The notes under the pieces are model-generated. The model saw only the letters and a list, made by a program, of their open reading frames with translations. It had not been told where the DNA came from and searched no databases. The translations under genes were made by a program, and so were the position numbers. A stretch of DNA of 64,000 nt from Tuwongella immobilis (GTDB lineage Bacteria > Planctomycetota > Planctomycetia > Gemmatales > Gemmataceae). Positions 1 through 64,000 of the stretch are shown in pieces (the stretch's first letter is position 1; every line of letters starts with the position of its first letter). Location of the stretch: NCBI RefSeq assembly GCF_901538355.1, contig NZ_LR593887.1, positions 2,022,920 to 2,086,919 of the forward strand, given 5' to 3'.

Positions 1-2342
1 TCGTATTGATTCTTCAGCCCCAGCCCCGCTGTGGCCACCAGCGACCCGCCCGCTTTCACCCAGGCTTCCAACAGCGGCACCGTGCGACGGTCCAGCCATT
101 CGCCCGCTTGGTAAACCACCTGATAATTCTTCAGCACGCCCAGATCGACGATATCATCTTCCGTGATGAGATCGACCGCATACCCCGCTTGCACCAACGC
201 CAGGTACAGATATTGCTGCTCCTTGCGGGCGAGAATCGAATTTAATTCCTTGGGGGCGTTTTTGCACTGTGCGGTGAACGGATCGGCCGAGCGATCGACC
301 ATCTTGCGGGCTTCGTGGAAATCCGTCGCTTGGCTGAGAATCAGCGCCACTTTCGCCGGGCGAAGTTTGCCCGTGGTCTGCATCGTTTCGATGGCCGCCG
401 TATCGTGGATCGATTCGGTAATCACCCGGTAATTCTCCGGGTAGTGCCAGTTGATGTAATTTTCCGTGAAGCGTTCCGGCGGTCCCACCCAGAACGAATT
501 GATATGCGATGCCCCGTAGCCAATGGAGAGCAGCATATTCCGCCGCAGATTCTCCGGCGTCTGCCCGGGGGCGTGCGGCATCACATAGAAATGAATCGGC
601 AATTGATGATATTTCGACCCCGCTCGTATCTGGGCGAACATCCATGACACCATCTGCGGCACTTCCGGCACGCTGAAGATGTAATCTTCCGCCCACAACA
701 TGCTCATACCGCGATATTTGAACAGGTCCACCCATTGATACACCGGGCCGTAGCACAGCGCCAAATGGTGTGGCGAGTAGTTCGCGCCGGTGAGCACTTC
801 GGGGCCGAAGAGTTGTTCCGTGAGTTCCGTCATGGCGCGGAATTCGGAGAAGCGTTGTTCTTCGTTGAAGCGGTTGGAATACCACAGCAAGCGGCCGCCA
901 TCGTCTTTTTTGTCCGTCAGTTTGGCCTGAGTGGGGGGCACGCCCAACTCATCGGCGGTGAGCTTCTTTTGGGCGATCCATTGCTGGAACGCGGCTTGTT
1001 GTTTCGCGTCTTGGAAGTTGATGCGGCCAACGTGAATTTCATCGCCGAAGCTGAGAATTTTCAGCTTGGATTTATTCGCATATTGATTGGCGAACTGCTT
1101 GATGGCATCGGGGCTGGACGCGTGGGCATGCAGGTCATCCCGAGCGGCGTGTGGGTACGAATCCGGCAGAATCGTGTTGTATCCCATGGTATGCTTCAGC
1201 TCATGCACCCATGGCTCATTACCCACGAAGGCACCGTAGAACAGCAGTTGTTTGGGCTTGGTGGCGCTCGCTTTTCGCCAGGTTTTCGCCTGGGCAATCA
1301 GCCCCTCGGCATGGGTGCGGGCCAGTTTCACCGTCGCCTTCGGATTCCAAGTCACATCAATCGGAATCACCACCGATTCCTGATTCCGGGCCATCACCGC
1401 GCCAACCGATTGATTTCCGGCGGCGTCGCGGGCGAACTGCAGCGGAATCTCGCTGGCTTCCGGCAATGAAACGGTCAAGCCTTCATCGTGGACCAACCGG
1501 CAGAATGGGCCGATGTTCACCCACGGAGACCATTCCCCGGCGGGAATCGGCTGATCGGGCAGTGCCATCGTTGCGCCGCCGTATTGCGGCTGATAGTGCC
1601 CCGCACGGGAAAGCGACAATTTCGCGGGTTTCGCGGTGGTATTGCGAAAGCGGACGTACAATTTCGACGCTGCGAAGGCTTCCATTGTGAACGGCGAACC
1701 CACCGAATACGGCTGGAATCCCTGATAGCGATTCTCCAGATCGGTCGTCAGCACAACGAAATCGACAAATCGGTCGCCGCCACGTTCGGGATTCTTGAGC
1801 GCGGTCAAGCGAATCGCCGCCGGACCCGCCGCCAGCAGCACCTCATTCGGTGACCCTTCCGCGGTGTCGTGATCGGTCCCCCAGGGCCACCACAACTCGT
1901 TGCTTTGTCCCGAGAAACTCCAGAGCCGATCCGTGCCTTTGCGACCGTAATCGTGACTGAACACGACTTTTCCGCCCTGAATAATCTCAATGCGGTGCAG
2001 GTAGTTGAAGTACGGCGGAGCTTGGTATTTGCTCCAGATTCGGTACGCGCCGGCCTTGGGAATCGTGATCGATTGGGCTGCCACCGCATCCACGACATCC
2101 TTGGCCGCACCCAGGCAACCCCCATGCGTCATCCACATGCCGCCATAGGTATGGCTGCCGTAGGTGTCATCTTGGTGGGTCACTTTCCAGCCGTTTTCGG
2201 TGGTGGGAGTGAATTGTTCCCCCTCGGCAATCACCACTTCGCCCCGCGCCAGCGACGCCACCAGCGTCATCAGGCCAAGGGCAAGGGCAAAGACAGGCCA
2301 ACGAATCGCTCGGGGGTGGGATCGACAAGATTGACACGGCAT
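1..2342 (-). CDS. Large secreted protein with GH-like/GATase-like region, partial (C-terminus beyond left edge)
   Basis: An open frame of 780 codons runs off the left edge without a stop. The ATG at 2342 has a GGAGG ribosome-binding site nine bases upstream and a good promoter further up. Residues 1 to about 33 form an N-terminal signal peptide (basic start, hydrophobic stretch VFALALGLMTLVASL). A beta-rich region of about 300 residues follows. Next come about 350 residues with a TIM-barrel-like glycosidase flavour (WVHELKHTMGYNTILP, ILSFGDEIHVGR, GYGASHINSFWVGPP). The visible end (LVQAGYAVDLITEDDI, KNYQVVYQAGEWLD, WVKAGGSLVATAG) resembles the beta-galactosidase trimerisation/GATase-like fold. 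The secretion signal is clear. The enzymatic class is an inference from fold-like motifs, and no catalytic pair can be assigned. Confidence 0.7.
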   Translation of the reverse strand, partial: MPCQSCRSHPRAIRWPVFALALGLMTLVASLARGEVVIAEGEQFTPTTENGWKVTHQDDTYGSHTYGGMWMTHGGCLGAAKDVVDAVAAQSITIPKAGAYRIWSKYQAPPYFNYLHRIEIIQGGKVVFSHDYGRKGTDRLWSFSGQSNELWWPWGTDHDTAEGSPNEVLLAAGPAAIRLTALKNPERGGDRFVDFVVLTTDLENRYQGFQPYSVGSPFTMEAFAASKLYVRFRNTTAKPAKLSLSRAGHYQPQYGGATMALPDQPIPAGEWSPWVNIGPFCRLVHDEGLTVSLPEASEIPLQFARDAAGNQSVGAVMARNQESVVIPIDVTWNPKATVKLARTHAEGLIAQAKTWRKASATKPKQLLFYGAFVGNEPWVHELKHTMGYNTILPDSYPHAARDDLHAHASSPDAIKQFANQYANKSKLKILSFGDEIHVGRINFQDAKQQAAFQQWIAQKKLTADELGVPPTQAKLTDKKDDGGRLLWYSNRFNEEQRFSEFRAMTELTEQLFGPEVLTGANYSPHHLALCYGPVYQWVDLFKYRGMSMLWAEDYIFSVPEVPQMVSWMFAQIRAGSKYHQLPIHFYVMPHAPGQTPENLRRNMLLSIGYGASHINSFWVGPPERFTENYINWHYPENYRVITESIHDTAAIETMQTTGKLRPAKVALILSQATDFHEARKMVDRSADPFTAQCKNAPKELNSILARKEQQYLYLALVQAGYAVDLITEDDIVDLGVLKNYQVVYQAGEWLDRRTVPLLEAWVKAGGSLVATAGLGLKNQY

Positions 2343-2377
2343 GCGGAAGCCTCCGGCAGAAATAAGGTTGCCGTTCG

Positions 2378-2406
2378 ATTCTACGCCGCAACATACCGAC
2401 TCGCAA
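2378..2406 (-). promoter_or_regulatory. Sigma70-like promoter for the left-edge secreted protein gene
   Basis: On the minus strand, TTGCGA (2406-2401) and TAGAAT (2383-2378) are separated by exactly 17 bases. They match the -35 and -10 consensus at 4/6 and 5/6 positions. They lie 36 bases upstream of the ATG at 2342 and its GGAGG site. Consensus match and spacing are the only evidence. Confidence 0.5.
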
Positions 2407-2515
2407 TCATCGATTCATCGGAGAAATCGAATCATCCGATTGCTTGACGAATTGCCGCACGCCCATGCCCACACCCGCGAACCATCACGCGACGATTCCC
2501 CGAATCCGCCATCGC

Positions 2516-3883
2516 TTAGACCAGCAGGTCCGGCACATGGCTGCCCCACGGAACCAGCGTAAACGGGCGATCCAGACTGTCCCGAAGTTCCAAATCCTTC
2601 GAGATGCCCAAACAATGGTAAATTGTGGCGACGATATCCGCCGGCGAGACCGGATTGAGCGACGGGCGGCCGCCGATTTTGTCGCTGGCACCGTAGACAT
2701 ACCCTGGCTTGACTCCGCCGCCGGCCATCAGCAGACTGTAGCAGAAATTCCAGTGATCACGCCCCGCTGCGCCGTTGATTTTCGGGGTGCGGCCAAATTC
2801 GCCCATCACCACCACCAGCGTGCGATCCAAGCGATTGCGGGCGTGCAAATCGCTCAAAAGCGCGGAGACGGCGGAATCGAGTTGTGGAAGTAATTCATTC
2901 TTCAACTTGGTGAAATTGCCACCGTGCGTGTCCCAAGTCGCGTTCGCATCCGGTGCCCAGGAGACGCTCACCATCCGCGTGCCCGCCTCGATCAACCGCC
3001 GCGCCAACAGCACACTTTGACCATAAATGTTGCGACCGTAGGCATCGCGGATGCGGCCCGGTTCTTGCTCGATCTGAAAGGCTTTCTGCGCGGCCCCGGA
3101 GGTCAACAACTCAAATGCCCGTTGCCGAAATCCGTCCAGATCCCGCACCAGCGATTCCGATTGCGAGGATGCCTGGCCGGTCTTCAAATCCCGCAGCAAC
3201 TGCTTGCGGCTTTCCAATCGAGCGGATTGCAGATCGGCACGCGGGGACAATTCTTCGATTTGGAAATCGGCCTGATTGGGATCTTTGAGCACAAACAACG
3301 GGTCATACGCTCGGCCCATCCAGCCGCCGAAGAAGCCCGGTTGCGGCGGACCACCGGCCCCTTCCTTGGTGATGAACGGGAGCGAAACATATGGCACAAT
3401 CGGCACTTGCGGCGGATGCATGCGACCGAACACCGACCCAATCGCTGGCCAATCGGTGGGACGAGCACCGCCGCCGATTTCGCCACGATCATGGCCAGTC
3501 ATCGCCGCATAAACCGCCGCCGCGTGGGAATTATTCACGCCGTGATGCGCTGAGCGAATCAGCGTGCATTCATGCATCCAACGGGCCATTTTCGGGAGAT
3601 GTTCGCCGAATTGCACCCCGGGCAGCGAAGTGGCAATTGGCTTGAATTCCCCGCGAATTTCAGCAGGTGCGGACGGCTTGAGATCCCACATATCCAGGTG
3701 ACTGGGCCCGCCATCCAGAAAGATCAGAATGCACGAATCCGCCGTGCGACGGGCCGAGGTTTGCCCCTCCGCCTCGGCCCGCAACAACGTGGGAAGATTC
3801 AGCCCGAAGTAGCCGATGGCACCGGCTTCGAGAATTTGTCGGCGAGACGGCAAGCAATCCGTTCGAGAATCGGCACGATTCAT
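2516..3883 (-). CDS. DUF1501 domain-containing protein
   Basis: This 455-residue protein belongs to the DUF1501 family, which is expanded in planctomycetes and related to the sulfatase/alkaline-phosphatase fold. Typical segments are visible: an N-terminus with an RR pair before a hydrophobic stretch (PSRRQILEAGAIGYFGLN), CILIFLDGGPSHLDMWDLKP near residue 52, TLIRSAHHGVNNSHAAAVY near 110, SVSWAPDANATWDTHG near 310, and VVVMGEFGRTPKINGAAGRD near 360. The protein is probably exported by the Tat route. A TGAGG ribosome-binding site precedes the ATG. Family members usually sit beside cytochrome-type DUF1549/DUF1553 proteins, but none is adjacent here. The neighbour downstream on the same strand is the left-edge secreted protein, which has its own promoter. 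The substrate is unknown. Confidence 0.9.
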   Translation of the reverse strand: MNRADSRTDCLPSRRQILEAGAIGYFGLNLPTLLRAEAEGQTSARRTADSCILIFLDGGPSHLDMWDLKPSAPAEIRGEFKPIATSLPGVQFGEHLPKMARWMHECTLIRSAHHGVNNSHAAAVYAAMTGHDRGEIGGGARPTDWPAIGSVFGRMHPPQVPIVPYVSLPFITKEGAGGPPQPGFFGGWMGRAYDPLFVLKDPNQADFQIEELSPRADLQSARLESRKQLLRDLKTGQASSQSESLVRDLDGFRQRAFELLTSGAAQKAFQIEQEPGRIRDAYGRNIYGQSVLLARRLIEAGTRMVSVSWAPDANATWDTHGGNFTKLKNELLPQLDSAVSALLSDLHARNRLDRTLVVVMGEFGRTPKINGAAGRDHWNFCYSLLMAGGGVKPGYVYGASDKIGGRPSLNPVSPADIVATIYHCLGISKDLELRDSLDRPFTLVPWGSHVPDLLV

Positions 3884-4027
3884 GGGGTGGGCCTCAGCGG
3901 TCGGCAGGCTCGCGCTCGCCGGGAGAGTCGGAGGTTGGGTGCGATTCCCCGATTTTGCCCCAATCGCACCACGCTGGCAATCAAAATCCGGCGATTGTCG
4001 ACACCTGGCATTTTGCGGGGCGGAATC

Positions 4028-6559
4028 TCATGCCTTGGTCACCCGGCAGGCGAAGCATTTGTAGGCTTGCTGACCGGAGATGGCGTCGAAATAGCGATCA
4101 TCCGTGAGGTGATTCGCCGACTGGTAGCGGGGCAGATCGAACTCATCCCCCAGCGATTGCGCCGGGCCGAATGTGCTGGGCACAAACACGGTATCCGGGC
4201 GGATTCCTTCCCAAATGAGCAGCGTGCCTTCGATCTTGCCGCGCGGGCTTTCCACCCAGACGCGATCACCGGATTGCAGTTGAGCGGCCTCGGCGGTTTT
4301 CGGATGCATCTGAATGAATCGCACGCCGTTGCGTTGCTTGCCGGTGGGGAGCCACTGCGTCACGCCGGCGAAATGCACCACACTGGGCCGACCGATCATG
4401 CCCATGAGCGGAAATCCTTCCGGGCGAGGCGTGCTTGGATGCGGACGCCAAGCGATTTTGCGAGTCAATGCGTGCGGATGCACGGGGTTGGGCACCAATT
4501 CGGGGCGGTGTTCCATCACCGGCAGGTTGCCAATCACTTCCGGGTGCGTGTGAAAGCGAGGCAACGCCCGACTGCCCATGGTCGCAAATCGCCGATCCAT
4601 CTCCGGGGTGACGATTTCGATTTTGCCCGATGGCGTGGGAAAGCGTTTGCCGGGGTGTCCGAGCGCGGCCATGGCTTCGCCCCAACTCGGATGATCCAGA
4701 TACAGCGTACTCACACCGGGATGCTGAGGATGCGGACAGGGCCACCGCAGCGGCTCCGCACGATTCGCCATCCGCTCGGCACTCATCCCCTGCATCGCGG
4801 GCGTGTGCTGCACGAATTCCTGCCAAAGCTGTCGATAATCCTTCCATGCCAGGGGAAAGGCGTTGGTCCAATATTCCGGGGGATTTTTGCTGTCCAGTTT
4901 GGCCAACGTGTGCGCCAGATCGATCCAGATTTCCCAATCCGGTTTCGCATCCCCGACACGCGACACCGCCGCCGATTGCCAGCGAATCGCGCGATCGTCT
5001 CGCCGCATGTACACGCCGTCCATTTCCAACCCGCTACACACCGGCAGCAGCAGATCGGCGAACAATCCCGATTCTTCCGGGAACAGGCCGGTATACACGA
5101 AGAAATCGAGCTGCGAGAACGCCGCCGCCACTCGGGTCGTGTGACTGCTCGACAACAGCGGATTGCCCATGGAAATGAGCGATTTCATCCGATACGGTTT
5201 GCCTTCCAGAATCGATTCGGCGAACCAATCGGGGCCGACGGGCATGGCGGGCTGCGTGATTTTCGGCACAGACGCGCTCAATGCGGGCAATCGCAGGTCG
5301 CCCGGCCAGGTGTTGTGCATGAAATTGCAGCCGCCGCCGGGCACGCCGATATTCCCGGTGATCGCCGCCAGGAAAGTCATCGCTCGGTAGGTATCGAACG
5401 CATTCACCTGATGCGAAATGCCCGCGTTGCAGAAAATCGCCGCGGGTTTGGCATGGGCGTAATCGTGGGCCAACTGGCGAATCTGCGCGGGGGGAACATC
5501 GCAGACATTCGCGGCCCAATCGACGGTATAGCCGTTCTGCTGCAAATGCGTGACCAATTCCGGGTAGCCAATCACCCATTTGTCCACCAATGCGCGATCA
5601 ATCCAATTGCGGTCGATGATTTCCCGCAGCATTCCCAGCACGAGGGCGAAATCGGTGTGCGGCTTGATGGCAACCCAGGCATCGGCGTGGCTGGCGGTGG
5701 GGGTCTTTCGCGGATCGATGACGACGAGTTTCGCCCCAGTTTGTTGCCGACATCGCAGCAGATGGGCAAACGTCACCGGATGCGTTTCGGCCTGATTCGT
5801 GCCAAAAAACAAGAAATAATTCGCGGAGCCGAGATCCTCGCGGCCAGTCGCCGGATCGACCCCGTAGCCGTTGGTGAAATTGCCCAGGCCGAACGTGGTG
5901 GCCAGCGCATTGCCGCCAGCATCGTTGCAGACGGGGCCAACATCGGTGTCGTTGGGACTGCCGAGGAGCGTGAATAGCCGATGAATCAGCGAGCCGACGC
6001 CGCGTGGTAATCGGCCCGAGGTGCGACTGACGACGGTGTGCGCTTCCCCCGCATCACGCAACGCGAGCCATTTCTGGGCGATGATGGTGAGCGCTTCATC
6101 CCATGAAATCGGCGCAAATGCGGAATCGGGTGCGCCTTTCTTGCCACCAATGCGTTTCATGGGTGTTTTCAACCGCCGCCGATTCGCCAGCAATTCGGTC
6201 ATCATCTCGGCTTTCACGCAGATTTGCCCGGCTTGGACCGGATCATCGCTGCGGCCATGAATCGCAATCACGCGACCGGCTTTCAGATGGACTTTCAGCC
6301 CACAGTTGGAGTTGCAGAACTGACAGGCCGAATCGACGATTTTGTCGGGGGCCAACGCCGCGGAATCTCGGGTAAAGTCAATGGGCGAAGCGGGTTGCGG
6401 CGCACTCGCGGAATCGGGCGACGCGGGGGACGAAGCGGCGGGCGGCTCATCCGCAGCAGCGGCGGGCCGAATCGTGAGTGCGGGGAGCAACGCACTGCCG
6501 ATTGCCGCTTGTCGCAGCCAGTCGCGACGATTCGGGCCAGCGGAATTGGAATCACTCAT
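4028..6559 (-). CDS. Tat-exported molybdopterin-dependent oxidoreductase (nitrate reductase-like catalytic subunit)
   Basis: This 843-residue protein is a CISM/DMSO-reductase-family molybdoenzyme. Residues 10-30 carry a twin-arginine signal (NRRDWLRQAAIGSALL). Cys79, Cys82, Cys86 and Cys114 form the N-terminal 4Fe-4S site (CX2CX3CX27C). Cys211 in GPVCNDAGGNA sits where the family places its molybdenum ligand, which points to the cysteine-ligated NapA/Nas/formate-dehydrogenase-like branch. The C-terminal cofactor-binding domain is present (RFIQMHPKTAEAAQLQSGDRVWV). The frame stays open upstream to about 7081, but that extension overlaps another plausible gene. The ATG at 6559 (GGAG ten bases upstream) directly precedes the Tat signal. 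No electron-transfer subunit, chaperone or cofactor gene is adjacent, so substrate and redox partner are unknown. Confidence 0.87.
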   Translation of the reverse strand: MSDSNSAGPNRRDWLRQAAIGSALLPALTIRPAAAADEPPAASSPASPDSASAPQPASPIDFTRDSAALAPDKIVDSACQFCNSNCGLKVHLKAGRVIAIHGRSDDPVQAGQICVKAEMMTELLANRRRLKTPMKRIGGKKGAPDSAFAPISWDEALTIIAQKWLALRDAGEAHTVVSRTSGRLPRGVGSLIHRLFTLLGSPNDTDVGPVCNDAGGNALATTFGLGNFTNGYGVDPATGREDLGSANYFLFFGTNQAETHPVTFAHLLRCRQQTGAKLVVIDPRKTPTASHADAWVAIKPHTDFALVLGMLREIIDRNWIDRALVDKWVIGYPELVTHLQQNGYTVDWAANVCDVPPAQIRQLAHDYAHAKPAAIFCNAGISHQVNAFDTYRAMTFLAAITGNIGVPGGGCNFMHNTWPGDLRLPALSASVPKITQPAMPVGPDWFAESILEGKPYRMKSLISMGNPLLSSSHTTRVAAAFSQLDFFVYTGLFPEESGLFADLLLPVCSGLEMDGVYMRRDDRAIRWQSAAVSRVGDAKPDWEIWIDLAHTLAKLDSKNPPEYWTNAFPLAWKDYRQLWQEFVQHTPAMQGMSAERMANRAEPLRWPCPHPQHPGVSTLYLDHPSWGEAMAALGHPGKRFPTPSGKIEIVTPEMDRRFATMGSRALPRFHTHPEVIGNLPVMEHRPELVPNPVHPHALTRKIAWRPHPSTPRPEGFPLMGMIGRPSVVHFAGVTQWLPTGKQRNGVRFIQMHPKTAEAAQLQSGDRVWVESPRGKIEGTLLIWEGIRPDTVFVPSTFGPAQSLGDEFDLPRYQSANHLTDDRYFDAISGQQAYKCFACRVTKA

Positions 6560-6668
6560 GGGCCGACGCTCCGAATCAAGTCTGGACTGCGATTCAATGT
6601 AATGAATCTTGACAGAACGACAGCAGTTCTGTGGTTGAGCTGTATTTTGGCGGCGGTGAAGGGGGCTG

Positions 6669-7091
6669 TCAATGAGTTGTCGGCGAGTCTGAAGCGGATT
6701 CGATCTGGCGAGCGATTTCGGCCAGTTTTTCCGAGACCAGCCGATCGAGAGTTTTCGCGGCAAGTCCATCCGGGAAGATTTCCCCGTCGCCGGATTCCAA
6801 CATGCGAGCGTAGTCCCAGGGATAGAAGGTGCTCCCTTTCGCGGCATCGAGTGCGCCCAGGAAGATCTCCAGTTTCCCCGGGTGAACGAGGACCAAATAC
6901 CAGCGACATTTTCCCCGGACGGTCCCGGTGACCCAGTGCAAGCGCCGTCCGATGTCATCCCGAACGGCCGTTTCCGTGAGCGATCGCGGGGCGGTGGGCT
7001 GTTGACTTGGCGCGGATTCGGAAGTGGGCGGGCGAACCGCCGCGGCCAGACTCGTGCTTGCACGCGGCGGATTTTTGTCACGAAAGCTCAT
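6669..7091 (-). CDS. Hypothetical protein (140 aa)
   Basis: I do not recognise a family. The first 40 residues are Ser/Thr/Pro-rich and probably disordered. A compact region follows (RRLHWVTGTVRGKCRWYLVLVHPGKLEIFLGALDAAKGSTFYPWDYARML, given here only as positions about 50-100 in outline), then a charged helix (LAAKTLDRLVSEKLAEIARQIE). This frame gives a better-balanced protein than the competing upstream extension of the molybdoenzyme frame, which is Arg/Pro/Ser-rich. It starts 37 bases after the VirD4-like gene and ends about 110 bases before the molybdoenzyme start, so co-transcription with the ATPase gene is possible. Confidence 0.55.
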   Translation of the reverse strand: MSFRDKNPPRASTSLAAAVRPPTSESAPSQQPTAPRSLTETAVRDDIGRRLHWVTGTVRGKCRWYLVLVHPGKLEIFLGALDAAKGSTFYPWDYARMLESGDGEIFPDGLAAKTLDRLVSEKLAEIARQIESASDSPTTH

Positions 7092-7128
7092 GAATCGAAC
7101 TCACGAATGGCCATTCTTGGTGGGCGCA

Positions 7129-8439
7129 TCATCGACCACGCGATCCGAGTTTCGCATATCGGGGATTGGGTTGGAAGAGTCCTTGAAAAAGAGAATCTTG
7201 CAGATAATCCAATCGACGGACGATTTTTCCGTCTTCGCCGGTCATCATCAGCACTTGGTCGTCGGGGTGCATGCCGAACAATTCATGCGAGGGAATGCCG
7301 GCAATCTCCGCACACGAGCGCGCCATCCAATGGTTGGTGAATCCGAAGAGTTGCACTACTCCGGAATTGTTCAGAATCGTTTCCCAATCGGTGGGGTAGA
7401 GTTGTTTGAGTTGGGCCAAGTCTTGCCAGAATGTCCACAATTGCACGCCGTAGCCCCGCATCAGCGTCATGCCGGTGCGCAATAATGGCAATGACCCGAG
7501 TTGGGCGGCTTCGTCCAGGAGCATGATGGTCCGTTCGCGCGGCATCTGGCGACGACGCAGCAGACACATGCACAACGTGCCAAACCAGAGACGCAGCAAT
7601 GCCCGGTGCGAGTCGAGTTTATCGGGTGGGAACACCAGAAAAATATCGATCGCTTCGCCGCGTGCCCAGGCAGTCAGATCGAAGGTGGTCTTGGCGAGCG
7701 CTTGCCGAACCACCCGACTACCCAGGGCTTTGACGAACGACTGTGCGGTCGAGCGGACAGACGGGCGACAGCGTTCTTTCTCGTGAGAAAGGTAGGCGAC
7801 CAGTTCCTGTCGCGTCAACGGATTCTGAAAGGTAAGCGTGTCCAAGGCGACAGCGATGTGATAATCGCTATCATCGGCATACAAGCGATCGAGCATGGTT
7901 CCGAGATGTCGGGAGTCTGGTGCGGTCGATTCCATCACCCAGCCAATCAACCCAGTCAACATCCCTTTTGCGGAAAGATCCCAGAACGGATCACGCGACA
8001 GGAGGTTGATTCCGCCGGTGACTAACTCCGCCAATGTCTCGGAATCAGAATCGGCGTCGCTTTCGGGGAGCGAAAGCAGATCCAACGGATTCAACCCTTC
8101 GGAATTCGGGCCGAGAATCTGAAACGGATCCAGAATCACCACTTCGTGCCCCATCGCTCGTCGGCGGGCGGCGGCGATCTGGGCGTTTTCGCCTTTGATG
8201 TCGATGCAGAAAATCGGCCCGGTGTAGGTCAGTAGCGTTGGCACCACCGCCGAGCGACCCTTGCCAGCGCCGGTGGGGGCGATGGTGAGAATATGCGAAT
8301 CCCGCTGGTGTGGCAGGATCGTCGCATCGGAAGCGAAAGAACCACCCCGGCCAAACCCGAATGGTTGCGATTCGGAATCGCTTGGGTGCGACCAGCCAAC
8401 CAGCGGATGTGGAGAATCGCTGAACAATTGGGGCGTCAT
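7129..8439 (-). CDS. VirD4/TraG-like P-loop ATPase (soluble, orphan)
   Basis: This 436-residue ATPase resembles type IV secretion coupling proteins. Walker A is APTGAGKGRS (around residue 55). FCIDIKGENAQIAAARRRAMGH and VVILDPFQILG are typical of TraG/VirD4. Walker B is RTIMLLDEAAQLG (around 300), followed by a sensor-like segment LWTFWQDLAQLKQLYP. The usual N-terminal transmembrane segments of VirD4 are absent. The ATG at 8439 was chosen because AAGGA lies seven bases upstream; longer starts at 8463 and 8529 lack such a site. No relaxase, pilus or other secretion gene is present. A DNA-pumping or effector-recruiting role is known for the family, but the role here is open. Confidence 0.8.
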   Translation of the reverse strand: MTPQLFSDSPHPLVGWSHPSDSESQPFGFGRGGSFASDATILPHQRDSHILTIAPTGAGKGRSAVVPTLLTYTGPIFCIDIKGENAQIAAARRRAMGHEVVILDPFQILGPNSEGLNPLDLLSLPESDADSDSETLAELVTGGINLLSRDPFWDLSAKGMLTGLIGWVMESTAPDSRHLGTMLDRLYADDSDYHIAVALDTLTFQNPLTRQELVAYLSHEKERCRPSVRSTAQSFVKALGSRVVRQALAKTTFDLTAWARGEAIDIFLVFPPDKLDSHRALLRLWFGTLCMCLLRRRQMPRERTIMLLDEAAQLGSLPLLRTGMTLMRGYGVQLWTFWQDLAQLKQLYPTDWETILNNSGVVQLFGFTNHWMARSCAEIAGIPSHELFGMHPDDQVLMMTGEDGKIVRRLDYLQDSLFQGLFQPNPRYAKLGSRGR

Positions 8440-8614
8440 CGGGGATTCCTTGGGTGCGTCCATTCCGATTCGTGGAAGTTGGCGACTCCACTTGCAGGAA
8501 CATACGCACTTCATCCCCCGAAATTTCAAAAAATCAGCGATTGTCGGTCAACTTTCGCGCAGACGGCCTCCGCCATGCGCCGCGAACGATGCCGTCTGCG
8601 GTGGATCGGAGCAT

Positions 8615-9082
8615 TTACAACGCTCTTGGCCACAGCGAGCGACCATGGGCCAGCCCCGGCCAGGGGACCAGCGCGAGAATCCCTAGCATCACCACCGTCA
8701 TGCCGATGGCGGTCAGCCGGAATTTCGCGGTCGAAGATTCCATTCGTTTCGTGACCGAGGCGATTGCTTGCGCAGACAGCCCTCCGATCAACATTCCAAC
8801 CGGGTGAATCCAGCCGAAAAAGACCAACTCCGCCCCGCTGGTGGGCAGGCTCCAGGTGGCAAGATTCATTCGGGTGAGCGGACTATTCAGGTAAATCATC
8901 ACGCCCATCAGCATTTGCAGATTCAACGCGGAGGTGAAGCCAAGCATCGTCAGCGTGTCGCGTGATTCCCAGGTTCGCCCGGCGATCCAACCACGCCAGG
9001 TGCGGTAAATCGTCGCAATTCCAAAGCCGAGGATGATCCAGCGAAGCGTCTGATGCGACAGAATTAAGCCGTTGAGATCCAT
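8615..9082 (-). CDS. Small integral membrane protein, cytochrome b-like family
   Basis: This 155-residue protein has four predicted membrane helices (WIILGFGIATIY, MLGFTSALNLQMLMGVMIYL, ELVFFGWIHPVGMLIGGL, LTAIGMTVVMLGILALVPWP). An N-terminal HQTLRW segment and a second histidine (IHPVGM) resemble small membrane proteins often annotated as cytochrome B in Bacteroidetes, where the histidines might bind haem. The start at 9082 is supported by GGAGG about ten bases upstream, inside the end of the DUF3817 gene whose stop lies one base before it. The two are probably translated together. Haem binding is an inference. Confidence 0.7.
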   Translation of the reverse strand: MDLNGLILSHQTLRWIILGFGIATIYRTWRGWIAGRTWESRDTLTMLGFTSALNLQMLMGVMIYLNSPLTRMNLATWSLPTSGAELVFFGWIHPVGMLIGGLSAQAIASVTKRMESSTAKFRLTAIGMTVVMLGILALVPWPGLAHGRSLWPRAL

Positions 9083-9083
9083 T

Positions 9084-9539
9084 TCAGCGACCTCCAGCAT
9101 TGGCCGATTGCGATGCGTTCGACGCATTCGCCGAGTCCGCCGGAGAATCCCCCCGCGCCGGCAAATGCGATTCGCTGGAGAATCGCCAGGCCAGTTCATC
9201 GCGTTGCAACGAGCGATCGAAGACGAATCCGCCTAATGGCAACAGCGACGAGGTGAACCCCTCGATGATGCGCTCGGTTCGCATCGATACGCGACGAGCG
9301 GTGATGACCAAAGTGATCCAAAACAGAATGACCATCAGCCCATGAATCGGGCCGACGATGGAGACGGCAATACTTTGCCCGGCAGCGTATTTCAGCGGCA
9401 TCGCCAGTCCGAGCAGGAACAGAAACGAGCAGCCTTCAAGCAAGGCGATCAGCCGCAATAGCCGAAAGGGAGAGCGCATGGGATGATCCAGCAGGAGGGA
9501 GCGGACTGCGCCAGCAAAATGCGGGCGAATCTCCGCCAT
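9084..9539 (-). CDS. DUF3817 domain-containing integral membrane protein (copy 1)
   Basis: This 151-residue protein has the DUF3817 pattern: a first helix with LEGCSFLFLLGLAMPLKY (residues about 34-51), then VGPIHGLMVILFWITLVI and a third helix before a polar tail. The E-G-x-S-F and P-x-H-G motifs match the second DUF3817 copy at 26235-26609. The C-terminal 40 residues are Ser/Ala/Asn-rich and probably disordered. It is directly followed by the cytochrome-b-like membrane gene with one base between stop and start. Function is unknown. Confidence 0.8.
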   Translation of the reverse strand: MAEIRPHFAGAVRSLLLDHPMRSPFRLLRLIALLEGCSFLFLLGLAMPLKYAAGQSIAVSIVGPIHGLMVILFWITLVITARRVSMRTERIIEGFTSSLLPLGGFVFDRSLQRDELAWRFSSESHLPARGDSPADSANASNASQSANAGGR

Positions 9540-9651
9540 CGGGAATGGGCCACCATGAGAGCCACTGTCCCCAAGTTACCGCACCCTGCGATTGACTGAA
9601 ATGACAGTCATCCGACCAAATCTGCCAAGTTTGTCTGGAGGGCGATCGCGT

Positions 9652-12600
9652 TCATTTCGCCGGTTGACTCGCCCCTTGCGCTGACTGCTTCGCCGCCGCT
9701 GCATCCGCATGGCGGCGTGTGGTGTAACAGTGATTCCACAGCGGAATCGGTTGCTGCGTCAGCGGATCACGCCAAGTGAAGGAGCACATCTTTGGCGGAT
9801 CGATGGTCGATCGAAGAATCCGGACGGCCACCGGGGCACCCGGAAAGCTCAATTTCACGCTGCGATTCTCGACGCCGGTCGGTTGAAATAGTTTCAGCTC
9901 GCCGTTGATTTCAAGACGTACTTCTTTGTCGGTGTCGTGATGGAATTCGACTTCGAAATTTGCATGAGGCGGCACGATCCAACCGCGAAACTCGGAGAAG
10001 AATCGGCCAACATCGTCGGGGGCGGTGAAGCGAGCGGCGGTACTCCCGGACCAAAAATCGGGGATCATCGCCAGCGATGGAAAATGCTGGGGGATGGACA
10101 ACTGGGAGGGCTCTGCCAGCTCGATTGTGCCGATGCGCATGCCGAAATCAAGCGGCGAAAAGGCGTGGCCAAACAAATCGCATCGGACTCCCTGGATGCG
10201 TTCGGCTGGCGGAGTTGGCATCGGCTCCGGGGCGGATGCGGGCGGCGGTTCCAGCGAATCGACGATGACGGGGATGCCGAGATTGACCGAATTCAGGTCG
10301 CGCAGCAGCGCATCGAGATCCAATCCATCCGTGATGAACGCCCCCCGCATTTGCATGGCCAAATGCCGATGGTTGAGCAGGAACAGATCCACAACTGGGG
10401 CATCCATCAGCACTTCAAACCACCGAGTTGGCTGCGGTTCGTCCAGCGTCCAGAGGCTAAGCTGTCGATTTTTGCTGGCGATCAGCACCGCGGAATCGCT
10501 CAGCCATTCCATGGCGGTAATTTCCGAATCCGAGGCTTTCCACTGCATGCGCTCGGTGCCGTTGCTCAGGTCAATCACCCGGCAAACTCCGTGATTGGTG
10601 CCGATCAGCGCCTGGGAAATCGAGGAGCGAATCCGCATCGAACCGACCGGGCTCCCCACGGTCGGGTAGCGAAATCGCGGCGCGCCATCGGCGTCCAACC
10701 AGGCCACCCCACCGAGCGAATCGGCCGCCAGCATGCCATTGCGATCGCCATGCAATTTCTTCGCCAGCTCAAGCCCTTTGCTTTCCAGGAGCGTTTGCGA
10801 CTGGAACCGACGCGGTAGCAATTGCCCATCTCGCGTCAGAATCTGCGGGTCCACGCCACCAAGCCAGAGGCGATTCCCTGGCCCGTTGCTGAAAATATCA
10901 TGATTCGAAATCGGGAGCGGAGCCTTCGGCTGATGGAACGCCTGATATTTCCCATCGGCCGGATTCCACAAGAAGCCATCTGGACCAAATGTGCCATGGA
11001 ATTGCGCATCGGGAAGATTCGGCTCCCAGGTTTGGATGGGTGCGAAGTGCTCGCCAACAATGGCGTGCTGCTTCCAAGCCGGCGAGCGACGCGGGTGTTG
11101 AAGATCCCAAATGGAGAAAAACGAACTATTTTGATAGACAGAAAGATGCTTTTCCGAGCGAGTGATCAGCCGCGTTCGCGAGGGGGAGACGCCGATGCGA
11201 CGAATCGGTGCGCTCTGGTGGGCCAACGGATAGCGGGTCTGGATGGAACGAAACCGGCGGATTTCATGGCGATCACCCACCACCAACCATTCACCATCGG
11301 GGCTAAACGCGACGGGCGGTTGGACTTCCCGTCGAAAGCAACCGATGGTCAGGAGCGGCTGAAAAAAATGCTCATCCACCAGCATGGTTTCTTGCATCGT
11401 ATGGCCGGTCATGGCCACGAGATCCCCCGAGGGATGGGCGACTGAGTGATAAAAACCCGAATTGTTGGAGTGTTCGAATTCGGCTAGCGGAACTTTCGAG
11501 CTGAGATCGATCCGGGAGAGGAGATTGCCTCGGCTGAGATACCCCACGTGGAAGCCCGGCAGGGAGAAGAATCGACCCGCGGATTGATTCGGTAAAAAGC
11601 TGCGATGCTGCAGCGTGTCCCAATCGAGGTTGGAACATCCACCTTCCCAATTCAGCCAAATGGCACGTTCATTCGGAGCAAACGCGATCGAATCGAGATT
11701 TCTACCAAAGGAGGCTTGGCGGAGGGATTGCCAGGTGGCGGTGTCCCACACCTCGATTCCGTCCATAGAGGTCATCCAAAGCTCGGTGCCATCGGGTGAG
11801 AATTGCAGTGTGCCGCCAGCCGTTTTGGACGATTGCCAGGTGATGGCTTCTTCGGAAATCGGCTCCACCATTCGCCAACGATGGAGTCGCCCCGAGCGAT
11901 CGAGCATCACCAGCCATTCCCCATCTGGGCTGAACTGCAGGCCACTCGGCGATTGCTTGTATCCGTTCGGTTTCTGCAGCTTCGGATCGACTCGGGCAAA
12001 GAGCGTGTGGAGGCGCTGGCCGGTGTGAAGGTCGTGCAGCCAAATTTTCATCTTCAGCGGTGAGCCAATCTCCGCGAATCCGAATTGCGACATCGCCACC
12101 CAGGGCTGTTTTGGCGAGCAGCAGAGATGATGGCCGTCGTAGGTTTGTTTCGGCAGGGCGATCGCGGGGGTTTGTTCGACCAAATCGCGTACCAAGTATG
12201 CGGTCAGGTATTCGCTGCGGATGCGTTCCAACAGCACGGGATCGCGGGTGAGCGCGGCCGATTCGGCGAGCGCAGCTTTGACGGATGCGGTCCATCCCGG
12301 TTGCGGATTGGTCCGTGCGAGGCGAGCGGAATCGAGCGAGCGATAGATTGATTGAAGCTGGAGCGTATTTTGGAGGAATTGTTCTTTTTCCCGAATCGCC
12401 AGCTCTTTCGTCTGGGCAGTTTCGGCACGCAAGTTGGCTTCTTTCAGATCCTGCGAGTAATTCCAAGCAAGGATACTGAAGAGCGAAATCGCCACCAGAA
12501 GCGTGAGAATGACCCGCGCGGGGGTGGGGTAGCGCTGTGTCCAGCGGAGAATCTGTTCGATGGGCGTGGGGGGCCGCACCGAAACCGCGTCACCATTCGC

Positions 12601-13638
12601 AAAGCGACTGAGATCCTCGGCAAGTTCGCTGGCGCTGCGGTAGCGAGCGGCCTGCGATTTGGCGAGGCATTTCTGGCAAATGAGCTGCAAATCCATGGGG
12701 ACTTCCGGCCGCAAGCTGCGAATCGGCGGTGGATCGTCGTGGATAATCCGCTCCAAGGTGCTCCAGGCGACTTCCACGCCGAACGGAGTTTGGCCCGTGA
12801 GACATTCGTACAGAATGACACCCGTGGCATAAATGTCGGCGGCGATGCCAATTCCCGCGACGTTCCCGCGAGCCTGTTCCGGGGACATGTATGCAGGCGT
12901 GCCGACCATGGCGTCGCTGGCGGTGAGTTTCTGTCCGAATACTGGCTTGGCGAGGCCGAAATCGCTGATTTTCGCGTGGCCCTGGCGATCGAGCAGGATG
13001 TTGGCCGGCTTTAGATCGCGGTGAATCACCCCCGTGTCGTGGCAGGCTTGGAGGCCATCAGCAACTTCACGCACGATGCGAGTCGCTTCGGGAATCGATA
13101 ATTTCCCGTCGCTTTCGATTCGATCCGCAAGGGATCCGCCGTCCAGATATTCCATGACCAGATAAGGATTGGCATCGACCATGCCGAAATGATGGACGCG
13201 GACGACATGCTCATGCTGAATCGCGGCGATGGATTCCGCTTCAATGGTGAACCGCGCCAGTCGGGAGGCATCGGTGTTGGAGTCGCGGAGAAATTTGACG
13301 GCCACGAGCCGAGACAACTGCAAATCTCGGGCACGATAGACCTCGCCCATGCCGCCTTTGCCTAAAAGTTCGAGAATTTCGTAATTCGGAATGGAATTGG
13401 TGGAAGGGGTCAACTCGAAGGAGGTGGAGCCCCAATTCCCGTGCTGAAAATTCGCAGGATTCCCATCGGCTCCCAGCATCGACTTTGGCATCGACGGAGT
13501 TTCAAGCGTCACCGATTTCGCGGTTGGCATCGCGGCAATCGCGCGGTGTTCGGTATGTGGATCACCACCAGCCAGCGGTGCGATTGCAGGATCGGGATTG
13601 TGGGGGGAGGTCGAGTCGGGATGGAACGGAGAATCCAT
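9652..13638 (-). CDS. Serine/threonine protein kinase with WD40 repeats and PA14-like C-terminus
   Basis: This 1,328-residue Hanks-type kinase has a Ser/Pro-rich N-terminus (1-85) and a kinase domain at about 86-350. The glycine loop is LLGKGGMGEVY, the catalytic loop VIHRDLKPANILL and the metal site KISDFGLAKP, so it looks active. A single membrane helix follows at about 372-392 (ARVILTLLVAISLFSILAW). A probably extracytoplasmic WD40-type propeller covers about 490-1110 (SPDGEWLVMLDRSGRL, SPDGTELWMTSMDGIEVWD). The last 150 residues (FRGWIVPPHANFEVEFHHDT, EVRLEINGELKLF) look like a PA14-type domain. The ATG has AAGGA eight bases upstream and its own promoter. Such giant kinases are a planctomycete hallmark; the ligand and targets are unknown. 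Confidence 0.93.
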   Translation of the reverse strand: MDSPFHPDSTSPHNPDPAIAPLAGGDPHTEHRAIAAMPTAKSVTLETPSMPKSMLGADGNPANFQHGNWGSTSFELTPSTNSIPNYEILELLGKGGMGEVYRARDLQLSRLVAVKFLRDSNTDASRLARFTIEAESIAAIQHEHVVRVHHFGMVDANPYLVMEYLDGGSLADRIESDGKLSIPEATRIVREVADGLQACHDTGVIHRDLKPANILLDRQGHAKISDFGLAKPVFGQKLTASDAMVGTPAYMSPEQARGNVAGIGIAADIYATGVILYECLTGQTPFGVEVAWSTLERIIHDDPPPIRSLRPEVPMDLQLICQKCLAKSQAARYRSASELAEDLSRFANGDAVSVRPPTPIEQILRWTQRYPTPARVILTLLVAISLFSILAWNYSQDLKEANLRAETAQTKELAIREKEQFLQNTLQLQSIYRSLDSARLARTNPQPGWTASVKAALAESAALTRDPVLLERIRSEYLTAYLVRDLVEQTPAIALPKQTYDGHHLCCSPKQPWVAMSQFGFAEIGSPLKMKIWLHDLHTGQRLHTLFARVDPKLQKPNGYKQSPSGLQFSPDGEWLVMLDRSGRLHRWRMVEPISEEAITWQSSKTAGGTLQFSPDGTELWMTSMDGIEVWDTATWQSLRQASFGRNLDSIAFAPNERAIWLNWEGGCSNLDWDTLQHRSFLPNQSAGRFFSLPGFHVGYLSRGNLLSRIDLSSKVPLAEFEHSNNSGFYHSVAHPSGDLVAMTGHTMQETMLVDEHFFQPLLTIGCFRREVQPPVAFSPDGEWLVVGDRHEIRRFRSIQTRYPLAHQSAPIRRIGVSPSRTRLITRSEKHLSVYQNSSFFSIWDLQHPRRSPAWKQHAIVGEHFAPIQTWEPNLPDAQFHGTFGPDGFLWNPADGKYQAFHQPKAPLPISNHDIFSNGPGNRLWLGGVDPQILTRDGQLLPRRFQSQTLLESKGLELAKKLHGDRNGMLAADSLGGVAWLDADGAPRFRYPTVGSPVGSMRIRSSISQALIGTNHGVCRVIDLSNGTERMQWKASDSEITAMEWLSDSAVLIASKNRQLSLWTLDEPQPTRWFEVLMDAPVVDLFLLNHRHLAMQMRGAFITDGLDLDALLRDLNSVNLGIPVIVDSLEPPPASAPEPMPTPPAERIQGVRCDLFGHAFSPLDFGMRIGTIELAEPSQLSIPQHFPSLAMIPDFWSGSTAARFTAPDDVGRFFSEFRGWIVPPHANFEVEFHHDTDKEVRLEINGELKLFQPTGVENRSVKLSFPGAPVAVRILRSTIDPPKMCSFTWRDPLTQQPIPLWNHCYTTRRHADAAAAKQSAQGASQPAK

Positions 13639-13672
13639 ACCAAGAGTCCTTGAAGAAACCGGGCGACTCGAC

Positions 13673-13702
13673 AGTGTATTCCACCGATTACGGTTTCGTC
13701 AA
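13673..13702 (-). promoter_or_regulatory. Sigma70-like promoter for the kinase-WD40 gene
   Basis: On the minus strand, TTGACG (13702-13697) and TACACT (13678-13673) are 18 bases apart and match consensus at 5/6 and 4/6 positions. The -35 element lies inside the last codons of the aldolase gene. Transcription would start just upstream of the kinase ribosome-binding site. The kinase may therefore be read both from here and from the upstream aldolase gene. Confidence 0.45.
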
Positions 13703-14743
13703 TCCGTTGATGTGATTATTCTGCGATTCTTCGGGCTTCCAATATCCCACCTCGGGAAGCATCCCCGCTTGGTCGAGCAGCGAGCCGGCGGTGGCGATCC
13801 ACTCGGCGGGGAGTTGGGCACCGCGGAGGAGCAGCGGGGGAGCGGTCTGAAAGCCCGCGCGACCGAATGCCCGGAAGTGATCGACCAATTTGTTGGCGTT
13901 GGTAAAGGCGTTGCCGTGGGCGAATCCGCAAACCGTCGCAAAGATCGATTGCACCAGTTGTTGCAATTGGCGGGACAATTGTTCGGCTTCCGAATGCTGG
14001 CCATCGCGCAGATGCTGCAAAATCGCGGCTAACTCGCGGGAGAAGCCGTTGGCGGTGCTCAGCAAGAAGCCGTCATAGGGGCCACCGGCGGATTTGGGCC
14101 ATTGGAAGTAGCCGCCGATTTCGGCTCCGCGAACCAGGAAGACGCTCTCCAGATCGACATCGGCCAGCGCGACCCGATCTGAGCCGGATGTATCCTTGAA
14201 CAAGATGAAATTGGCGTATTCCGCGGCCAACTCGGCAACGGTTTCCGGGGCCATTTCGTTCTGCGTGACTTGCGGGAGTTGATACAGCGCGGTGGGGTGG
14301 CCGCGATCGAGCACCGTGCGCAGGGCATCGCGGATTTCGATTTGGCTGCGGTCTGCACCTTGAGGCGGGCAGATGGTCACGCCGACCACCGCGGGGTGTT
14401 CGAGCATGGGCTTGAGTGTTTGCAGCGCATTCAGCACGCTGGCAGTATCGGTTTTGAGAATGCCGATCAGCACATGAATTCCGGCGGCAGGGGCGGCGGG
14501 CAGCACCGTTTGCAGCAAGGTTTCGATTTCGGCGTCGGTCATTTCCCAGCCTTCGCCAGTGGAGCCGGGCACCAGAATTCCGCGAACCTGGGGGGCGATG
14601 GCCCGCAGATGCGCTTGAATTCGGGCCTCATTCAGGACACCAGCCGCTTGAAAATGGGTCAGCGTCGGGCACCACAGCGGTGGGATACCGTTTGGGAACA
14701 GCCGGTGTTGGAATTGACGACGGGTGGCAGCAATCGAATTCAT
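13688..14743 (-). CDS. Dihydrodipicolinate synthase-family (DapA/NAL) aldolase
   Basis: This 351-residue protein is a class I Schiff-base aldolase of the DHDPS/N-acetylneuraminate lyase family. Lys173 in NFILFKDTSG is the expected Schiff-base lysine and Tyr144 in TALYQLPQ the conserved tyrosine. LVPGSTGEGWEM near residue 58 corresponds to the family GTTGE motif, changed to GSTGE. It is longer than true DapA (about 290), with an N-terminal extension and about 60 extra C-terminal residues, so a sugar-acid aldolase role is more likely than lysine synthesis. The start was set at the ATG preceded by GGAG/GGGG; two upstream in-frame ATGs (up to 14770) lack such a site. No sugar catabolic genes flank it, so the substrate is unassigned. 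Confidence 0.82.
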   Translation of the reverse strand: MNSIAATRRQFQHRLFPNGIPPLWCPTLTHFQAAGVLNEARIQAHLRAIAPQVRGILVPGSTGEGWEMTDAEIETLLQTVLPAAPAAGIHVLIGILKTDTASVLNALQTLKPMLEHPAVVGVTICPPQGADRSQIEIRDALRTVLDRGHPTALYQLPQVTQNEMAPETVAELAAEYANFILFKDTSGSDRVALADVDLESVFLVRGAEIGGYFQWPKSAGGPYDGFLLSTANGFSRELAAILQHLRDGQHSEAEQLSRQLQQLVQSIFATVCGFAHGNAFTNANKLVDHFRAFGRAGFQTAPPLLLRGAQLPAEWIATAGSLLDQAGMLPEVGYWKPEESQNNHINGLTKP

Positions 14744-15027
14744 CGGAAACCCCAACTCCATTTCAGTCATGCATCGCGGTGATTCGGTCGATGGGCAACC
14801 GAACCATCGTCCCCGCGATGGAGCCTGAAGTCAAGCGTTCCCTGGAGGTTGCGGGGATTTCCCGATCGATCCTCGGGCCATTTCTCCGCGTGCAGAATCG
14901 TGACGGAATTCGCTGAATCCGAATTTTTTTGGAAAATCTCGACATTTTTCGAAAACCTGCCGCGCGTGTCGACGTTCTCTCGGCGTCGGTGGTCGAACGA
15001 AGGAATCAACAATCCAGGAGTTTCGAA

Positions 15028-15555
15028 ATGACGATGCGGATGCCGGTGCTGATGTTGGTGTTGGTGGCAATTTCGAGTCTGATGACCGTCCCCATGGCCA
15101 AGGCCGAACATGATGCCAAGGCCGTCAGCCGAGCGGAAAAACTGCTGTCCCCTGCGTCGATGGGGAAGACCATCAACAACTACCTGCACTTCGGTACGAC
15201 CTATCGCAGTCACGGCGATATGGTGTTGTACAATGTCGATAATCGCCCCACGGAATTCGCCTTGTTGGTGACCTTCAAGTGGGAAAGCAACGGGGTGGGC
15301 ACCACGAAGGTCTTTTTCTTCTTCAACTCCAACGGGGCGTTCATCGGTCTGCGTGTGAAAGAATCGGATGGGTTGTTCCAAAGCCCCTTCACGGCGGCCA
15401 ACCTGACCATCAAATTGTTGGGTGAAGCGCTGTACGAAGCGTTCAAAGACAACATGACCGATGGCGATAAGCAGTTTTTCCGCACCGCGATCGACAATGC
15501 TGATGCGAAATCGCTGCTCGAACTCTACCTGGTGTTGGAATCGCGATTGAAATAA
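15028..15555 (+). CDS. Secreted hypothetical protein (175 aa)
   Basis: No family is recognised. The N-terminus is a clear Sec signal peptide (MTMRMPVLMLVLVAISSLM followed by an AKA cleavage site near residue 26). The mature part is about 150 residues, with a beta-rich middle (DMVLYNVDNRPTEFALLVTF, TTKVFFFFNSNGAFIGLRV) and a helical C-terminus (KLLGEALYEAFKDNM, LLELYLVLESRLK). CCAGGAG eight bases upstream supports the ATG at 15028 over the longer open frame. A strong intrinsic terminator follows 32 bases after the stop, so this is probably a monocistronic gene. Confidence 0.75.
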   Translation: MTMRMPVLMLVLVAISSLMTVPMAKAEHDAKAVSRAEKLLSPASMGKTINNYLHFGTTYRSHGDMVLYNVDNRPTEFALLVTFKWESNGVGTTKVFFFFNSNGAFIGLRVKESDGLFQSPFTAANLTIKLLGEALYEAFKDNMTDGDKQFFRTAIDNADAKSLLELYLVLESRLK

Positions 15556-15587
15556 GTCGGCGATTCGCAATTGGCGATGACACCGTT

Positions 15588-15633
15588 CGACCGCCCCGGT
15601 TGCAGGATGCACCGGAGGCGGTCGGTCGCTTTT
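15588..15633 (+). terminator. Intrinsic terminator after the 175-aa secreted protein gene
   Basis: CGACCGCC (15588-15595) pairs perfectly with GGCGGTCG (15617-15624). An inner CCGGT/ACCGG stem (15596-15600 with 15611-15615) extends it past a one-base bulge. A TTTT run lies at 15630-15633. Position, stem strength and the T run make this the clearest terminator in the window. Confidence 0.75.
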
Positions 15634-15719
15634 GGTGGCCTCCGGTTGGACGCACGCCGCTGATTCGTCTAATCGCCACGAGCGAGTCGAATCGGTCCCC
15701 GAATGTGGAGAACAACCCC

Positions 15720-16313
15720 ATGATTTTCCGATTGCGAATGCTGGCTGTTGGCCTGATTTTGGGCACGCTGATGCTGGCCATGCCGTCCACGCAGTCACGG
15801 GCGATTGCGGATGAGAAAGCCGATGCCAAACTGGAACTGCTCATGCGGGCGTGGATCGGCACCTGGGCTGGCGTGCTGGAAATTCACGACACGGACAAGG
15901 TGAAACTCAACGTCCCCATGCAATTGGAGATCGCTCCGATCCCGGCAGAATCGGCCTGGAGTTGGAAACTCACCTACGGAATGGGCGAGAAAAAGCAGGT
16001 CCGCGATTATCGTCTGAAGCGGACGGCCGATGGCGAGTTGGTCATCGACGAGCAAAACGGCATCCTGCTGCGGGTGGATCGCTTTGGGCCGCAATTGATT
16101 ACCGAATTCGAGATTGCGGGGAGCTGCATCCAAACCCGTTATCGCCTCACCGATGCCGGAATCCGATTCGAACTCACCAGCACGGAACGCGCCAAGCCAT
16201 TGACATCCGGCCCGGAGAAGGGGCCGAAGGTCGAGTCGTTCCGCGTCGTGGGCTATCAATCGGCAATGCTTCAGAAAATCCGCCCGAAGGCGAAACCCAC
16301 ACCGAAACCGTGA
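15720..16313 (+). CDS. Secreted hypothetical protein (197 aa)
   Basis: I do not recognise a named family. A Sec signal peptide is clear (MIFRLRMLAVGLILGTLMLA, likely cut near residue 30). The mature part begins with a helix and then WIGTWAGVLEI, followed by regularly spaced beta strands (KLNVPMQLEIAPI, SWSWKL-like, RDYRLKRTADGELVIDEQNG, LITEFEIAGSCIQTRYRLTD). The layout suggests a lipocalin/THAP4-like barrel (WxGxW start), but this is only fold-level resemblance. The tail is Lys/Pro-rich (RPKAKPTPKP). The ATG at 15720 directly precedes the signal peptide; the longer open frame upstream overlaps the terminator of the previous gene. Confidence 0.72.
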   Translation: MIFRLRMLAVGLILGTLMLAMPSTQSRAIADEKADAKLELLMRAWIGTWAGVLEIHDTDKVKLNVPMQLEIAPIPAESAWSWKLTYGMGEKKQVRDYRLKRTADGELVIDEQNGILLRVDRFGPQLITEFEIAGSCIQTRYRLTDAGIRFELTSTERAKPLTSGPEKGPKVESFRVVGYQSAMLQKIRPKAKPTPKP

Positions 16314-16320
16314 CGCTGCG

Positions 16321-16346
16321 ACTCGCTTCCAGAATCGGCAGCGAGT
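16321..16346 (+). terminator. Possible terminator hairpin
   Basis: ACTCGCT (16321-16327) and AGCGAGT (16340-16346) form a perfect 7-bp stem with a 12-base loop, seven bases after the stop of the 197-aa gene. No T run follows, so it may be a weak or factor-dependent terminator or simply an mRNA-stabilising hairpin. Confidence 0.4.
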
Positions 16347-16411
16347 ACCATGGGGCGATTCCCGTGCGGATGCGCGGAATGCGGGCCAAGATGCCAAGGG
16401 GAGTCGCTCTC

Positions 16412-17317
16412 ATGATGGGTCGTCGATGTCGATGGATGGGGTTACTGCTGGGCTGCGTGGGATTGCTGCTGCTGACGCCATCGCTGCAGGCGGAAGATGC
16501 CTTTCCCAGTCAGGTGACGGTTCGCAAGTTGGCCGATGGCTTTGCCTTCACCGAAGGCCCAACACCGGATGCGCAAGGCAATGTTTACTTCACCGATCAA
16601 CCCAATGACCGCATTCTGAAGTGGTCCATCGACGGGAAATTGTCCGATTGGCTGAAACCCGCTGGGCGATCGAACGGGTTGTACATCGATGGCGAGGGAA
16701 TGCTCTGGGCATGTGCGGATGAGAAAAATCAACTCTGGAAAATCGACCCGACTACGAAACAAGTGACGGTTGTGGTCAACGATTTCCAGGGAAAACTGCT
16801 CAACGGGCCGAATGATTTGTGGGTGCGGCCGACGGGTGGAATTTACTTCACCGATCCGTACTATCAGCGGCCTTGGTGGACGCACAAGCAGCCGCCCCAA
16901 GCCAAGCGTGCGGTCTATTATCGCTCGCCGAAGGGGGAATTGTCGGTGGTCGATGATTCGCTGGTGCAGCCGAATGGGATCATCGGCACGCCGGACGGCA
17001 AGACGCTCTATGTGGCCGACATCAACGCCCGGAAAACCTATTCGTACACGATTCAGCCGGACGGAAAACTGACGAACAAGAAATTGTTCTGTCAGCCGGG
17101 ATCCGACGGGATGACCATCGATTCGGCAGGGAATGTCTATCTCACCAGTGGGAAAGTGCTGGTGTTCAACTCCGCTGGCACCAAGATCGGGGAAATCACC
17201 GTCCCGGAATCACCCGCGAATGTCTGCTTTGGCGGCAAAGAGGGCAAGACGCTGTTTATTACCGCGCGAAAAGGCTTCTACGCGGTGGATCTGCCATTTG
17301 GCCGCGTGAAGCCGTAA
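16412..17317 (+). CDS. SMP-30/gluconolactonase-like secreted beta-propeller protein
   Basis: This 301-residue protein has a signal peptide (RWMGLLLGCVGLLLLTPSLQA) and an SMP-30/gluconolaconase/LRE-like propeller. Typical blade motifs are FTEGPTPDAQGNVYFTD (residues about 43-60), SNGLYIDGEGMLWACAD, LLNGPNDLWVRPTGGIYFTD and QPNGIIGTPDGKTLYVADI. The conserved Glu of FTEGP and the Asn/Asp of NGPNDL and PNGI correspond to the divalent-metal ligands of the family. The family hydrolyses sugar lactones. Periplasmic location follows from the signal peptide. AAGGGGAG upstream supports the ATG at 16412 over one at 16391. It faces the cytochrome gene tail to tail across a hairpin. Confidence 0.88.
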   Translation: MMGRRCRWMGLLLGCVGLLLLTPSLQAEDAFPSQVTVRKLADGFAFTEGPTPDAQGNVYFTDQPNDRILKWSIDGKLSDWLKPAGRSNGLYIDGEGMLWACADEKNQLWKIDPTTKQVTVVVNDFQGKLLNGPNDLWVRPTGGIYFTDPYYQRPWWTHKQPPQAKRAVYYRSPKGELSVVDDSLVQPNGIIGTPDGKTLYVADINARKTYSYTIQPDGKLTNKKLFCQPGSDGMTIDSAGNVYLTSGKVLVFNSAGTKIGEITVPESPANVCFGGKEGKTLFITARKGFYAVDLPFGRVKP

Positions 17318-17362
17318 GCCGGTGATGCCCGGATGAGGTGGCGACGAATCGCCGATGCGGGG

Positions 17363-17394
17363 CGGTTACGCGGGAATCGCATCCCACGCAACCG
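17363..17394. terminator. Possible bidirectional terminator between convergent genes
   Basis: CGGTTACGCGGGA (17363-17375) and TCCCACGCAACCG (17382-17394) form a 13-bp imperfect stem with two mismatches around a six-base loop. It lies in the 91-base gap between the SMP-30-like gene (plus) and the cytochrome gene (minus). No T run is present on either side. Confidence 0.45.
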
Positions 17395-17408
17395 CTCGAT
17401 GCATCAAG

Positions 17409-18806
17409 TTACTTGGATTCCGCGACTCGGGAGCGGAGTTGCTCCGTCACACGAGTCATTTCCGAGACAACTGCCTGGATGCGGACCTTGGGATCGGTCG
17501 CAATTTTGGGCAGCGCATTCCAATTCAGAGTCGAAATCCCGCGTGGCAGCGTTGGCGTGTTGATGTCCGCGCGATGACACAGGGCACATTGACCGCCGAA
17601 TGTCGTCTGTTTCGCGCTGCCGTATTCCAGGAACAATCCTTGCGTGGTATCCGGGATGAAGCGGAACAGATTCTGCGTGGCATCCAACTGCGTCCGCGCT
17701 CGGAAATAGACCCAGTGATCGACACCGTCTTTGGAGCTGGTCGGATTCGCCGCCGCAATCTGGAACGGGCCAGACAGCCGACGAATGCGAAACTCATCAA
17801 TCACGGGGGTGACAACCGGATTGAATTCCGGATCGACGCCAATCAGTGTCATTTCCAACGCGACTTCGGTTTGATCGGGAATCGCCGGTCGATTCTTCTT
17901 GGCGGCAGCTTCCACGATTGCGGCGGCTTGATCGCGCGTGCCGGCTCGCAGAAACACGCGGCTATTCCGCAGTGCAACATCGCCCCGGAATAACTTGCTG
18001 GCCTTGCGATCGATTTCGACCCATTCCGATTGTGCATCCCGCACCAACACGCTTGGCGGCAGATACGGCAGCGCGGCTGGGCCGGGCACGGAATGATTCG
18101 CAAATTGCTGCAACAATTCATCGCGTCCCGATGGCAGCGATTCCAGCACCGCCCGCGGTTGCGCCAACGCACGAATGCTCTTGGCGGCGGCGATCCGCAC
18201 CTCGGAATCCTCGTAACTCCACTTGCGATCCGATTCCCACCGCCACCAGACCGAGAGAATATCCCATTGCAGCATCAACCGCCGCAGGGGCGACCGCAAT
18301 TCGGGAATTGCTTGCACTTGCTCGGGAGTGGAAATCCGTGCGAAACCGGCCAATAATCGCTTGCGGCGCGCATCATCGATGGCGATGACCGCCGAGACTC
18401 GGACATCGCCGCCGAACGTGGTCAAATCGGCGTCTTCACCCTTGCGTTTGGCAAACTGCCAGCCTTTGATGAAGAATTCTTGGGGATTCTTGCCGCGCAT
18501 TTCGCCGGGCAGAACGCCACCAACATCCGCCGGCACCATCGCTTGCGTGAACAGGGCCGCATGCAGGTCGTTCAGCCAGTGATCCGGTTGCGGCGCGTAA
18601 ATCGGTAGCCCGGTTTCCCGGAGTGGCAGCCCTTCGTGCGCGTGGCCAAGCGGATGCCGCGTCTGCGCTCCGGGATTGGGATTCATCGGCATCGGATTAT
18701 CGGGCGGACTCATCGGCGGCGAGTCGGGCGGGGCATCCGCCTGCGAACTCGCCCAGCCGAGCAACAGCATGCCCAACCCCAGACTGGCAGCAAACTTAAT
18801 TCTCAT
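17409..18806 (-). CDS. Secreted c-type cytochrome-like protein (single CxxCH)
   Basis: This 465-residue protein begins with a signal peptide ([20 protein letters not shown]) and a Pro/Met/Asn-rich linker (residues about 30-60). One haem-binding motif, CALCH, sits near residue 406 in [14 protein letters not shown], with a possible distal Met further on. The middle is mixed alpha/beta and contains no motif that I can name. The gene starts 11 bases inside the end of the DUF1559 gene, which shows translational coupling. The longer in-frame extension upstream lies inside that gene and was rejected. A periplasmic redox or cytochrome role is inferred from CxxCH plus the signal peptide only. Confidence 0.75.
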
Positions 18807-19743
18807 CGACCACTTCTCCGCCCGCCCGCGTGATTTGCCCCGCGACCACCGTGGCCGATGCGGTATTCCGGAAGAATCGCACCGAGCCGTCCCCATACAG
18901 CACATTCGCCCCACCGGTGTGGAAGCTATAAATCGAATAGTTGTTGTTGCAATTGACCATGCAGGGACCACCGCCCCCCGCACCCGGCGCGGAACTGCCA
19001 TCCGGCAAGAACCCCCGCACCAAAAATGCGTTGTATTCCGCCCATGCCCCCAGCGACACCGTCGAGGCGGGGTTCAGCCGACCCGCCACCCAATTTTCGG
19101 GCCGACCGCCATTTTCCGCGATCAGCATCGTGTTGGAGGTGCCATCGGTCACATCCGTAATGCGTGCGGGGTTGTCGTTACCCAGCCCAATGATGCCCGG
19201 CGGGGCCGATGTCCCAATCGGGTTGGGATTGGTGACAAATCCCTTGGAATACTGGTGTGTCGCGACGCCGGCAGTGGCCGCGTAATCCGTCGCCGCTCCC
19301 GAGAACGCCGGATTCGAACCCGGAATCACCGTCAGACGATTCGCCGTCGGGACAGATGGGCAGACCATGATTTGAATGGGAATCGCCACGACATCCCGAT
19401 TGATCTGGTCACGGTTGTTGTTGTCGAAGTTGTACAGCGTTCGCACGTTCTCTTGTTCGATGTAGGGCAGAATCTGCACCCCCCAATAGGCGTTGACGGT
19501 ACGCGTGCCACCCGAACCGTTGGGCACAACTCGAGTGCGGCTGGCGGCGGGGAAGGTGCCGAAGCTCGATTCGTGGTTGTGAAACGCTAAGCCCAATTGC
19601 CGCATGTGGTTCTGGCATTTCATCCGAGCGGCGGCTTCGCGGACTTTTTGCACGGCGGGCAACAACAAACCAATCAAGATGGCGATAATCGCAATCACGA
19701 CCAATAGTTCGATTAACGTAAAGCCACGGCGGGCCATGCGCAT
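18796..19743 (-). CDS. DUF1559 pseudopilin-like protein
   Basis: This 315-residue protein belongs to the DUF1559 (SBP_bac_10) family, hugely expanded in planctomycetes. The type II/IV pilin-like N-terminus is complete: [20 protein letters not shown] with the prepilin peptidase site between Gly and Phe and Glu at position +5. It is followed by [20 protein letters not shown]. The C-terminus has the H-x-G-G-x-N-x-L-x-x-D-G-S motif ([18 protein letters not shown]). A GGAG site precedes the ATG at 19743. It overlaps the cytochrome gene by 11 bases, so the two form an operon. Family members are thought to assemble into surface pseudopilus-like structures; the specific role is unknown. Confidence 0.93.
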
Positions 19744-20140
19744 GGTCAGACACTCCTACAGGGATACTCCCCATCGCCGGGTAGCCAGCAACGGCCACCA
19801 GAAGCGGGAAGGTCGGTCGGGTCGAGCAGCCTGGCAGAGCGAACATCACGGGCGGGAGGGGGGGGCGTGATTCCGGGTAGCTAGCGGTCTCGGTAGTAGT
19901 TGTTGAGATCGGTTCTCAATAGTCATTAGAAATGATATCCTTCGCATGCAAACCGTCAATGAGGAACTCATGAAAAATTACTCCGAATTGCGTGCGATTG
20001 TTCGGAGAATCAGTCGGATGACCGGGAATCGACTCGCATTCCATTCCGCCCTGCGATAGTCTGAATCGACGGTCGGGACTCCCGGTTTTGGGCCGTTCGG
20101 TGAGCGGACCGTTCGTTGGAATTCTCTTCTTGGAGCTGCG
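19744..20140. other. Divergent intergenic region (397 bp)
   Basis: No gene is visible between the DUF1559 start and the Gfo/Idh/MocA start. The region holds the DUF1559 ribosome-binding site (GGAG about 10 bases from the ATG), two adjacent palindromes at 19903-19935, an AT-richer stretch at about 19895-19985 and, near 20120-20140, the TTGGAG ribosome-binding site of the oxidoreductase gene. Open frames crossing it on either strand have shadow-like composition. Confidence 0.6.
19903..19935. promoter_or_regulatory. Pair of palindromes resembling Fur-family operators
   Basis: TTGAGA-N5-TCTCAA (19903-19919) and TCATT-N3-AATGA (19923-19935) are two perfect palindromes three bases apart. The half-site style (TGAGA/TCTCA, ATGA/TCAT) resembles Fur-family boxes. 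They lie about 160 bp upstream of the DUF1559 gene and 205 bp upstream of the oxidoreductase gene. Iron or other metal control is an inference from shape only. Confidence 0.4.
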
Positions 20141-21559
20141 ATGACTCTTCCCATCAGCCGACGAGATGCCATTCGATTGGGGGCCGCGTTGCCCTTGGGG
20201 TATTGGATGACCGCCAGCGCGGTCTCGACTCGCCAAGTGTTTGGTGCCAATGAGCGGCTGCGGGTCGCCGGCATTGGCATCGGCGGAAAAGGTGCATCGG
20301 ACATCCAACAAGCGGCTGCGCTCATGGATGTGGTCGCCATCTGCGACATTGACGAAGATCGGCTCAACGGCAGTGCCAAACGCTATGCGCAGGCGAAGAA
20401 ATTCTTCGACTATCGAAAATTATTCGATGTGATGATGAAGGAAATCGATGCGGTGGTCGTCTCGACTCCGGATCACTCACACGCGCTGCCGTCGCTACTG
20501 GCCATTCGCGCGGGCAAGCATGTCTATTGCCAAAAGCCGCTGGCCCACACCCCGGCAGAAGCCCGAATGCTGCGATTGGAAGCGGCCAAGGCCGGTGTCG
20601 TGACGCAGATGGGCAATCAGGGGTCAGGCTTGAGCGGATTGCGACGCGCGGTCGAATTGGTGCGATCCGGCATTCTGGGCGATGTCAAAGAGGCCCACGT
20701 CTGGACCAATCGCCCGTTCAAATATTGGAAGCAATCGCCGGATATCGTTTCGCGGCCACAAGAAGCGCCGGTGCCCGCGCATGTCCATTGGGATGAATTC
20801 TTGGGCGCAGCGGCGTTTCGACCGTATGCCGTCCGCCAAGAAGCGGGCAAATCGAAGCCGGCCTACCACCCGCATGATTGGCGGGGCTACTGGGACTTCG
20901 GCACCGGATCGCTGGGCGATATGGCCTGCCACACGGCGAACATGGCATTCCGTGCATTGGAATTGGATGCTCCCATCTCCGTGAAGGCGAAGGCCGCCAC
21001 CATCAACCCGGAAACGTACCCCGCGTGGGCAATCATCACCTATTCGTTCCCGTCTCGCGGCAGCAAAGTGCCAGTCGATCTGACTTGGTACGAAGGTGCG
21101 GACAACGGCAAGCGGATCCTTCCGCCGGATGAGTTGCTCGCCAAGGTGCTGCGTCCCAACGAGAAGGCGGCGGACAGCGGTTCGCTGCTGGTGGGCACCA
21201 AGGGGATGCTCTATAGTCCGAACGATTACGGGGCGCAATTCCGGTTGTATCCCGTCGCCGATTTCGAGAACATCGACACGACCAAGCCCGAGAAGGGGCC
21301 GATGGGCGTGCCAGCGGGACAAGATCCATTCATGAAGGCGGAATGGGTCGAAGCGATTCGCGCAGGCAAGCCAGAAATGGCGTCGTCGAGCTTCGAGATT
21401 GCCGGCCGATTGACGGAAACCATGCTGTTGGGCAATATCGCCGTCCGATTCGCGGGCACCGCTTTGGCCTGGGATGCTTCCTCCATGACCTTCCCCATTA
21501 CCCCCGCGGCCAACAAGTTGGTGACGAAGGAATATCGCAAGGGGTGGGAACTCACCTGA
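20141..21559 (+). CDS. Gfo/Idh/MocA family oxidoreductase, Tat-exported
   Basis: This 472-residue NAD(P)-dependent oxidoreductase has a Tat-type signal (ISRRDAIRLGAALPLGYWM). The Rossmann nucleotide site follows (RVAGIGIGGKGASDIQQA, residues about 43-60). VDAVVVSTPDHSHALPSLLA-type and HVYCQKPLAHTPAEARML segments contain the conserved lysine in QKP, which replaces the usual EKP. HDWRGYWDFGTGSLGDMACH is characteristic of the planctomycete secreted subfamily. TTGGAG lies just upstream of the ATG. The substrate is probably a sugar or polyol derivative, but it cannot be read from sequence. A terminator-like hairpin follows, so the gene is probably monocistronic. Confidence 0.92.
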   Translation: MTLPISRRDAIRLGAALPLGYWMTASAVSTRQVFGANERLRVAGIGIGGKGASDIQQAAALMDVVAICDIDEDRLNGSAKRYAQAKKFFDYRKLFDVMMKEIDAVVVSTPDHSHALPSLLAIRAGKHVYCQKPLAHTPAEARMLRLEAAKAGVVTQMGNQGSGLSGLRRAVELVRSGILGDVKEAHVWTNRPFKYWKQSPDIVSRPQEAPVPAHVHWDEFLGAAAFRPYAVRQEAGKSKPAYHPHDWRGYWDFGTGSLGDMACHTANMAFRALELDAPISVKAKAATINPETYPAWAIITYSFPSRGSKVPVDLTWYEGADNGKRILPPDELLAKVLRPNEKAADSGSLLVGTKGMLYSPNDYGAQFRLYPVADFENIDTTKPEKGPMGVPAGQDPFMKAEWVEAIRAGKPEMASSSFEIAGRLTETMLLGNIAVRFAGTALAWDASSMTFPITPAANKLVTKEYRKGWELT

Positions 21560-21600
21560 TTGGTCGTTTCGTCGGTCGGAATTCGTATCGGATGACGGCT

Positions 21601-21631
21601 CCCAATCCCGGTTTCATCGCCGGGATTTGGG
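21601..21631 (+). terminator. Terminator hairpin after the Gfo/Idh/MocA gene
   Basis: CCCAATCCCGG (21601-21611) pairs with CCGGGATTTGGG (21620-21631) through an 11-bp stem with one bulged T and an 8-base loop, 42 bases after the stop. There is no clear T run downstream. Confidence 0.55.
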
Positions 21632-21711
21632 TGTCTGCGCAAAATCGTGTAAGATTGGCCAGCGGGCAACGAATCCCTCAACGGACCCCGATCCATGCGG
21701 AGAGAACGCCG

Positions 21712-22428
21712 ATGATGCCAATTCTGGAACGATTTTCCCCACCTCAAATGATCGCCATGGTGGCCACCATGGGGGCCGTCTTGATTGCCTTCACCGCGAT
21801 TGTGGGGGGCTATTGGACGGTCAGTCGGCATCGTCGCGCCGTGCTCCGCTGGAAGCGCGAACTGGTGGAGAAGGGGTTATCTGCGCAAGAAATCGTCCTG
21901 CTCACTGGCGAGCATGTGATCGAGTCGGCCGCTCCGCAAAGCGAAACGATGCCGGTCGCTTCTGTCGTGGAATCGCTCAGCGATGCCCAAACCAACGGGA
22001 TCGACGAGGTGGTGCGCGTGCTCTTGAGCATGTCGGGGCCATCGGCCAAGCAGCTTCGCGTGCCCAGCGAACTCGGGGCGATGGTGATTGATTTGGCGGA
22101 AAAAGAATACACTGGCAAGAACATTGTCGAACTGCTTACCACCATGCAACGTGGTGTCAGTATCGCCGCGATTCTGCCCACGCCGGTGCCGGTCCCGCCG
22201 TCTCCGGCTTCGTGTGGAAAGCCGACTGCAGAACCGATCGCGGTCACGCAAACGCCGGCACCGACACCGGATGCGGCCAATCGCCCCGCGCCAACCGCAT
22301 CACCGGAACCCGTGATGACGGCGGCTGCGACGCAGACTTCCGAACGATCGGGAATTTTCGATGATCTTGCCACTCCATCTTCGAATCAGCCGGATATCGA
22401 ATTGATTATGACCGGGAGCGAAAAGTAA
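21712..22428 (+). CDS. Hypothetical single-pass membrane protein with Pro/Ala-rich tail
   Basis: This 238-residue protein has one N-terminal membrane helix (MIAMVATMGAVLIAFTAIVGGYW, residues about 13-35). A basic, helical stretch follows (RHRRAVLRWKRELVEKGLSAQEIVLL). A middle segment (RVPSELGAMVIDLAEKEYTGKNIVELLTTMQRG, described here in outline, about residues 105-140) may be a small helical domain. The rest is Pro/Thr/Ala-rich and probably disordered. I recognise no family. Two adjacent ATGs (21712 and 21715) are equally possible starts. Confidence 0.65.
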   Translation: MMPILERFSPPQMIAMVATMGAVLIAFTAIVGGYWTVSRHRRAVLRWKRELVEKGLSAQEIVLLTGEHVIESAAPQSETMPVASVVESLSDAQTNGIDEVVRVLLSMSGPSAKQLRVPSELGAMVIDLAEKEYTGKNIVELLTTMQRGVSIAAILPTPVPVPPSPASCGKPTAEPIAVTQTPAPTPDAANRPAPTASPEPVMTAAATQTSERSGIFDDLATPSSNQPDIELIMTGSEK

Positions 22429-22440
22429 CCAATCAGTCGC

Positions 22441-22470
22441 TTGACATGCGTTTGCATCATCGGGCACAAT
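22441..22470 (+). promoter_or_regulatory. Sigma70-like promoter for the DUF1588-DUF1552 pair
   Basis: A perfect TTGACA (22441-22446) is followed after 18 bases by CACAAT (22465-22470), a 4/6 match to the -10 consensus. It lies about 45 bases upstream of the preferred ATG at 22517 and directly after the previous stop codon. Confidence 0.5.
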
Positions 22471-22516
22471 CGAGTAACCCGTCGGCATGACGAATTACCC
22501 GAACAGGATTGGCCCG

Positions 22517-24712
22517 ATGACAGCTCGGCACTCGGTGGGGATGCGTTGGTCTGGGCATGGGCGGTGGTCGGCGATTCTGGCGATCCTGGTGATTGTGTCG
22601 CCAGCCGGAATCGCCGCAGATGCTCCGAGTCCAACCAATTCCCGCAAACAATTTACGACGACGATTCGACCATTTTTAGAGCAATACTGCATTCGCTGTC
22701 ATTCCGAAGAGGATGCCGCGAATGACATTCGGCTCGATATTCTCACCGATCAACCCCGATCTCACACCGATCTTTGGCTATCGATCGTCGAGCAATTGCG
22801 CGATCGCCGCATGCCCCCGGCAAAGTCGCCGCAACCGACCGCTCAGGATTCGCAAACCGTGATCGCCTGGGCACTTGCGGGATTGGGACCGCACGGCGCC
22901 CGACTCCCGAATCATGGCAATCGCGTGCCGCACGAGTTGCTCTTTGGCCCGACTTCCGCCGCTGAGTCCACCCTGGCACCGACCATGCCCCGCGTCTGGC
23001 GATTAAGTCCCGATGCCTACCTGGGTTGGGCACGCGATGTCTACCGAGGCCGGTTGATGGGGTTGGTGCAGCCGTTCACGTTGACCCCCGATCGTGGCAT
23101 TCGTGATTACGCCGGGCTGTATTCCATCGATGAGCCAACTGCCGAAATCTTGTTGCGAAACGCTCAGATGATCGTTGCCGCGCAGACCGCTTCCGAACTG
23201 CGGAATGGCAAATTGTCGGGAAAGAATGATTCGGTCCGCGAATTTTTGCCGCTGCTCGATTCGGAAATTCGTCCCACAACGAGCCAGTTGCAGGCGGCCA
23301 TCGAGATGCAGTATCGTTTGGCCATTGGACGATTGCCGACCGATGCCGAACGGCAGCGATTGATTGCCTTCTACGAGCGTTGCCGCGAGCGGAGCGACGG
23401 TCCGAGCGCGGGCCGAACGATGCTGCAAGCCATTCTGCTGAAAACAGATGCGATGTATCGCCAGGAACTCAGCCGCGCCCGTGCCAGCCAGTCCGAAGCG
23501 GCCCCACTCGCACAAGAGGAACTGGTGCGGGCGTTGAGCCTGGCATTGGGCGATCGTCGCGATGCGGGTCTGATGACAGCCGCCAGCAAGGGCCAATTGC
23601 AAACGCGGGAACAAATCGCCGAGCAACTGCGTCGAATGCTCACCGATCCGAAGGCCGATCGTTCGCGGGTGTTGCGATTCTTCCGGGAATACTTTGAATA
23701 TCATCACGCTGCGGATGTATTCAAAGATCGTCCAATGGACAAAATCAAGCATCTTCCGGATATTCTGATCCGCGATACCGATCGCTTGGTGCTGCATATT
23801 TTGCAAGAAGATCGAGACGTGTTTCGGCAGTTACTCACAACCACGCAGACATTTGCGAACACGAACACGAAGCAAAACAAGCAGACCCGCAAGGATGAAT
23901 TGGTGCCCGCGGATGTGCTTCCGCCGCCGCCACCGCCCAGCAAAAAGCGTCCGCCGGAGTGGGTTGGCACGGTGGAAGCGGTCTACGGCTTCCGGGAGTG
24001 GCCCAAGCAGCAGCCGATTGATGTGCCAGAGCAGCAACGGCTGGGGATTCTGATGCAGCCGAGTTGGTTGGTGGCCTGGTCAACGAATTTTGACAATGAT
24101 CCGGTGCGCCGTGGTCGATGGATTCGGGAACGATTGCTGGGCGGAACGGTGCCCGATCTGCCGATTGGCGTGCAGGCGCAGGTGCCGGATGATCCGCATC
24201 GAACCTATCGTGATCGCTTGACGGTCACCCGCGATGCCCGTTGTTGGAAATGCCATCAGCGGATGGATGAACTGGGGCTGCCGTTTGAACAATTCGATCA
24301 TTATGGTCGGTATCGCACGGCTGAATTGGTGTTGGATGAGGCAGCGACGGCGGCGAATCGCGATCCCAAGGGGAAACCACTCGGGCCGGTGTTTCGCCCT
24401 GCGAAATTGGTGACGACGGGGATCATTGCCGAGAGTGGCGATTCGCAACTGGATGGGCCGATCGAATCGCCGCACGCGCTGGTTCGCAAGTTGGCCAACA
24501 GCACACGAGCGCGGCAAGTCTTTATCCGGCATGTGTTTCGGTACTTCATGGGACGAAATGAGACGTTGGCCGACGCTCGCACCCTGCAATCCGCCGATCG
24601 CGCGTATGTGCAAAGTGGCGGAAGTATGAACGAACTGTTGATTGCACTGTTGACCTCCGATTCGTTTCTGTTGCGTTCGTCGGAAACCGTAGCCCGAGGG
24701 GAAACCAAGTGA
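22517..24712 (+). CDS. DUF1588/DUF1592-type planctomycete CxxCH protein
   Basis: This 731-residue exported protein begins with a signal peptide (WSAILAILVIVSPAGIAA). A cytochrome-like module at residues about 45-110 carries CIRCH at 58-62 and RRMPPAKSPQPT. Middle DUF1592-like segments include AEILLRNAQMIVAAQ and LPTDAERQRLIAFYERC; RFFREYFEYHHAADVFKD follows. The C-terminal DUF1588/DUF1585 region has CWKCHQRMDELGLPFEQFD (C576) and VRKLANSTRARQVFIRHVFR. AGGA nine bases upstream favours the ATG at 22517 over the one at 22487. It overlaps the DUF1552 gene by four bases, the standard pairing of these families. Function is unknown; a role in degrading complex substrates has been proposed for related families. 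Confidence 0.9.
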   Translation: MTARHSVGMRWSGHGRWSAILAILVIVSPAGIAADAPSPTNSRKQFTTTIRPFLEQYCIRCHSEEDAANDIRLDILTDQPRSHTDLWLSIVEQLRDRRMPPAKSPQPTAQDSQTVIAWALAGLGPHGARLPNHGNRVPHELLFGPTSAAESTLAPTMPRVWRLSPDAYLGWARDVYRGRLMGLVQPFTLTPDRGIRDYAGLYSIDEPTAEILLRNAQMIVAAQTASELRNGKLSGKNDSVREFLPLLDSEIRPTTSQLQAAIEMQYRLAIGRLPTDAERQRLIAFYERCRERSDGPSAGRTMLQAILLKTDAMYRQELSRARASQSEAAPLAQEELVRALSLALGDRRDAGLMTAASKGQLQTREQIAEQLRRMLTDPKADRSRVLRFFREYFEYHHAADVFKDRPMDKIKHLPDILIRDTDRLVLHILQEDRDVFRQLLTTTQTFANTNTKQNKQTRKDELVPADVLPPPPPPSKKRPPEWVGTVEAVYGFREWPKQQPIDVPEQQRLGILMQPSWLVAWSTNFDNDPVRRGRWIRERLLGGTVPDLPIGVQAQVPDDPHRTYRDRLTVTRDARCWKCHQRMDELGLPFEQFDHYGRYRTAELVLDEAATAANRDPKGKPLGPVFRPAKLVTTGIIAESGDSQLDGPIESPHALVRKLANSTRARQVFIRHVFRYFMGRNETLADARTLQSADRAYVQSGGSMNELLIALLTSDSFLLRSSETVARGETK

Positions 24713-26082
24713 ACCCAGAATTGACCCGACGAGCGATGTTGAAACAACTGTCGCTGACCAGCGGGGCGACGCTGTTGTCGCCCATTTTGGCCAACATCGC
24801 CGCTCACGCTGCCGGAGATGCCGTCGCCGCGACGCCGAAGCGGATGGTGTTCATCATGCAATCCAACGGCATGAACCCCGAGCATCTGTTGCCATCGGGG
24901 CTGACTCGGCCGAAGCATGGTATTCCGCAAAATCAAGCCACGGAAGAAGTTGCGCTCGCGGGGCGGAAACTGCACCCGGCGCTGGCTCCGTTTGTGCCAT
25001 TTCAGAATCGTCTGACGTTATTGCAAGGGCTGTCGGGCCGCATCGCATTGGGCGATCATTCGTGCAATCATGGGGCCTTGGGGGCGTATCCGGGCAATAA
25101 AGGGCCGCTGGGCAAAACGGTGGATGTGGCCGTCTCGGAGCAGTTGCCCGGCGTCTTCCCGCATCTGGCGCTGGGCTATTCCGGCTCCTCCGAGGTGATG
25201 AGTTACGCCTATTCCGCGAGTGCGCCCGGGAAAGCGGTGCCGATCGTCTGTTCGCCCGATCATGCGTTCAAGGGTGTGTTTGGTTCGGTGGTCGATGAGT
25301 CGAGCCGACAAGAATTCGATCTTCGCTCGAATCTGCTCGATTTCATGGCGGACGATGTCAAGCAGGCGCGAACGGTGTTGGTGGGCGACGAGCGGCAAAA
25401 GTTGGACCGCTACCTGGAAGCCTTTGAATCGTTACGCGATCGCCAAGCGCAACTCGTGGCCAAAGCGGATGAGCTTCGCAAGCATGCCCCGAAGTTGGGG
25501 GACAAGCAGACAGCCTCGAAAGCGAGTCTGATTCTGGAAGCGCAATTCGAGACCGCCACCGCCGCACTGATCGCCGGTCTAACCCGTGTGGTGACATTGA
25601 CTTCCGGCGGCGGGAACCAACGCTTCGGCCAATTCCCGGAATTCAATATCCCGGATCTGCACGGCGTGGGGCACGGCTCGGCATATGGGCGAAATTCGTC
25701 TGAAGATTGCTTCGTTGAGTTGCGTGTCTTCCACACCAAACTCATCGCACGGATGGTCGAAAAACTATCATCGATTCCGGAAGGCAACGGAACGATGATG
25801 GATAACACGCTGATTGTCTACTTCAGCGATTCCGGTGAAGCGCACCATCCGCGCCTGTTCGAATGGCCTGTGGTGCTGATCGGGAATTTCGGTGGGAAAC
25901 TCAGCAAGACGGGCCGACATTTGCAATTGCCGACCTACCAAAGCAGCAAGCATCGCACGATGGCCAATTTGTTCTGCACGCTGCTGCATTGGGCCGGCAA
26001 GCCGACTGATCAATTCGGCGTGCGTGACCCCGGCTTGCGTGACATCGACCAAACCGGCCCGATTCCGGAATTGATGGCGTAG
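24709..26082 (+). CDS. DUF1552 domain-containing protein
   Basis: This 457-residue protein belongs to the DUF1552 family. It starts with GTG at 24709, within the GTGA overlap with the upstream stop, and no better start exists. The N-terminus has an RR pair and a hydrophobic stretch (TRRAMLKQLSLTSGATLL), probably a Tat signal. Family segments include MVFIMQSNGMNPEHLLP, LTLLQGLSGRIALGDHSCNHG and LIVYFSDSGEAHHPRLFEWP. The fold is related to DUF1501/sulfatase-like proteins. Translational coupling with the DUF1588-type gene implies that the two act together outside the cytoplasm. Confidence 0.92.
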   Translation: MNPELTRRAMLKQLSLTSGATLLSPILANIAAHAAGDAVAATPKRMVFIMQSNGMNPEHLLPSGLTRPKHGIPQNQATEEVALAGRKLHPALAPFVPFQNRLTLLQGLSGRIALGDHSCNHGALGAYPGNKGPLGKTVDVAVSEQLPGVFPHLALGYSGSSEVMSYAYSASAPGKAVPIVCSPDHAFKGVFGSVVDESSRQEFDLRSNLLDFMADDVKQARTVLVGDERQKLDRYLEAFESLRDRQAQLVAKADELRKHAPKLGDKQTASKASLILEAQFETATAALIAGLTRVVTLTSGGGNQRFGQFPEFNIPDLHGVGHGSAYGRNSSEDCFVELRVFHTKLIARMVEKLSSIPEGNGTMMDNTLIVYFSDSGEAHHPRLFEWPVVLIGNFGGKLSKTGRHLQLPTYQSSKHRTMANLFCTLLHWAGKPTDQFGVRDPGLRDIDQTGPIPELMA

Positions 26083-26234
26083 TCGCGTGACGCCTCCGGG
26101 AACTGGCACCTTGCGGATGCGTTTGGTAAACTTTCCCTGGGCGAGTGGGGCGATTCGCCATCGTGCGTGGTCGCCACGCTCGCCGCTGCACTCCAGGCAT
26201 CCAGCGAACGGCCATTGGCCGACAGGGGAAGCGC

Positions 26235-26609
26235 ATGATCCGCAATTGGCTCCGTTGGACCCGCCAGATTGGCAAAGTCGAGGGTATTTCCTACCTGCTG
26301 CTGTTGGGCGTGGCGATGCCGTTGAAGTATCTCGCCGATTGGCCCTACGCGGTGAAAGTGGTGGGGCTGGCCCACGGCATTCTGTTCATCGCCTATTGGG
26401 GAGTCGCAGCCGAGGCCGCACGACGCAACCAGTTGCCCCGAAAGGAGTTCTGGCGAGTCGCGGTGGCATCGCTGATTCCCTTTGGCCCCTGGTGGGTCGA
26501 TGGCAAGTTGTTGGAGTGGGAGCGGTCGATCACGCCGACCGATTCGCAAACAAATGACGCGGCTTCGCTGGGGAATCCATCTCCGCCCGAGTCAACCGGA
26601 ACGCCGTGA
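26235..26609 (+). CDS. DUF3817 domain-containing integral membrane protein (copy 2)
   Basis: This 124-residue protein carries the DUF3817 pattern KVEGISYLLLLGVAMPLKYLAD (in outline residues about 12-33), KVVGLAHGILFIAYWGVA and a third helix before WWVDGKLLEWE. It is clearly paralogous to the copy at 9084-9539. The ATG at 26235 directly precedes MIRNWLRWTRQIG and follows an AGGGGAAG ribosome-binding site. The last 80 bases overlap the end of the metallophosphoesterase gene on the other strand, a convergent overlap. Confidence 0.8.
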   Translation: MIRNWLRWTRQIGKVEGISYLLLLGVAMPLKYLADWPYAVKVVGLAHGILFIAYWGVAAEAARRNQLPRKEFWRVAVASLIPFGPWWVDGKLLEWERSITPTDSQTNDAASLGNPSPPESTGTP

Positions 26610-27447
26610 TTTCGGGCCGGGAATTACACCGAAGTTGATGCGTGTAGCCGATCCCGCGATTAATGTATAACTTTCTGCCGTGGGTCAATTCGTATTCCCC
26701 GGCGACATACCGTGGATTCTTGGTGGGCACAATCGGCGGTCGCAAGAACGGCGGCTTGCACTGCCCACCATGCGTATGCCCGGAGAGAATCCAGCCGTCA
26801 TACCGACCGAACACCGGCAGATCCGCCCCGTCGGGATTGTGACTTAACACCAGGTGTGGTAAGCCTTTGCGGAAGAGATTGGCGACTTCTGCCGCCTCAA
26901 AATTGGGCTGCCACAGATCATCCAGGCCAATCAGATCCAACCCGCCGATCGTTGCTCGACTATTCCGCAGGACGGAAATCCCGGCCTTTTCCATGCGTTC
27001 GACCAGGGCATCGGCGACGTGAATCTGCATCCAGAAGTGCCCGTAATCGTGGTTCCCCAGAACGGCGACGGTGCCCCGTTTTCCACGCGGAATTCGATCC
27101 AACAATCGGCTCACCGATTCGAGCATTTCATCGCCCTGGCAGCTCATCATATCCCCGGTGAGCACCACCCAGTCGGGCGAATGTTCGGCGGTAAGTGCCA
27201 GGCAGTTCAGCAGATACGATTCGGAGACGGTGCCAATGTGGAGATCGCTCAATTGGATCATCGTGCGGCCGACGGCGTCATCGGGAAGCCCACGAATGGG
27301 CAGATCCCGCTCGACCCATTCCAGCCAATGCGGTTCGATCTGCCACGTGTAAAGGCCCAATGCGAGGCCACTCAGTCCGCTGGCGAACCCCGCTCGCATC
27401 CACTGACGACGATTCCAATTCCAGGGATTCCACGTCATTTGTTGCAC
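26530..27447 (-). CDS. Metallophosphoesterase (YkuE-like), membrane-anchored or Tat-exported
   Basis: This 305-residue calcineurin-like phosphoesterase has all five motifs: QLSDLHIG (residue about 66), VVLTGDMM, VLGNHDYGHF, LVLSHNPD and ILSGHTHGGQ. The final R-G-x-G motif (YINRGIGYTHQLR) is also present. These provide the two-metal site. A single N-terminal hydrophobic segment follows RRQWMRAGFASGLSG, so it is probably Tat-exported or anchored, as in YkuE/YaeI proteins that hydrolyse phosphodiesters such as UDP-diacylglucosamine or lipid-linked substrates. It lies 58 bases after the proline-rich secreted gene on the same strand. Confidence 0.9.
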   Translation of the reverse strand: MQQMTWNPWNWNRRQWMRAGFASGLSGLALGLYTWQIEPHWLEWVERDLPIRGLPDDAVGRTMIQLSDLHIGTVSESYLLNCLALTAEHSPDWVVLTGDMMSCQGDEMLESVSRLLDRIPRGKRGTVAVLGNHDYGHFWMQIHVADALVERMEKAGISVLRNSRATIGGLDLIGLDDLWQPNFEAAEVANLFRKGLPHLVLSHNPDGADLPVFGRYDGWILSGHTHGGQCKPPFLRPPIVPTKNPRYVAGEYELTHGRKLYINRGIGYTHQLRCNSRPEITAFRLTRAEMDSPAKPRHLFANRSA

Positions 27448-27505
27448 TCCGTTGCATCAATCCTGGGGTCGTGCCGTTGTTGCGATCCATCGCAAATGCG
27501 GACGA

Positions 27506-28216
27506 TTACAAGCCGAACTTTTCCGGCGCAACTCGTGGTGCAGGAAGCAGTTCCAGCTCGGGAATCACCTTCGGCACGGGGAGGATTTCCGGTGCCGTGG
27601 GCGACATCGGCATTGGCATCGGCGGCACAATTGGCTTGGGCATCGGCTCGACCGGCGGTATCGGCACGGGGAGTTTGACCGGCGGAACGGGCACCATCGG
27701 CTTGGGTGTCATCATCGGCATCGGCGGTACGGGCGGCACGGGATCGACCGATTGCACGGTCTTCGGCATCGGCTCGACGGGGGGCACCGGCGGCATCGGT
27801 GGAACGGCGGGGCGCGGGTTGTCCGGCAATTTCGCCACGGCGGGCTTCTTCGGCTGGAGCATCTCGCGGACTTTCACCAGCGTTTCCCGCAGCATAAAGG
27901 CCCGTTGCGCGACGGATGTGGTTCGCACGACATCGAGAATACTTTTGTTGATATATTCTTGGACATCCGGGCGATGCGGCAGCACGGCCTTGGTAGTCAG
28001 CAGCACTCCCTCGAAAATGCGATAGCAGCTCAGCGGGTCGCCGGCGTTGTACAGGTCGGCTCCGCGATTATGGGCGTCGCGCAGATGATCGACCAGGAGT
28101 TTTTCCAGGCGGCTGGTTTCGATGCTTTCTGCTGGTTCGGATTCTGCCGAAAGCATTCGCGGAGCAAGGCTTGCGACAATTACGGCCAACCCCAACCAAG
28201 CCAGCGTTCGAGTCAT
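27506..28216 (-). CDS. Secreted protein with long Pro/Met/Val-rich tail
   Basis: This 236-residue protein has a signal peptide (TRTLAWLGLAVIVASLAP). A helical domain at about 25-120 includes LLVDHLRDAHNRGADLYNAG, CYRIFEGVLLTTKAVL and AFMLRETLVKVREML. About 110 residues of low-complexity sequence follow, built from short P-x-P-P-V/M-x-P-M units. The helical part resembles small planctomycete periplasmic proteins of unknown function. The tail is probably extended and may span a cell-envelope layer. It is transcribed away from the Cmr operon, so the 212 bp between them must hold promoters for both. Confidence 0.72.
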   Translation of the reverse strand: MTRTLAWLGLAVIVASLAPRMLSAESEPAESIETSRLEKLLVDHLRDAHNRGADLYNAGDPLSCYRIFEGVLLTTKAVLPHRPDVQEYINKSILDVVRTTSVAQRAFMLRETLVKVREMLQPKKPAVAKLPDNPRPAVPPMPPVPPVEPMPKTVQSVDPVPPVPPMPMMTPKPMVPVPPVKLPVPIPPVEPMPKPIVPPMPMPMSPTAPEILPVPKVIPELELLPAPRVAPEKFGL

Positions 28217-28428
28217 GGCATCCTCACCGATTCAACAGTGTCCAGAAATCCGGATCCGGTTTCGCCGCGCAATGTACCCGATTCCCACGCCGATGCCTAG
28301 CCGAGCCTCCAACGCGGTGGCAGTCCACACCTCCAAGCGAATGCCGCGAATTATTTTCGCCCGAATCGGCATTTTTCGTCCATTCCTTGTCACGACTCCA
28401 ATTCCAGATGCGTAAGTGGGGTGAAGCG

Positions 28429-29793
28429 ATGAAAAACGACCACCCGAACCCCCAGCAACGGAAGGTTCTGATGACAGAACAACGGAAAGAGTCGATCTTG
28501 GACGAGGCTCCAACTCGACCACAATTGAAGTCGAGTTCCGCGCGTGTGTTTGATCTGTCGTTGCTGACGGTGCTGTTCGGCGGCGGAAATCAAACTCGCA
28601 CGATCGACAAACGGATGCCAGTGCGATCGACGTCGATTCGCGGACAACTGCAATTCTGGTGGCGTGCCACCGCTGGCTCCCGATACACCGACTTGGCCCA
28701 ACTCCGAGAAGCTCAGACCGCCATCTGGGGGAATACCACCCAATCCAGCCGCGTGAGCGTCAGTGTCGAAGCCGTTTCGCTGGGCAGCATGATGCCGTGC
28801 GCGGTGTTCGAGACGAACCCGCAAACTGGTCGATTCCGTGGTTCGCCCTTTTGGAATGATCCATTCCGAAATAACGCGCTCCCCTATGCGTTGTTCCCAT
28901 TCCAAGGGCAACTGGCATCCGGCGGTAGCGCGATCGAAGTGGAGCCGGCGAAATTCGTGCGAGAACTGAAATTTCGACTGAAGCTGCAATGTCCTGTCGA
29001 ATTGTGGCCGGAAGTCGAAACCGCAGTCTGGGCATGGGTGCATTTCGGTGGGGTAGGCAGTCGCACGCGCCGCGGTTGTGGGGCACTCACCTGTCCGCAG
29101 TTGACGTCGCCGGATGAAGCCGCGTTTCGACAGAAGCTCCCCACATTGGCAACGCCCGGCGTGGCTCAAGAATGGCCCATCTTTGGCGAAACGTACCTCG
29201 GCGAATCTGGCTCCGATGGCATCAGTGCCTGGGATCGTTCCGTCGGAGAATTGCGTCATTTTCGCCAGGGGGTGAATGTTGGGCGGAATCCCGGCACAAA
29301 ACCCAATCGCCCGGGTCGTTCGCGGTTCCCAGAGCCGGAAGCGATTCGTCGTGTGACCCGCGCTCGTCCCAACAAGCATCCACGACTGACGCAGATTCCG
29401 GATACCGCGTATCCGCGGGCGGAAATGGGGCTGCCGATTGTGGTGCATTTCCAGTCGCCGGATGAAGGGGGAGGTCAAGAGCCACCCGATACGACGATCA
29501 CGCCAGCGAGATCAAATCCGAAGCAGCCAATCGAGCGAATGGCCAGCCCGTTGATTCTGCGGCCAGTCAAAATTGGCGACAAGATTTACGCGATGGTGCA
29601 TCGACTTCGCACGCAACCGCTGATGGCAGTGGAACTTCGGAAAGGAAATGTGCAGGTGCTTGAGACGAGCGATCATATTCGCGGCCCTGAGTTGGCGAAC
29701 TATCCGAATTCGCCATTAGCCAAGTCTCCGAATGGTTCCGCACTGGAGGCGTTTTTGCGTCGCATTCAAGACAATGGCTTTCGGAAGGTGTGA
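28429..29793 (+). CDS. cmr1: Type III-B CRISPR RAMP protein Cmr1
   Basis: This 454-residue protein opens the Cmr operon. The RAMP signature of Cmr1 is clear near residues 40-80: DLSLLTVLFGGGNQTRTIDK followed by STSIRGQLQFWWRATAG. The glycine-rich loop RTRRGCGALT near 225 is typical of RRM-like RAMP folds. In known Cmr complexes Cmr1 sits at the foot of the filament beside Cmr6 and helps bind the target RNA 5' part. Two starts are possible: ATG 28429 (GGGG eight bases upstream) and ATG 28471 (GGAAGG upstream, giving MTEQRKES). The longer one is listed. The frame stays open upstream, but that part is Arg/Pro-rich and non-coding in character. Confidence 0.9.
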   Translation: MKNDHPNPQQRKVLMTEQRKESILDEAPTRPQLKSSSARVFDLSLLTVLFGGGNQTRTIDKRMPVRSTSIRGQLQFWWRATAGSRYTDLAQLREAQTAIWGNTTQSSRVSVSVEAVSLGSMMPCAVFETNPQTGRFRGSPFWNDPFRNNALPYALFPFQGQLASGGSAIEVEPAKFVRELKFRLKLQCPVELWPEVETAVWAWVHFGGVGSRTRRGCGALTCPQLTSPDEAAFRQKLPTLATPGVAQEWPIFGETYLGESGSDGISAWDRSVGELRHFRQGVNVGRNPGTKPNRPGRSRFPEPEAIRRVTRARPNKHPRLTQIPDTAYPRAEMGLPIVVHFQSPDEGGGQEPPDTTITPARSNPKQPIERMASPLILRPVKIGDKIYAMVHRLRTQPLMAVELRKGNVQVLETSDHIRGPELANYPNSPLAKSPNGSALEAFLRRIQDNGFRKV

Positions 29794-29798
29794 AATTC

Positions 29799-31742
29799 AT
29801 GGCGAACAAGTACCTACTGACGATCACCGTGGGGCCGGTGCAGGAGTTCATCTCGGCTGCGCGACGAACCCGCGACCTGTGGTTCGGCTCGATGATGCTC
29901 TCCGAAATCAGCGCCGCCGTCGCGCATGCTCTGCTGACGAGCAAGGACGGAACGGTCGAATTGATTTTTCCGAATGTGAAGAAGAAGGATTCGTCCAAGC
30001 TGGAATACGAGGCCCGGCGCAATAACGATCAGGCACTGAACGTCGCCAATATCATCCTCGCTGAGGTGACGACCGACGATGTAGCGACGCTCGTGGAGAC
30101 AGCGAAAAAAGCAGCAAAAGATCGTTGGAAAGAATTTGCGAACGGGGCTTGGGCTGCTGCATCTGGAGCCATTCGTTCCGATGTCTGGGACAATCAGATC
30201 GATGACGTGCTGGAACTGTTCGCGGTCTGGGTGCCTCACGAGAACTCCGAAAATTACCCGGCAGACCGGAAGTATTTGAATCGACTCTTGGCCGGTCGGA
30301 AAAACCTGCGTGATTTCGCAGCCGGGAAGGGTGTCGAAGGGCTACTCAAGTCGTCGTTGGACGGTCAACGGGAAACTGTTCTCTTCGAGCGTGAAAAATG
30401 GCCGAAACGACTCCAAGCGACACTCCGAATCAAACGCGGTGAACAGCTTGATATTGTCGGTTTGGTCAAGCGGACGGCTGGTGGGACGCAGGCGTATCCG
30501 TCGGTTTCGAGTGTCGCTGTGAATCCGTGGGTACGCGGCCGAAGTGCGTCTGAATGCGAGCAACTGACTTCGCTCTGCGAGACGTTGGTTCCGACCAAGC
30601 TGATTCGACGGACTTCCTCAAGTAATCGTTCACTCGAATCGGCACTGCCATTTGAAGGAACGGCGTTCTACACGCATCGGCATCATGAATTGATCGATGA
30701 ATATTCAACTACGGATGACGATCGGAACCAAGCGGAAGCACTTCTTCAGCCGCTGAAAAAAGCCTTGGCCCGCTTGCCAGAACCGCAGACGCATGTGGCG
30801 GTGTTGTTGGCGGATGGGGACAAGATGGGGGCGGCGATGTCGCTGCTGAAATCGGCGGCGGAGCATCGGAAATTCTCGGCGGATTTGGCGAGTTTTGCGG
30901 ATTACGCGGCGAAAATCGTCAAAGCGTATCACGGCGTGCTGATCTATGCCGGTGGCGATGATGTGCTTGCGATTCTGCCCGTTGATACCTGTGTGCCGTG
31001 TGCCAAAGCGTTGTCGGTTGCGTTCACGCGGGCGATGCAGAAATATGATTCGCGGACGGAAAAAGAAAAAGCAGAGGGCGGCGCGGAAAACAAAGTGCCG
31101 CCGACGTTGTCGGTGGGGATCGGGATTGGTCACTTTATGGACAATCTCGAAGACCTGCTCGATTACGCCCGCAAGGCGGAAAAACTGGCCAAAAACGGTG
31201 AGCCGAAACGAAACGGCTTGGCGGTGTACGAGTACAAACGCGGCGGGGCACCGATTGAGATTCGCTCGCAATGGTCGGGCGGCGAACAAAATAGCTGGGT
31301 CAATTGGGCCAAGACACCGAATGATCGGTTGATGAAGTACGTCGGGTGGATTCTCGATGGGGCGATTCCGATGAAATTGCCCTACGATTTGCGGAATCTT
31401 GTTGAGCATTATCGAAAATGGGAGCGAGATAAGCCGCATCTCCGAGAAGCGTTCACCAAAGATACCGTGCGGGTGATTCACGACAAGCAGCCGCGGACGG
31501 GGAACGGACATCTTCCGGAAATCGCGGCGTTCGTGGGATCGTTCACGACGGTGTGTCATCTCGATCAATTCGCCAAGGAATTGCTGGTGGCCAAGCTCAT
31601 CGCCGATGGCTTCCGCGATGCGGGCGTCCGGGATTCGGGCGACCTCACCGATCAACTGACGAGCTACCAAGGGGAAGTCGACAAGATATTGCCCCCAGCA
31701 CAACCCAGCAAATCGACCGACAGCGCGGAGGAGAACAAGTGA
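29799..31742 (+). CDS. cas10: Cas10/Cmr2, HD-less, with intact GGDD cyclase
   Basis: This 647-residue protein is the large subunit of the Cmr complex. It begins directly with the first palm-like domain (ITVGPVQEFISAARRTRDLW), which in typical Cmr2 follows an N-terminal HD nuclease domain; that domain is absent. The second palm has VLLADGDKMG and IYAGGDDVLAILP, with GGDD at residues 385-388, so cyclic oligoadenylate synthesis should be intact. A helical C-terminal domain follows. GGAAGG ten bases upstream supports ATG 29799 over a GTG at 29790. It overlaps cmr3 by four bases. DNA cleavage by this subunit is unlikely; signalling should be its main output. Confidence 0.93.
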   Translation: MANKYLLTITVGPVQEFISAARRTRDLWFGSMMLSEISAAVAHALLTSKDGTVELIFPNVKKKDSSKLEYEARRNNDQALNVANIILAEVTTDDVATLVETAKKAAKDRWKEFANGAWAAASGAIRSDVWDNQIDDVLELFAVWVPHENSENYPADRKYLNRLLAGRKNLRDFAAGKGVEGLLKSSLDGQRETVLFEREKWPKRLQATLRIKRGEQLDIVGLVKRTAGGTQAYPSVSSVAVNPWVRGRSASECEQLTSLCETLVPTKLIRRTSSSNRSLESALPFEGTAFYTHRHHELIDEYSTTDDDRNQAEALLQPLKKALARLPEPQTHVAVLLADGDKMGAAMSLLKSAAEHRKFSADLASFADYAAKIVKAYHGVLIYAGGDDVLAILPVDTCVPCAKALSVAFTRAMQKYDSRTEKEKAEGGAENKVPPTLSVGIGIGHFMDNLEDLLDYARKAEKLAKNGEPKRNGLAVYEYKRGGAPIEIRSQWSGGEQNSWVNWAKTPNDRLMKYVGWILDGAIPMKLPYDLRNLVEHYRKWERDKPHLREAFTKDTVRVIHDKQPRTGNGHLPEIAAFVGSFTTVCHLDQFAKELLVAKLIADGFRDAGVRDSGDLTDQLTSYQGEVDKILPPAQPSKSTDSAEENK

Positions 31743-33043
31743 ATGAGTTGTATTTGCGGCTGACCGCGCAAGATCCGTTGGTGGCGCGAGACGGGCGGCC
31801 GTTCGGGGCCGGCTCGGGCACGCGGATGAAGAGTCTGGCGTGGCTGTCGCCCAGCGTGGTGGCAGGCTCGTTTCGCACCGCGTGGGCCAAGCATAACGAA
31901 ATCGAAAATCAGACGTTCAATGATGCGTTGGTCAAAAAGCTAAAGGCATTCGAGATTGCCGGCGTGTTCCCGATGGTCGCCGACGAACTTTATTTGCCAT
32001 GCCCGAACGATGTTGTCTTGGTGCCAAACAAGGACGAGTGCCAACCGGCAACGGCGGTGGCGGCGAAACCATACTCAAATTGGCCATCGGATGGGGCGGG
32101 CTGCGATCTGCCCCATGGAATCAAGCCGGTGATTTTGTCGCCAGGCGATGCGCCAGACGATTTCAAGCCGGAATCGCTACCGAAATGGTGGCCGATGTGG
32201 GCGATGACGCAATGGCTGCTTGAGAATGAGGTGTCATTCCTGAATAACTCGGAAAATCGCTACCCATTCTTGGATTCGCCGCACCTGGAAGAACGCGACC
32301 ATGTGGAGATCGAACCGGGATCCGGAGCGGCAAAAGATGGGCGGCTATTCACGACGGCAGCGCTGAATCTCACGCAGATGAAGCGGTACAAGCAGAAGAT
32401 GCCTAGTCCTACGAAGAAAGTCGAATGCAAGCTGAACGAAGTGAAGAAAGAATTGCCCATTCCAGAATCGCCATTCGTGAATATTGATTTGGCGACACGA
32501 GTTCGGGGGACTGGCGGCCAACCGATCGATTACCTGCATCCATTGGGTGGTGAACGGCGGCTGGTTCGCTGGCACCAAGAAGCGACGGGTGCGAATCCTT
32601 GGGGCTGTCCCGCCGATTTGGCTGCAAAGCTCAAGGGAGCCCCGCGCGTTCGCATGGTGCTGGTGTCGCCGGGGATTTTCCAGCATGGGTGGCAGCCGGG
32701 GTGGCTGAAACTGGAAGGGAAAGAAGTCAAATATCTGGAAGGGACGCCGCCGATGCCGAACGCGAAGGCGGGGCCAAAGTTGCGGCTGGTTGGCGTGTGC
32801 AACGAGCGTTGGAAGGCGATTTCCGGCTGGTCGTATGAGAAAAACAAAGTGGGGCCGAAGGCGATTCGGCGAATGGTGCCTGCGGGGGCGGTCTATTTCT
32901 TCGAGGTGCTCGAAAACCGCGAACATCTCCCTGAACTGTGGTTGGAATCGGTCTGCGACGATGAGCAAGATCGGCGAGATGGATTCGGGCTGGCGGTGTG
33001 GGGCACGTGGCAGTTGGGCGAAGTAAAATCCGCGAACAAGTGA
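31739..33043 (+). CDS. cmr3: Type III-B CRISPR RAMP protein Cmr3
   Basis: This 434-residue protein has the Cmr3 N-terminus (LYLRLTAQDPLVARDGRPFG) and SLAWLSPSVVAGSFRTAW. Later RAMP segments are LATRVRGTGGQPIDY and the C-terminal RRDGFGLAVWGTW glycine loop. In known complexes Cmr3 pairs with Cas10 and binds the crRNA 5' tag. The start is GTG at 31739 within a GTGA overlap with cas10, preceded by GGAGG about seven bases upstream. The open frame further upstream lies inside cas10 and is a shadow. Confidence 0.88.
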   Translation: MNELYLRLTAQDPLVARDGRPFGAGSGTRMKSLAWLSPSVVAGSFRTAWAKHNEIENQTFNDALVKKLKAFEIAGVFPMVADELYLPCPNDVVLVPNKDECQPATAVAAKPYSNWPSDGAGCDLPHGIKPVILSPGDAPDDFKPESLPKWWPMWAMTQWLLENEVSFLNNSENRYPFLDSPHLEERDHVEIEPGSGAAKDGRLFTTAALNLTQMKRYKQKMPSPTKKVECKLNEVKKELPIPESPFVNIDLATRVRGTGGQPIDYLHPLGGERRLVRWHQEATGANPWGCPADLAAKLKGAPRVRMVLVSPGIFQHGWQPGWLKLEGKEVKYLEGTPPMPNAKAGPKLRLVGVCNERWKAISGWSYEKNKVGPKAIRRMVPAGAVYFFEVLENREHLPELWLESVCDDEQDRRDGFGLAVWGTWQLGEVKSANK

Positions 33044-33061
33044 ATGATGGAGAAATCAATA

Positions 33062-33958
33062 ATGTCGAATACGCGATTGTATTGGTTGCATGCGCTCAGC
33101 CCGACCCATGTGGGGATTGGCCGCGGAATGGGCTACATCGACTTGCCGATCGACCGCGACGGCGTGACGAACTGGCCGATCGTGCGCGGCTCCGGGTTCA
33201 AAGGCGTGCTTGCGGATTTCCACAAGGCTACCGAAAAGAAGCGCGATGAAGAAGCGGTCCTCCGTCTTGCGTTTGGCAAAGCGGGCGATTCCGATTCCAA
33301 TTCCGGGTCGCTGATGCCGACGGATGCCCGGTTGGTCTGTCTGCCGGTGCGCAGTTTCCGCGGCACCTTCGCGTGGACCACCTCCGTCATGTGCCTCTCG
33401 ATGCTCGCCCGCACGCTGAAACTGGCGGGGGTGACCCGGCTGCTCGAACTGCCGCCGCGGTTGGAAAAAGGGGCAATGACAACGGACTCGTCCGCGTTGC
33501 TTCAAGACAAGAAAGTGTATCTGGAAGACTTGGATTTTTCGGCCATGCCGGACGAAAAGGTGACGGCTTGGGCTGCGAAGATCGCGAGTTGGGTCTTCCC
33601 GGATGACAAGGTTTGGCAAGAAACCTTCAAGCAGCGATTTGTGGTGATTCCGGACACGGCGTTCGATTTCCTCTGCGAAACGGGCACGGAAGTGCATACC
33701 CGAGTGAAGATCGACGACAACTCGAAAACGGTCGTCGATGGGGCACTCTGGACCGAGGAATCGATTCCTGCTGAGACGATTCTGATGGGGATCATTCACT
33801 GCGACAAGATCTTCCATCGTGAGAAAGACGCCAAGCATGGCCTGACGCCGGAGAAACTGCTGGAGCAATTCGCTTCAGGCACTCCGATGCTGCAAATCGG
33901 TGGCAAGGCGACGGTGGGGCGTGGGCAAGTTCGCTGCATTTTCTCGGAGGTGAAATAA
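33062..33958 (+). CDS. cmr4: Type III-B CRISPR RAMP protein Cmr4 (backbone RNase)
   Basis: This 298-residue protein is the Cas7-type backbone subunit. The N-terminus (LYWLHALSPTHVGIGRGMGY) and WPIVRGSGFKGVLADF match Cmr4. Asp27 (in YIDLPIDRD) is in the position of the catalytic aspartate that cuts target RNA in other Cmr4 proteins. ARLVCLPVRSFRGTFAWTTS and the terminal GKATVGRGQVRC glycine loop complete the RAMP pattern. GGAG eight bases upstream supports ATG 33062; an ATGATG at 33044 is less well placed. Its stop overlaps the cmr5 start by one base. Confidence 0.92.
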   Translation: MSNTRLYWLHALSPTHVGIGRGMGYIDLPIDRDGVTNWPIVRGSGFKGVLADFHKATEKKRDEEAVLRLAFGKAGDSDSNSGSLMPTDARLVCLPVRSFRGTFAWTTSVMCLSMLARTLKLAGVTRLLELPPRLEKGAMTTDSSALLQDKKVYLEDLDFSAMPDEKVTAWAAKIASWVFPDDKVWQETFKQRFVVIPDTAFDFLCETGTEVHTRVKIDDNSKTVVDGALWTEESIPAETILMGIIHCDKIFHREKDAKHGLTPEKLLEQFASGTPMLQIGGKATVGRGQVRCIFSEVK

Positions 33959-34365
33959 TGTCCGAAACCCGCAGCCAGAAAATGGCCCAAACTGCCTACG
34001 AGCGAGTCAATGAACGCTTCAAGGGAAGCGAAAAGGACGTCAAAGAATACACGACGTTTGCGAAGAAATTCCCGGCGTTGGTGCACACCTGCGGCCTGGC
34101 ACAAGCGTTGGCGTTTGCCAAGGCCAAGGATCACAGCGATTACCTCGACGATTTGCGTGAAGTGTTGGGCGAGATCGATAATAGTTTGAAAAAGGTCGAT
34201 TTGATTGACTACACAAACCGCTTGCCACTGGTCGATTACATGCGGCTCAGTCGCGATGCGATTTCGGCGGCGAGTTGGCTGAAACGCTATGTCGAAGCTG
34301 AAAAGGCAGTCGAAAAAGCCAATCGTGACAAGACCGATCCGCGATCATCGGCGAGTGAGGGATAA
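33958..34365 (+). CDS. cmr5: Type III-B CRISPR small subunit Cmr5
   Basis: This 135-residue, mostly helical protein fits the Cmr5 small subunit in size, position and motifs: SQKMAQTAYERV at the start, YTTFAKKFPALVHTCGLAQALAFAK in the middle (residues about 31-55) and the C-terminal YMRLSRDAISAASWLKRYVEA. Cmr5 stacks along the Cmr4 backbone and stabilises target RNA. It begins in a TAATG overlap with cmr4 and ends three bases before cmr6. Confidence 0.92.
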   Translation: MSETRSQKMAQTAYERVNERFKGSEKDVKEYTTFAKKFPALVHTCGLAQALAFAKAKDHSDYLDDLREVLGEIDNSLKKVDLIDYTNRLPLVDYMRLSRDAISAASWLKRYVEAEKAVEKANRDKTDPRSSASEG

Positions 34366-34368
34366 TCG

Positions 34369-35565
34369 ATGCGAGAGCCGATTGCGAAATTGAATCAGAA
34401 ACCGAACCCAGTGAGGTCGATGGGGCAACATCCGGGATTGCTGTTGCATCGCTACCTCGATCGGGTTGCGACGGGGAAAGCGTCGGAATCGGGTGATCCG
34501 CAGGCCAAGACCGATTTGCATCGGGATGCGACCAAGGCGGCGAGCGATCGGGACGTGCATGCCTTGTACAAGTCGGCATATGATCGCTGGCAGCAACAGG
34601 TTGCGCTGATTCCGGAGTCGCTGCGACAGACGGCGGAAATGAAGTCGCTGGGGCGATTGATTGTCGGCCTGGGGACGGAAAACGTGCTGGAAACGGGCAT
34701 TCGGCTGCATCACACGTATGGCATGCCGGTCTTGCCGGGCTCTGCGCTGAAGGGGCTGGCCGCGCACTATTGCCACACCGTTTGGGGCGAAGCGGACCCG
34801 CGATTTCGTCGCCGAACTGAGCCGAAGCCCGAGACGGATGACTCCACCAAATCGCCGGGCAAAGCGAAGCCGGTGACGCAGAAGACGACTCCGCACGAAG
34901 TGCTGTTTGGTGACACGGACGAAGCGGGGTTTGTGATCTTTCACGATGGCTGGATGGTGCCGCCGGAAAATCAGGCATCGCCGCTGGTGGAAGATGTCAT
35001 GACGCCGCATCACCCGGAATGGCTGGAAGGCAAGGTTGCACCGAGCGATTTCGATAGCCCGGTGCCGGTGCCGTTCCTGGCCGTGGAAGGCACCTTCGCA
35101 TTGACGCTGACCTGGTGCGGTCCCGAACCGGAAAAGTGCGGCCCGTGGATGAAATTGGCGATGGAACTGCTCACCGAAGCCCTCGCCGAGTGGGGTATTG
35201 GCGGCAAAACCAGCAGCGGCTACGGCCGATTCGATCTGGAACATTACCGCAAAAGTACCGAGGAACGCGTCAAGAAGAAGGCGGCGGAAGACGCCAAAGC
35301 CGCTGAAGAAGCGAAATTGGCATCAATGTCGCCGTTGGAACGCCGAATCGAAGAGATTCTCGCCAAGCGAACGAATCAAAACGAAAAGCGGTTCCACATC
35401 AACCTGATCACGGCGTTACGGGAGAACAAACTGTTCACCGACGAAGCCGAACGCAAAGCGATTGCCGCCGTGGTGAAAGCCCGCATGGAAGCCGACAAGC
35501 TTTGGGGCAAAAAGGACGAACAGAGTCGCGTTGCGCTCATCAAGCAGATTCTCGGCGAAAGTTGA
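34369..35565 (+). CDS. cmr6: Type III-B CRISPR RAMP protein Cmr6 with C-terminal helical extension
   Basis: This 398-residue protein has the Cmr6 core: RLIVGLGTENVLETGIRLHH, GMPVLPGSALKGLAAHY (the G-S-x-L-K-G motif) and the glycine loop EWGIGGKTSSGYGRF near residue 285. The core closes the end of the Cmr filament beside Cmr1. A lysine/proline-rich insert of about 25 residues (near 145-170) precedes HEVLFGDTDEAGFVIF. After the core, about 105 residues of charged helix (ERVKKKAAEDAKAAEEAKL, then SPLERRIEEILAK) form an extension whose role is unknown. The start is three bases after the cmr5 stop. Confidence 0.92.
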   Translation: MREPIAKLNQKPNPVRSMGQHPGLLLHRYLDRVATGKASESGDPQAKTDLHRDATKAASDRDVHALYKSAYDRWQQQVALIPESLRQTAEMKSLGRLIVGLGTENVLETGIRLHHTYGMPVLPGSALKGLAAHYCHTVWGEADPRFRRRTEPKPETDDSTKSPGKAKPVTQKTTPHEVLFGDTDEAGFVIFHDGWMVPPENQASPLVEDVMTPHHPEWLEGKVAPSDFDSPVPVPFLAVEGTFALTLTWCGPEPEKCGPWMKLAMELLTEALAEWGIGGKTSSGYGRFDLEHYRKSTEERVKKKAAEDAKAAEEAKLASMSPLERRIEEILAKRTNQNEKRFHINLITALRENKLFTDEAERKAIAAVVKARMEADKLWGKKDEQSRVALIKQILGES

Positions 35566-35595
35566 TCTCCGCAGACCACACCAGGAGCCCGCATC

Positions 35596-36840
35596 ATGCC
35601 AACGACGGTGGTGAGCTTTATTGGAACGGGGCGGCGGTCGAACGAGGCCGATCCCCGGACGCGATACTCGAAGACAACGTATCGCTTTCTACTTCCGGGA
35701 ATCGGTGCGAGATTGGAATCGACGTCTTTGTTTGGAGTGGGGTTGTTGCGCTATCTTCGTGCAACGAAGGTGGATGTGGATCGATGGTTAGTGATGGGTA
35801 CATCTGCTTCGTTATGGTCGGAATTGTACGAACTGTTGGACAACCCCGACGAAGTGCTTGAGGAATACTGCGAGATCGATGAGTTGGTTGCGGCGAAACA
35901 AGTGACCACCGAAGCGTTGGCGAAATGGCAATCCGTTTTGAATTCACGCTTAAATCGGGTGCAATTCTCGCTCTGCTTGACTGGGTCGGCGATGGAATTG
36001 CCGTCGCAACACGAAGCGGCTCGCGCGATGTTTCAGCATATTCCGCGTGGCAACCGAGTGGTGATGGACATTACTCACGGCTTTCGACACCAGCCGGTCA
36101 TCGCAACCGCGATTGTGTCGCTGATGCGTTGGACCCATGACATCCAACATGTTCGCTATTTTTATGGAGCGTATGACGCCAGAGAGGGCGACGTCGCACC
36201 GGCTGTTGAATTGCCGATTTTCCAAGAATTGCTCGAAGCGACGGAAGCCTCCGCGATTCTGGACACGACGGGGAACTATCAACAAACGGCGTCCCGACTC
36301 GGGATGGATGCGGAATTGGCGTGGTTTCTGGAAAGCACCAATCAGCTCGGATCGGCCAAGAATCAAGTCAATCGATTGCAGCAAGTGTTGTCCGAGCCGA
36401 CCGATCCGATTCGCACGGAACTGCACGATTTGTTGGCCGATCGACTCGAATGGGCGAGACAGGATAAATTCGTATCACGATACCGACAGGCCGCACGGAA
36501 TGCCTTGGATCAGAATGATTATTTTCGGGCGGTTGTGTTAGTTTATGAAGGCTTGTTGGTGCTGGCGAATTCGATTTTGCGACCCGGCAGCGATCCAGTC
36601 AATTACCAGTATCGCGAGGAAAGTGGGAAAGAGATCGTGGCCAAGCTTTCGGGTGAAGAGAAACGACTTTTCAAACACTTGGCGAACACACGCAACGCCT
36701 GTGCCCATGGGACGCGGTCTGATGTTTTCGAAGTGCAACAAATTCTTGCGACTCCGCAGGCATTTCGAGCATTCATGGAAGAAGCGTTTGGGTTATTTGA
36801 TCGCTTTCCAAAAATCCTCGCAGATGAGGCGAATCGCTGA
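35596..36840 (+). CDS. csx2: Csx2/TM1812-type CARF-HEPN ribonuclease
   Basis: This 414-residue protein combines an N-terminal CARF domain with a C-terminal HEPN RNase domain. The CARF part has VVSFIGTGRRSNE at the start and VVMDITHGFRHQPVI, in which DITHG (D158) is the DxTHG signature of the Csx1/Csx2 (TM1812) group. The HEPN active site is NTRNACAHG, an R-x4-H motif (R366, H371). Known relatives bind cyclic oligoadenylate made by Cas10 and cleave RNA non-specifically. The gene follows cmr6 by 30 bases and is probably in the same transcript. It should be the effector of this signalling system. The DNA here is somewhat more AT-rich than that of the cmr genes. Confidence 0.92.
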   Translation: MPTTVVSFIGTGRRSNEADPRTRYSKTTYRFLLPGIGARLESTSLFGVGLLRYLRATKVDVDRWLVMGTSASLWSELYELLDNPDEVLEEYCEIDELVAAKQVTTEALAKWQSVLNSRLNRVQFSLCLTGSAMELPSQHEAARAMFQHIPRGNRVVMDITHGFRHQPVIATAIVSLMRWTHDIQHVRYFYGAYDAREGDVAPAVELPIFQELLEATEASAILDTTGNYQQTASRLGMDAELAWFLESTNQLGSAKNQVNRLQQVLSEPTDPIRTELHDLLADRLEWARQDKFVSRYRQAARNALDQNDYFRAVVLVYEGLLVLANSILRPGSDPVNYQYREESGKEIVAKLSGEEKRLFKHLANTRNACAHGTRSDVFEVQQILATPQAFRAFMEEAFGLFDRFPKILADEANR

Positions 36841-36861
36841 TTTTTCCATCGAGAGACACGA

Positions 36862-37248
36862 ATGCAAATCCTCAATTTTGGGCATCCGCTGACGGATGGG
36901 CAGGTGGCGGCGGTGCAGGAGCTTGCGGGGCAGACGGTGGAAGGGGTGATTTCGATTGCGACGCAGTTCGATCACGCTCAGCCGTTTGCAGGGCAGGCAC
37001 AGCAGTTGTTGCAATCGGAGAAATTGCGAGAGTTCCCCTGGCAGACGGGGAAATTCATTGTGAATCCGCCCAGTTTGGCGATCATTGCAGCGACGCTGCT
37101 TGCCGAGCTTCAGGGGCTTTGCGGCTATTTGCCGACTGTCATTCGGCTGCGGCCGGTGGCGGGGGCGGTGCCGTTGGAATTCGAAGTGGCGGAACTCATT
37201 TCGTTGCAGCAGCTTCGAGATGCGGCTCGGACACGTCGGAGCAGTTGA
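36862..37248 (+). CDS. csx15: CRISPR-associated protein Csx15
   Basis: This 128-residue protein matches Csx15: LNFGHPLTDGQVAAVQELAG at the N-terminus and FIVNPPSLAIIAATLLAELQ, TVIRLRP and FEVAELISLQQLRDAARTRR towards the end. Csx15 is one of the small accessory families restricted to type III loci. It is considered to act on or bind cyclic oligoadenylate, dampening the signal, but I state this as family-level knowledge with caution. It follows csx2 by 21 bases and is the last gene of the operon. The pairing with a HEPN effector fits a role in limiting RNase toxicity. Confidence 0.8.
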   Translation: MQILNFGHPLTDGQVAAVQELAGQTVEGVISIATQFDHAQPFAGQAQQLLQSEKLREFPWQTGKFIVNPPSLAIIAATLLAELQGLCGYLPTVIRLRPVAGAVPLEFEVAELISLQQLRDAARTRRSS

Positions 37249-37382
37249 TTTTCAACCGTTGATGCATTTCCTGCTTTGCGGCTGGGAACATCGTTGGCAC
37301 AATACATCTCGAATTCCAAGCCGTCGCCGGGAGGTCTCCGGTTGCCTCAGCGTTGGGTCGGAGGTGTTCGTGAGGTGTTCCC

Positions 37383-40300
37383 ATGTCTGCACCACTTCAG
37401 CCAGAATCGATCTGGGAAACGGGAGTCGAACGGACCACCCCTTTGCGGATTGCGTCGATCTATTTCGGATTCGGATTGGTGTGGATTCTGGCCACCGACA
37501 TGGCGATTTGGGGGAGTGATGAAGCGCATTTCTCGGAATTTGTTGCTGCGGTAGGCAAGGGCGTGCTGTTTGTTTTCATCTCCGCCTGTCTGATTTTTCT
37601 CTTGCTGCAGCGGGCGATTTATCGGGTCATTCGGGTGGTGCAACTGTTGCGAGCCGTCATTGATGGCACGCACGACGCGATTTTTCTGAAGGATTTGCAG
37701 GGGCGATATGTCCTGTGCAATTCCGCGACGCTCAAAATGTTGGGACAATCCGAATCGGAAGTCCTGGGCAAAACCGCCAAGGATCTATTCCATCCCGATT
37801 CTGCCCGGCGATTGGAGGAACACGACCGGTTTGTGATCCAACTGAACGAGCCGGAAACTACCGAGGAACATCTCCAATTCCAAGTCGCCAAACGAGTATT
37901 GCTGACGACCAAGGCTCCGTATCGCGATCTCAACGGGCAGGTGTTGGGGGTGGTCGGGATCGCCCGCGACATTACGACCCGCAAGGAAATGGAACTCGAA
38001 CTTCGCCGTATGACCACGTGGCTGCAAGAAGTCAGCGAGTTGGCGCATGTTGGAGGGTGGGAATACGATGTCCGTGCGCAGATGGGCACCTGGACGAGCG
38101 AATCGGCCCGCATTTTCGGGTCGAGCGATCCAGAATTTTCCCGCGAATCCGTCGAACGATGTTTCACGCCGGAAGATTTTGAGTTATTGCAATCCACATT
38201 CGTGAAGCATTTGAATCGCGTGGGTTCCTGCGAAATCGAATTCCCGATCACCAATCGCAATGGGCAACGTCGATGGATTCGGGTGATTGGCAAGCCGGTG
38301 TGGGAACATGGCGAATTGCATCGATTCCGGGGGTCGCTGCAGGATATTACCGCCCGACGCGAGGACGAAGAACGCATTCGCCAATTGTCGGTTGCCGTGG
38401 AGCAATCGCCCGCCACCATCGTGATTACCGATGCTCAGGGGACGATTCAATACGCCAATCCGGCATTCACCCGCGTCACCGGGTACCGGGCCGAAGAAGT
38501 GCTGGGGCAGAATCCGCGAATCCTGAAATCGGGTCAAATGTCTGCCGAATTTTATCGGGAGATGTGGTCCACACTCACGGCCGGCGTGGTCTGGCGAGGC
38601 GAGATTCTCAACCGCAAAAAAGATGGCTCGCTCTATTGGGAAGCGGCGTCGATTTCGCCGTTGCATAACGATGCTGGCGTGACGACGCATTATGTTGCCG
38701 TGAAAGAGGATATCACCGCACGCAAGCAAATCGAAGCGAGTCTGCGCCGCAGTGAGGAACAATTTCGGGCCTTCATGGAACACAGTCCGACAGCGGCCTG
38801 GATCTGCGATGCGCAGGGGCACCTGGAATTTCTCAGTTCGACCTGTTCGCGGATTCTGCCGATGATTGCGGAGCCAACTCCCGGGGCGACCATTCAAGGG
38901 ATTTTCCCCCGCGAAATTGCCGCCATGCTCTCCTCTCCCGAATTGGCGAATCAGCCCACTGGCAGCGTGAAAACCACGACGGTGAGCATCCGGCAGGAGC
39001 CGGATTCCGTGCGCGAAATCATGGTGGTGCAATTCCCGTTGCCGCGGCCCGATCATGGCATCGCAATGGGCGGAATCGCGGCGGATATCACCGAATTGCG
39101 ACTCGCCGAGGAGCGGCTGCGCGTGCTGGGGGCGGCCATCGATTCGTCGCCCAATGCCGTGTTTATTGCCGATCGCGGTGGAATCATCCGCTGGGCGAAT
39201 CCGGCATTCACGCAACTGAGCGGCTACGAATTGGCCGAAATCGTTGGCCACACGCCACGCATTCTCAAATCCGGGCGACAAACCGAAAATTTCTATCAGG
39301 CATTGTGGCAATCGATTCTGACTGGGCGAGTCTGGACCGGCGAGATTGTCGAACGTCACAAATCGGGCCGCGAATATATCGTGCGTCAGACGATTACACC
39401 ACTGGCCGGGCCGGATGGGACCGTGGCGCAATTCGTTGCCGTGCAGGAAGATATCACCGCCAACAAACAAGCCGAGGCGAAACTCCGCGATTTGGTCGTC
39501 ACGGATACGCTCACGAATCTGCTCAATCGCAGTGGATTCCGAGACCGCTTGTCGCAATCGCTGCATTCTGGCACGCACGCGCTGCACTTCATCGATTTGG
39601 ACCGCTTCAAACTGGTCAACGATGCTTTGGGCCATCTCGCGGGCGATGAATTATTGCGGCAAGTGGCCGAGCGACTTCGGCTCCGCATTCGGGCGGATGA
39701 TGTCGCGGCCCGACTCGGCGGCGATGAATTCGCCATCCTGCAACCCAACGTGACCGATCCACTCGCAGCCAGCGGATTGGCCCAAGGAATTCTCGAGACA
39801 TTGAGTCGACCGTTTGATATTTTCGGCGATGAGGTGCGCATCGGCTGCAGCATCGGCATCACATTCTATCCACAAGACGGAACGAGCAGCGAAGTCTTGC
39901 TGAAAAATGCCGATTTGGCGATGTATCAAGCCAAACAATCGGGGCGAGGCACGTTCCGATTCTTCACCATCGAACTCGAACGCGAAGTGCAGGCCCGAAT
40001 TGCCCTGGAAACGGAGTTGCGACGGGCGTTGGAGCGTCAGGAATTCACCCTGCTATTCCAGCCGCAAGTCGATTTGGTTCGGGGCGAGTTGATCGCTGCG
40101 GAAAGTCTGCTGCGTTGGCAACATCCGGTGCGTGGCTTGATCGGTCCAGGTGCATTTCTGACGGTCGCGGAGGAAAGCGGGCTGATTCTGCCAATCGGCG
40201 AATGGGTTCTGCGTGCCGCCTGCCGACAAGCCCGCGCCTGGCTCGATGCCAATTGCCCCATCCGCGTCGCCGTCAACATCAGCGTGGCGCAATTCCAGCG

Positions 40301-40778
40301 ATCGGATCTCGCCGTCCTGGTCGCATCGATTCTGCAAGAAACGCAGTTACCGCCGGAATACCTCGAACTCGAATTGACCGAAAGTCTGTTGCTGCCGGAT
40401 GTTCCGGAATCCGAACGGCTGATTGCCGCCTTGAGCAAACTCGGGGTCAAACTCGCAATCGACGATTTTGGCACGGGCTATTCCTCGCTGAGCTATTTGC
40501 GACGATTGCCGGTCGATCGCCTCAAAATCGATCGCTCATTTGTGAGCGGCCTGCCCGATAATCCCCGCGATGCAACCTTGGTGCGGGCGATTACCGGACT
40601 CGGGCACGATCTGCATCTGCGAGTGATTGCCGAGGGAATCGAAACCGCCGAGCAGTGCCGGTTTCTGCGATCCTGCGGCTGCGATGAAGGCCAAGGATTC
40701 TGGTTCGGACGGCCATTGGAAGCGGAAAAGATTCACACCGCCGTGCAAAATCTTCCGCCACGCCAGCCAATCGGTTAA
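37383..40778 (+). CDS. Membrane-bound multi-PAS GGDEF-EAL protein
   Basis: This 1,131-residue protein has two N-terminal membrane helices (FGFGLVWILATDMAIWG and VGKGVLFVFISACLIFLLL). Four to five PAS/PAC domains follow between residues about 80 and 690, each with the ITARK/ITANK-type linker (VGIARDITTRKEMELEL, VKEDITARKQIEASL). The GGDEF domain has the intact RLGGDEF active site near residue 779. The EAL domain has ESLLRW in place of EALLRW at 907, and the catalytic Asp pair DDFGTGYSSLSYL near 1030 is intact. Both synthesis and hydrolysis of cyclic di-GMP are therefore possible. A GAGGTG site precedes the ATG. It overlaps the copA stop by four bases tail to tail, so it is not part of the Cmr or copper units. 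Confidence 0.93.
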   Translation: MSAPLQPESIWETGVERTTPLRIASIYFGFGLVWILATDMAIWGSDEAHFSEFVAAVGKGVLFVFISACLIFLLLQRAIYRVIRVVQLLRAVIDGTHDAIFLKDLQGRYVLCNSATLKMLGQSESEVLGKTAKDLFHPDSARRLEEHDRFVIQLNEPETTEEHLQFQVAKRVLLTTKAPYRDLNGQVLGVVGIARDITTRKEMELELRRMTTWLQEVSELAHVGGWEYDVRAQMGTWTSESARIFGSSDPEFSRESVERCFTPEDFELLQSTFVKHLNRVGSCEIEFPITNRNGQRRWIRVIGKPVWEHGELHRFRGSLQDITARREDEERIRQLSVAVEQSPATIVITDAQGTIQYANPAFTRVTGYRAEEVLGQNPRILKSGQMSAEFYREMWSTLTAGVVWRGEILNRKKDGSLYWEAASISPLHNDAGVTTHYVAVKEDITARKQIEASLRRSEEQFRAFMEHSPTAAWICDAQGHLEFLSSTCSRILPMIAEPTPGATIQGIFPREIAAMLSSPELANQPTGSVKTTTVSIRQEPDSVREIMVVQFPLPRPDHGIAMGGIAADITELRLAEERLRVLGAAIDSSPNAVFIADRGGIIRWANPAFTQLSGYELAEIVGHTPRILKSGRQTENFYQALWQSILTGRVWTGEIVERHKSGREYIVRQTITPLAGPDGTVAQFVAVQEDITANKQAEAKLRDLVVTDTLTNLLNRSGFRDRLSQSLHSGTHALHFIDLDRFKLVNDALGHLAGDELLRQVAERLRLRIRADDVAARLGGDEFAILQPNVTDPLAASGLAQGILETLSRPFDIFGDEVRIGCSIGITFYPQDGTSSEVLLKNADLAMYQAKQSGRGTFRFFTIELEREVQARIALETELRRALERQEFTLLFQPQVDLVRGELIAAESLLRWQHPVRGLIGPGAFLTVAEESGLILPIGEWVLRAACRQARAWLDANCPIRVAVNISVAQFQRSDLAVLVASILQETQLPPEYLELELTESLLLPDVPESERLIAALSKLGVKLAIDDFGTGYSSLSYLRRLPVDRLKIDRSFVSGLPDNPRDATLVRAITGLGHDLHLRVIAEGIETAEQCRFLRSCGCDEGQGFWFGRPLEAEKIHTAVQNLPPRQPIG

Positions 40779-43111
40779 TCGGTGCCTCGCTCAAAAACCG
40801 GCTGCGACGGTTGGAATCGACGCAATCGTAAGGCGTTGGTGATGACGCTGATTGACGACAGAGCCATGGCCGCCGATGCCAGAATCGGGCTGAGCAGCCA
40901 GCCGGTGAACGGGTAGAGCAGACCCGCGGCGATGGGGATGCTCAGGGCGTTGTATGCGAATGCGAATGCGAGATTCTGGCGGACGGTGGCCATCGTCTGT
41001 CGAGCGAGTTGGAGCGTGGTGGCGACAGCGCGAAGGTCGCCGCGAACCAGTGTGATCGGGGCCGATTCCATGGCCAAATCGGTGCCGGTGCCCAGTGCGA
41101 TGCCAACATCGGCTTGTGCAAGTGCGGGGGCGTCGTTGAGGCCATCGCCGACCATGGCGACGCCGATGTTTTGATGTTGATATTCCGCGACAATGTCGGA
41201 TTTTTCGTGCGGCAACAATTCCGCTCGCACTTCGCGGATGCCGACTTCTTCGGCGATGCGCTCGGCGGCGGGGCGTTGATCGCCCGTTAGCATCACGACC
41301 CGCACGCCAAGCTGGTGCAGGGCGGCGACTGCCTCCCGCGAGGTGGCCTTGAGCGGATCACGCACGGACATCCACCCCGCCAGCGTTCCATCGACTGCGA
41401 CGCCCATCCGCGTTTCGCCCGGCGCGATTTCGTCCATCGGCAGCGGAATGCCCAATTCGTTGAGATAGCGAGCGTTGCCAATTTGCACGCGGCGATCCCG
41501 GCAGATGCCTTCCACGCCTTTCCCGGGGATGGCACGCACGGAATCGACGGGCAGCAGCGCGAGTTGACGTTCCGCGCTGGCGGCGACAATCGCTTTGGCG
41601 ATCGGGTGTTCCGAGCCGGATTCGATGCTCGCGGCCCATTGCAGCAATTGCGATTCGCTCCAACCGGATTCGGGATGGATTTCCGTCAGTGTCGGCTTGC
41701 CTTCGGTCAGCGTGCCGGTCTTATCCAGCAGCACCATGCCGATGCGTTCCGCATGTTGCAACGCGACGGCATTGCGCACGAGGATGCCCAACTGCGCCCC
41801 GCGCCCGGTGCCGACGAGGAACGCCGTGGGGGTGGCCAATCCCAACGCACACGGGCAGGCAATCATCAGCACGGAAATGCTGGCGAGGCTGGCCATGGCG
41901 ATGCGATTTTCCGGGCTGCCCCAGATCCACCACGCCAAAAAGGTCACGGCGGCGATGCCCAGCACAATTGGCACAAAGACGGCGGCGATGCGGTCGGCAA
42001 TCTGCTGAATCGGCGGCTTGGTGCCCTGCGCTTGCTGCACAATGCGGATGATCTGTTGCAGCATGGTATCGCGGCCAAGCGTGGTGACCTCCATGCGAAT
42101 GCGGCCGATGGTGTTGATGGTGCCGCCGATGATTCGATCTCCGGGGCCACGCTCCACCGGCAACGGCTCGCCGGTCAGCATGCTCTCATCCAGTGCCGTC
42201 TCGCCATCGCGGATGGTGCCATCGGTCGGCACGCGCTCGCCGGGGCGAATTTCCAGGCGATCGTTCAGCCGAATTTCTCGCAGCGGAATCTCGGCCCAGT
42301 CGCCGTGGCGCTCCACCCGAGCAGTGGCCGGTCGCAGATTCATCAGCGACGTGATGGCGCTTCGGGTTCGGCGCGTCGCACCCGATTGCAACAGATTGCC
42401 CAACAGAATCAGCGTGATGATGCTGGCGGTGACTTCGAAATAAATCGGCAACATTGGCCCGGAAGCGTGCCCCAGATGGGCCGCGTGTTCGCCGAGAAAC
42501 CACTGCGGTTGCAGCAGTGCGGCCACGCTGAGCAGATACGCCGCGATTGCCCCAATGGCGACGAGCGTATTCATGTTCGCCGAGCCGTGACGGCCGACCC
42601 GCCAGGCATCGGCGATCAACCCGCGTCCCGCGATAACCAACACGGGAGTTGTCAGCAGCCATTCGACGAAAAAGCGTTGATTTCCGGTCAGAATCGAGCC
42701 AATCCAACGATCGATGGCCGGAATCAGGTGGCCGCCCATGGCCAACAGCACTACCGGCACGCTGAGGATTGCCGCCAGCGCGAAGCGGTGTCGAAGTTCG
42801 CGGTATTCGGCGAGTTCGGCCAAGGCTTCTGGCGATTGATTGGGGTCGGGCAGATCATCCAGCCCCGCCTGGGGTTGCGGCAAAATCGCATCGAAGCCGG
42901 TATCGCGCACGCGCTCCTGGAGTTGTTCCGGCGATTGCTGCGCGGGAGTGTAGCGAATGGTGGCCCGTGCGGTGGCGAAATTGACCGTTGCATCGGTCAC
43001 GCCGGGCGTGTTCCGCAGCGCGGATTCCAAACGGGCCGCACACGAGGCACAGTGCATGCCCAGAATCGGCACATCGATCGATTCAACGGGAGTTGTTGGA
43101 GAGGTGTTCAT
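40775..43111 (-). CDS. copA: Copper-translocating P1B-type ATPase CopA
   Basis: This 778-residue P-type ATPase exports Cu(I). An N-terminal metal-binding domain carries GMHCASC (C21, C24). The TM6 motif CPC (C419-P-C421) is followed by the phosphorylated aspartate in DKTGTLTEGKP (about D465), HPIAKA (the SEHP motif), and GDGLNDAPALAQADV. TM7 has AYNALSIPIAAG and TM8 MALSSISVITNALRL, both diagnostic for the Cu(I) class. It is the last gene of a minus-strand unit with csoR 25 bases upstream, under two CsoR-type operators. Confidence 0.95.
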   Translation of the reverse strand: MNTSPTTPVESIDVPILGMHCASCAARLESALRNTPGVTDATVNFATARATIRYTPAQQSPEQLQERVRDTGFDAILPQPQAGLDDLPDPNQSPEALAELAEYRELRHRFALAAILSVPVVLLAMGGHLIPAIDRWIGSILTGNQRFFVEWLLTTPVLVIAGRGLIADAWRVGRHGSANMNTLVAIGAIAAYLLSVAALLQPQWFLGEHAAHLGHASGPMLPIYFEVTASIITLILLGNLLQSGATRRTRSAITSLMNLRPATARVERHGDWAEIPLREIRLNDRLEIRPGERVPTDGTIRDGETALDESMLTGEPLPVERGPGDRIIGGTINTIGRIRMEVTTLGRDTMLQQIIRIVQQAQGTKPPIQQIADRIAAVFVPIVLGIAAVTFLAWWIWGSPENRIAMASLASISVLMIACPCALGLATPTAFLVGTGRGAQLGILVRNAVALQHAERIGMVLLDKTGTLTEGKPTLTEIHPESGWSESQLLQWAASIESGSEHPIAKAIVAASAERQLALLPVDSVRAIPGKGVEGICRDRRVQIGNARYLNELGIPLPMDEIAPGETRMGVAVDGTLAGWMSVRDPLKATSREAVAALHQLGVRVVMLTGDQRPAAERIAEEVGIREVRAELLPHEKSDIVAEYQHQNIGVAMVGDGLNDAPALAQADVGIALGTGTDLAMESAPITLVRGDLRAVATTLQLARQTMATVRQNLAFAFAYNALSIPIAAGLLYPFTGWLLSPILASAAMALSSISVITNALRLRRFQPSQPVFERGTD

Positions 43112-43136
43112 GAGTTGACTCGTGGAGGAATGGGAA

Positions 43137-43442
43137 TCATTTCAGGAATTGGCTGAGTGCGTATTGCAGCTCGTCGAGCAGTTGCTCGCGGGACATGGCT
43201 TGCGCTTGCGGATGGGCGTGGGATTCGCCGCATTCGCTGGTTTCGGGTGGCAGAATGCAGTTCTGCAAATGCTGGGTCAGCAATTCCACGCCGAGCGCAT
43301 CCAACGCGGAGCGAATGGCGGAGATTTGCTGCAACACATCAATGCAGTAGCGTTTTTCGTCGATCATCCGCTGCACGCCGGTGACTTGGCCGGCGATTCG
43401 CTTGATGCGCGACTGAACAGATTTGGTCCGATCGGCGTCCAT
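43137..43442 (-). CDS. csoR: Copper-sensing repressor CsoR
   Basis: This 101-residue helical protein belongs to the CsoR/RcnR family. The copper-binding triad Cys-His-Cys is visible (RYCIDVLQQI, then LLTQHLQNCI). The N-terminal SVQSRIKRIAGQVTGVQRM segment gives the DNA-binding basic face. The ATG at 43442 was chosen because the family starts about here and two CsoR boxes lie just upstream; the longer open frame runs through the boxes and is unlikely. It should repress its own operon with copA, and derepress when it binds Cu(I). Confidence 0.92.
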   Translation of the reverse strand: MDADRTKSVQSRIKRIAGQVTGVQRMIDEKRYCIDVLQQISAIRSALDALGVELLTQHLQNCILPPETSECGESHAHPQAQAMSREQLLDELQYALSQFLK

Positions 43443-43463
43443 CGATAGCCTCCGTAGATTGGA

Positions 43464-43478
43464 TACCCCCCAGGGGTA
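43464..43478. promoter_or_regulatory. CsoR operator, proximal copy
   Basis: TACCCCCCAGGGGTA is a near-perfect palindrome of the GC-tract type bound by CsoR family repressors. It lies 22 bases upstream of the csoR start. An identical 15-bp copy is found 33 bp further upstream (centre to centre), so they sit about three helical turns apart. Confidence 0.85.
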
Positions 43479-43496
43479 CTTCCCAATGGCATGATA

Positions 43497-43511
43497 TACC
43501 CCCCAGGGGTA
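43497..43511. promoter_or_regulatory. CsoR operator, distal copy
   Basis: The second TACCCCCCAGGGGTA is identical over all 15 bases to the proximal copy. The spacer between the copies is 18 bases (CTTCCCAATGGCATGATA), which places the csoR-copA promoter between or within the operators. Confidence 0.85.
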
Positions 43512-43633
43512 CATTGTCAAGCGTGGGGATGGCTTGGCCGTTCGGAAAACGACATCGCCCCCGGAAGTGGCGGCAACCACAACCGGGGGCGAGCAGCGAT
43601 TTCGGCGATGCGAGTGAGCGGTGTGCCGCGCGT

Positions 43634-43861
43634 TTACGCGGGCGGGAAGCCGGCTTTGAGTAGCGCCCCGGCAATTTCTTCGCGAGAGATGCTGCGGCCA
43701 TGCACCACGCGAACGCGGTGCGTTGGCACTTCGACATCGACCGAGCGAATATCCGGAAGGCGATTGATGGCCGATTTCACGGCGGCGGCGCATCCCTGAC
43801 AGACAATTCCGCCAACAGTGATTTCCGTTGTTGATGTGGGAAGTTCATGGCTGACAGTCAT
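43634..43861 (-). CDS. copZ: Copper chaperone CopZ-like (HMA domain)
   Basis: This 75-residue protein is a single heavy-metal-associated domain. The metal-binding motif is GIVCQGC near residues 18-24, followed by AAVKSAINRLPDIRSVDVEV, the usual first helix and second strand. It should pass Cu(I) to CopA and perhaps to CsoR. CGAGGA just upstream supports the ATG at 43861. It lies upstream of the two CsoR boxes on the same strand, so it is either read with hemB or ends before the csoR promoter. Confidence 0.88.
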   Translation of the reverse strand: MTVSHELPTSTTEITVGGIVCQGCAAAVKSAINRLPDIRSVDVEVPTHRVRVVHGRSISREEIAGALLKAGFPPA

Positions 43862-43899
43862 GGGAAATCCTCGATCGTGAAGAGGTACGGCGAGCCGGT

Positions 43900-46130
<2,231 letters not shown>

Positions 46131-46140
46131 ATGCAACCGG

Positions 46141-46722
46141 ATGGATACATCGCCCAGTTTGCTGGAACGCCTGAATCATCACCCCGATGCTGCCGATTGG
46201 CGGCGGTGGTATGATCTGTATACGCCGCTCATCCGCAACTGGTTGGGTGGGTTGGGGTTACGTTTTGCCGATGTCGAAGACCTGGTGCAAGATGTGCTGG
46301 CGGTGGTGGTGCGGCGGTTGCCGGAATTTCGGCACAATGCCCGAGTGGGTGCCTTTCGCAAATGGCTGCGAGGAATCACGGTCAATTGCTTGCGAGAGCA
46401 TTTGCGGGCCGGCAAACAATGTCCCGTAGCCGCAGATCAGGCCGTATTAGCCGAACGACTCGACCAATTGGCAGATGAGCAATCGTCGATGTCTCAGCAA
46501 TGGGACGCCGAGCATGATCGGTTGGTGATGCGAAAGCTGTTGGAACAAGTCCGCGCCACGGTCGAACCGACCACGTGGGACGTGTTTGAACAATTCGCAT
46601 TGAACGGTCGCTCGGCAGCGCAGGTGGCCCAACAATTTCGCATTTCCACGAATGCCGTGTTTATCGCCAAGTCTCGCGTGCTTCAGAAGTTACGGCAGGA
46701 AGCCGCAGGGTTGATCGAATAA
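46141..46722 (+). CDS. ECF-type RNA polymerase sigma factor
   Basis: This 193-residue protein has the two conserved ECF parts. Region 2 spans about residues 20-95: WYDLYTPLIRNWL, DVEDLVQDVLAVVVRRL and AFRKWLRGITVNCLREHL. Region 4 spans about 130-190: TTWDVFEQFALNGRSAAQVA and the helix-turn-helix ISTNAVFIAKSRVLQKLR. It lies 10 bases after the WD40 gene and 88 bases before the kinase gene, and the pairing with a kinase that carries a zinc-type anti-sigma motif suggests it is controlled by that protein. The promoters it reads are unknown. Confidence 0.93.
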   Translation: MDTSPSLLERLNHHPDAADWRRWYDLYTPLIRNWLGGLGLRFADVEDLVQDVLAVVVRRLPEFRHNARVGAFRKWLRGITVNCLREHLRAGKQCPVAADQAVLAERLDQLADEQSSMSQQWDAEHDRLVMRKLLEQVRATVEPTTWDVFEQFALNGRSAAQVAQQFRISTNAVFIAKSRVLQKLRQEAAGLIE

Positions 46723-46810
46723 TTTTCGGCGATGGGTGAAAGGTTTTTCCGCGCCGCGTCATTTCCAGATAGACCGATGAGATTTTCCGATTCCCGGCGA
46801 GAATGGTGAC

Positions 46811-49120
46811 ATGGCGAACTCCCCTCAACCCGATGTTCACCCCAGTGCCGAACTGTTGCAGGCGTTTGCCTGTGGGCGATTATCGTCTGCGCAAATGAGC
46901 GTCTTGGAACCGCACCTTTCGACCTGCTCGATTTGCGCCGAACGACTCGCAACCGTCGGCCCGGATTCATTTCTGCGATTGGCACAAGCGGCGAGTCAAC
47001 CGACCGAAGCACCCGATCTGGGCGTCACCACGTTGGGCGAAGTCAGCACGCCAGACGTGCCGCGCGTGCGGGTCGTGACGGTGGACGGCGTCGAAATTCC
47101 TGAGGCGTTGCAGGATCATCCCCGGTATCGCATTTTGAAAATGCTGGGCGTCGGCGGCATGGGGATGGTCTACCTGGCCGAGCATCGCCTGATGGAACGG
47201 CAAGTGGCGTTGAAGGTGATTGCCCCGCATTTGGTGGTGCGCTCCGATGCCGTGGATCGCTTCCGCCAGGAAGTGCGAGCCGCCGCCCGATTGACGCACC
47301 CCAACATTGTCACCGCTCACGATGCGGAACAGGCCGGCGATCTCCACTTTTTGGTCATGGAATATGTCGAAGGGATCGATCTAGCCCGATTTGTGCAGCG
47401 TCGCGGACCGTTGACGGCACCGCAAGCATTGAATTTGATCCGCCAAGCGGCGATGGGATTGCAGCACGCCCACGAGCGCGGCATGGTGCATCGGGATATC
47501 AAGCCGCAAAATCTGATGGTGACGCGCAAGGGCGTGCTGAAGATTCTGGATTTCGGCCTCGCCCGATTCGCCAGTGAGCAACTCGCTCCGCAGGGGATGC
47601 CCAACGTGCCCGAAGCGATGCGCGGCTCGATTACCGCCGCCAGCATGGTGCTGGGCACCCCGGACTATCTCGCCCCGGAACAGGCGCGCTCGTCGAAAGT
47701 GGACATTCGCGCCGATCTGTATTCGCTGGGCTGCACGCTCTATTTCCTGCTGACCGGGCGGGTTCCGTTCAGCGGCGACACGGCGATTGCCAAGATGTTC
47801 AAGCATATGGAAGAAGATGCGCCGCTGGTCAGCAGCATCCGCCGCGATTGCCCCGCCGATGTCACGCAACTGGTCCGCCGCATGATGGCGAAGAAGCCAG
47901 AGCAGCGATTCAACACACCTGCGGAATTGGTGCAAACCATCACGCAACTGCAACGCAATCGCTTGCGAGCGGCGGGTAGTCCCACCAATGAAGAGGATGT
48001 GCCCGAAGTGCTGGTGCTGGAAGCGGATGATGCGGCCACAGCGACACCCACGCCCACGCCTGCAGCTCGCCCATCTGGCGCGAATCGCACGACGCCCGTG
48101 GCGGAAGCGACGGAAGTGCTCTCGCCATCGAAGTCGCAGCGCAGTAAGGAGATGCGACGACGCAAGCAGGTGGAAGCGAAACGCCGACAGCAGAAATGGG
48201 TCATCGGCATCGCCAGTTTCTTGGTGGCCACCGTCGCGGGTGTGTTTCTGAGCATGATGCTGCTGGGGCCGCAGGGCGATCCGAATTCCGGCGGTGGGCC
48301 GATGAATCCGCAGATGATGGCGCAAGGTGGGCCGGGCGGGCCGGGCGATCGTGGGCCGGGTGGGCCGAAGATTGGGCCGATGGGGGGACCGATTGGTCCG
48401 CCGAATGGGCCAAACGGCCAGCCGATGAATGGTGCCAATGGTCCGGGTGGGCCAAATGATCCGAGTGATGGCGGATTCCAGGGGCCGCTCGGTGGGTTGG
48501 TGTTCAACAAATTGAAGAACGCGTACAACGACAAAATGGGCCGACCGCGGGGGCCGCTGGGCAAGTTTGGGCCGGGCCGCAATCCCAATCGCGTGCTGTT
48601 TGTGTTGCCGCCGACTGGAGTTTGGTACCCGGATTATGAGCCGGTGCGCCGCGAACTCGAAGCAGCGGAATACGAAGTGGTGGTGGCATCCACCGATGTG
48701 CGCGAGGCGAAGCCGGTACCCATGGGCGGTGGCTCGCCGATTCCGGTGGATCGCTCGCTGGTTTCGGCGATTGATTCTCGGGACTTCGCGGCGGTGTTCT
48801 TCTGCGGATACGACGTTGATTTGCTGCTGAAACAGCCCGAAGTGCGGAAGAATATCGATTCGTTGATCGATGATATGCTCCGACAAGGCAAACCCGTGAC
48901 GGCGCTATGCTACGGCGTGCGGGTGCTGGTGGAGTTGGACAAACTCGACGGAATGCGGGTCGCCACGACGGAAGAAATTGCCAAGAAGTACCCGAATCGG
49001 GATATTCGCTGGGTGTATCAATCGGTGGCGCTGGATGGTGCGTTTCTCACCGGCGATCATCAACGCAGTGCCGAGGCGTTCGCTCAGGCGTTCGTGCGGC
49101 GGTTGACCAAGCCGAAATGA
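46811..49120 (+). CDS. Fusion protein: anti-sigma-type zinc motif, Ser/Thr kinase, membrane helix, DJ-1/PfpI domain
   Basis: This 769-residue protein joins four parts. Residues about 10-50 contain PHLSTCSICAERL, an H-x3-C-x2-C pattern as in zinc-binding anti-sigma factors. The kinase domain at 105-370 is complete (GVGGMGMVYLAEH; VHRDIKPQNLM near 225; ILDFGLARF near 245). A Pro/Thr linker precedes one membrane helix (VIGIASFLVATVAGVFLSMML, about 461-482). A Gly/Pro/Asn/Met-rich spacer leads to a DJ-1/PfpI domain at about 594-769: RVLFVLPPTGVWYPDYEPVR, VVVASTDVREAK, and the nucleophile elbow ALCYGVR with Cys700. The last domain should be extracytoplasmic. The gene follows the ECF sigma gene. 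Kinase and zinc parts fit sigma control; the role of the PfpI part is unknown. Confidence 0.9.
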   Translation: MANSPQPDVHPSAELLQAFACGRLSSAQMSVLEPHLSTCSICAERLATVGPDSFLRLAQAASQPTEAPDLGVTTLGEVSTPDVPRVRVVTVDGVEIPEALQDHPRYRILKMLGVGGMGMVYLAEHRLMERQVALKVIAPHLVVRSDAVDRFRQEVRAAARLTHPNIVTAHDAEQAGDLHFLVMEYVEGIDLARFVQRRGPLTAPQALNLIRQAAMGLQHAHERGMVHRDIKPQNLMVTRKGVLKILDFGLARFASEQLAPQGMPNVPEAMRGSITAASMVLGTPDYLAPEQARSSKVDIRADLYSLGCTLYFLLTGRVPFSGDTAIAKMFKHMEEDAPLVSSIRRDCPADVTQLVRRMMAKKPEQRFNTPAELVQTITQLQRNRLRAAGSPTNEEDVPEVLVLEADDAATATPTPTPAARPSGANRTTPVAEATEVLSPSKSQRSKEMRRRKQVEAKRRQQKWVIGIASFLVATVAGVFLSMMLLGPQGDPNSGGGPMNPQMMAQGGPGGPGDRGPGGPKIGPMGGPIGPPNGPNGQPMNGANGPGGPNDPSDGGFQGPLGGLVFNKLKNAYNDKMGRPRGPLGKFGPGRNPNRVLFVLPPTGVWYPDYEPVRRELEAAEYEVVVASTDVREAKPVPMGGGSPIPVDRSLVSAIDSRDFAAVFFCGYDVDLLLKQPEVRKNIDSLIDDMLRQGKPVTALCYGVRVLVELDKLDGMRVATTEEIAKKYPNRDIRWVYQSVALDGAFLTGDHQRSAEAFAQAFVRRLTKPK

Positions 49121-49141
49121 CCGAGTCTGGTTGACGGGGAA

Positions 49142-49969
49142 TCATCCACTGCGTCGATACAGCGTCGTCAGGCCGACGCGGACGGGTTCGAGCGGCAACG
49201 AGATTTGCAGCAGATTCTCCGCCGCTCCCAGAATGAGCCAGCCGCCAATCGGCAGAAGCTGACATAGCCGCCGCAAAATCTGTGTGCGGGTCGGCAAGTC
49301 GAAGTAAATCAGCACATTCCGACATAGGATGAGGTCAAATCCGACAAAGTCGGGCCATGACTCGATGAGATTCAGCATCGAAAACTGGACCATCTGCCGC
49401 ATTTCGTCGCGAATCTGCCAGTTGGTGCCGACCGGGCGGAAGTGGCGATGCAGGCGAATCTCGCTGAGCCCGCGTTGCACTTCGTGCGGCGTGTAGATTC
49501 CGGCTTGGGCAATGCTCAGACACCGCTGCGAAATATCCGTCGCGGTGATGCGGTCGGCACTGATTCGCGGGAGTCCTTCGGTAGTGGCGCGCAACTCCCG
49601 GAGCAGCATGGCGATGGAGTACGGCTCTTGTCCGGTGGAGCAGGCAACCGACCAGATGCGCATGCCGTGCCCGCTGGCCAGATGTGGCGGCAGAATCTGT
49701 TGCCGAATCGCCTCGAACGGGTGCCCATCTCGAAAGAACGAAGTTTCTGGTGTGGTAATCGCCTCGACCACGGCCTGATGCAAGTCGCAGCGCACGGCCG
49801 ATCCGCGTAGCCGATTCGCCAATTCTTCCCAATTTCGGCATTCATGCTGGGCCAACAGCGGCGACAATCGCTGCACCAGCAGATAATCCTTGTCCCGTTG
49901 CAGATGAATCCCGCACAGACGATGGATTTGCTGGCGAATTTCTTCGCTGGCATGTTCGGTGAGGATCAT
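49142..49969 (-). CDS. cheR: Chemoreceptor methyltransferase CheR
   Basis: This 275-residue protein methylates glutamates of the chemoreceptor using SAM. ETSFFRDGHPFEAIRQQI, the SAM site IWSVACSTGQEPYSIAMLL, ITATDISQRCLSIAQAGIY and FDLILCRNVLIYF are the family signatures. No TPR extension is present. It overlaps cheB by four bases (ATGA), and is the last gene of the minus-strand chemosensory operon. The kinase-PfpI gene ends 21 bases away on the other strand. Confidence 0.95.
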   Translation of the reverse strand: MILTEHASEEIRQQIHRLCGIHLQRDKDYLLVQRLSPLLAQHECRNWEELANRLRGSAVRCDLHQAVVEAITTPETSFFRDGHPFEAIRQQILPPHLASGHGMRIWSVACSTGQEPYSIAMLLRELRATTEGLPRISADRITATDISQRCLSIAQAGIYTPHEVQRGLSEIRLHRHFRPVGTNWQIRDEMRQMVQFSMLNLIESWPDFVGFDLILCRNVLIYFDLPTRTQILRRLCQLLPIGGWLILGAAENLLQISLPLEPVRVGLTTLYRRSG

Positions 49970-51045
49970 CGAAATCCCTCCGAATCGGTGAGCAATCGTC
50001 CGGCAAAGGTGGCCATTTCTCCAATGGGGACGACGGCATCTGCCCCACCGGCGCTGGCGATACTGCCGGGCATGCCCCAGACAATGCTACTAGCCTCATC
50101 TTGTACGAGAATCACGCCGCCGGCGCGCTTGATGGTGCTGGCGCCGCGGGTGCCGTCGTTGCCCATGCCGGTGAGCACAATCGCCAGCACGCGGCCATCG
50201 CAAACACTGGCCGCCGATCGAAACAGCACATCCGCCGCCGGGCGACAGAGATTCTCGGGCGGATGCTGATTCAGCACAGTCACCAACTGCGTCCCCTCGC
50301 GGCGTAGCAGCAGATGAAATCCGCCGGGGGCGATGTAAATTCCCTGGGGATCAACCGGGGTGCCGTTGGTGGCTTCCATCACGGGCCGGGCACAGATGCG
50401 GTTGAGATTTTCCGCCAGCGATGCCGTGAAGGAAGCTGGCAAATGCTGCACGATGAAAATCGGCTGCCGACAGCGACGCGAGAATTCCGGGAGAAACTGC
50501 TCCAGCGCACGCGGGCCGCCGGTCGAAGCCGCAACGACAACGATTTCAATGGCACGCGGCGGAATGCTGGGCAGTGGCTTGGGCGGAGCAACGGTTGTCG
50601 GCGAGTTGCCCGGAGCGCGTTGCAGCAGAAACAAGCGAATTTTCGTCTGCAATTGCTGGCGGAGTTGTCGGATATTTTCCTCGGGATTCGGGAAATTCGG
50701 CTTGGTGATGAAGTCGAACGCACCGGCTTGCAATGCTCGCACGGTCGTGCTGGCGCCCCAACCGGTGAGCGAACTGACCATGATGATGCCGGTCTGTTCG
50801 TGCTTGGGCCGCGTGAGATTTTGCTGGTGCATCACTTCCAATGCTGCCATGCCCCCCATGCCGGGCATCTCGACATCCAGCGTCACCAAGTTGGGTTTCA
50901 ACGTGCGGAACAGATTGACGGCGGTTTCGCCATCGGGGGCGCTTCCGATGACCTCGATGCCGGGAATTTCGCTCAGCGCGGTGCGAAGGACCGAGAGAAA
51001 GACCCGGGAATCATCGACCAACAGAATCCGCCCCAATTCGGCCAT
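49966..51045 (-). CDS. cheB: Chemotaxis response regulator methylesterase CheB
   Basis: This 359-residue protein has an N-terminal receiver (ILLVDDSRVFLSVLRTAL; phosphorylated Asp in LVTLDVEMPGMGG; Lys in FDFITKPNF) and a C-terminal methylesterase. The catalytic triad is visible: Ser in VVAASTGGPRAL, His in IVQHLPASF and Asp in GMGNDGTRGA. It removes receptor methyl groups after phosphorylation by CheA and so gives adaptation. It starts two bases after the receptor stop and overlaps cheR by four bases. Confidence 0.95.
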   Translation of the reverse strand: MAELGRILLVDDSRVFLSVLRTALSEIPGIEVIGSAPDGETAVNLFRTLKPNLVTLDVEMPGMGGMAALEVMHQQNLTRPKHEQTGIIMVSSLTGWGASTTVRALQAGAFDFITKPNFPNPEENIRQLRQQLQTKIRLFLLQRAPGNSPTTVAPPKPLPSIPPRAIEIVVVAASTGGPRALEQFLPEFSRRCRQPIFIVQHLPASFTASLAENLNRICARPVMEATNGTPVDPQGIYIAPGGFHLLLRREGTQLVTVLNQHPPENLCRPAADVLFRSAASVCDGRVLAIVLTGMGNDGTRGASTIKRAGGVILVQDEASSIVWGMPGSIASAGGADAVVPIGEMATFAGRLLTDSEGFR

Positions 51046-51047
51046 GC

Positions 51048-53309
51048 CTATGCCTCCAAGCGGAATCGTTTGACGATCGCTTGTAATTCTCCCGAGATTT
51101 TCTGCAATTGGGTGGCGGCGGTGGTCAATTCCTTGGCACTCAGCGAGGTTTGCTGACTGCTTTGGCTGACTTGCTGAATGCCAGCGGTGATTTCGCGCAC
51201 GCCTTGGGCGGCTTCAGCAGCGTTGCGCGAGACATCGTTGGCACCCTTGGCGGCCTCACCCGCGTTGCGAGACATTTCCGTCGTCCCTTTCGAGACTTCC
51301 GAAATCGAGTTGGCGATTTCGCCCACACTGTGACTCGCTTCGCCCAGATTATCCGAGCTACGTTTGGCGAGCACCGATTGTTCTTCCACCGAAACACGAA
51401 TCGTCGAAGCCGCCGCGCTCAATTGATTGATGACTTCCGAGACGCTCTCGATGGCACGCACGGCATCGCGGGTACTGGTCTGCACGGCCTCAATCTTGCG
51501 GGTGATATCTTCTGCGGCTCGGGCGGATTGCGTGGCGAGCTCTTTAATCTCATGTGCCACCACCGCAAACCCCTTGCCCGCATCTCCCGCTGCGGTCGCT
51601 TCAATCGTCGCATTCAGCGCCAGCAAGTTCGTTTGCAGGGCGATCATCTTGATCGTTTCGCTGACTTTGCCAATCTCGCCGGCGGCTCGATCCAAGTGAC
51701 TCATGGTCCCGCTGGCATGGTTCGCCATCTCGCGGGCGCGGTCGGCAATCACCGTTTCTTCGCGGGCTTCTCGGGCGATGTTCTCAAACGTGCGAGTCGA
51801 CGTGACAATCGCACTGGTGACGGTCGTGACTTTGTCCGACGTTTGTTCCGCCGCTTTGGAGATCATGCCCACATTGACGCTGATTTCTTCGCTGGCCGAC
51901 GAAATCGAGATCATGTTGATGCTCATCTGCTCGGCGGCACCAGCCATCATGTTGATATTCGTGGTCATCTGCTCCGCCGCCACCGCCACATGCCGGGCTC
52001 GCGACGACATATCGTCGCTTTGCGTGAGCAGTTTCTTGGAGACGCTATCGAGCTGATTGGCGGAGCCGTTGATTCCGGTGGCCACCGTGGAGAGGTCGGT
52101 CAGCACATGCCCGAAGGCATCGGCGACGCGGTCCATGGCATTGGTCAATAACCCGACTTCGTCGCGTCGATCCAGTTTCAATCGGCGGGTCAAATCGCCA
52201 TCGGCCAACGCGCTGGAGAGTTCCACCCCCTTGGCCAACGGGCGGACGATTCCACGAGTGATCGTCAGCGCCAGAAAGATACTGATGGTGATTCCGAATC
52301 CCGGAACGGAAAGCATCAGATTCCGCGCCAAGCGAGTCATCGATTCGAGGCTGTCGGAATCGACTTCCAGCCGGGTATGCAGCTTGTTGGTGAGATCTTT
52401 CAGCGCGTTGAGCGAGTTGATGGTGTCCATCTCGGTGGCGGCCAACAGCTTCGTCGTCTCGGCATTGGAATCGATGCGTGACAGGCGGATGACTTCGCTG
52501 AATTGCGGGCGCATGTCCAGGAATTCTTTCGACAATCGTTCGACCAATGGCTTCACTGGGCCATCGACTTGCGTGAGCAGATTGTTGATGTTGCGGTCGA
52601 TTTGCTCCTGCAATTCGGTGATGCGGGCTTCAATCTTTTCAAATCCCTCGTCCACCCGCGTGTTGATGTGCGTGGTCAGCCAATTCGGGAGTTCGAGGAT
52701 GTCGCGTTCGAGTTCCAGGATGATGCGGAGTTTCCCTTCCATGGCGATGAGCTTGTCCAGGTCTTTGGCCGCCAAGATGGCGTCGCGATCCCGCAGCACC
52801 GCCTCGCGGACCGATTGACAGACATTTTGCCAACTGCGAATGCGAGGCGAAATCGTCGATTTTACCGATTCGCGGGCTTTGCCGAGGGAGTTTTCCAGGC
52901 CGATCTTCAGGACTTGTTGCTGATTGGCGGCGCAGCGTTCCCAGGAGTTTTCGAATTGGCTGGCAAGTTTGGCCTCTTCCAGAAAGCCGTTCTTTTCCAA
53001 ATCGGTTGGCAGTGTTGCGCGGGCGGTGTCGATGGTGGCGGCTTTTTCGAGCGATTCCTTGGCATGTTTCGCGGCCAATTGCGGGTCATCGGTCAGCAAC
53101 GCGGCGCGTTCTTGCAGCAGCGTCGCCCCGACGAGAATCCGCAACTCCATGCTTTTGCGTTCCAGATCCGCCGTGGTGTCGATCATCCGATTCAGATCGG
53201 TTTCCACTTTGGAGAATTGATAATATCCAACCGCAGCAATGGAGAGCGAGGTCAACGCCATCACCGCGATGATGATGATCATTTTGGTGGAAATTCGCCA
53301 GTTTTTCAT
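51048..53309 (-). CDS. Methyl-accepting chemotaxis protein
   Basis: This 753-residue receptor has a first membrane helix (MIIIIAVMALTSLSIAAVGYY) and a long helical periplasmic sensor (about 32-335) rich in coiled coil. A second membrane helix follows (SVPGFGITISIFLALTITR), then a HAMP domain with RPLAKGVELSSALADGDLTRR. The signalling domain carries the conserved hairpin tip MIALQTNLLALNATIEA and GKGFAVVAHEIKELA. No CheR-docking pentapeptide is at the C-terminus. It is the only receptor in the operon, so this system probably senses one class of signal. CheW lies 23 bases upstream. Confidence 0.95.
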   Translation of the reverse strand: MKNWRISTKMIIIIAVMALTSLSIAAVGYYQFSKVETDLNRMIDTTADLERKSMELRILVGATLLQERAALLTDDPQLAAKHAKESLEKAATIDTARATLPTDLEKNGFLEEAKLASQFENSWERCAANQQQVLKIGLENSLGKARESVKSTISPRIRSWQNVCQSVREAVLRDRDAILAAKDLDKLIAMEGKLRIILELERDILELPNWLTTHINTRVDEGFEKIEARITELQEQIDRNINNLLTQVDGPVKPLVERLSKEFLDMRPQFSEVIRLSRIDSNAETTKLLAATEMDTINSLNALKDLTNKLHTRLEVDSDSLESMTRLARNLMLSVPGFGITISIFLALTITRGIVRPLAKGVELSSALADGDLTRRLKLDRRDEVGLLTNAMDRVADAFGHVLTDLSTVATGINGSANQLDSVSKKLLTQSDDMSSRARHVAVAAEQMTTNINMMAGAAEQMSINMISISSASEEISVNVGMISKAAEQTSDKVTTVTSAIVTSTRTFENIAREAREETVIADRAREMANHASGTMSHLDRAAGEIGKVSETIKMIALQTNLLALNATIEATAAGDAGKGFAVVAHEIKELATQSARAAEDITRKIEAVQTSTRDAVRAIESVSEVINQLSAAASTIRVSVEEQSVLAKRSSDNLGEASHSVGEIANSISEVSKGTTEMSRNAGEAAKGANDVSRNAAEAAQGVREITAGIQQVSQSSQQTSLSAKELTTAATQLQKISGELQAIVKRFRLEA

Positions 53310-53332
53310 GATTGTCGCACTCCAACGCTGGG

Positions 53333-53863
53333 CTAGGACGATGCAGGAGAGGGGATTGTCAACGATTGTTCCAAAAGTGGAATCAATCGCTCGGCATCCA
53401 GCAACAAGCAGAGTTCCCCCTGTCGTTTACCGATGCCCAACAGCAAATCTTCGCCCGGTAATTCCACCATGGCCGAACTGGGCGGTTCGATCCGATCCCG
53501 TGACAATCGTTCGATGTCGCCAATGGCGTCCACCAACACGCCAAACGGGTCGTTGCCAGGAGATTCCAACAACACCAACCGATGATCCGCAATCGGCGAT
53601 TGCTCACCGGCTTGCAGCAATTGGCGCAAATCGATCACCAAATGAATCGTCCCTCGCAGATTCACGTATCCACCCACCAGATTGCTGGCGTGCGGAATCG
53701 GTGTGATCGGCGGGGGCAGCGTCACTTCCCGCACCTGTTCCAACTGCAGCGCAAACAGATACGCGCCGATTCGGAAGGTGAGGATCTGAATTTCGCTTGG
53801 CTGCGGGACGTTACGGTCGCGGATCGCCAGGGCGTTGCTACGGATCGGCACGAGGTCACTCAT
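53333..53863 (-). CDS. cheW: Coupling protein CheW
   Basis: This 176-residue CheW links receptor and CheA. The double-barrel fold signatures are ILTFRIGAYLFALQLEQVRE, PIPHASNLVGGYVNLRGTIHLVIDLR-type (outline, about 57-82) and GVLVDAIGDIERL. It begins in a four-base overlap (ATGA) with the end of cheA. The ATG gives MSDLVPIRSNALAIRDRN before the first strand, a normal length for the family. Confidence 0.94.
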   Translation of the reverse strand: MSDLVPIRSNALAIRDRNVPQPSEIQILTFRIGAYLFALQLEQVREVTLPPPITPIPHASNLVGGYVNLRGTIHLVIDLRQLLQAGEQSPIADHRLVLLESPGNDPFGVLVDAIGDIERLSRDRIEPPSSAMVELPGEDLLLGIGKRQGELCLLLDAERLIPLLEQSLTIPSPASS

Positions 53864-56800
53864 CGCTCACCTCCGCGGCCCGCCGGCAGCATATCCCGCA
53901 CCGTTTGCAAGAATCGTTCGCGGTCGAGTTTGACTTCGTGTCGATCGAATCCCAATTGGCGGGCCTTTTCGCGGTCATTTTCGCTATTGAGCGTGGTGAG
54001 TGCCAGCAGTGGCACGTTCGCCCCGTGGCGGTGTTCGCGCAAATTGCGAGCGAATTCCCAGCCATCCATCACTGGCATTTCGATATCCGAGACGATCAAA
54101 TCAAATGGTTCTTCGCGTTCGACAATCGCCAGCCCCTCCGCGCCGTTGACGGCCGTGGTGACGGTGAAGTGCAGCGTCTCCAGATAGCCCCGCACCAGAT
54201 GCCGAAAGAACTGCGTATCTTCCACCAGCAGGACGCGACGGGGGCGATCTCGGCCACGCAGCGGTTGCGTCGCCTGAATTGCGCGATTCGGTCGTTCGTG
54301 CTGTTCGACCAGATCCGCGAGTCGGAAAATGTCCAGAAATAGCGTGATTTTCTGATTCACCAACTGCGTGCCCACCAACCCATCCACCGGGCAAGTGTCC
54401 GGCGTCACTTCCAGTTTCACCGGAATCGTGTCGATCACCTCGGTGATGACCACGCCCATGGCGCGGCGGACATTCTTCGGCAAAATCAGCAGTTGATTCT
54501 GACTCGGCGAAGTCGGCGAGACGGAGAGCATTTTTTCCAGCCGCACCAGCAGCGTCGAAACGCCATCGATGGTCAGAAATTCCCGATCGCCGACCCGTTC
54601 CACTTTGTTGATATCCAGCGGCACAATGCGGCGAATCATCGCCAACGGCAAGGCAAATTGCTCCTGCGGCCCGGAGCGGAACAGCAGCACATTTTGCACC
54701 GAATCCGCCTCGGGATTGGCCGCTTGCGTCGCCAGCGCGGTGGTCGATTGGAAGCGAACACCCACATGCCGAGCGATGCCTTCGACGCTCAGAATCAGCG
54801 AGACTTTCCCGTCGCCCAGAATGGTCGCCCCACTAAAGCAGGCGAGTCGTTTGAGCGAATTGTGCATCGGTTTGACGACGATTTCTTCCGGGGAGAGAAT
54901 CTCGTCCACGACCAGGCCAAAGCGTTGATCGCCGACTTTCACCACCGCAAACCAGAGCATCAGATCCGTGCACTGGCGATTGACGCGATGCCGGCGCAAA
55001 ATGTCGCTGCGATCCGCACTCGTGAACGGACGCGGATGCGAGAGAACCTCCGAAAGACGCACCAAGGGCAATAATTGGTCGCGCAATCGGACCACTTCTT
55101 GATCGAATGCCGTCTCCACACGCTGGGCAATATGCTCGCCGTGGAGACAGACCAATTCCTCTAAGTCCTTCTGCGGCAAGGCGTAGCGTTGGGAACCAAT
55201 GCGCACCAGCAAGCAGGGAATAATCGCCAGTGTCAACGGCACGCGCAGCAGGAATGTGGTGCCTTGGCCCGGTTCGGATTCGATCTCCAGGCCGCCGCCC
55301 AACCGATCGAGATTGACTTTGACGACATCCATCCCCACGCCACGGCCCGAGACATCGGTGACGGCGACCGCGGTGGAGAAGCCCGGCAACAGAATCAGCG
55401 AATAGAGTTCGCGCGGGCTCATCCGATCGAGTTCGGCAGAAGTGCTGAGACCATTTTGCAGCGCTTTGCGGCGAATCGAAACCGGATCGAGTCCTTTGCC
55501 ATCATCGGAAATTTCGATGGTAATTTGGCCGCCATGATGCCGAGCGTTGAGCGAAATCCGCCCCTCGGCCGGTTTGCCGGTCGCCAGTCGCCGTTCGGGC
55601 GATTCGATGCCATGATCGCAGGCATTGCGGATCAGGTGCGTGAGCGGATCGGAGAGCGTCTCCAGCACGGTCTTGTCGAGTTCGACTTCGCTGCCGGTAA
55701 TCTCCAGTCGAATCTGTTTGCCCAACTGCCGCCCTAAGTCCCGCACCAATCGAGGGAAGCGATTGAACAGATTGCCCACCGGCTGCATGCGGGTGCGCAT
55801 CACCGCATCTTGCAATTCGCTGACGATGCCGTTGAGCCGCTGCACGATTGGTCGAAGACTCGTATCGTTGGGCGAAACGGACTGCATCACCTGATTGCGA
55901 ATCAGCACCAGTTCCCCGGCTAGTGTCATCAGATGATCGACCAACTGCACGGGAATCCGCAGGGTACTGGATTTTTCCATCCCCGGCGGCTGGTTGCTGC
56001 TCGCACTCGCGCTGGCCGAATTCGCCCCCATTGGCAATTCGCTGATGCCGCTTTCGCTGGGGGCCAAGGTCGTTCCGGCGAGCGGCATCAATGTCGGCGA
56101 TGGCGTGAGCGTGGCGGTGCTGACCGCCAGCGATTGCGGAGCCGGAGTCGGCGTGGCCGGGGGCCGCACCAGCGCGGGATCGCCGCTGGGCACAAGTGGC
56201 TCGACGCGAGGAGCCGGATGCGTCACAACCGCTTCTGAAATCACGGCTTGCGGCGACGGAACGGTTTCGGTCGCGGTGACGGGCAGTTCGACGATGACCA
56301 ACTCCACCATCGGAATCGGCAGCGCAGCGCGGAACTGCAACGGCGGAAGCGGGCTGGCGATGAGTGCCCGATAGCGGATCGCACCTTGCGGCAGCCCACC
56401 AGACAGATCCCGTTCCGGGACATCGAGTTGCGCCAGCAGAATCACGCCTGCTCGTTGGATGAGCTCCAACACTTGGACCGGCGTTCGTTGCTGCTGCTGG
56501 AAGCAGGCCATGAAATCGACCGTCAGCCCGTACAAATGATCGTGCGTCGCGGGGCGTTCGGCCAATGGCGGGCCGGGCACTTCAAATCGTGCCAGGGTTT
56601 GCAGATACGGCGATTGCGGGGCACCCGTTGCGGCGCTGCCCGATGCTGCGGATGCACTCGATTCCGACGATGACGATGCGCCAGCAGTTGGACCCGCCAT
56701 CGAAGCCGGGCCGCCCGCCGATCCGGGGGGGGATGCGGGGGATTGGCCGAAGGCGGCTTCGCGGAGCTTTTCGACGAGACCGGAGACATCCTCCAGGTGG

Positions 56801-57132
56801 CAATGCTCAAGGTCGTCGATTAGCGCGACCATGCGATCGTTGGCCGACAGCAAGAGATCGATAACGGCATGGGTGGGGAGTTGGCGTTGGGCGCGGAGTT
56901 GCTCCAACACCGTTTCCATGGCGTGAGCGAGGGATTCCACGATGGAAAATCCCAGCACGCCGGCGGTGCCTTTGACGGAGTGAATGGCGCGGAACATCTC
57001 CTGGACCGATCCCGCCCATTCGGACGGCGGCCGACGTTCGAGCGCGATCAAATCATCGCTCAAATGGGTGAGATGTTCTTTGGCCTCGGCGACAAATTCC
57101 AGTGCCAGCGGGGAATCGACGGCTATACCAAT
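53860..57132 (-). CDS. cheA: Hybrid histidine kinase CheA (Hpt, kinase, two CheW-like domains, receiver); non-canonical start
   Basis: This protein of about 1,090 residues is WspE/hybrid-CheA-like. The Hpt domain has the phosphorylated His in AIHSVKGTAGVLGF. A Pro/Ala-rich linker follows. The kinase core has LVDHLMTLAGELVLIRNQVM (dimerisation), HLIRNACDHGIESPERR, DDGKGLDPVS and GRGVGMDVVKVNL. Two CheW-like regions follow (IGSQRYALPQKDLEELV; EQFALPLAMIRRIVPLD), then a receiver with Asp in LIVSDIEMPVMDGW. The Hpt helix A (PLALEFVAEAKEHLTHLSDD) lies upstream of the first usual start codon, a TTG at 57063. In frame only ATT (57132), ATA (57126) or CTG codons are available, so the start is uncertain. 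The gene overlaps the Hpt-STAS stop. Confidence 0.88.
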   Translation of the reverse strand: MGIAVDSPLALEFVAEAKEHLTHLSDDLIALERRPPSEWAGSVQEMFRAIHSVKGTAGVLGFSIVESLAHAMETVLEQLRAQRQLPTHAVIDLLLSANDRMVALIDDLEHCHLEDVSGLVEKLREAAFGQSPASPPGSAGGPASMAGPTAGASSSSESSASAASGSAATGAPQSPYLQTLARFEVPGPPLAERPATHDHLYGLTVDFMACFQQQQRTPVQVLELIQRAGVILLAQLDVPERDLSGGLPQGAIRYRALIASPLPPLQFRAALPIPMVELVIVELPVTATETVPSPQAVISEAVVTHPAPRVEPLVPSGDPALVRPPATPTPAPQSLAVSTATLTPSPTLMPLAGTTLAPSESGISELPMGANSASASASSNQPPGMEKSSTLRIPVQLVDHLMTLAGELVLIRNQVMQSVSPNDTSLRPIVQRLNGIVSELQDAVMRTRMQPVGNLFNRFPRLVRDLGRQLGKQIRLEITGSEVELDKTVLETLSDPLTHLIRNACDHGIESPERRLATGKPAEGRISLNARHHGGQITIEISDDGKGLDPVSIRRKALQNGLSTSAELDRMSPRELYSLILLPGFSTAVAVTDVSGRGVGMDVVKVNLDRLGGGLEIESEPGQGTTFLLRVPLTLAIIPCLLVRIGSQRYALPQKDLEELVCLHGEHIAQRVETAFDQEVVRLRDQLLPLVRLSEVLSHPRPFTSADRSDILRRHRVNRQCTDLMLWFAVVKVGDQRFGLVVDEILSPEEIVVKPMHNSLKRLACFSGATILGDGKVSLILSVEGIARHVGVRFQSTTALATQAANPEADSVQNVLLFRSGPQEQFALPLAMIRRIVPLDINKVERVGDREFLTIDGVSTLLVRLEKMLSVSPTSPSQNQLLILPKNVRRAMGVVITEVIDTIPVKLEVTPDTCPVDGLVGTQLVNQKITLFLDIFRLADLVEQHERPNRAIQATQPLRGRDRPRRVLLVEDTQFFRHLVRGYLETLHFTVTTAVNGAEGLAIVEREEPFDLIVSDIEMPVMDGWEFARNLREHRHGANVPLLALTTLNSENDREKARQLGFDRHEVKLDRERFLQTVRDMLPAGRGGER

Positions 57133-57905
57133 GCGAACCCCGAGTCCAGTCCGGTCAGGCGGAGTAGTTGGCGAATCTGCGGGGAGACGTTGGTCAATCG
57201 GAGTCGGGGGCGCGGCGACTTCCGCGCGGCGTTCCCGGCCAGTTGGGCCAGAAACGCCAGCCCGGTAGGGTCCACATCACGCACCGCTCCCAAGTCGAGC
57301 TGCACCTCGGGGGTGCCATGAGTGAGCATGTCGGCCAGTTGTAACCGCATCGTCTCGGCTTGCAGCGCGTCGAGATTGCCGCCGGGCCGCAAGGTTGGCG
57401 GCGGTGCAATTGGCGGCGCATTTGGCACGGTCGCCACCACGGGAGTAGCCGCCGCAGAAGTGACCTCCGCTGGAGCCGGGGCCGATTGCGCCGGAGCCGG
57501 AGTCGCGGGAAGGGTGCCATTTCGGATGGCGGAAATCGCATCGGTTAGTTGCGATACCCGCGCGACGGGCACCGATGCCGAACCATCGGGATCGTCCGGG
57601 CTGGGCTGAATCTGCTGCAGGGCATCCACGCCCTGAAGCAGCACATCCATGGCCTGGGGCGTGATGGTAATTTGGCCTTTTTGAGCGGCGACGAAGCAAT
57701 CTTCCATGACGTGAGCAATGCGCACGGCACTTTCGACGCCAATAATTTTTGCTGCGCCCTTAATCGAATGGGCCGCACGCATCAACGATTCCAAAATTTT
57801 GGGTTGATGCGGGTCCTTCTCCAGGCAGAGTAACCCTTCACTCAATGCCGGGACATGAACCTCTAGCTCGGCTTTGAACAAGTCCAGCAGAGAGACATCA
57901 AACAT
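57123..57905 (-). CDS. Hpt-STAS fusion protein
   Basis: This 260-residue protein has an N-terminal Hpt domain (MFDVSLLDLFKAELEVHVPA; phosphorylated His in AAHSIKGAAKIIG near residue 47) and a C-terminal STAS domain. The two are joined by a Pro/Ala-rich linker of about 75 residues. In the STAS part, VDPTGLAFLAQL stands where anti-anti-sigma proteins have D-S-S/x-G, so a Thr replaces the usual phosphorylated Ser. The protein therefore has one histidine phosphorelay site and one possible Ser/Thr-type switch site. It heads the chemosensory operon and is divergent from the receiver-PP2C gene. ATG 57905 starts cleanly at the Hpt helix; longer starts are poor. Confidence 0.88.
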   Translation of the reverse strand: MFDVSLLDLFKAELEVHVPALSEGLLCLEKDPHQPKILESLMRAAHSIKGAAKIIGVESAVRIAHVMEDCFVAAQKGQITITPQAMDVLLQGVDALQQIQPSPDDPDGSASVPVARVSQLTDAISAIRNGTLPATPAPAQSAPAPAEVTSAAATPVVATVPNAPPIAPPPTLRPGGNLDALQAETMRLQLADMLTHGTPEVQLDLGAVRDVDPTGLAFLAQLAGNAARKSPRPRLRLTNVSPQIRQLLRLTGLDSGFALV

Positions 57906-58033
57906 GGGCCACCACCACGACGAACGCAAGAACTCGAAGGAACGGGCTGTCGATTGCGAGTCGGGTGTTATGATAGGGTGGAGCCAGCGAAATCCGCTAG
58001 TAAATTCTTCCCAGATTCGCACGAGATTGGATC

Positions 58034-59272
58034 ATGGCAACCGTTGCAACCGCTCGCAGTTCGGCATCGACGCTCGGGCCGACCAGTTCGATGCCGATGG
58101 TGGTGCTGCTGGTGGACGATCAGGCGATTGTTGGGGAGGCGATTCGGCGGATGCTCGCCGGGGAGTCGAATCTGCAATTTCACTTCTGTAGCGACCCCTC
58201 GCAGGCGATTGCGATGGCGAACCAGCTTCAGCCGACGGTGATCTTGCAGGATTTGGTGATGCCAGACATCGACGGTCTGACATTGGTGAAGTTCTTTCGC
58301 GCCAATCCCAAGACGCGCGATGTGCCGATGATCGTGCTGTCCAGCAAAGAGGAAGCGGAAGTTAAAGCGCAAGCGTTTGCAGTGGGGGCGAACGATTATT
58401 TGGTGAAGCTGCCGGACAAGCTCGAGCTGCTGGCCCGCGTGAAGTATCACTCCAAAGGGTATATTGCGACGCTGGAGCGGAACGAAGCCTATGCCCGGTT
58501 GGAAGAAAGTCAGCGGCTGCTGGCGGAAGAGGTGGGGCAGGCGGCGAAATATGTCGCATCGCTGTTGCCGGAACCGCTCGACGATGGCCGCGTGGCCGTT
58601 GATTGGCGATTTGTCCCCTCGACGCAGTTGGGTGGAGATTCGTTTGGGTATCATTGGCTGGATGACGATCACTTTGCGGTCTACTTGTTGGATGTCAGCG
58701 GGCACGGGGTTGGCTCGTCGCTGCTGTCGGTGTCGGCGATGAATGTGCTGCGGTCGCAGGCGCTGCCGAATACCGATTTTCGCGATCCCGGTCAGGTGCT
58801 TACCGGGCTGAACAATGCGTTTCCGATGGAAAAGCACGGGGACAAGTATTTTACTATTTGGTACGGCGTCTATCGCCATTCGACGCGGACGCTGATGTAT
58901 TCCGGTGGTGGGCATCCTTCGGGGCTGTTGGCGACGGGGCCGGAGTTGCGCGCGGTGCGCTTGCAGGAACTGCCATCCGAAGGGCCGTTGAATGGGATGA
59001 TGCCCGATTTGATGTTCGACACTTCGAGCGTGGAATTGGGACCGCAAGCGGAGTTGTTCCTGTTCAGCGACGGCGTCTTTGAGATCGAGCAACCCGATGG
59101 CAAAATGTGGCAATTCCACGAATTTGTCGAATTCATGGATGGGCTGGCTCCCGGGCCGAGTCGCATGGACCGCTTGCATACCCACGCCAAGCGATTGCGG
59201 GGGATGGAGACGCTGAACGACGATTTTTCAATTCTTTGCGCCCGTTTCCCATCGGCTGCATCCAACGGATAG
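58034..59272 (+). CDS. Receiver-PP2C (RsbU/SpoIIE-type) phosphatase
   Basis: This 412-residue protein joins a receiver domain (VVLLVDDQAIVGEAIRRML; phosphorylated Asp in ILQDLVMPDIDGL; Lys in NDYLVKLPDK) through a coiled-coil linker (YARLEESQRLLAEEVGQA) to a PP2C phosphatase. The metal-site motifs are intact: LGGDSFGYHWL, LLDVSGHGVGSS, LFLFSDGVFE and LNDDFSIL. Known relatives dephosphorylate STAS proteins in partner-switching cascades. The divergent neighbour is an Hpt-STAS gene and the adjoining kinase is a hybrid CheA, so phosphorylation by CheA is the likely input and the STAS domain a likely substrate. In Wsp-type clusters this position is held by a receiver-GGDEF protein. Confidence 0.92.
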   Translation: MATVATARSSASTLGPTSSMPMVVLLVDDQAIVGEAIRRMLAGESNLQFHFCSDPSQAIAMANQLQPTVILQDLVMPDIDGLTLVKFFRANPKTRDVPMIVLSSKEEAEVKAQAFAVGANDYLVKLPDKLELLARVKYHSKGYIATLERNEAYARLEESQRLLAEEVGQAAKYVASLLPEPLDDGRVAVDWRFVPSTQLGGDSFGYHWLDDDHFAVYLLDVSGHGVGSSLLSVSAMNVLRSQALPNTDFRDPGQVLTGLNNAFPMEKHGDKYFTIWYGVYRHSTRTLMYSGGGHPSGLLATGPELRAVRLQELPSEGPLNGMMPDLMFDTSSVELGPQAELFLFSDGVFEIEQPDGKMWQFHEFVEFMDGLAPGPSRMDRLHTHAKRLRGMETLNDDFSILCARFPSAASNG

Positions 59273-59320
59273 TTGCCAACCGCAAATCCGAATCAGATTG
59301 AGAAATTTGGATTTCGAGGC

Positions 59321-59349
59321 TGGCAATCGATGCGTACCAGGGTTATAAT
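59321..59349 (+). promoter_or_regulatory. Candidate promoter for the RND efflux operon
   Basis: A perfect TATAAT lies at 59344-59349. Seventeen bases upstream, TGGCAA (59321-59326) matches the -35 consensus at 3/6 positions. It would start transcription near 59356, giving a leader of about 97 bases that contains a hairpin. Confidence 0.5.
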
Positions 59350-59366
59350 TTGTACGCTAACGATTC

Positions 59367-59418
59367 CGAGTCGGGAGCGAACTCGCCTTCGGGATGTTCT
59401 CAACATCTCCCCGACTCG
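59367..59418 (+). promoter_or_regulatory. Structured 5' leader of the RND efflux operon
   Basis: CGAGTCGGGAG (59367-59377) pairs with CTCCCCGACTCG (59407-59418) to make a stem of 11 pairs with one extra C. Inside its loop, GATGTT (59393-59398) pairs with AACATC (59402-59407), a competing 6-bp stem with a three-base loop. The strong -10 box lies just upstream and the ATG 34 bases downstream, without a T run. It could be an attenuator or a protection hairpin; function is an inference. Confidence 0.45.
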
Positions 59419-59452
59419 ACTTGCTGCCTGGTAGTCCAAGAGGTCCTGCCAT

Positions 59453-60601
59453 ATGAGCCACGCCGTGGGCCGTCGTTGGGGCTGTGTGGTGCTGTTGAGT
59501 TCGCTACTGCTGACTTCGTGTCAACGCACGGAGAATCAGTACGTTCCGCCGCCGCCGCCCGAGGTCACCGTAGCCTCTCCTGTTTCTGCCGAGTTGATGA
59601 ATTATCTCGAATACAATGGCAACCTTGCCGCGTATGAGTTTGTCGAGATTCAACCGCGCACCAAAGGCTATGTCGAAAAGATTCATTTTCGTCCGGGCAC
59701 GTTTGTCAATAAGGGCGATTTGCTGGTCACGATCGATTCGCGCCCCGCGAAGGCGGCGCTGGCCAAGGCGGAAGCCGAGCTGAAGGCCAAACTGGCAATC
59801 CAACAACGCTCCGAAGACCGTTTGCAACGGGCGAAAGCCGCCGGGACATCCGTCCCGCGCGAGGAAGTGATTCTCATTCAAGAGACACTCAACGAAGTCA
59901 AAGCCGAAGTCGAGCTATATCGTGCCAATGTCGATTTGGCCAAGCTGGAATTGGATTACACATCCGTTCGGGCACCGATCTCGGGGCGAATTAGCCGCAA
60001 CCTGGTGGATACCGGGGCACTGGTCGCCGAAGGAACGCCGCTGACGACGATTGCACACGTGGACAAGTTGTATGCGTACTTCGTGACCACTGAACGCAAC
60101 ATGTTGGCATATCGGCGGTTAAATCCGGATGCGCGGACGCACCCTGGTGGGAAGACGCCGTTGCCGGTGTTCATCGGCCTGGAAGACGACATTGGCTATC
60201 CCCGAGAAGGGGTGTTCGATGCCCCGGATAACCAGATCGATGCGGAGACGGGCACGCTGCAACTGCGGGCGTTGTTCGACAATCCGGATCGGCTGCTGGT
60301 TCCGGGCAGCAACATTCGGGTGCGCATTCCAGCGGGCAAGGAAAAATGCCTGCTGGTGCCCGCAGCGGCCATTGGCATCGACCAAGGCGGCAAATATGTG
60401 CTGGTGGTCGATGACAACAATAAGGTCGAACGACGATCGGTGACGGTGGGGGCCATTGAAGGGGCGTTGCGACGCATCCAAAATGGCATCCAAATCTCCG
60501 ACCGAATCGTCATCAACGGCCTGCAGCGCGCCCGACCGGGGGCAATCGTCACGCCGATTGTGGGGTCGTTCACCGAAAGCTCACCTCTGGCAACCAAGTG
60601 A
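59453..60601 (+). CDS. RND efflux periplasmic adaptor (membrane-fusion lipoprotein)
   Basis: This 382-residue AcrA/MexA-type adaptor has a lipoprotein signal with lipobox T-S-C (Cys23) after VVLLSSLLL. The biotinyl-lipoyl half-motifs (YEFVEIQPRTKGYVEKIHF and VRAPISGRISRNLVDTGALV) flank a helical hairpin of about 70 residues (AALAKAEAELKAKLAIQQR). The beta-barrel and membrane-proximal domains follow (LQLRALFDNPDRLLVPGSNI in outline, VLVVDDNNKVERRSV). It links the inner-membrane pump to an outer channel, which is not encoded in the window. The transporter gene follows after eight bases. Confidence 0.93.
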   Translation: MSHAVGRRWGCVVLLSSLLLTSCQRTENQYVPPPPPEVTVASPVSAELMNYLEYNGNLAAYEFVEIQPRTKGYVEKIHFRPGTFVNKGDLLVTIDSRPAKAALAKAEAELKAKLAIQQRSEDRLQRAKAAGTSVPREEVILIQETLNEVKAEVELYRANVDLAKLELDYTSVRAPISGRISRNLVDTGALVAEGTPLTTIAHVDKLYAYFVTTERNMLAYRRLNPDARTHPGGKTPLPVFIGLEDDIGYPREGVFDAPDNQIDAETGTLQLRALFDNPDRLLVPGSNIRVRIPAGKEKCLLVPAAAIGIDQGGKYVLVVDDNNKVERRSVTVGAIEGALRRIQNGIQISDRIVINGLQRARPGAIVTPIVGSFTESSPLATK

Positions 60602-60609
60602 GGTGACGC

Positions 60610-63600
60610 ATGTTGAGTGAATTCTTTATCCGCCGACCGATTTTTGCGTCGGTGATCTCGATTCTGATCGTCGTGGCGGGGATTGTCTCGTTCCAGGCGT
60701 TGCCGATCGAGAAGTTCCCGGACATCACCCCGCCAGTGGTGCGCGTGACCGCCAACTACCCTGGCGCGACCGCGCAGACCATGGCCGACACCGTCGCGGC
60801 CCCGATCGAACAGGAAGTCAACGGCGTGGACGGCATGCTTTACATGTCTTCCACATCGACCAACGATGGATCGTATTCGCTGGAAGTCACGTTTGATATT
60901 GGCATCGACCCGGACATTGCCACCGTGTTGGTGCAGAATCGCGTGTCTGCCGCCGAACCGAAATTGCCCGAAGAAGTGCGTCGGCAAGGGCTTGTGACCA
61001 AGAAAGTGTCGAGCAGTCTCGTCTCGGTCATGACGCTGTATTCCGCCGACAAATCGCGCGATGATTTGTATCTGGCGAACTACCTGCAATTGAACGTCGT
61101 GGAAGAGATGAAGCGCATTCGCGGCGTGGGCGATCTGCGGATCAACCCGCCGAAAGACTACGGCATGCGCATCTGGCTTGACCCCGACAAGATGCAATCC
61201 CGCAAACTCACCACCCAAGACGTGGTGCGGGCGTTGCGCGAACAGAACGTCCAAGTGGCGGCTGGGCAGTTGGGCCAACCCCCAACGGAACTCGGGGCAC
61301 CGTTCCAATTGGCGATCACCACCATGGGCCGCCTGACCGAAGTGGAACAGTTCGAAAACATCGTGGTGAAGGCCGGCCCGGAATCGCGGCAAACGCTCAT
61401 CAAAGACGTGGCACGGGTCGAACTCGGTGCCCGTACCTACGAAGCCGCCGCGTTCATGAACGATTACCCCGCGGCCAGTATCATCCTCAACCTGGCACCA
61501 GGGGCCAACTCCGTCGAGGTGGCCCGTCAGGTCAACGAGACGATGAAGCGGCTGAGCAAAGATTTCCCCGCCGGGGTGGAATATGCCACGGTGCTGGATG
61601 TCTCGGAATTCATCAACGCCAGTGTGGAGGCGGTCTATCGCACCCTGGAAGAAGCCATCGTGCTCGTGGTGGTGGTGATTCTGATCTTTCTGCAAGATTG
61701 GCGCACGACGCTGATTCCGCTGATTACCATTCCCGTGTCGCTGATTGGCTCGTTTATCGTGCTGGCCGCGCTGGGATTCTCCATCAACACGTTGACGCTG
61801 TTCGGGTTGGTGCTCGCAATTGGATGTGTGGTCGACGATGCGATTGTGGTGGTGGAAAACGTCGAGCGCAACATGCGCGAGAAGCACCTGCCGCCGCTCG
61901 AAGCGTCGATTCAGGCCATGCGCGAAACGTTCGGCCCGATCATTGCCATTTCGCTGGTGTTGATGGCGGTGTTTCTGCCAACAGCGGCGGTACCCGGCAT
62001 TACCGGGATGTTGTTCAAACAGTTCGCCGTCACCATCGCCGTCACAACGATGTTCAGCGCCATCAACGCGCTAACGCTCTCCCCGGCGTTGTGTGCGGTG
62101 CTGCTCCGCGATCACCATGCGGAAGCGGCCCAACGCCTGACGCAGCGTCAGAATTTCGCCAAGCGGCTCTGGAATGTCACCTTTGGATTCCTGTACCGCT
62201 ACACGCTGGGGCTGTTGTTCCGTGGATTTAGCGCGGGATTCAATTGGACATTCGAGCGATTCACCAACCTGTACGGCTTCATCGTTCGCGTGATGATTTC
62301 GAAGGTGGGGTTGGTCTTCTCGCTTGTGGGCTTTCTGGCGCTGTTGGGGGTGACCTACGATTCCGTTCGCCGGGTGCCGGTCGGCTTCCTGCCGGGCGAG
62401 GATCAGGGCTTCATCATCGTCAACGTGCAGCTTCCGGATGGGGCGTCGCTGGAACGCACCTCGAAGGTGCTTCTGGGCATCTCGGAGCAGGTCCGCAAGT
62501 TGGAAGGGGTCAAACTCGCCAACGCGATTGCGAGTCTGTCGCTGGTTGCCGGAAACGGCTCCAATAACGGCACGATCTTCGTGCGGCTCGACGATTGGGA
62601 GGAGCGGTTGCCCAAGGGGCGCGACGCCGAGGCGATTCTGAAGGACATTCGACAGGTGCTCGGCGGAGTCAAAGAGGCCGTCTGCTTTGCCTTCCAACGC
62701 CCCGCGATTGATGGCTTGGGCAACGCCACCGGCTTCAATCTGCGTCTGCTCGACAAGATGGGGCTGGGAGCGCAAGTGCTTCAGGAAGTGGCCGATGAGG
62801 TGGTGCGGGACGGCAATTCGCAATCGCGGTTGCGAAACCTCAACTCCAGCTTCCGCGCCAGTGTTCCGCAGCTCTACGCCGCCATCGACCGCGAGAAAGT
62901 GAAGAAGCTCAGCTTGTCGTTGGACGATGTGTTCGGCACCCTCAATGCCTACCTCGGTTCCAGCTACGTGAATGACTTCAACCGCTTCGGGCGGACCTAT
63001 CAGGTGAACGTGCAAGCCGAGGCGGAGTACCGGGTGCGCATCGACGATGTTTCCAAGCTCGAAGTTCGCAACGCTAACGGACGTATGATTCCGTTGGGTG
63101 CGGTGCTGAAGATGGATGAGATCGTCGGCCCCGACCGCGTGTTGCGCTACAACCTGTATCCATCCGCCGGGGTGATCGGTGAGCCCGCGTTGGGCGTCGC
63201 ATCCGGCGAGGCGATGCAGTTGGTGTCGCAAGTCGTGGAAGCGAAGTTACCCGTCGGCATGGGCTGGGATTGGACTGCGCTGTCGTATCAGGAAAATCGC
63301 GATGGCGGGCAGGGGTTCCTGGCGTTTGTGCTGGGTATCTGTGTGGTCTACCTGATTTTGGCAGCGCAATATGAAAGTTGGACCATGCCGATTGCGGTGG
63401 TGCTGTCGGTGCCGCCGGCGGTGCTGGGTGCGATGTGGGCGCTGAATCTGCGGAATATGGACAATAACATTTTTACGCAGATCGGATTGGTCTTGCTCAT
63501 CGCCTTGGCCGCCAAGAACGCGATTCTGATTGTCGAATTTGCACGAGCGTTGACTGATGAAGGCATTCCGCTTCGCAAAGCCGCCCTGCAAGCGTCGATG

Positions 63601-63852
63601 CAGCGATTCCGCCCGATTCTGATGACCTCGTTCACCTTCATCCTGGGCGTTTACCCGCTGGTGATCGCCACGGGGGCGGGTGCTTCGGGACGGCAAGTGC
63701 TAGGCACAGCCGTTTTCGGCGGCATGATCGGCGGCACACTCTTTAGCCTGCTGTTCACGCCGGTGCTCTATGTGACAGTCGCGGGCACGACCAACTGGGG
63801 GCGCCGAATGTTTGGCAAAGAAGACGATGCCAAACCGGTTGCCCATCCGTAA
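60610..63852 (+). CDS. RND (AcrB/HAE1-type) multidrug efflux transporter
   Basis: This 1,080-residue pump has twelve membrane helices and two large periplasmic loops. The N-terminus (FFIRRPIFASVISILIVVAG) and PNYPGATAQTMADTVAAPIEQ-like region are typical of HAE1 transporters. The proton-relay residues are in place: Asp409 and Asp410 in IGCVVDDAIVVVENVERN, and Lys969 in LIALAAKNAILIVEFA, matching Asp407/Asp408/Lys940 of AcrB. The loops contain RVPVGFLPGEDQGFIIVNVQ. It exports hydrophobic drugs or related compounds using the proton gradient; the substrate cannot be read from sequence. No OMF (TolC-like) gene follows before the window ends. Confidence 0.95.
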   Translation: MLSEFFIRRPIFASVISILIVVAGIVSFQALPIEKFPDITPPVVRVTANYPGATAQTMADTVAAPIEQEVNGVDGMLYMSSTSTNDGSYSLEVTFDIGIDPDIATVLVQNRVSAAEPKLPEEVRRQGLVTKKVSSSLVSVMTLYSADKSRDDLYLANYLQLNVVEEMKRIRGVGDLRINPPKDYGMRIWLDPDKMQSRKLTTQDVVRALREQNVQVAAGQLGQPPTELGAPFQLAITTMGRLTEVEQFENIVVKAGPESRQTLIKDVARVELGARTYEAAAFMNDYPAASIILNLAPGANSVEVARQVNETMKRLSKDFPAGVEYATVLDVSEFINASVEAVYRTLEEAIVLVVVVILIFLQDWRTTLIPLITIPVSLIGSFIVLAALGFSINTLTLFGLVLAIGCVVDDAIVVVENVERNMREKHLPPLEASIQAMRETFGPIIAISLVLMAVFLPTAAVPGITGMLFKQFAVTIAVTTMFSAINALTLSPALCAVLLRDHHAEAAQRLTQRQNFAKRLWNVTFGFLYRYTLGLLFRGFSAGFNWTFERFTNLYGFIVRVMISKVGLVFSLVGFLALLGVTYDSVRRVPVGFLPGEDQGFIIVNVQLPDGASLERTSKVLLGISEQVRKLEGVKLANAIASLSLVAGNGSNNGTIFVRLDDWEERLPKGRDAEAILKDIRQVLGGVKEAVCFAFQRPAIDGLGNATGFNLRLLDKMGLGAQVLQEVADEVVRDGNSQSRLRNLNSSFRASVPQLYAAIDREKVKKLSLSLDDVFGTLNAYLGSSYVNDFNRFGRTYQVNVQAEAEYRVRIDDVSKLEVRNANGRMIPLGAVLKMDEIVGPDRVLRYNLYPSAGVIGEPALGVASGEAMQLVSQVVEAKLPVGMGWDWTALSYQENRDGGQGFLAFVLGICVVYLILAAQYESWTMPIAVVLSVPPAVLGAMWALNLRNMDNNIFTQIGLVLLIALAAKNAILIVEFARALTDEGIPLRKAALQASMQRFRPILMTSFTFILGVYPLVIATGAGASGRQVLGTAVFGGMIGGTLFSLLFTPVLYVTVAGTTNWGRRMFGKEDDAKPVAHP

Positions 63853-63871
63853 ACTATCGGGAATAGGGAAT

Positions 63872-63912
63872 GTCCATCGCGGGGAATCGTCCAACAATTT
63901 CCCACGATGGAC
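63872..63912 (+). terminator. Possible terminator after the RND operon
   Basis: GTCCATCG (63872-63879) pairs with CGATGGAC (63905-63912), and an inner GGGAA/TTCCC (63882-63886 with 63899-63903) extends the stem. It starts 19 bases after the transporter stop. No T run follows. Confidence 0.45.
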
Positions 63913-63954
63913 CGTTCCGCGGGCCGGTTTTGAGGATACACCAACGCATTCCTC

Positions 63955-63982
63955 TTGACGATTCCGCGGATAGCACTATCGT
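63955..63982 (+). promoter_or_regulatory. Candidate promoter reading out of the window
   Basis: TTGACG (63955-63960) and TATCGT (63977-63982) are 16 bases apart and match consensus at 5/6 and 4/6 positions. No gene is seen in the remaining 18 bases, so the target lies beyond the right edge. Confidence 0.35.
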
Positions 63983-64000
63983 GACATCTTTCGACTGCTA

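Follow-up and report, generated by a model that had tools for sequence, protein, structure and literature searches.

An ECF sigma factor gene adjoins that of a membrane kinase with an anti-sigma-like zinc domain and an outer DJ-1/PfpI domain in Tuwongella immobilis

Analysis of 64,000 nucleotides from the genome of Tuwongella immobilis (6.69 Mb, a single contig; the whole stretch is hereafter called the window) reveals a gene pair that looks like an STPK-linked ECF system of a broadly known type, yet of an unusual build in that the kinase itself contains an anti-sigma-like domain. The first gene encodes an ECF sigma factor, and the second a 769-residue protein which combines a zinc domain, a Ser/Thr kinase, one membrane helix and an outer DJ-1/PfpI domain (Table 1). 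We see about an even chance that this kinase, by virtue of a built-in class I anti-sigma domain, holds the sigma factor and frees it upon a signal perceived by the external domain. Domain order, kinase motifs, the anti-sigma-like fold, charge topology, synteny and co-retention of the sigma factor form the basis of this proposal, as derived from sequence and structure prediction; from there we infer that the kinase binds the sigma factor, that phosphorylation works the switch, and what kind of signal is involved. The recurrence of the pair in related bacteria suggests a genuine signalling module.

Table 1. Features of the sigma-kinase gene pair, in positions of the window
Feature	Position	Strand	Basis
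ECF sigma factor, 193 aa	46141..46722	+	Pfam, TIGR02937
769-aa membrane protein: ZAS-like anti-sigma domain, Hanks kinase, TM helix, DJ-1/PfpI domain	46811..49120	+	
ZAS-like class I anti-sigma domain (putative), aa 10-62	46838..46996	+	alignment, profile, AlphaFold2, Foldseek
Ser/Thr kinase domain, aa 106-369	47126..47917	+	PF00069, motif search
Single TM helix, about aa 463-485	48197..48265	+	hydropathy scan
Pro/Gly-rich linker, extramembrane, aa 486-594	48266..48592	+	sequence
DJ-1/PfpI domain, aa 595-769; elbow Cys700 (48908-48910); Asp608 at DJ-1 Glu18 position	48593..49117	+	

Both open reading frames are found where the preliminary description had placed them, with a gap of 88 bp between the sigma gene and the kinase gene. 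The sigma factor belongs to the ECF class, scoring 33.8 bits against Sigma70_r2 (PF04542; cut-off 24) and 58.9 bits against TIGR02937 (cut-off 42.9); its region 2 spans aa 24-90 and includes an acidic DVED motif at aa 44-47, and its region 4 (about aa 143-186) is weak, with a Pfam score that is sub-threshold only. A gene for a WD40-repeat protein (45033-46127, plus strand) ends about 10 bp before the start of the sigma gene, a spacing at which co-transcription would be possible; we considered this gene as a part of the module and rejected it, as no homologue is found near the sigma-kinase pairs of relatives. The window also contains an ordinary metal efflux unit, that is, a copper-type P-ATPase (40775-43793, minus strand; HMA, E1-E2 and HAD) with the gene of a metal-sensitive repressor (PF02583) just before it, and, near the kinase gene on the opposite strand, a chemosensory cluster (49142-57063, minus strand). 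According to Pfam, the latter encodes a HAMP-containing MCP and a hybrid of CheA, CheW and receiver domains; CheR-, CheB- and CheW-like open reading frames were recognized from their sequences.

The N-terminal domain of the 769-residue protein appears to represent a class I zinc anti-sigma-like fold with putative zinc ligands. The anti-sigma-type motif H-x3-C-x2-C noticed earlier is indeed present as H35-x3-C39-x2-C42 and does not vary across the 23 sequences aligned. H10, which is probably the fourth ligand, had been overlooked; residue 10 is His or Cys in all 23 members. When compared with zf-HC2, the window protein scores 13.2 bits and thus remains below the cut-off of 22.2, which a homologue from the sister family reaches exactly (22.2 bits). 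The sequence profile of the domain matches the anti-sigma factors DdvA (E 2e-5) and ChrR (1.5e-4) and, weakly, RsiW. An AlphaFold2 model based on the 23 sequences, with a modest overall pLDDT of 73.8 and a core above 90, comprises four helices (residues 13-20, 26-38, 40-48 and 52-62), i.e. a predicted three-helix bundle plus a fourth helix as in ZAS/ASDI proteins. All 11 PDB chains offered by Foldseek for this model belong to four sigma/anti-sigma entries (two of SigE-ChrR, and one each of SigL-RslA and SigK-RskA), although the best Z-score of 6.9 is likewise modest. Model residues 6-77 align onto residues 2-74 of ChrR, whose zinc ligands we take to be H6, H31, C35 and C38, so that H10, H35, C39 and C42 fall on these four positions. 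In anti-sigma factors, helix 1 touches sigma4, helix 4 touches sigma2, and the Hx3Cx2C motif spans helices 2 and 3 (PMC7406223). The motif of the window protein also lies over helices 2 and 3 of the model, and helix 4 is well conserved across the aligned fusions (consensus DSLAxLARAA).

Alternatively, the kinase might activate the sigma factor by direct phosphorylation, as PknT does for EcfP and PknS for EcfK, in which case the zinc domain would merely dock the substrate. Such a scheme would agree with the conserved kinase-sigma synteny described below, and a review counts the planctomycete groups ECF59, ECF61, ECF62 and ECF217 among those linked to an STPK and predicted to be targets of phosphorylation (PMC8999054). 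In EcfP-type systems, however, the kinase restores an acidic motif that is missing from region 2.2 (PMC8103513, PMC8999054), and this signature, the replacement of acidic by uncharged Ser/Thr residues seen in ECF43-type factors, is absent here: the motif reads DVED in the window's sigma factor and is likewise acidic in nearly all of the relatives (DxxD/DxDD, in most cases DADD). The preserved acidic motif makes an EcfP-type phospho-switch unlikely, and phosphorylation should then not be required for the binding of RNA polymerase, unlike in EcfP; phospho-activation of this specific type was rejected on the DVED motif. Moreover, a full anti-sigma-like fold exceeds a docking peptide. We thus consider direct phosphorylation of the sigma factor to be an unlikely, if still respectable, explanation.

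The kinase domain scores 181.7 bits against PF00069 and possesses the Gly loop, VALK, HRDIKPQN, DFG and APEQ motifs of a Hanks-type Ser/Thr kinase, in agreement with its initial assignment as intact. A pattern search shows intact kinase motifs in nearly all full-length fusions, with L051 being missed by the VAxK pattern and the APE position reading SPEQ in most of them. The protein is distinct from PASTA kinases, as its score against NF033483 (333.9 bits) is below the cut-off of 450 and its outer part is a DJ-1 domain. Five Lys/Arg residues precede the membrane helix and none follows it; the basic residues on its N-terminal side place the kinase inside and the DJ-1 domain outside, so that the single helix and the external position of the DJ-1 domain proposed at the outset are both borne out.

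Membership of the outer domain in the DJ-1/PfpI superfamily is indicated by a score of 47.1 bits against DJ-1_PfpI (PF01965; aa 612-763), which, with a cut-off of 26.6, rules out a chance match. VIA-align gives Z-scores of 22-25 between the AlphaFold2 model of the domain (mean pLDDT 96) and PfpI, SAV1875 and human DJ-1, and the structures matched at about 25 include the variants E18D of DJ-1 and E17D of SAV1875. Cys700, recognized early on as a nucleophile-elbow residue, is indeed located at the start of the helix that follows model strand 102-105. The complete set of residues expected of a glyoxalase/deglycase or of a PfpI protease (Glu, elbow Cys and the PfpI His) is not found. First, the position of DJ-1 Glu18 is occupied by Asp608, in a column with Asp in 25 of 27 and Glu in 2 of 27 members. 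Trp had been a candidate for this catalytic position and was rejected, since a larger alignment and the helix spacing place Asp608 there; the HMM alignment offers Glu610, which is not conserved, and because its register differs, that of Asp608 rests on the ungapped alignment. (In the comparison with free-standing DJ-1 proteins, only rows with DJ-1 letters were used, which leaves about half of the free-standing ones.) Second, the His that follows the Cys in PfpI is replaced by Tyr701 in the window and is absent from all aligned members. Third, the elbow Cys is present in 19 of the 27 aligned members, including the window, and replaced by Gly, Ala, Ser or Asp in 8; the latter include L048, L055 and L057, which are encoded next to a sigma gene, and the Cys is also lost in the sister-family protein G099.

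These observations bear on the possibility that the chemistry of the domain itself constitutes the signal, the domain acting outside the cytoplasm either as a functional glyoxalase or deglycase or as a redox sensor based on its cysteine. While the elbow Cys of the majority of members, the near-invariant acid (Asp, sometimes Glu) and the close fold match, including that with the two Glu-to-Asp variants, are in its favor, the loss of the Cys from several sigma-adjacent proteins and from G099, the missing His and the exchange of Glu for Asp are not, and E18D lowers the propensity of human DJ-1 for oxidation of Cys106 (PMC8270312). For the same reasons, namely Asp for Glu, the missing His and the loss of Cys in 8 of 27 members, enzyme activity is doubtful, and we judge it rather improbable that chemistry at this domain is the signal. 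Hence, of the glyoxalase- or protease-like sensing domain in the preliminary description, the sensor can be retained and the assumed activity is weakened: the domain probably serves for sensing and not for catalysis. We regard it as a sensor that binds a ligand or, in some members, responds to redox conditions, with enzyme activity not being obligatory.

A search with the DJ-1 domain in 95 genomes of the window's family yielded matches located in long open frames, and a profile of the fused domains served to separate kinase-borne from free-standing copies. Kinase-borne copies score at least 155 bits in 27 genomes (the window and 26 others). The copy of the sister family (G099) reaches 96 bits, whereas DJ-1 proteins of the order that stand alone do not exceed 82 bits. 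A total of 392 genomes across the phylum yielded one further kinase fusion (G182), which differs at the N-terminus and lacks both the zinc motif and a neighbouring sigma gene. Scanning genome contigs with the window's own DJ-1 domain revealed no relatives, whereas a scan with the domain of a relative gave one match, in Gemmata sp. IIL30. In a tree of the kinases, the 26 DJ-1 kinases of the family group together with weak support (81/85), and those of the sister family and of G182 are on long, unplaced branches, which is compatible with a single or with several fusion events. Two long planctomycete proteins (L064 and L149) contain a DJ-1/PfpI domain without a kinase; both look exported, and one has repeats similar to calcium-binding ones of the RTX type. 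The four-part fusion was unfamiliar when first noticed. It turns out to be a recurrent family within the order, and the literature searched contains no mention of a fusion of DJ-1/PfpI with a kinase; an earlier description of the zinc-kinase fusion may exist.

A sigma gene is located directly upstream of 15 of the 23 zinc-bearing fusions of the family (the window and 14 relatives) and also in the sister family (G099/L147; sigma factor 43% identical), that is, of 16 out of 24 in 16 genomes from two families, as is characteristic of STPK-linked ECF factors. In contrast, none of the three full-length fusions devoid of the zinc domain has an adjacent related sigma factor, nor does the G182 protein; for 0/3 versus 16/24 the association has a p of about 0.06, with small numbers and related species. 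Of the eight genomes with an unlinked fusion, six retain the orthologous sigma gene elsewhere, with no kinase gene behind it. A sigma clade of 19 members (support 100/100) comprises 19 genomes, all with the fusion (13 adjacent, 6 unlinked), and the best sigma factors of some 20 fusion-free genomes fall outside of it. The window's own sigma factor forms a long branch outside this clade, and G015 and G088 have an unlinked zinc-bearing fusion and no sigma factor in the orthologous clade. Co-retention of the sigma factor after unlinking argues for a functional pair and, together with the synteny conserved into a second family, sustains the link between kinase and sigma factor that had been suspected.

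At other loci (L097, L099, L100, L106, L113, L115 and L116), the gene behind a sigma factor of the same larger group encodes a zinc-kinase that ends differently at the C-terminus; by eye, we read these ends as zinc-ribbon-like, as WD40-like repeats and as others. Judged by sequence, the zinc-kinases form a modular set with swapped sensors, to which the DJ-1 protein belongs. The window's own genome encodes a second protein with a zinc anti-sigma-like N-terminus (L175; 788-aa frame in G000:C1:6482500-6488500), with no sigma factor of the same type adjacent to it. That the neighbourhood is accidental or historical, with the kinase having other targets and the zinc domain being a generic planctomycete add-on, would accommodate L175, the eight unlinked fusions and the two genomes without a sigma factor of the clade, but is decidedly improbable in view of the adjacency in 16 genomes of two families, the co-retention after unlinking and the pairing of paralogous sigma factors with zinc-kinases bearing other C-terminal domains.

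Our preferred reading is that the gene pair constitutes a one-step transmembrane signalling module, in which a ChrR-type zinc class I anti-sigma domain at the N-terminus of the kinase would bind the sigma factor encoded upstream and keep it at the membrane. The outer DJ-1-like domain would bind a ligand or, where Cys700 is kept, react via this residue, and either event would alter the pairing or the activity of the kinase; DJ-1 proteins dimerise, which makes ligand-driven kinase pairing a plausible route. Phosphorylation by the kinase, either of the anti-sigma domain in its own chain or of the sigma factor held there, would then free the sigma factor to RNA polymerase. A precedent in trans exists in Mycobacterium tuberculosis, where PknB phosphorylates the ZAS anti-sigma factor RshA and frees SigH (PMC8999054, PMC13147305). 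Points against a built-in anti-sigma domain are the modest model confidence and Z-score, the eight unlinked zinc-bearing fusions, G015 and G088 with no sigma factor of the clade, the position of the window's sigma factor outside the clade, and the small numbers behind the association. The transmembrane sensor with kinase control of a sigma factor, as originally envisaged, stands with respect to the sensor, the domains and the likely link, and is weaker with respect to the assumed enzyme activity.

STPK-linked ECF groups other than ECF43 retain the acidic motif that binds RNA polymerase and may differ from EcfP (PMC8999054), and a kinase with a seemingly full anti-sigma domain provides a concrete, testable answer for these groups. 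A tentative generalization, against which the balance presently leans, is that many 'kinase-regulated' ECF sigma factors of planctomycetes are sequestered by an anti-sigma domain that forms part of the kinase and are freed by phosphorylation in cis or trans, with swappable C-terminal sensors such as the DJ-1-like one. If true, this way of releasing a sigma factor would differ from the phosphorylation of sigma in EcfP-type systems as well as from the proteolysis of membrane anti-sigma factors. The kinase of the window also presents a DJ-1-superfamily domain as the extracytoplasmic portion of a receptor kinase, in bacteria that are rich in kinases and ECF factors to which no input has been assigned.

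Among known systems, the gene pair resembles the STPK-linked ECF factors (ECF59, ECF61, ECF62 and ECF217 of planctomycetes, and ECF43) in its gene adjacency, as there, too, the ECF gene is located beside one for a Hanks kinase that spans the membrane and has a domain outside the cytoplasm. In ECF43 systems (EcfP/PknT and EcfK/PknS), however, the sigma factor lacks DAED and is activated by phosphorylation, whereas the window's sigma factor keeps its acidic motif and its kinase, unlike those of ECF43 systems, carries an anti-sigma-like domain. With ChrR, RsrA, RshA and RslA, the zinc domain shares four helices (predicted here) and the H...Hx3Cx2C pattern, with a spacing as in ChrR and a fold as in ChrR, RslA and RskA; yet ChrR and RshA are separate proteins, and the zinc domain of the window is fused to a Ser/Thr kinase, a TM helix and a DJ-1 domain. 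The latter has the fold, the elbow Cys and an acid at the Glu18 position in common with PfpI, SAV1875 and human DJ-1, but differs in having Asp for Glu, no PfpI His, an extramembrane location and a Cys that is not conserved across its family. Finally, the SigH-RshA-PknB system of M. tuberculosis likewise unites three functions, an ECF sigma factor, a ZAS anti-sigma factor and a Ser/Thr kinase that releases the sigma factor (a role that is proposed here); there they reside in separate proteins with PASTA domains outside, whereas in the window the anti-sigma-like domain and the kinase share one chain with a DJ-1 domain outside.
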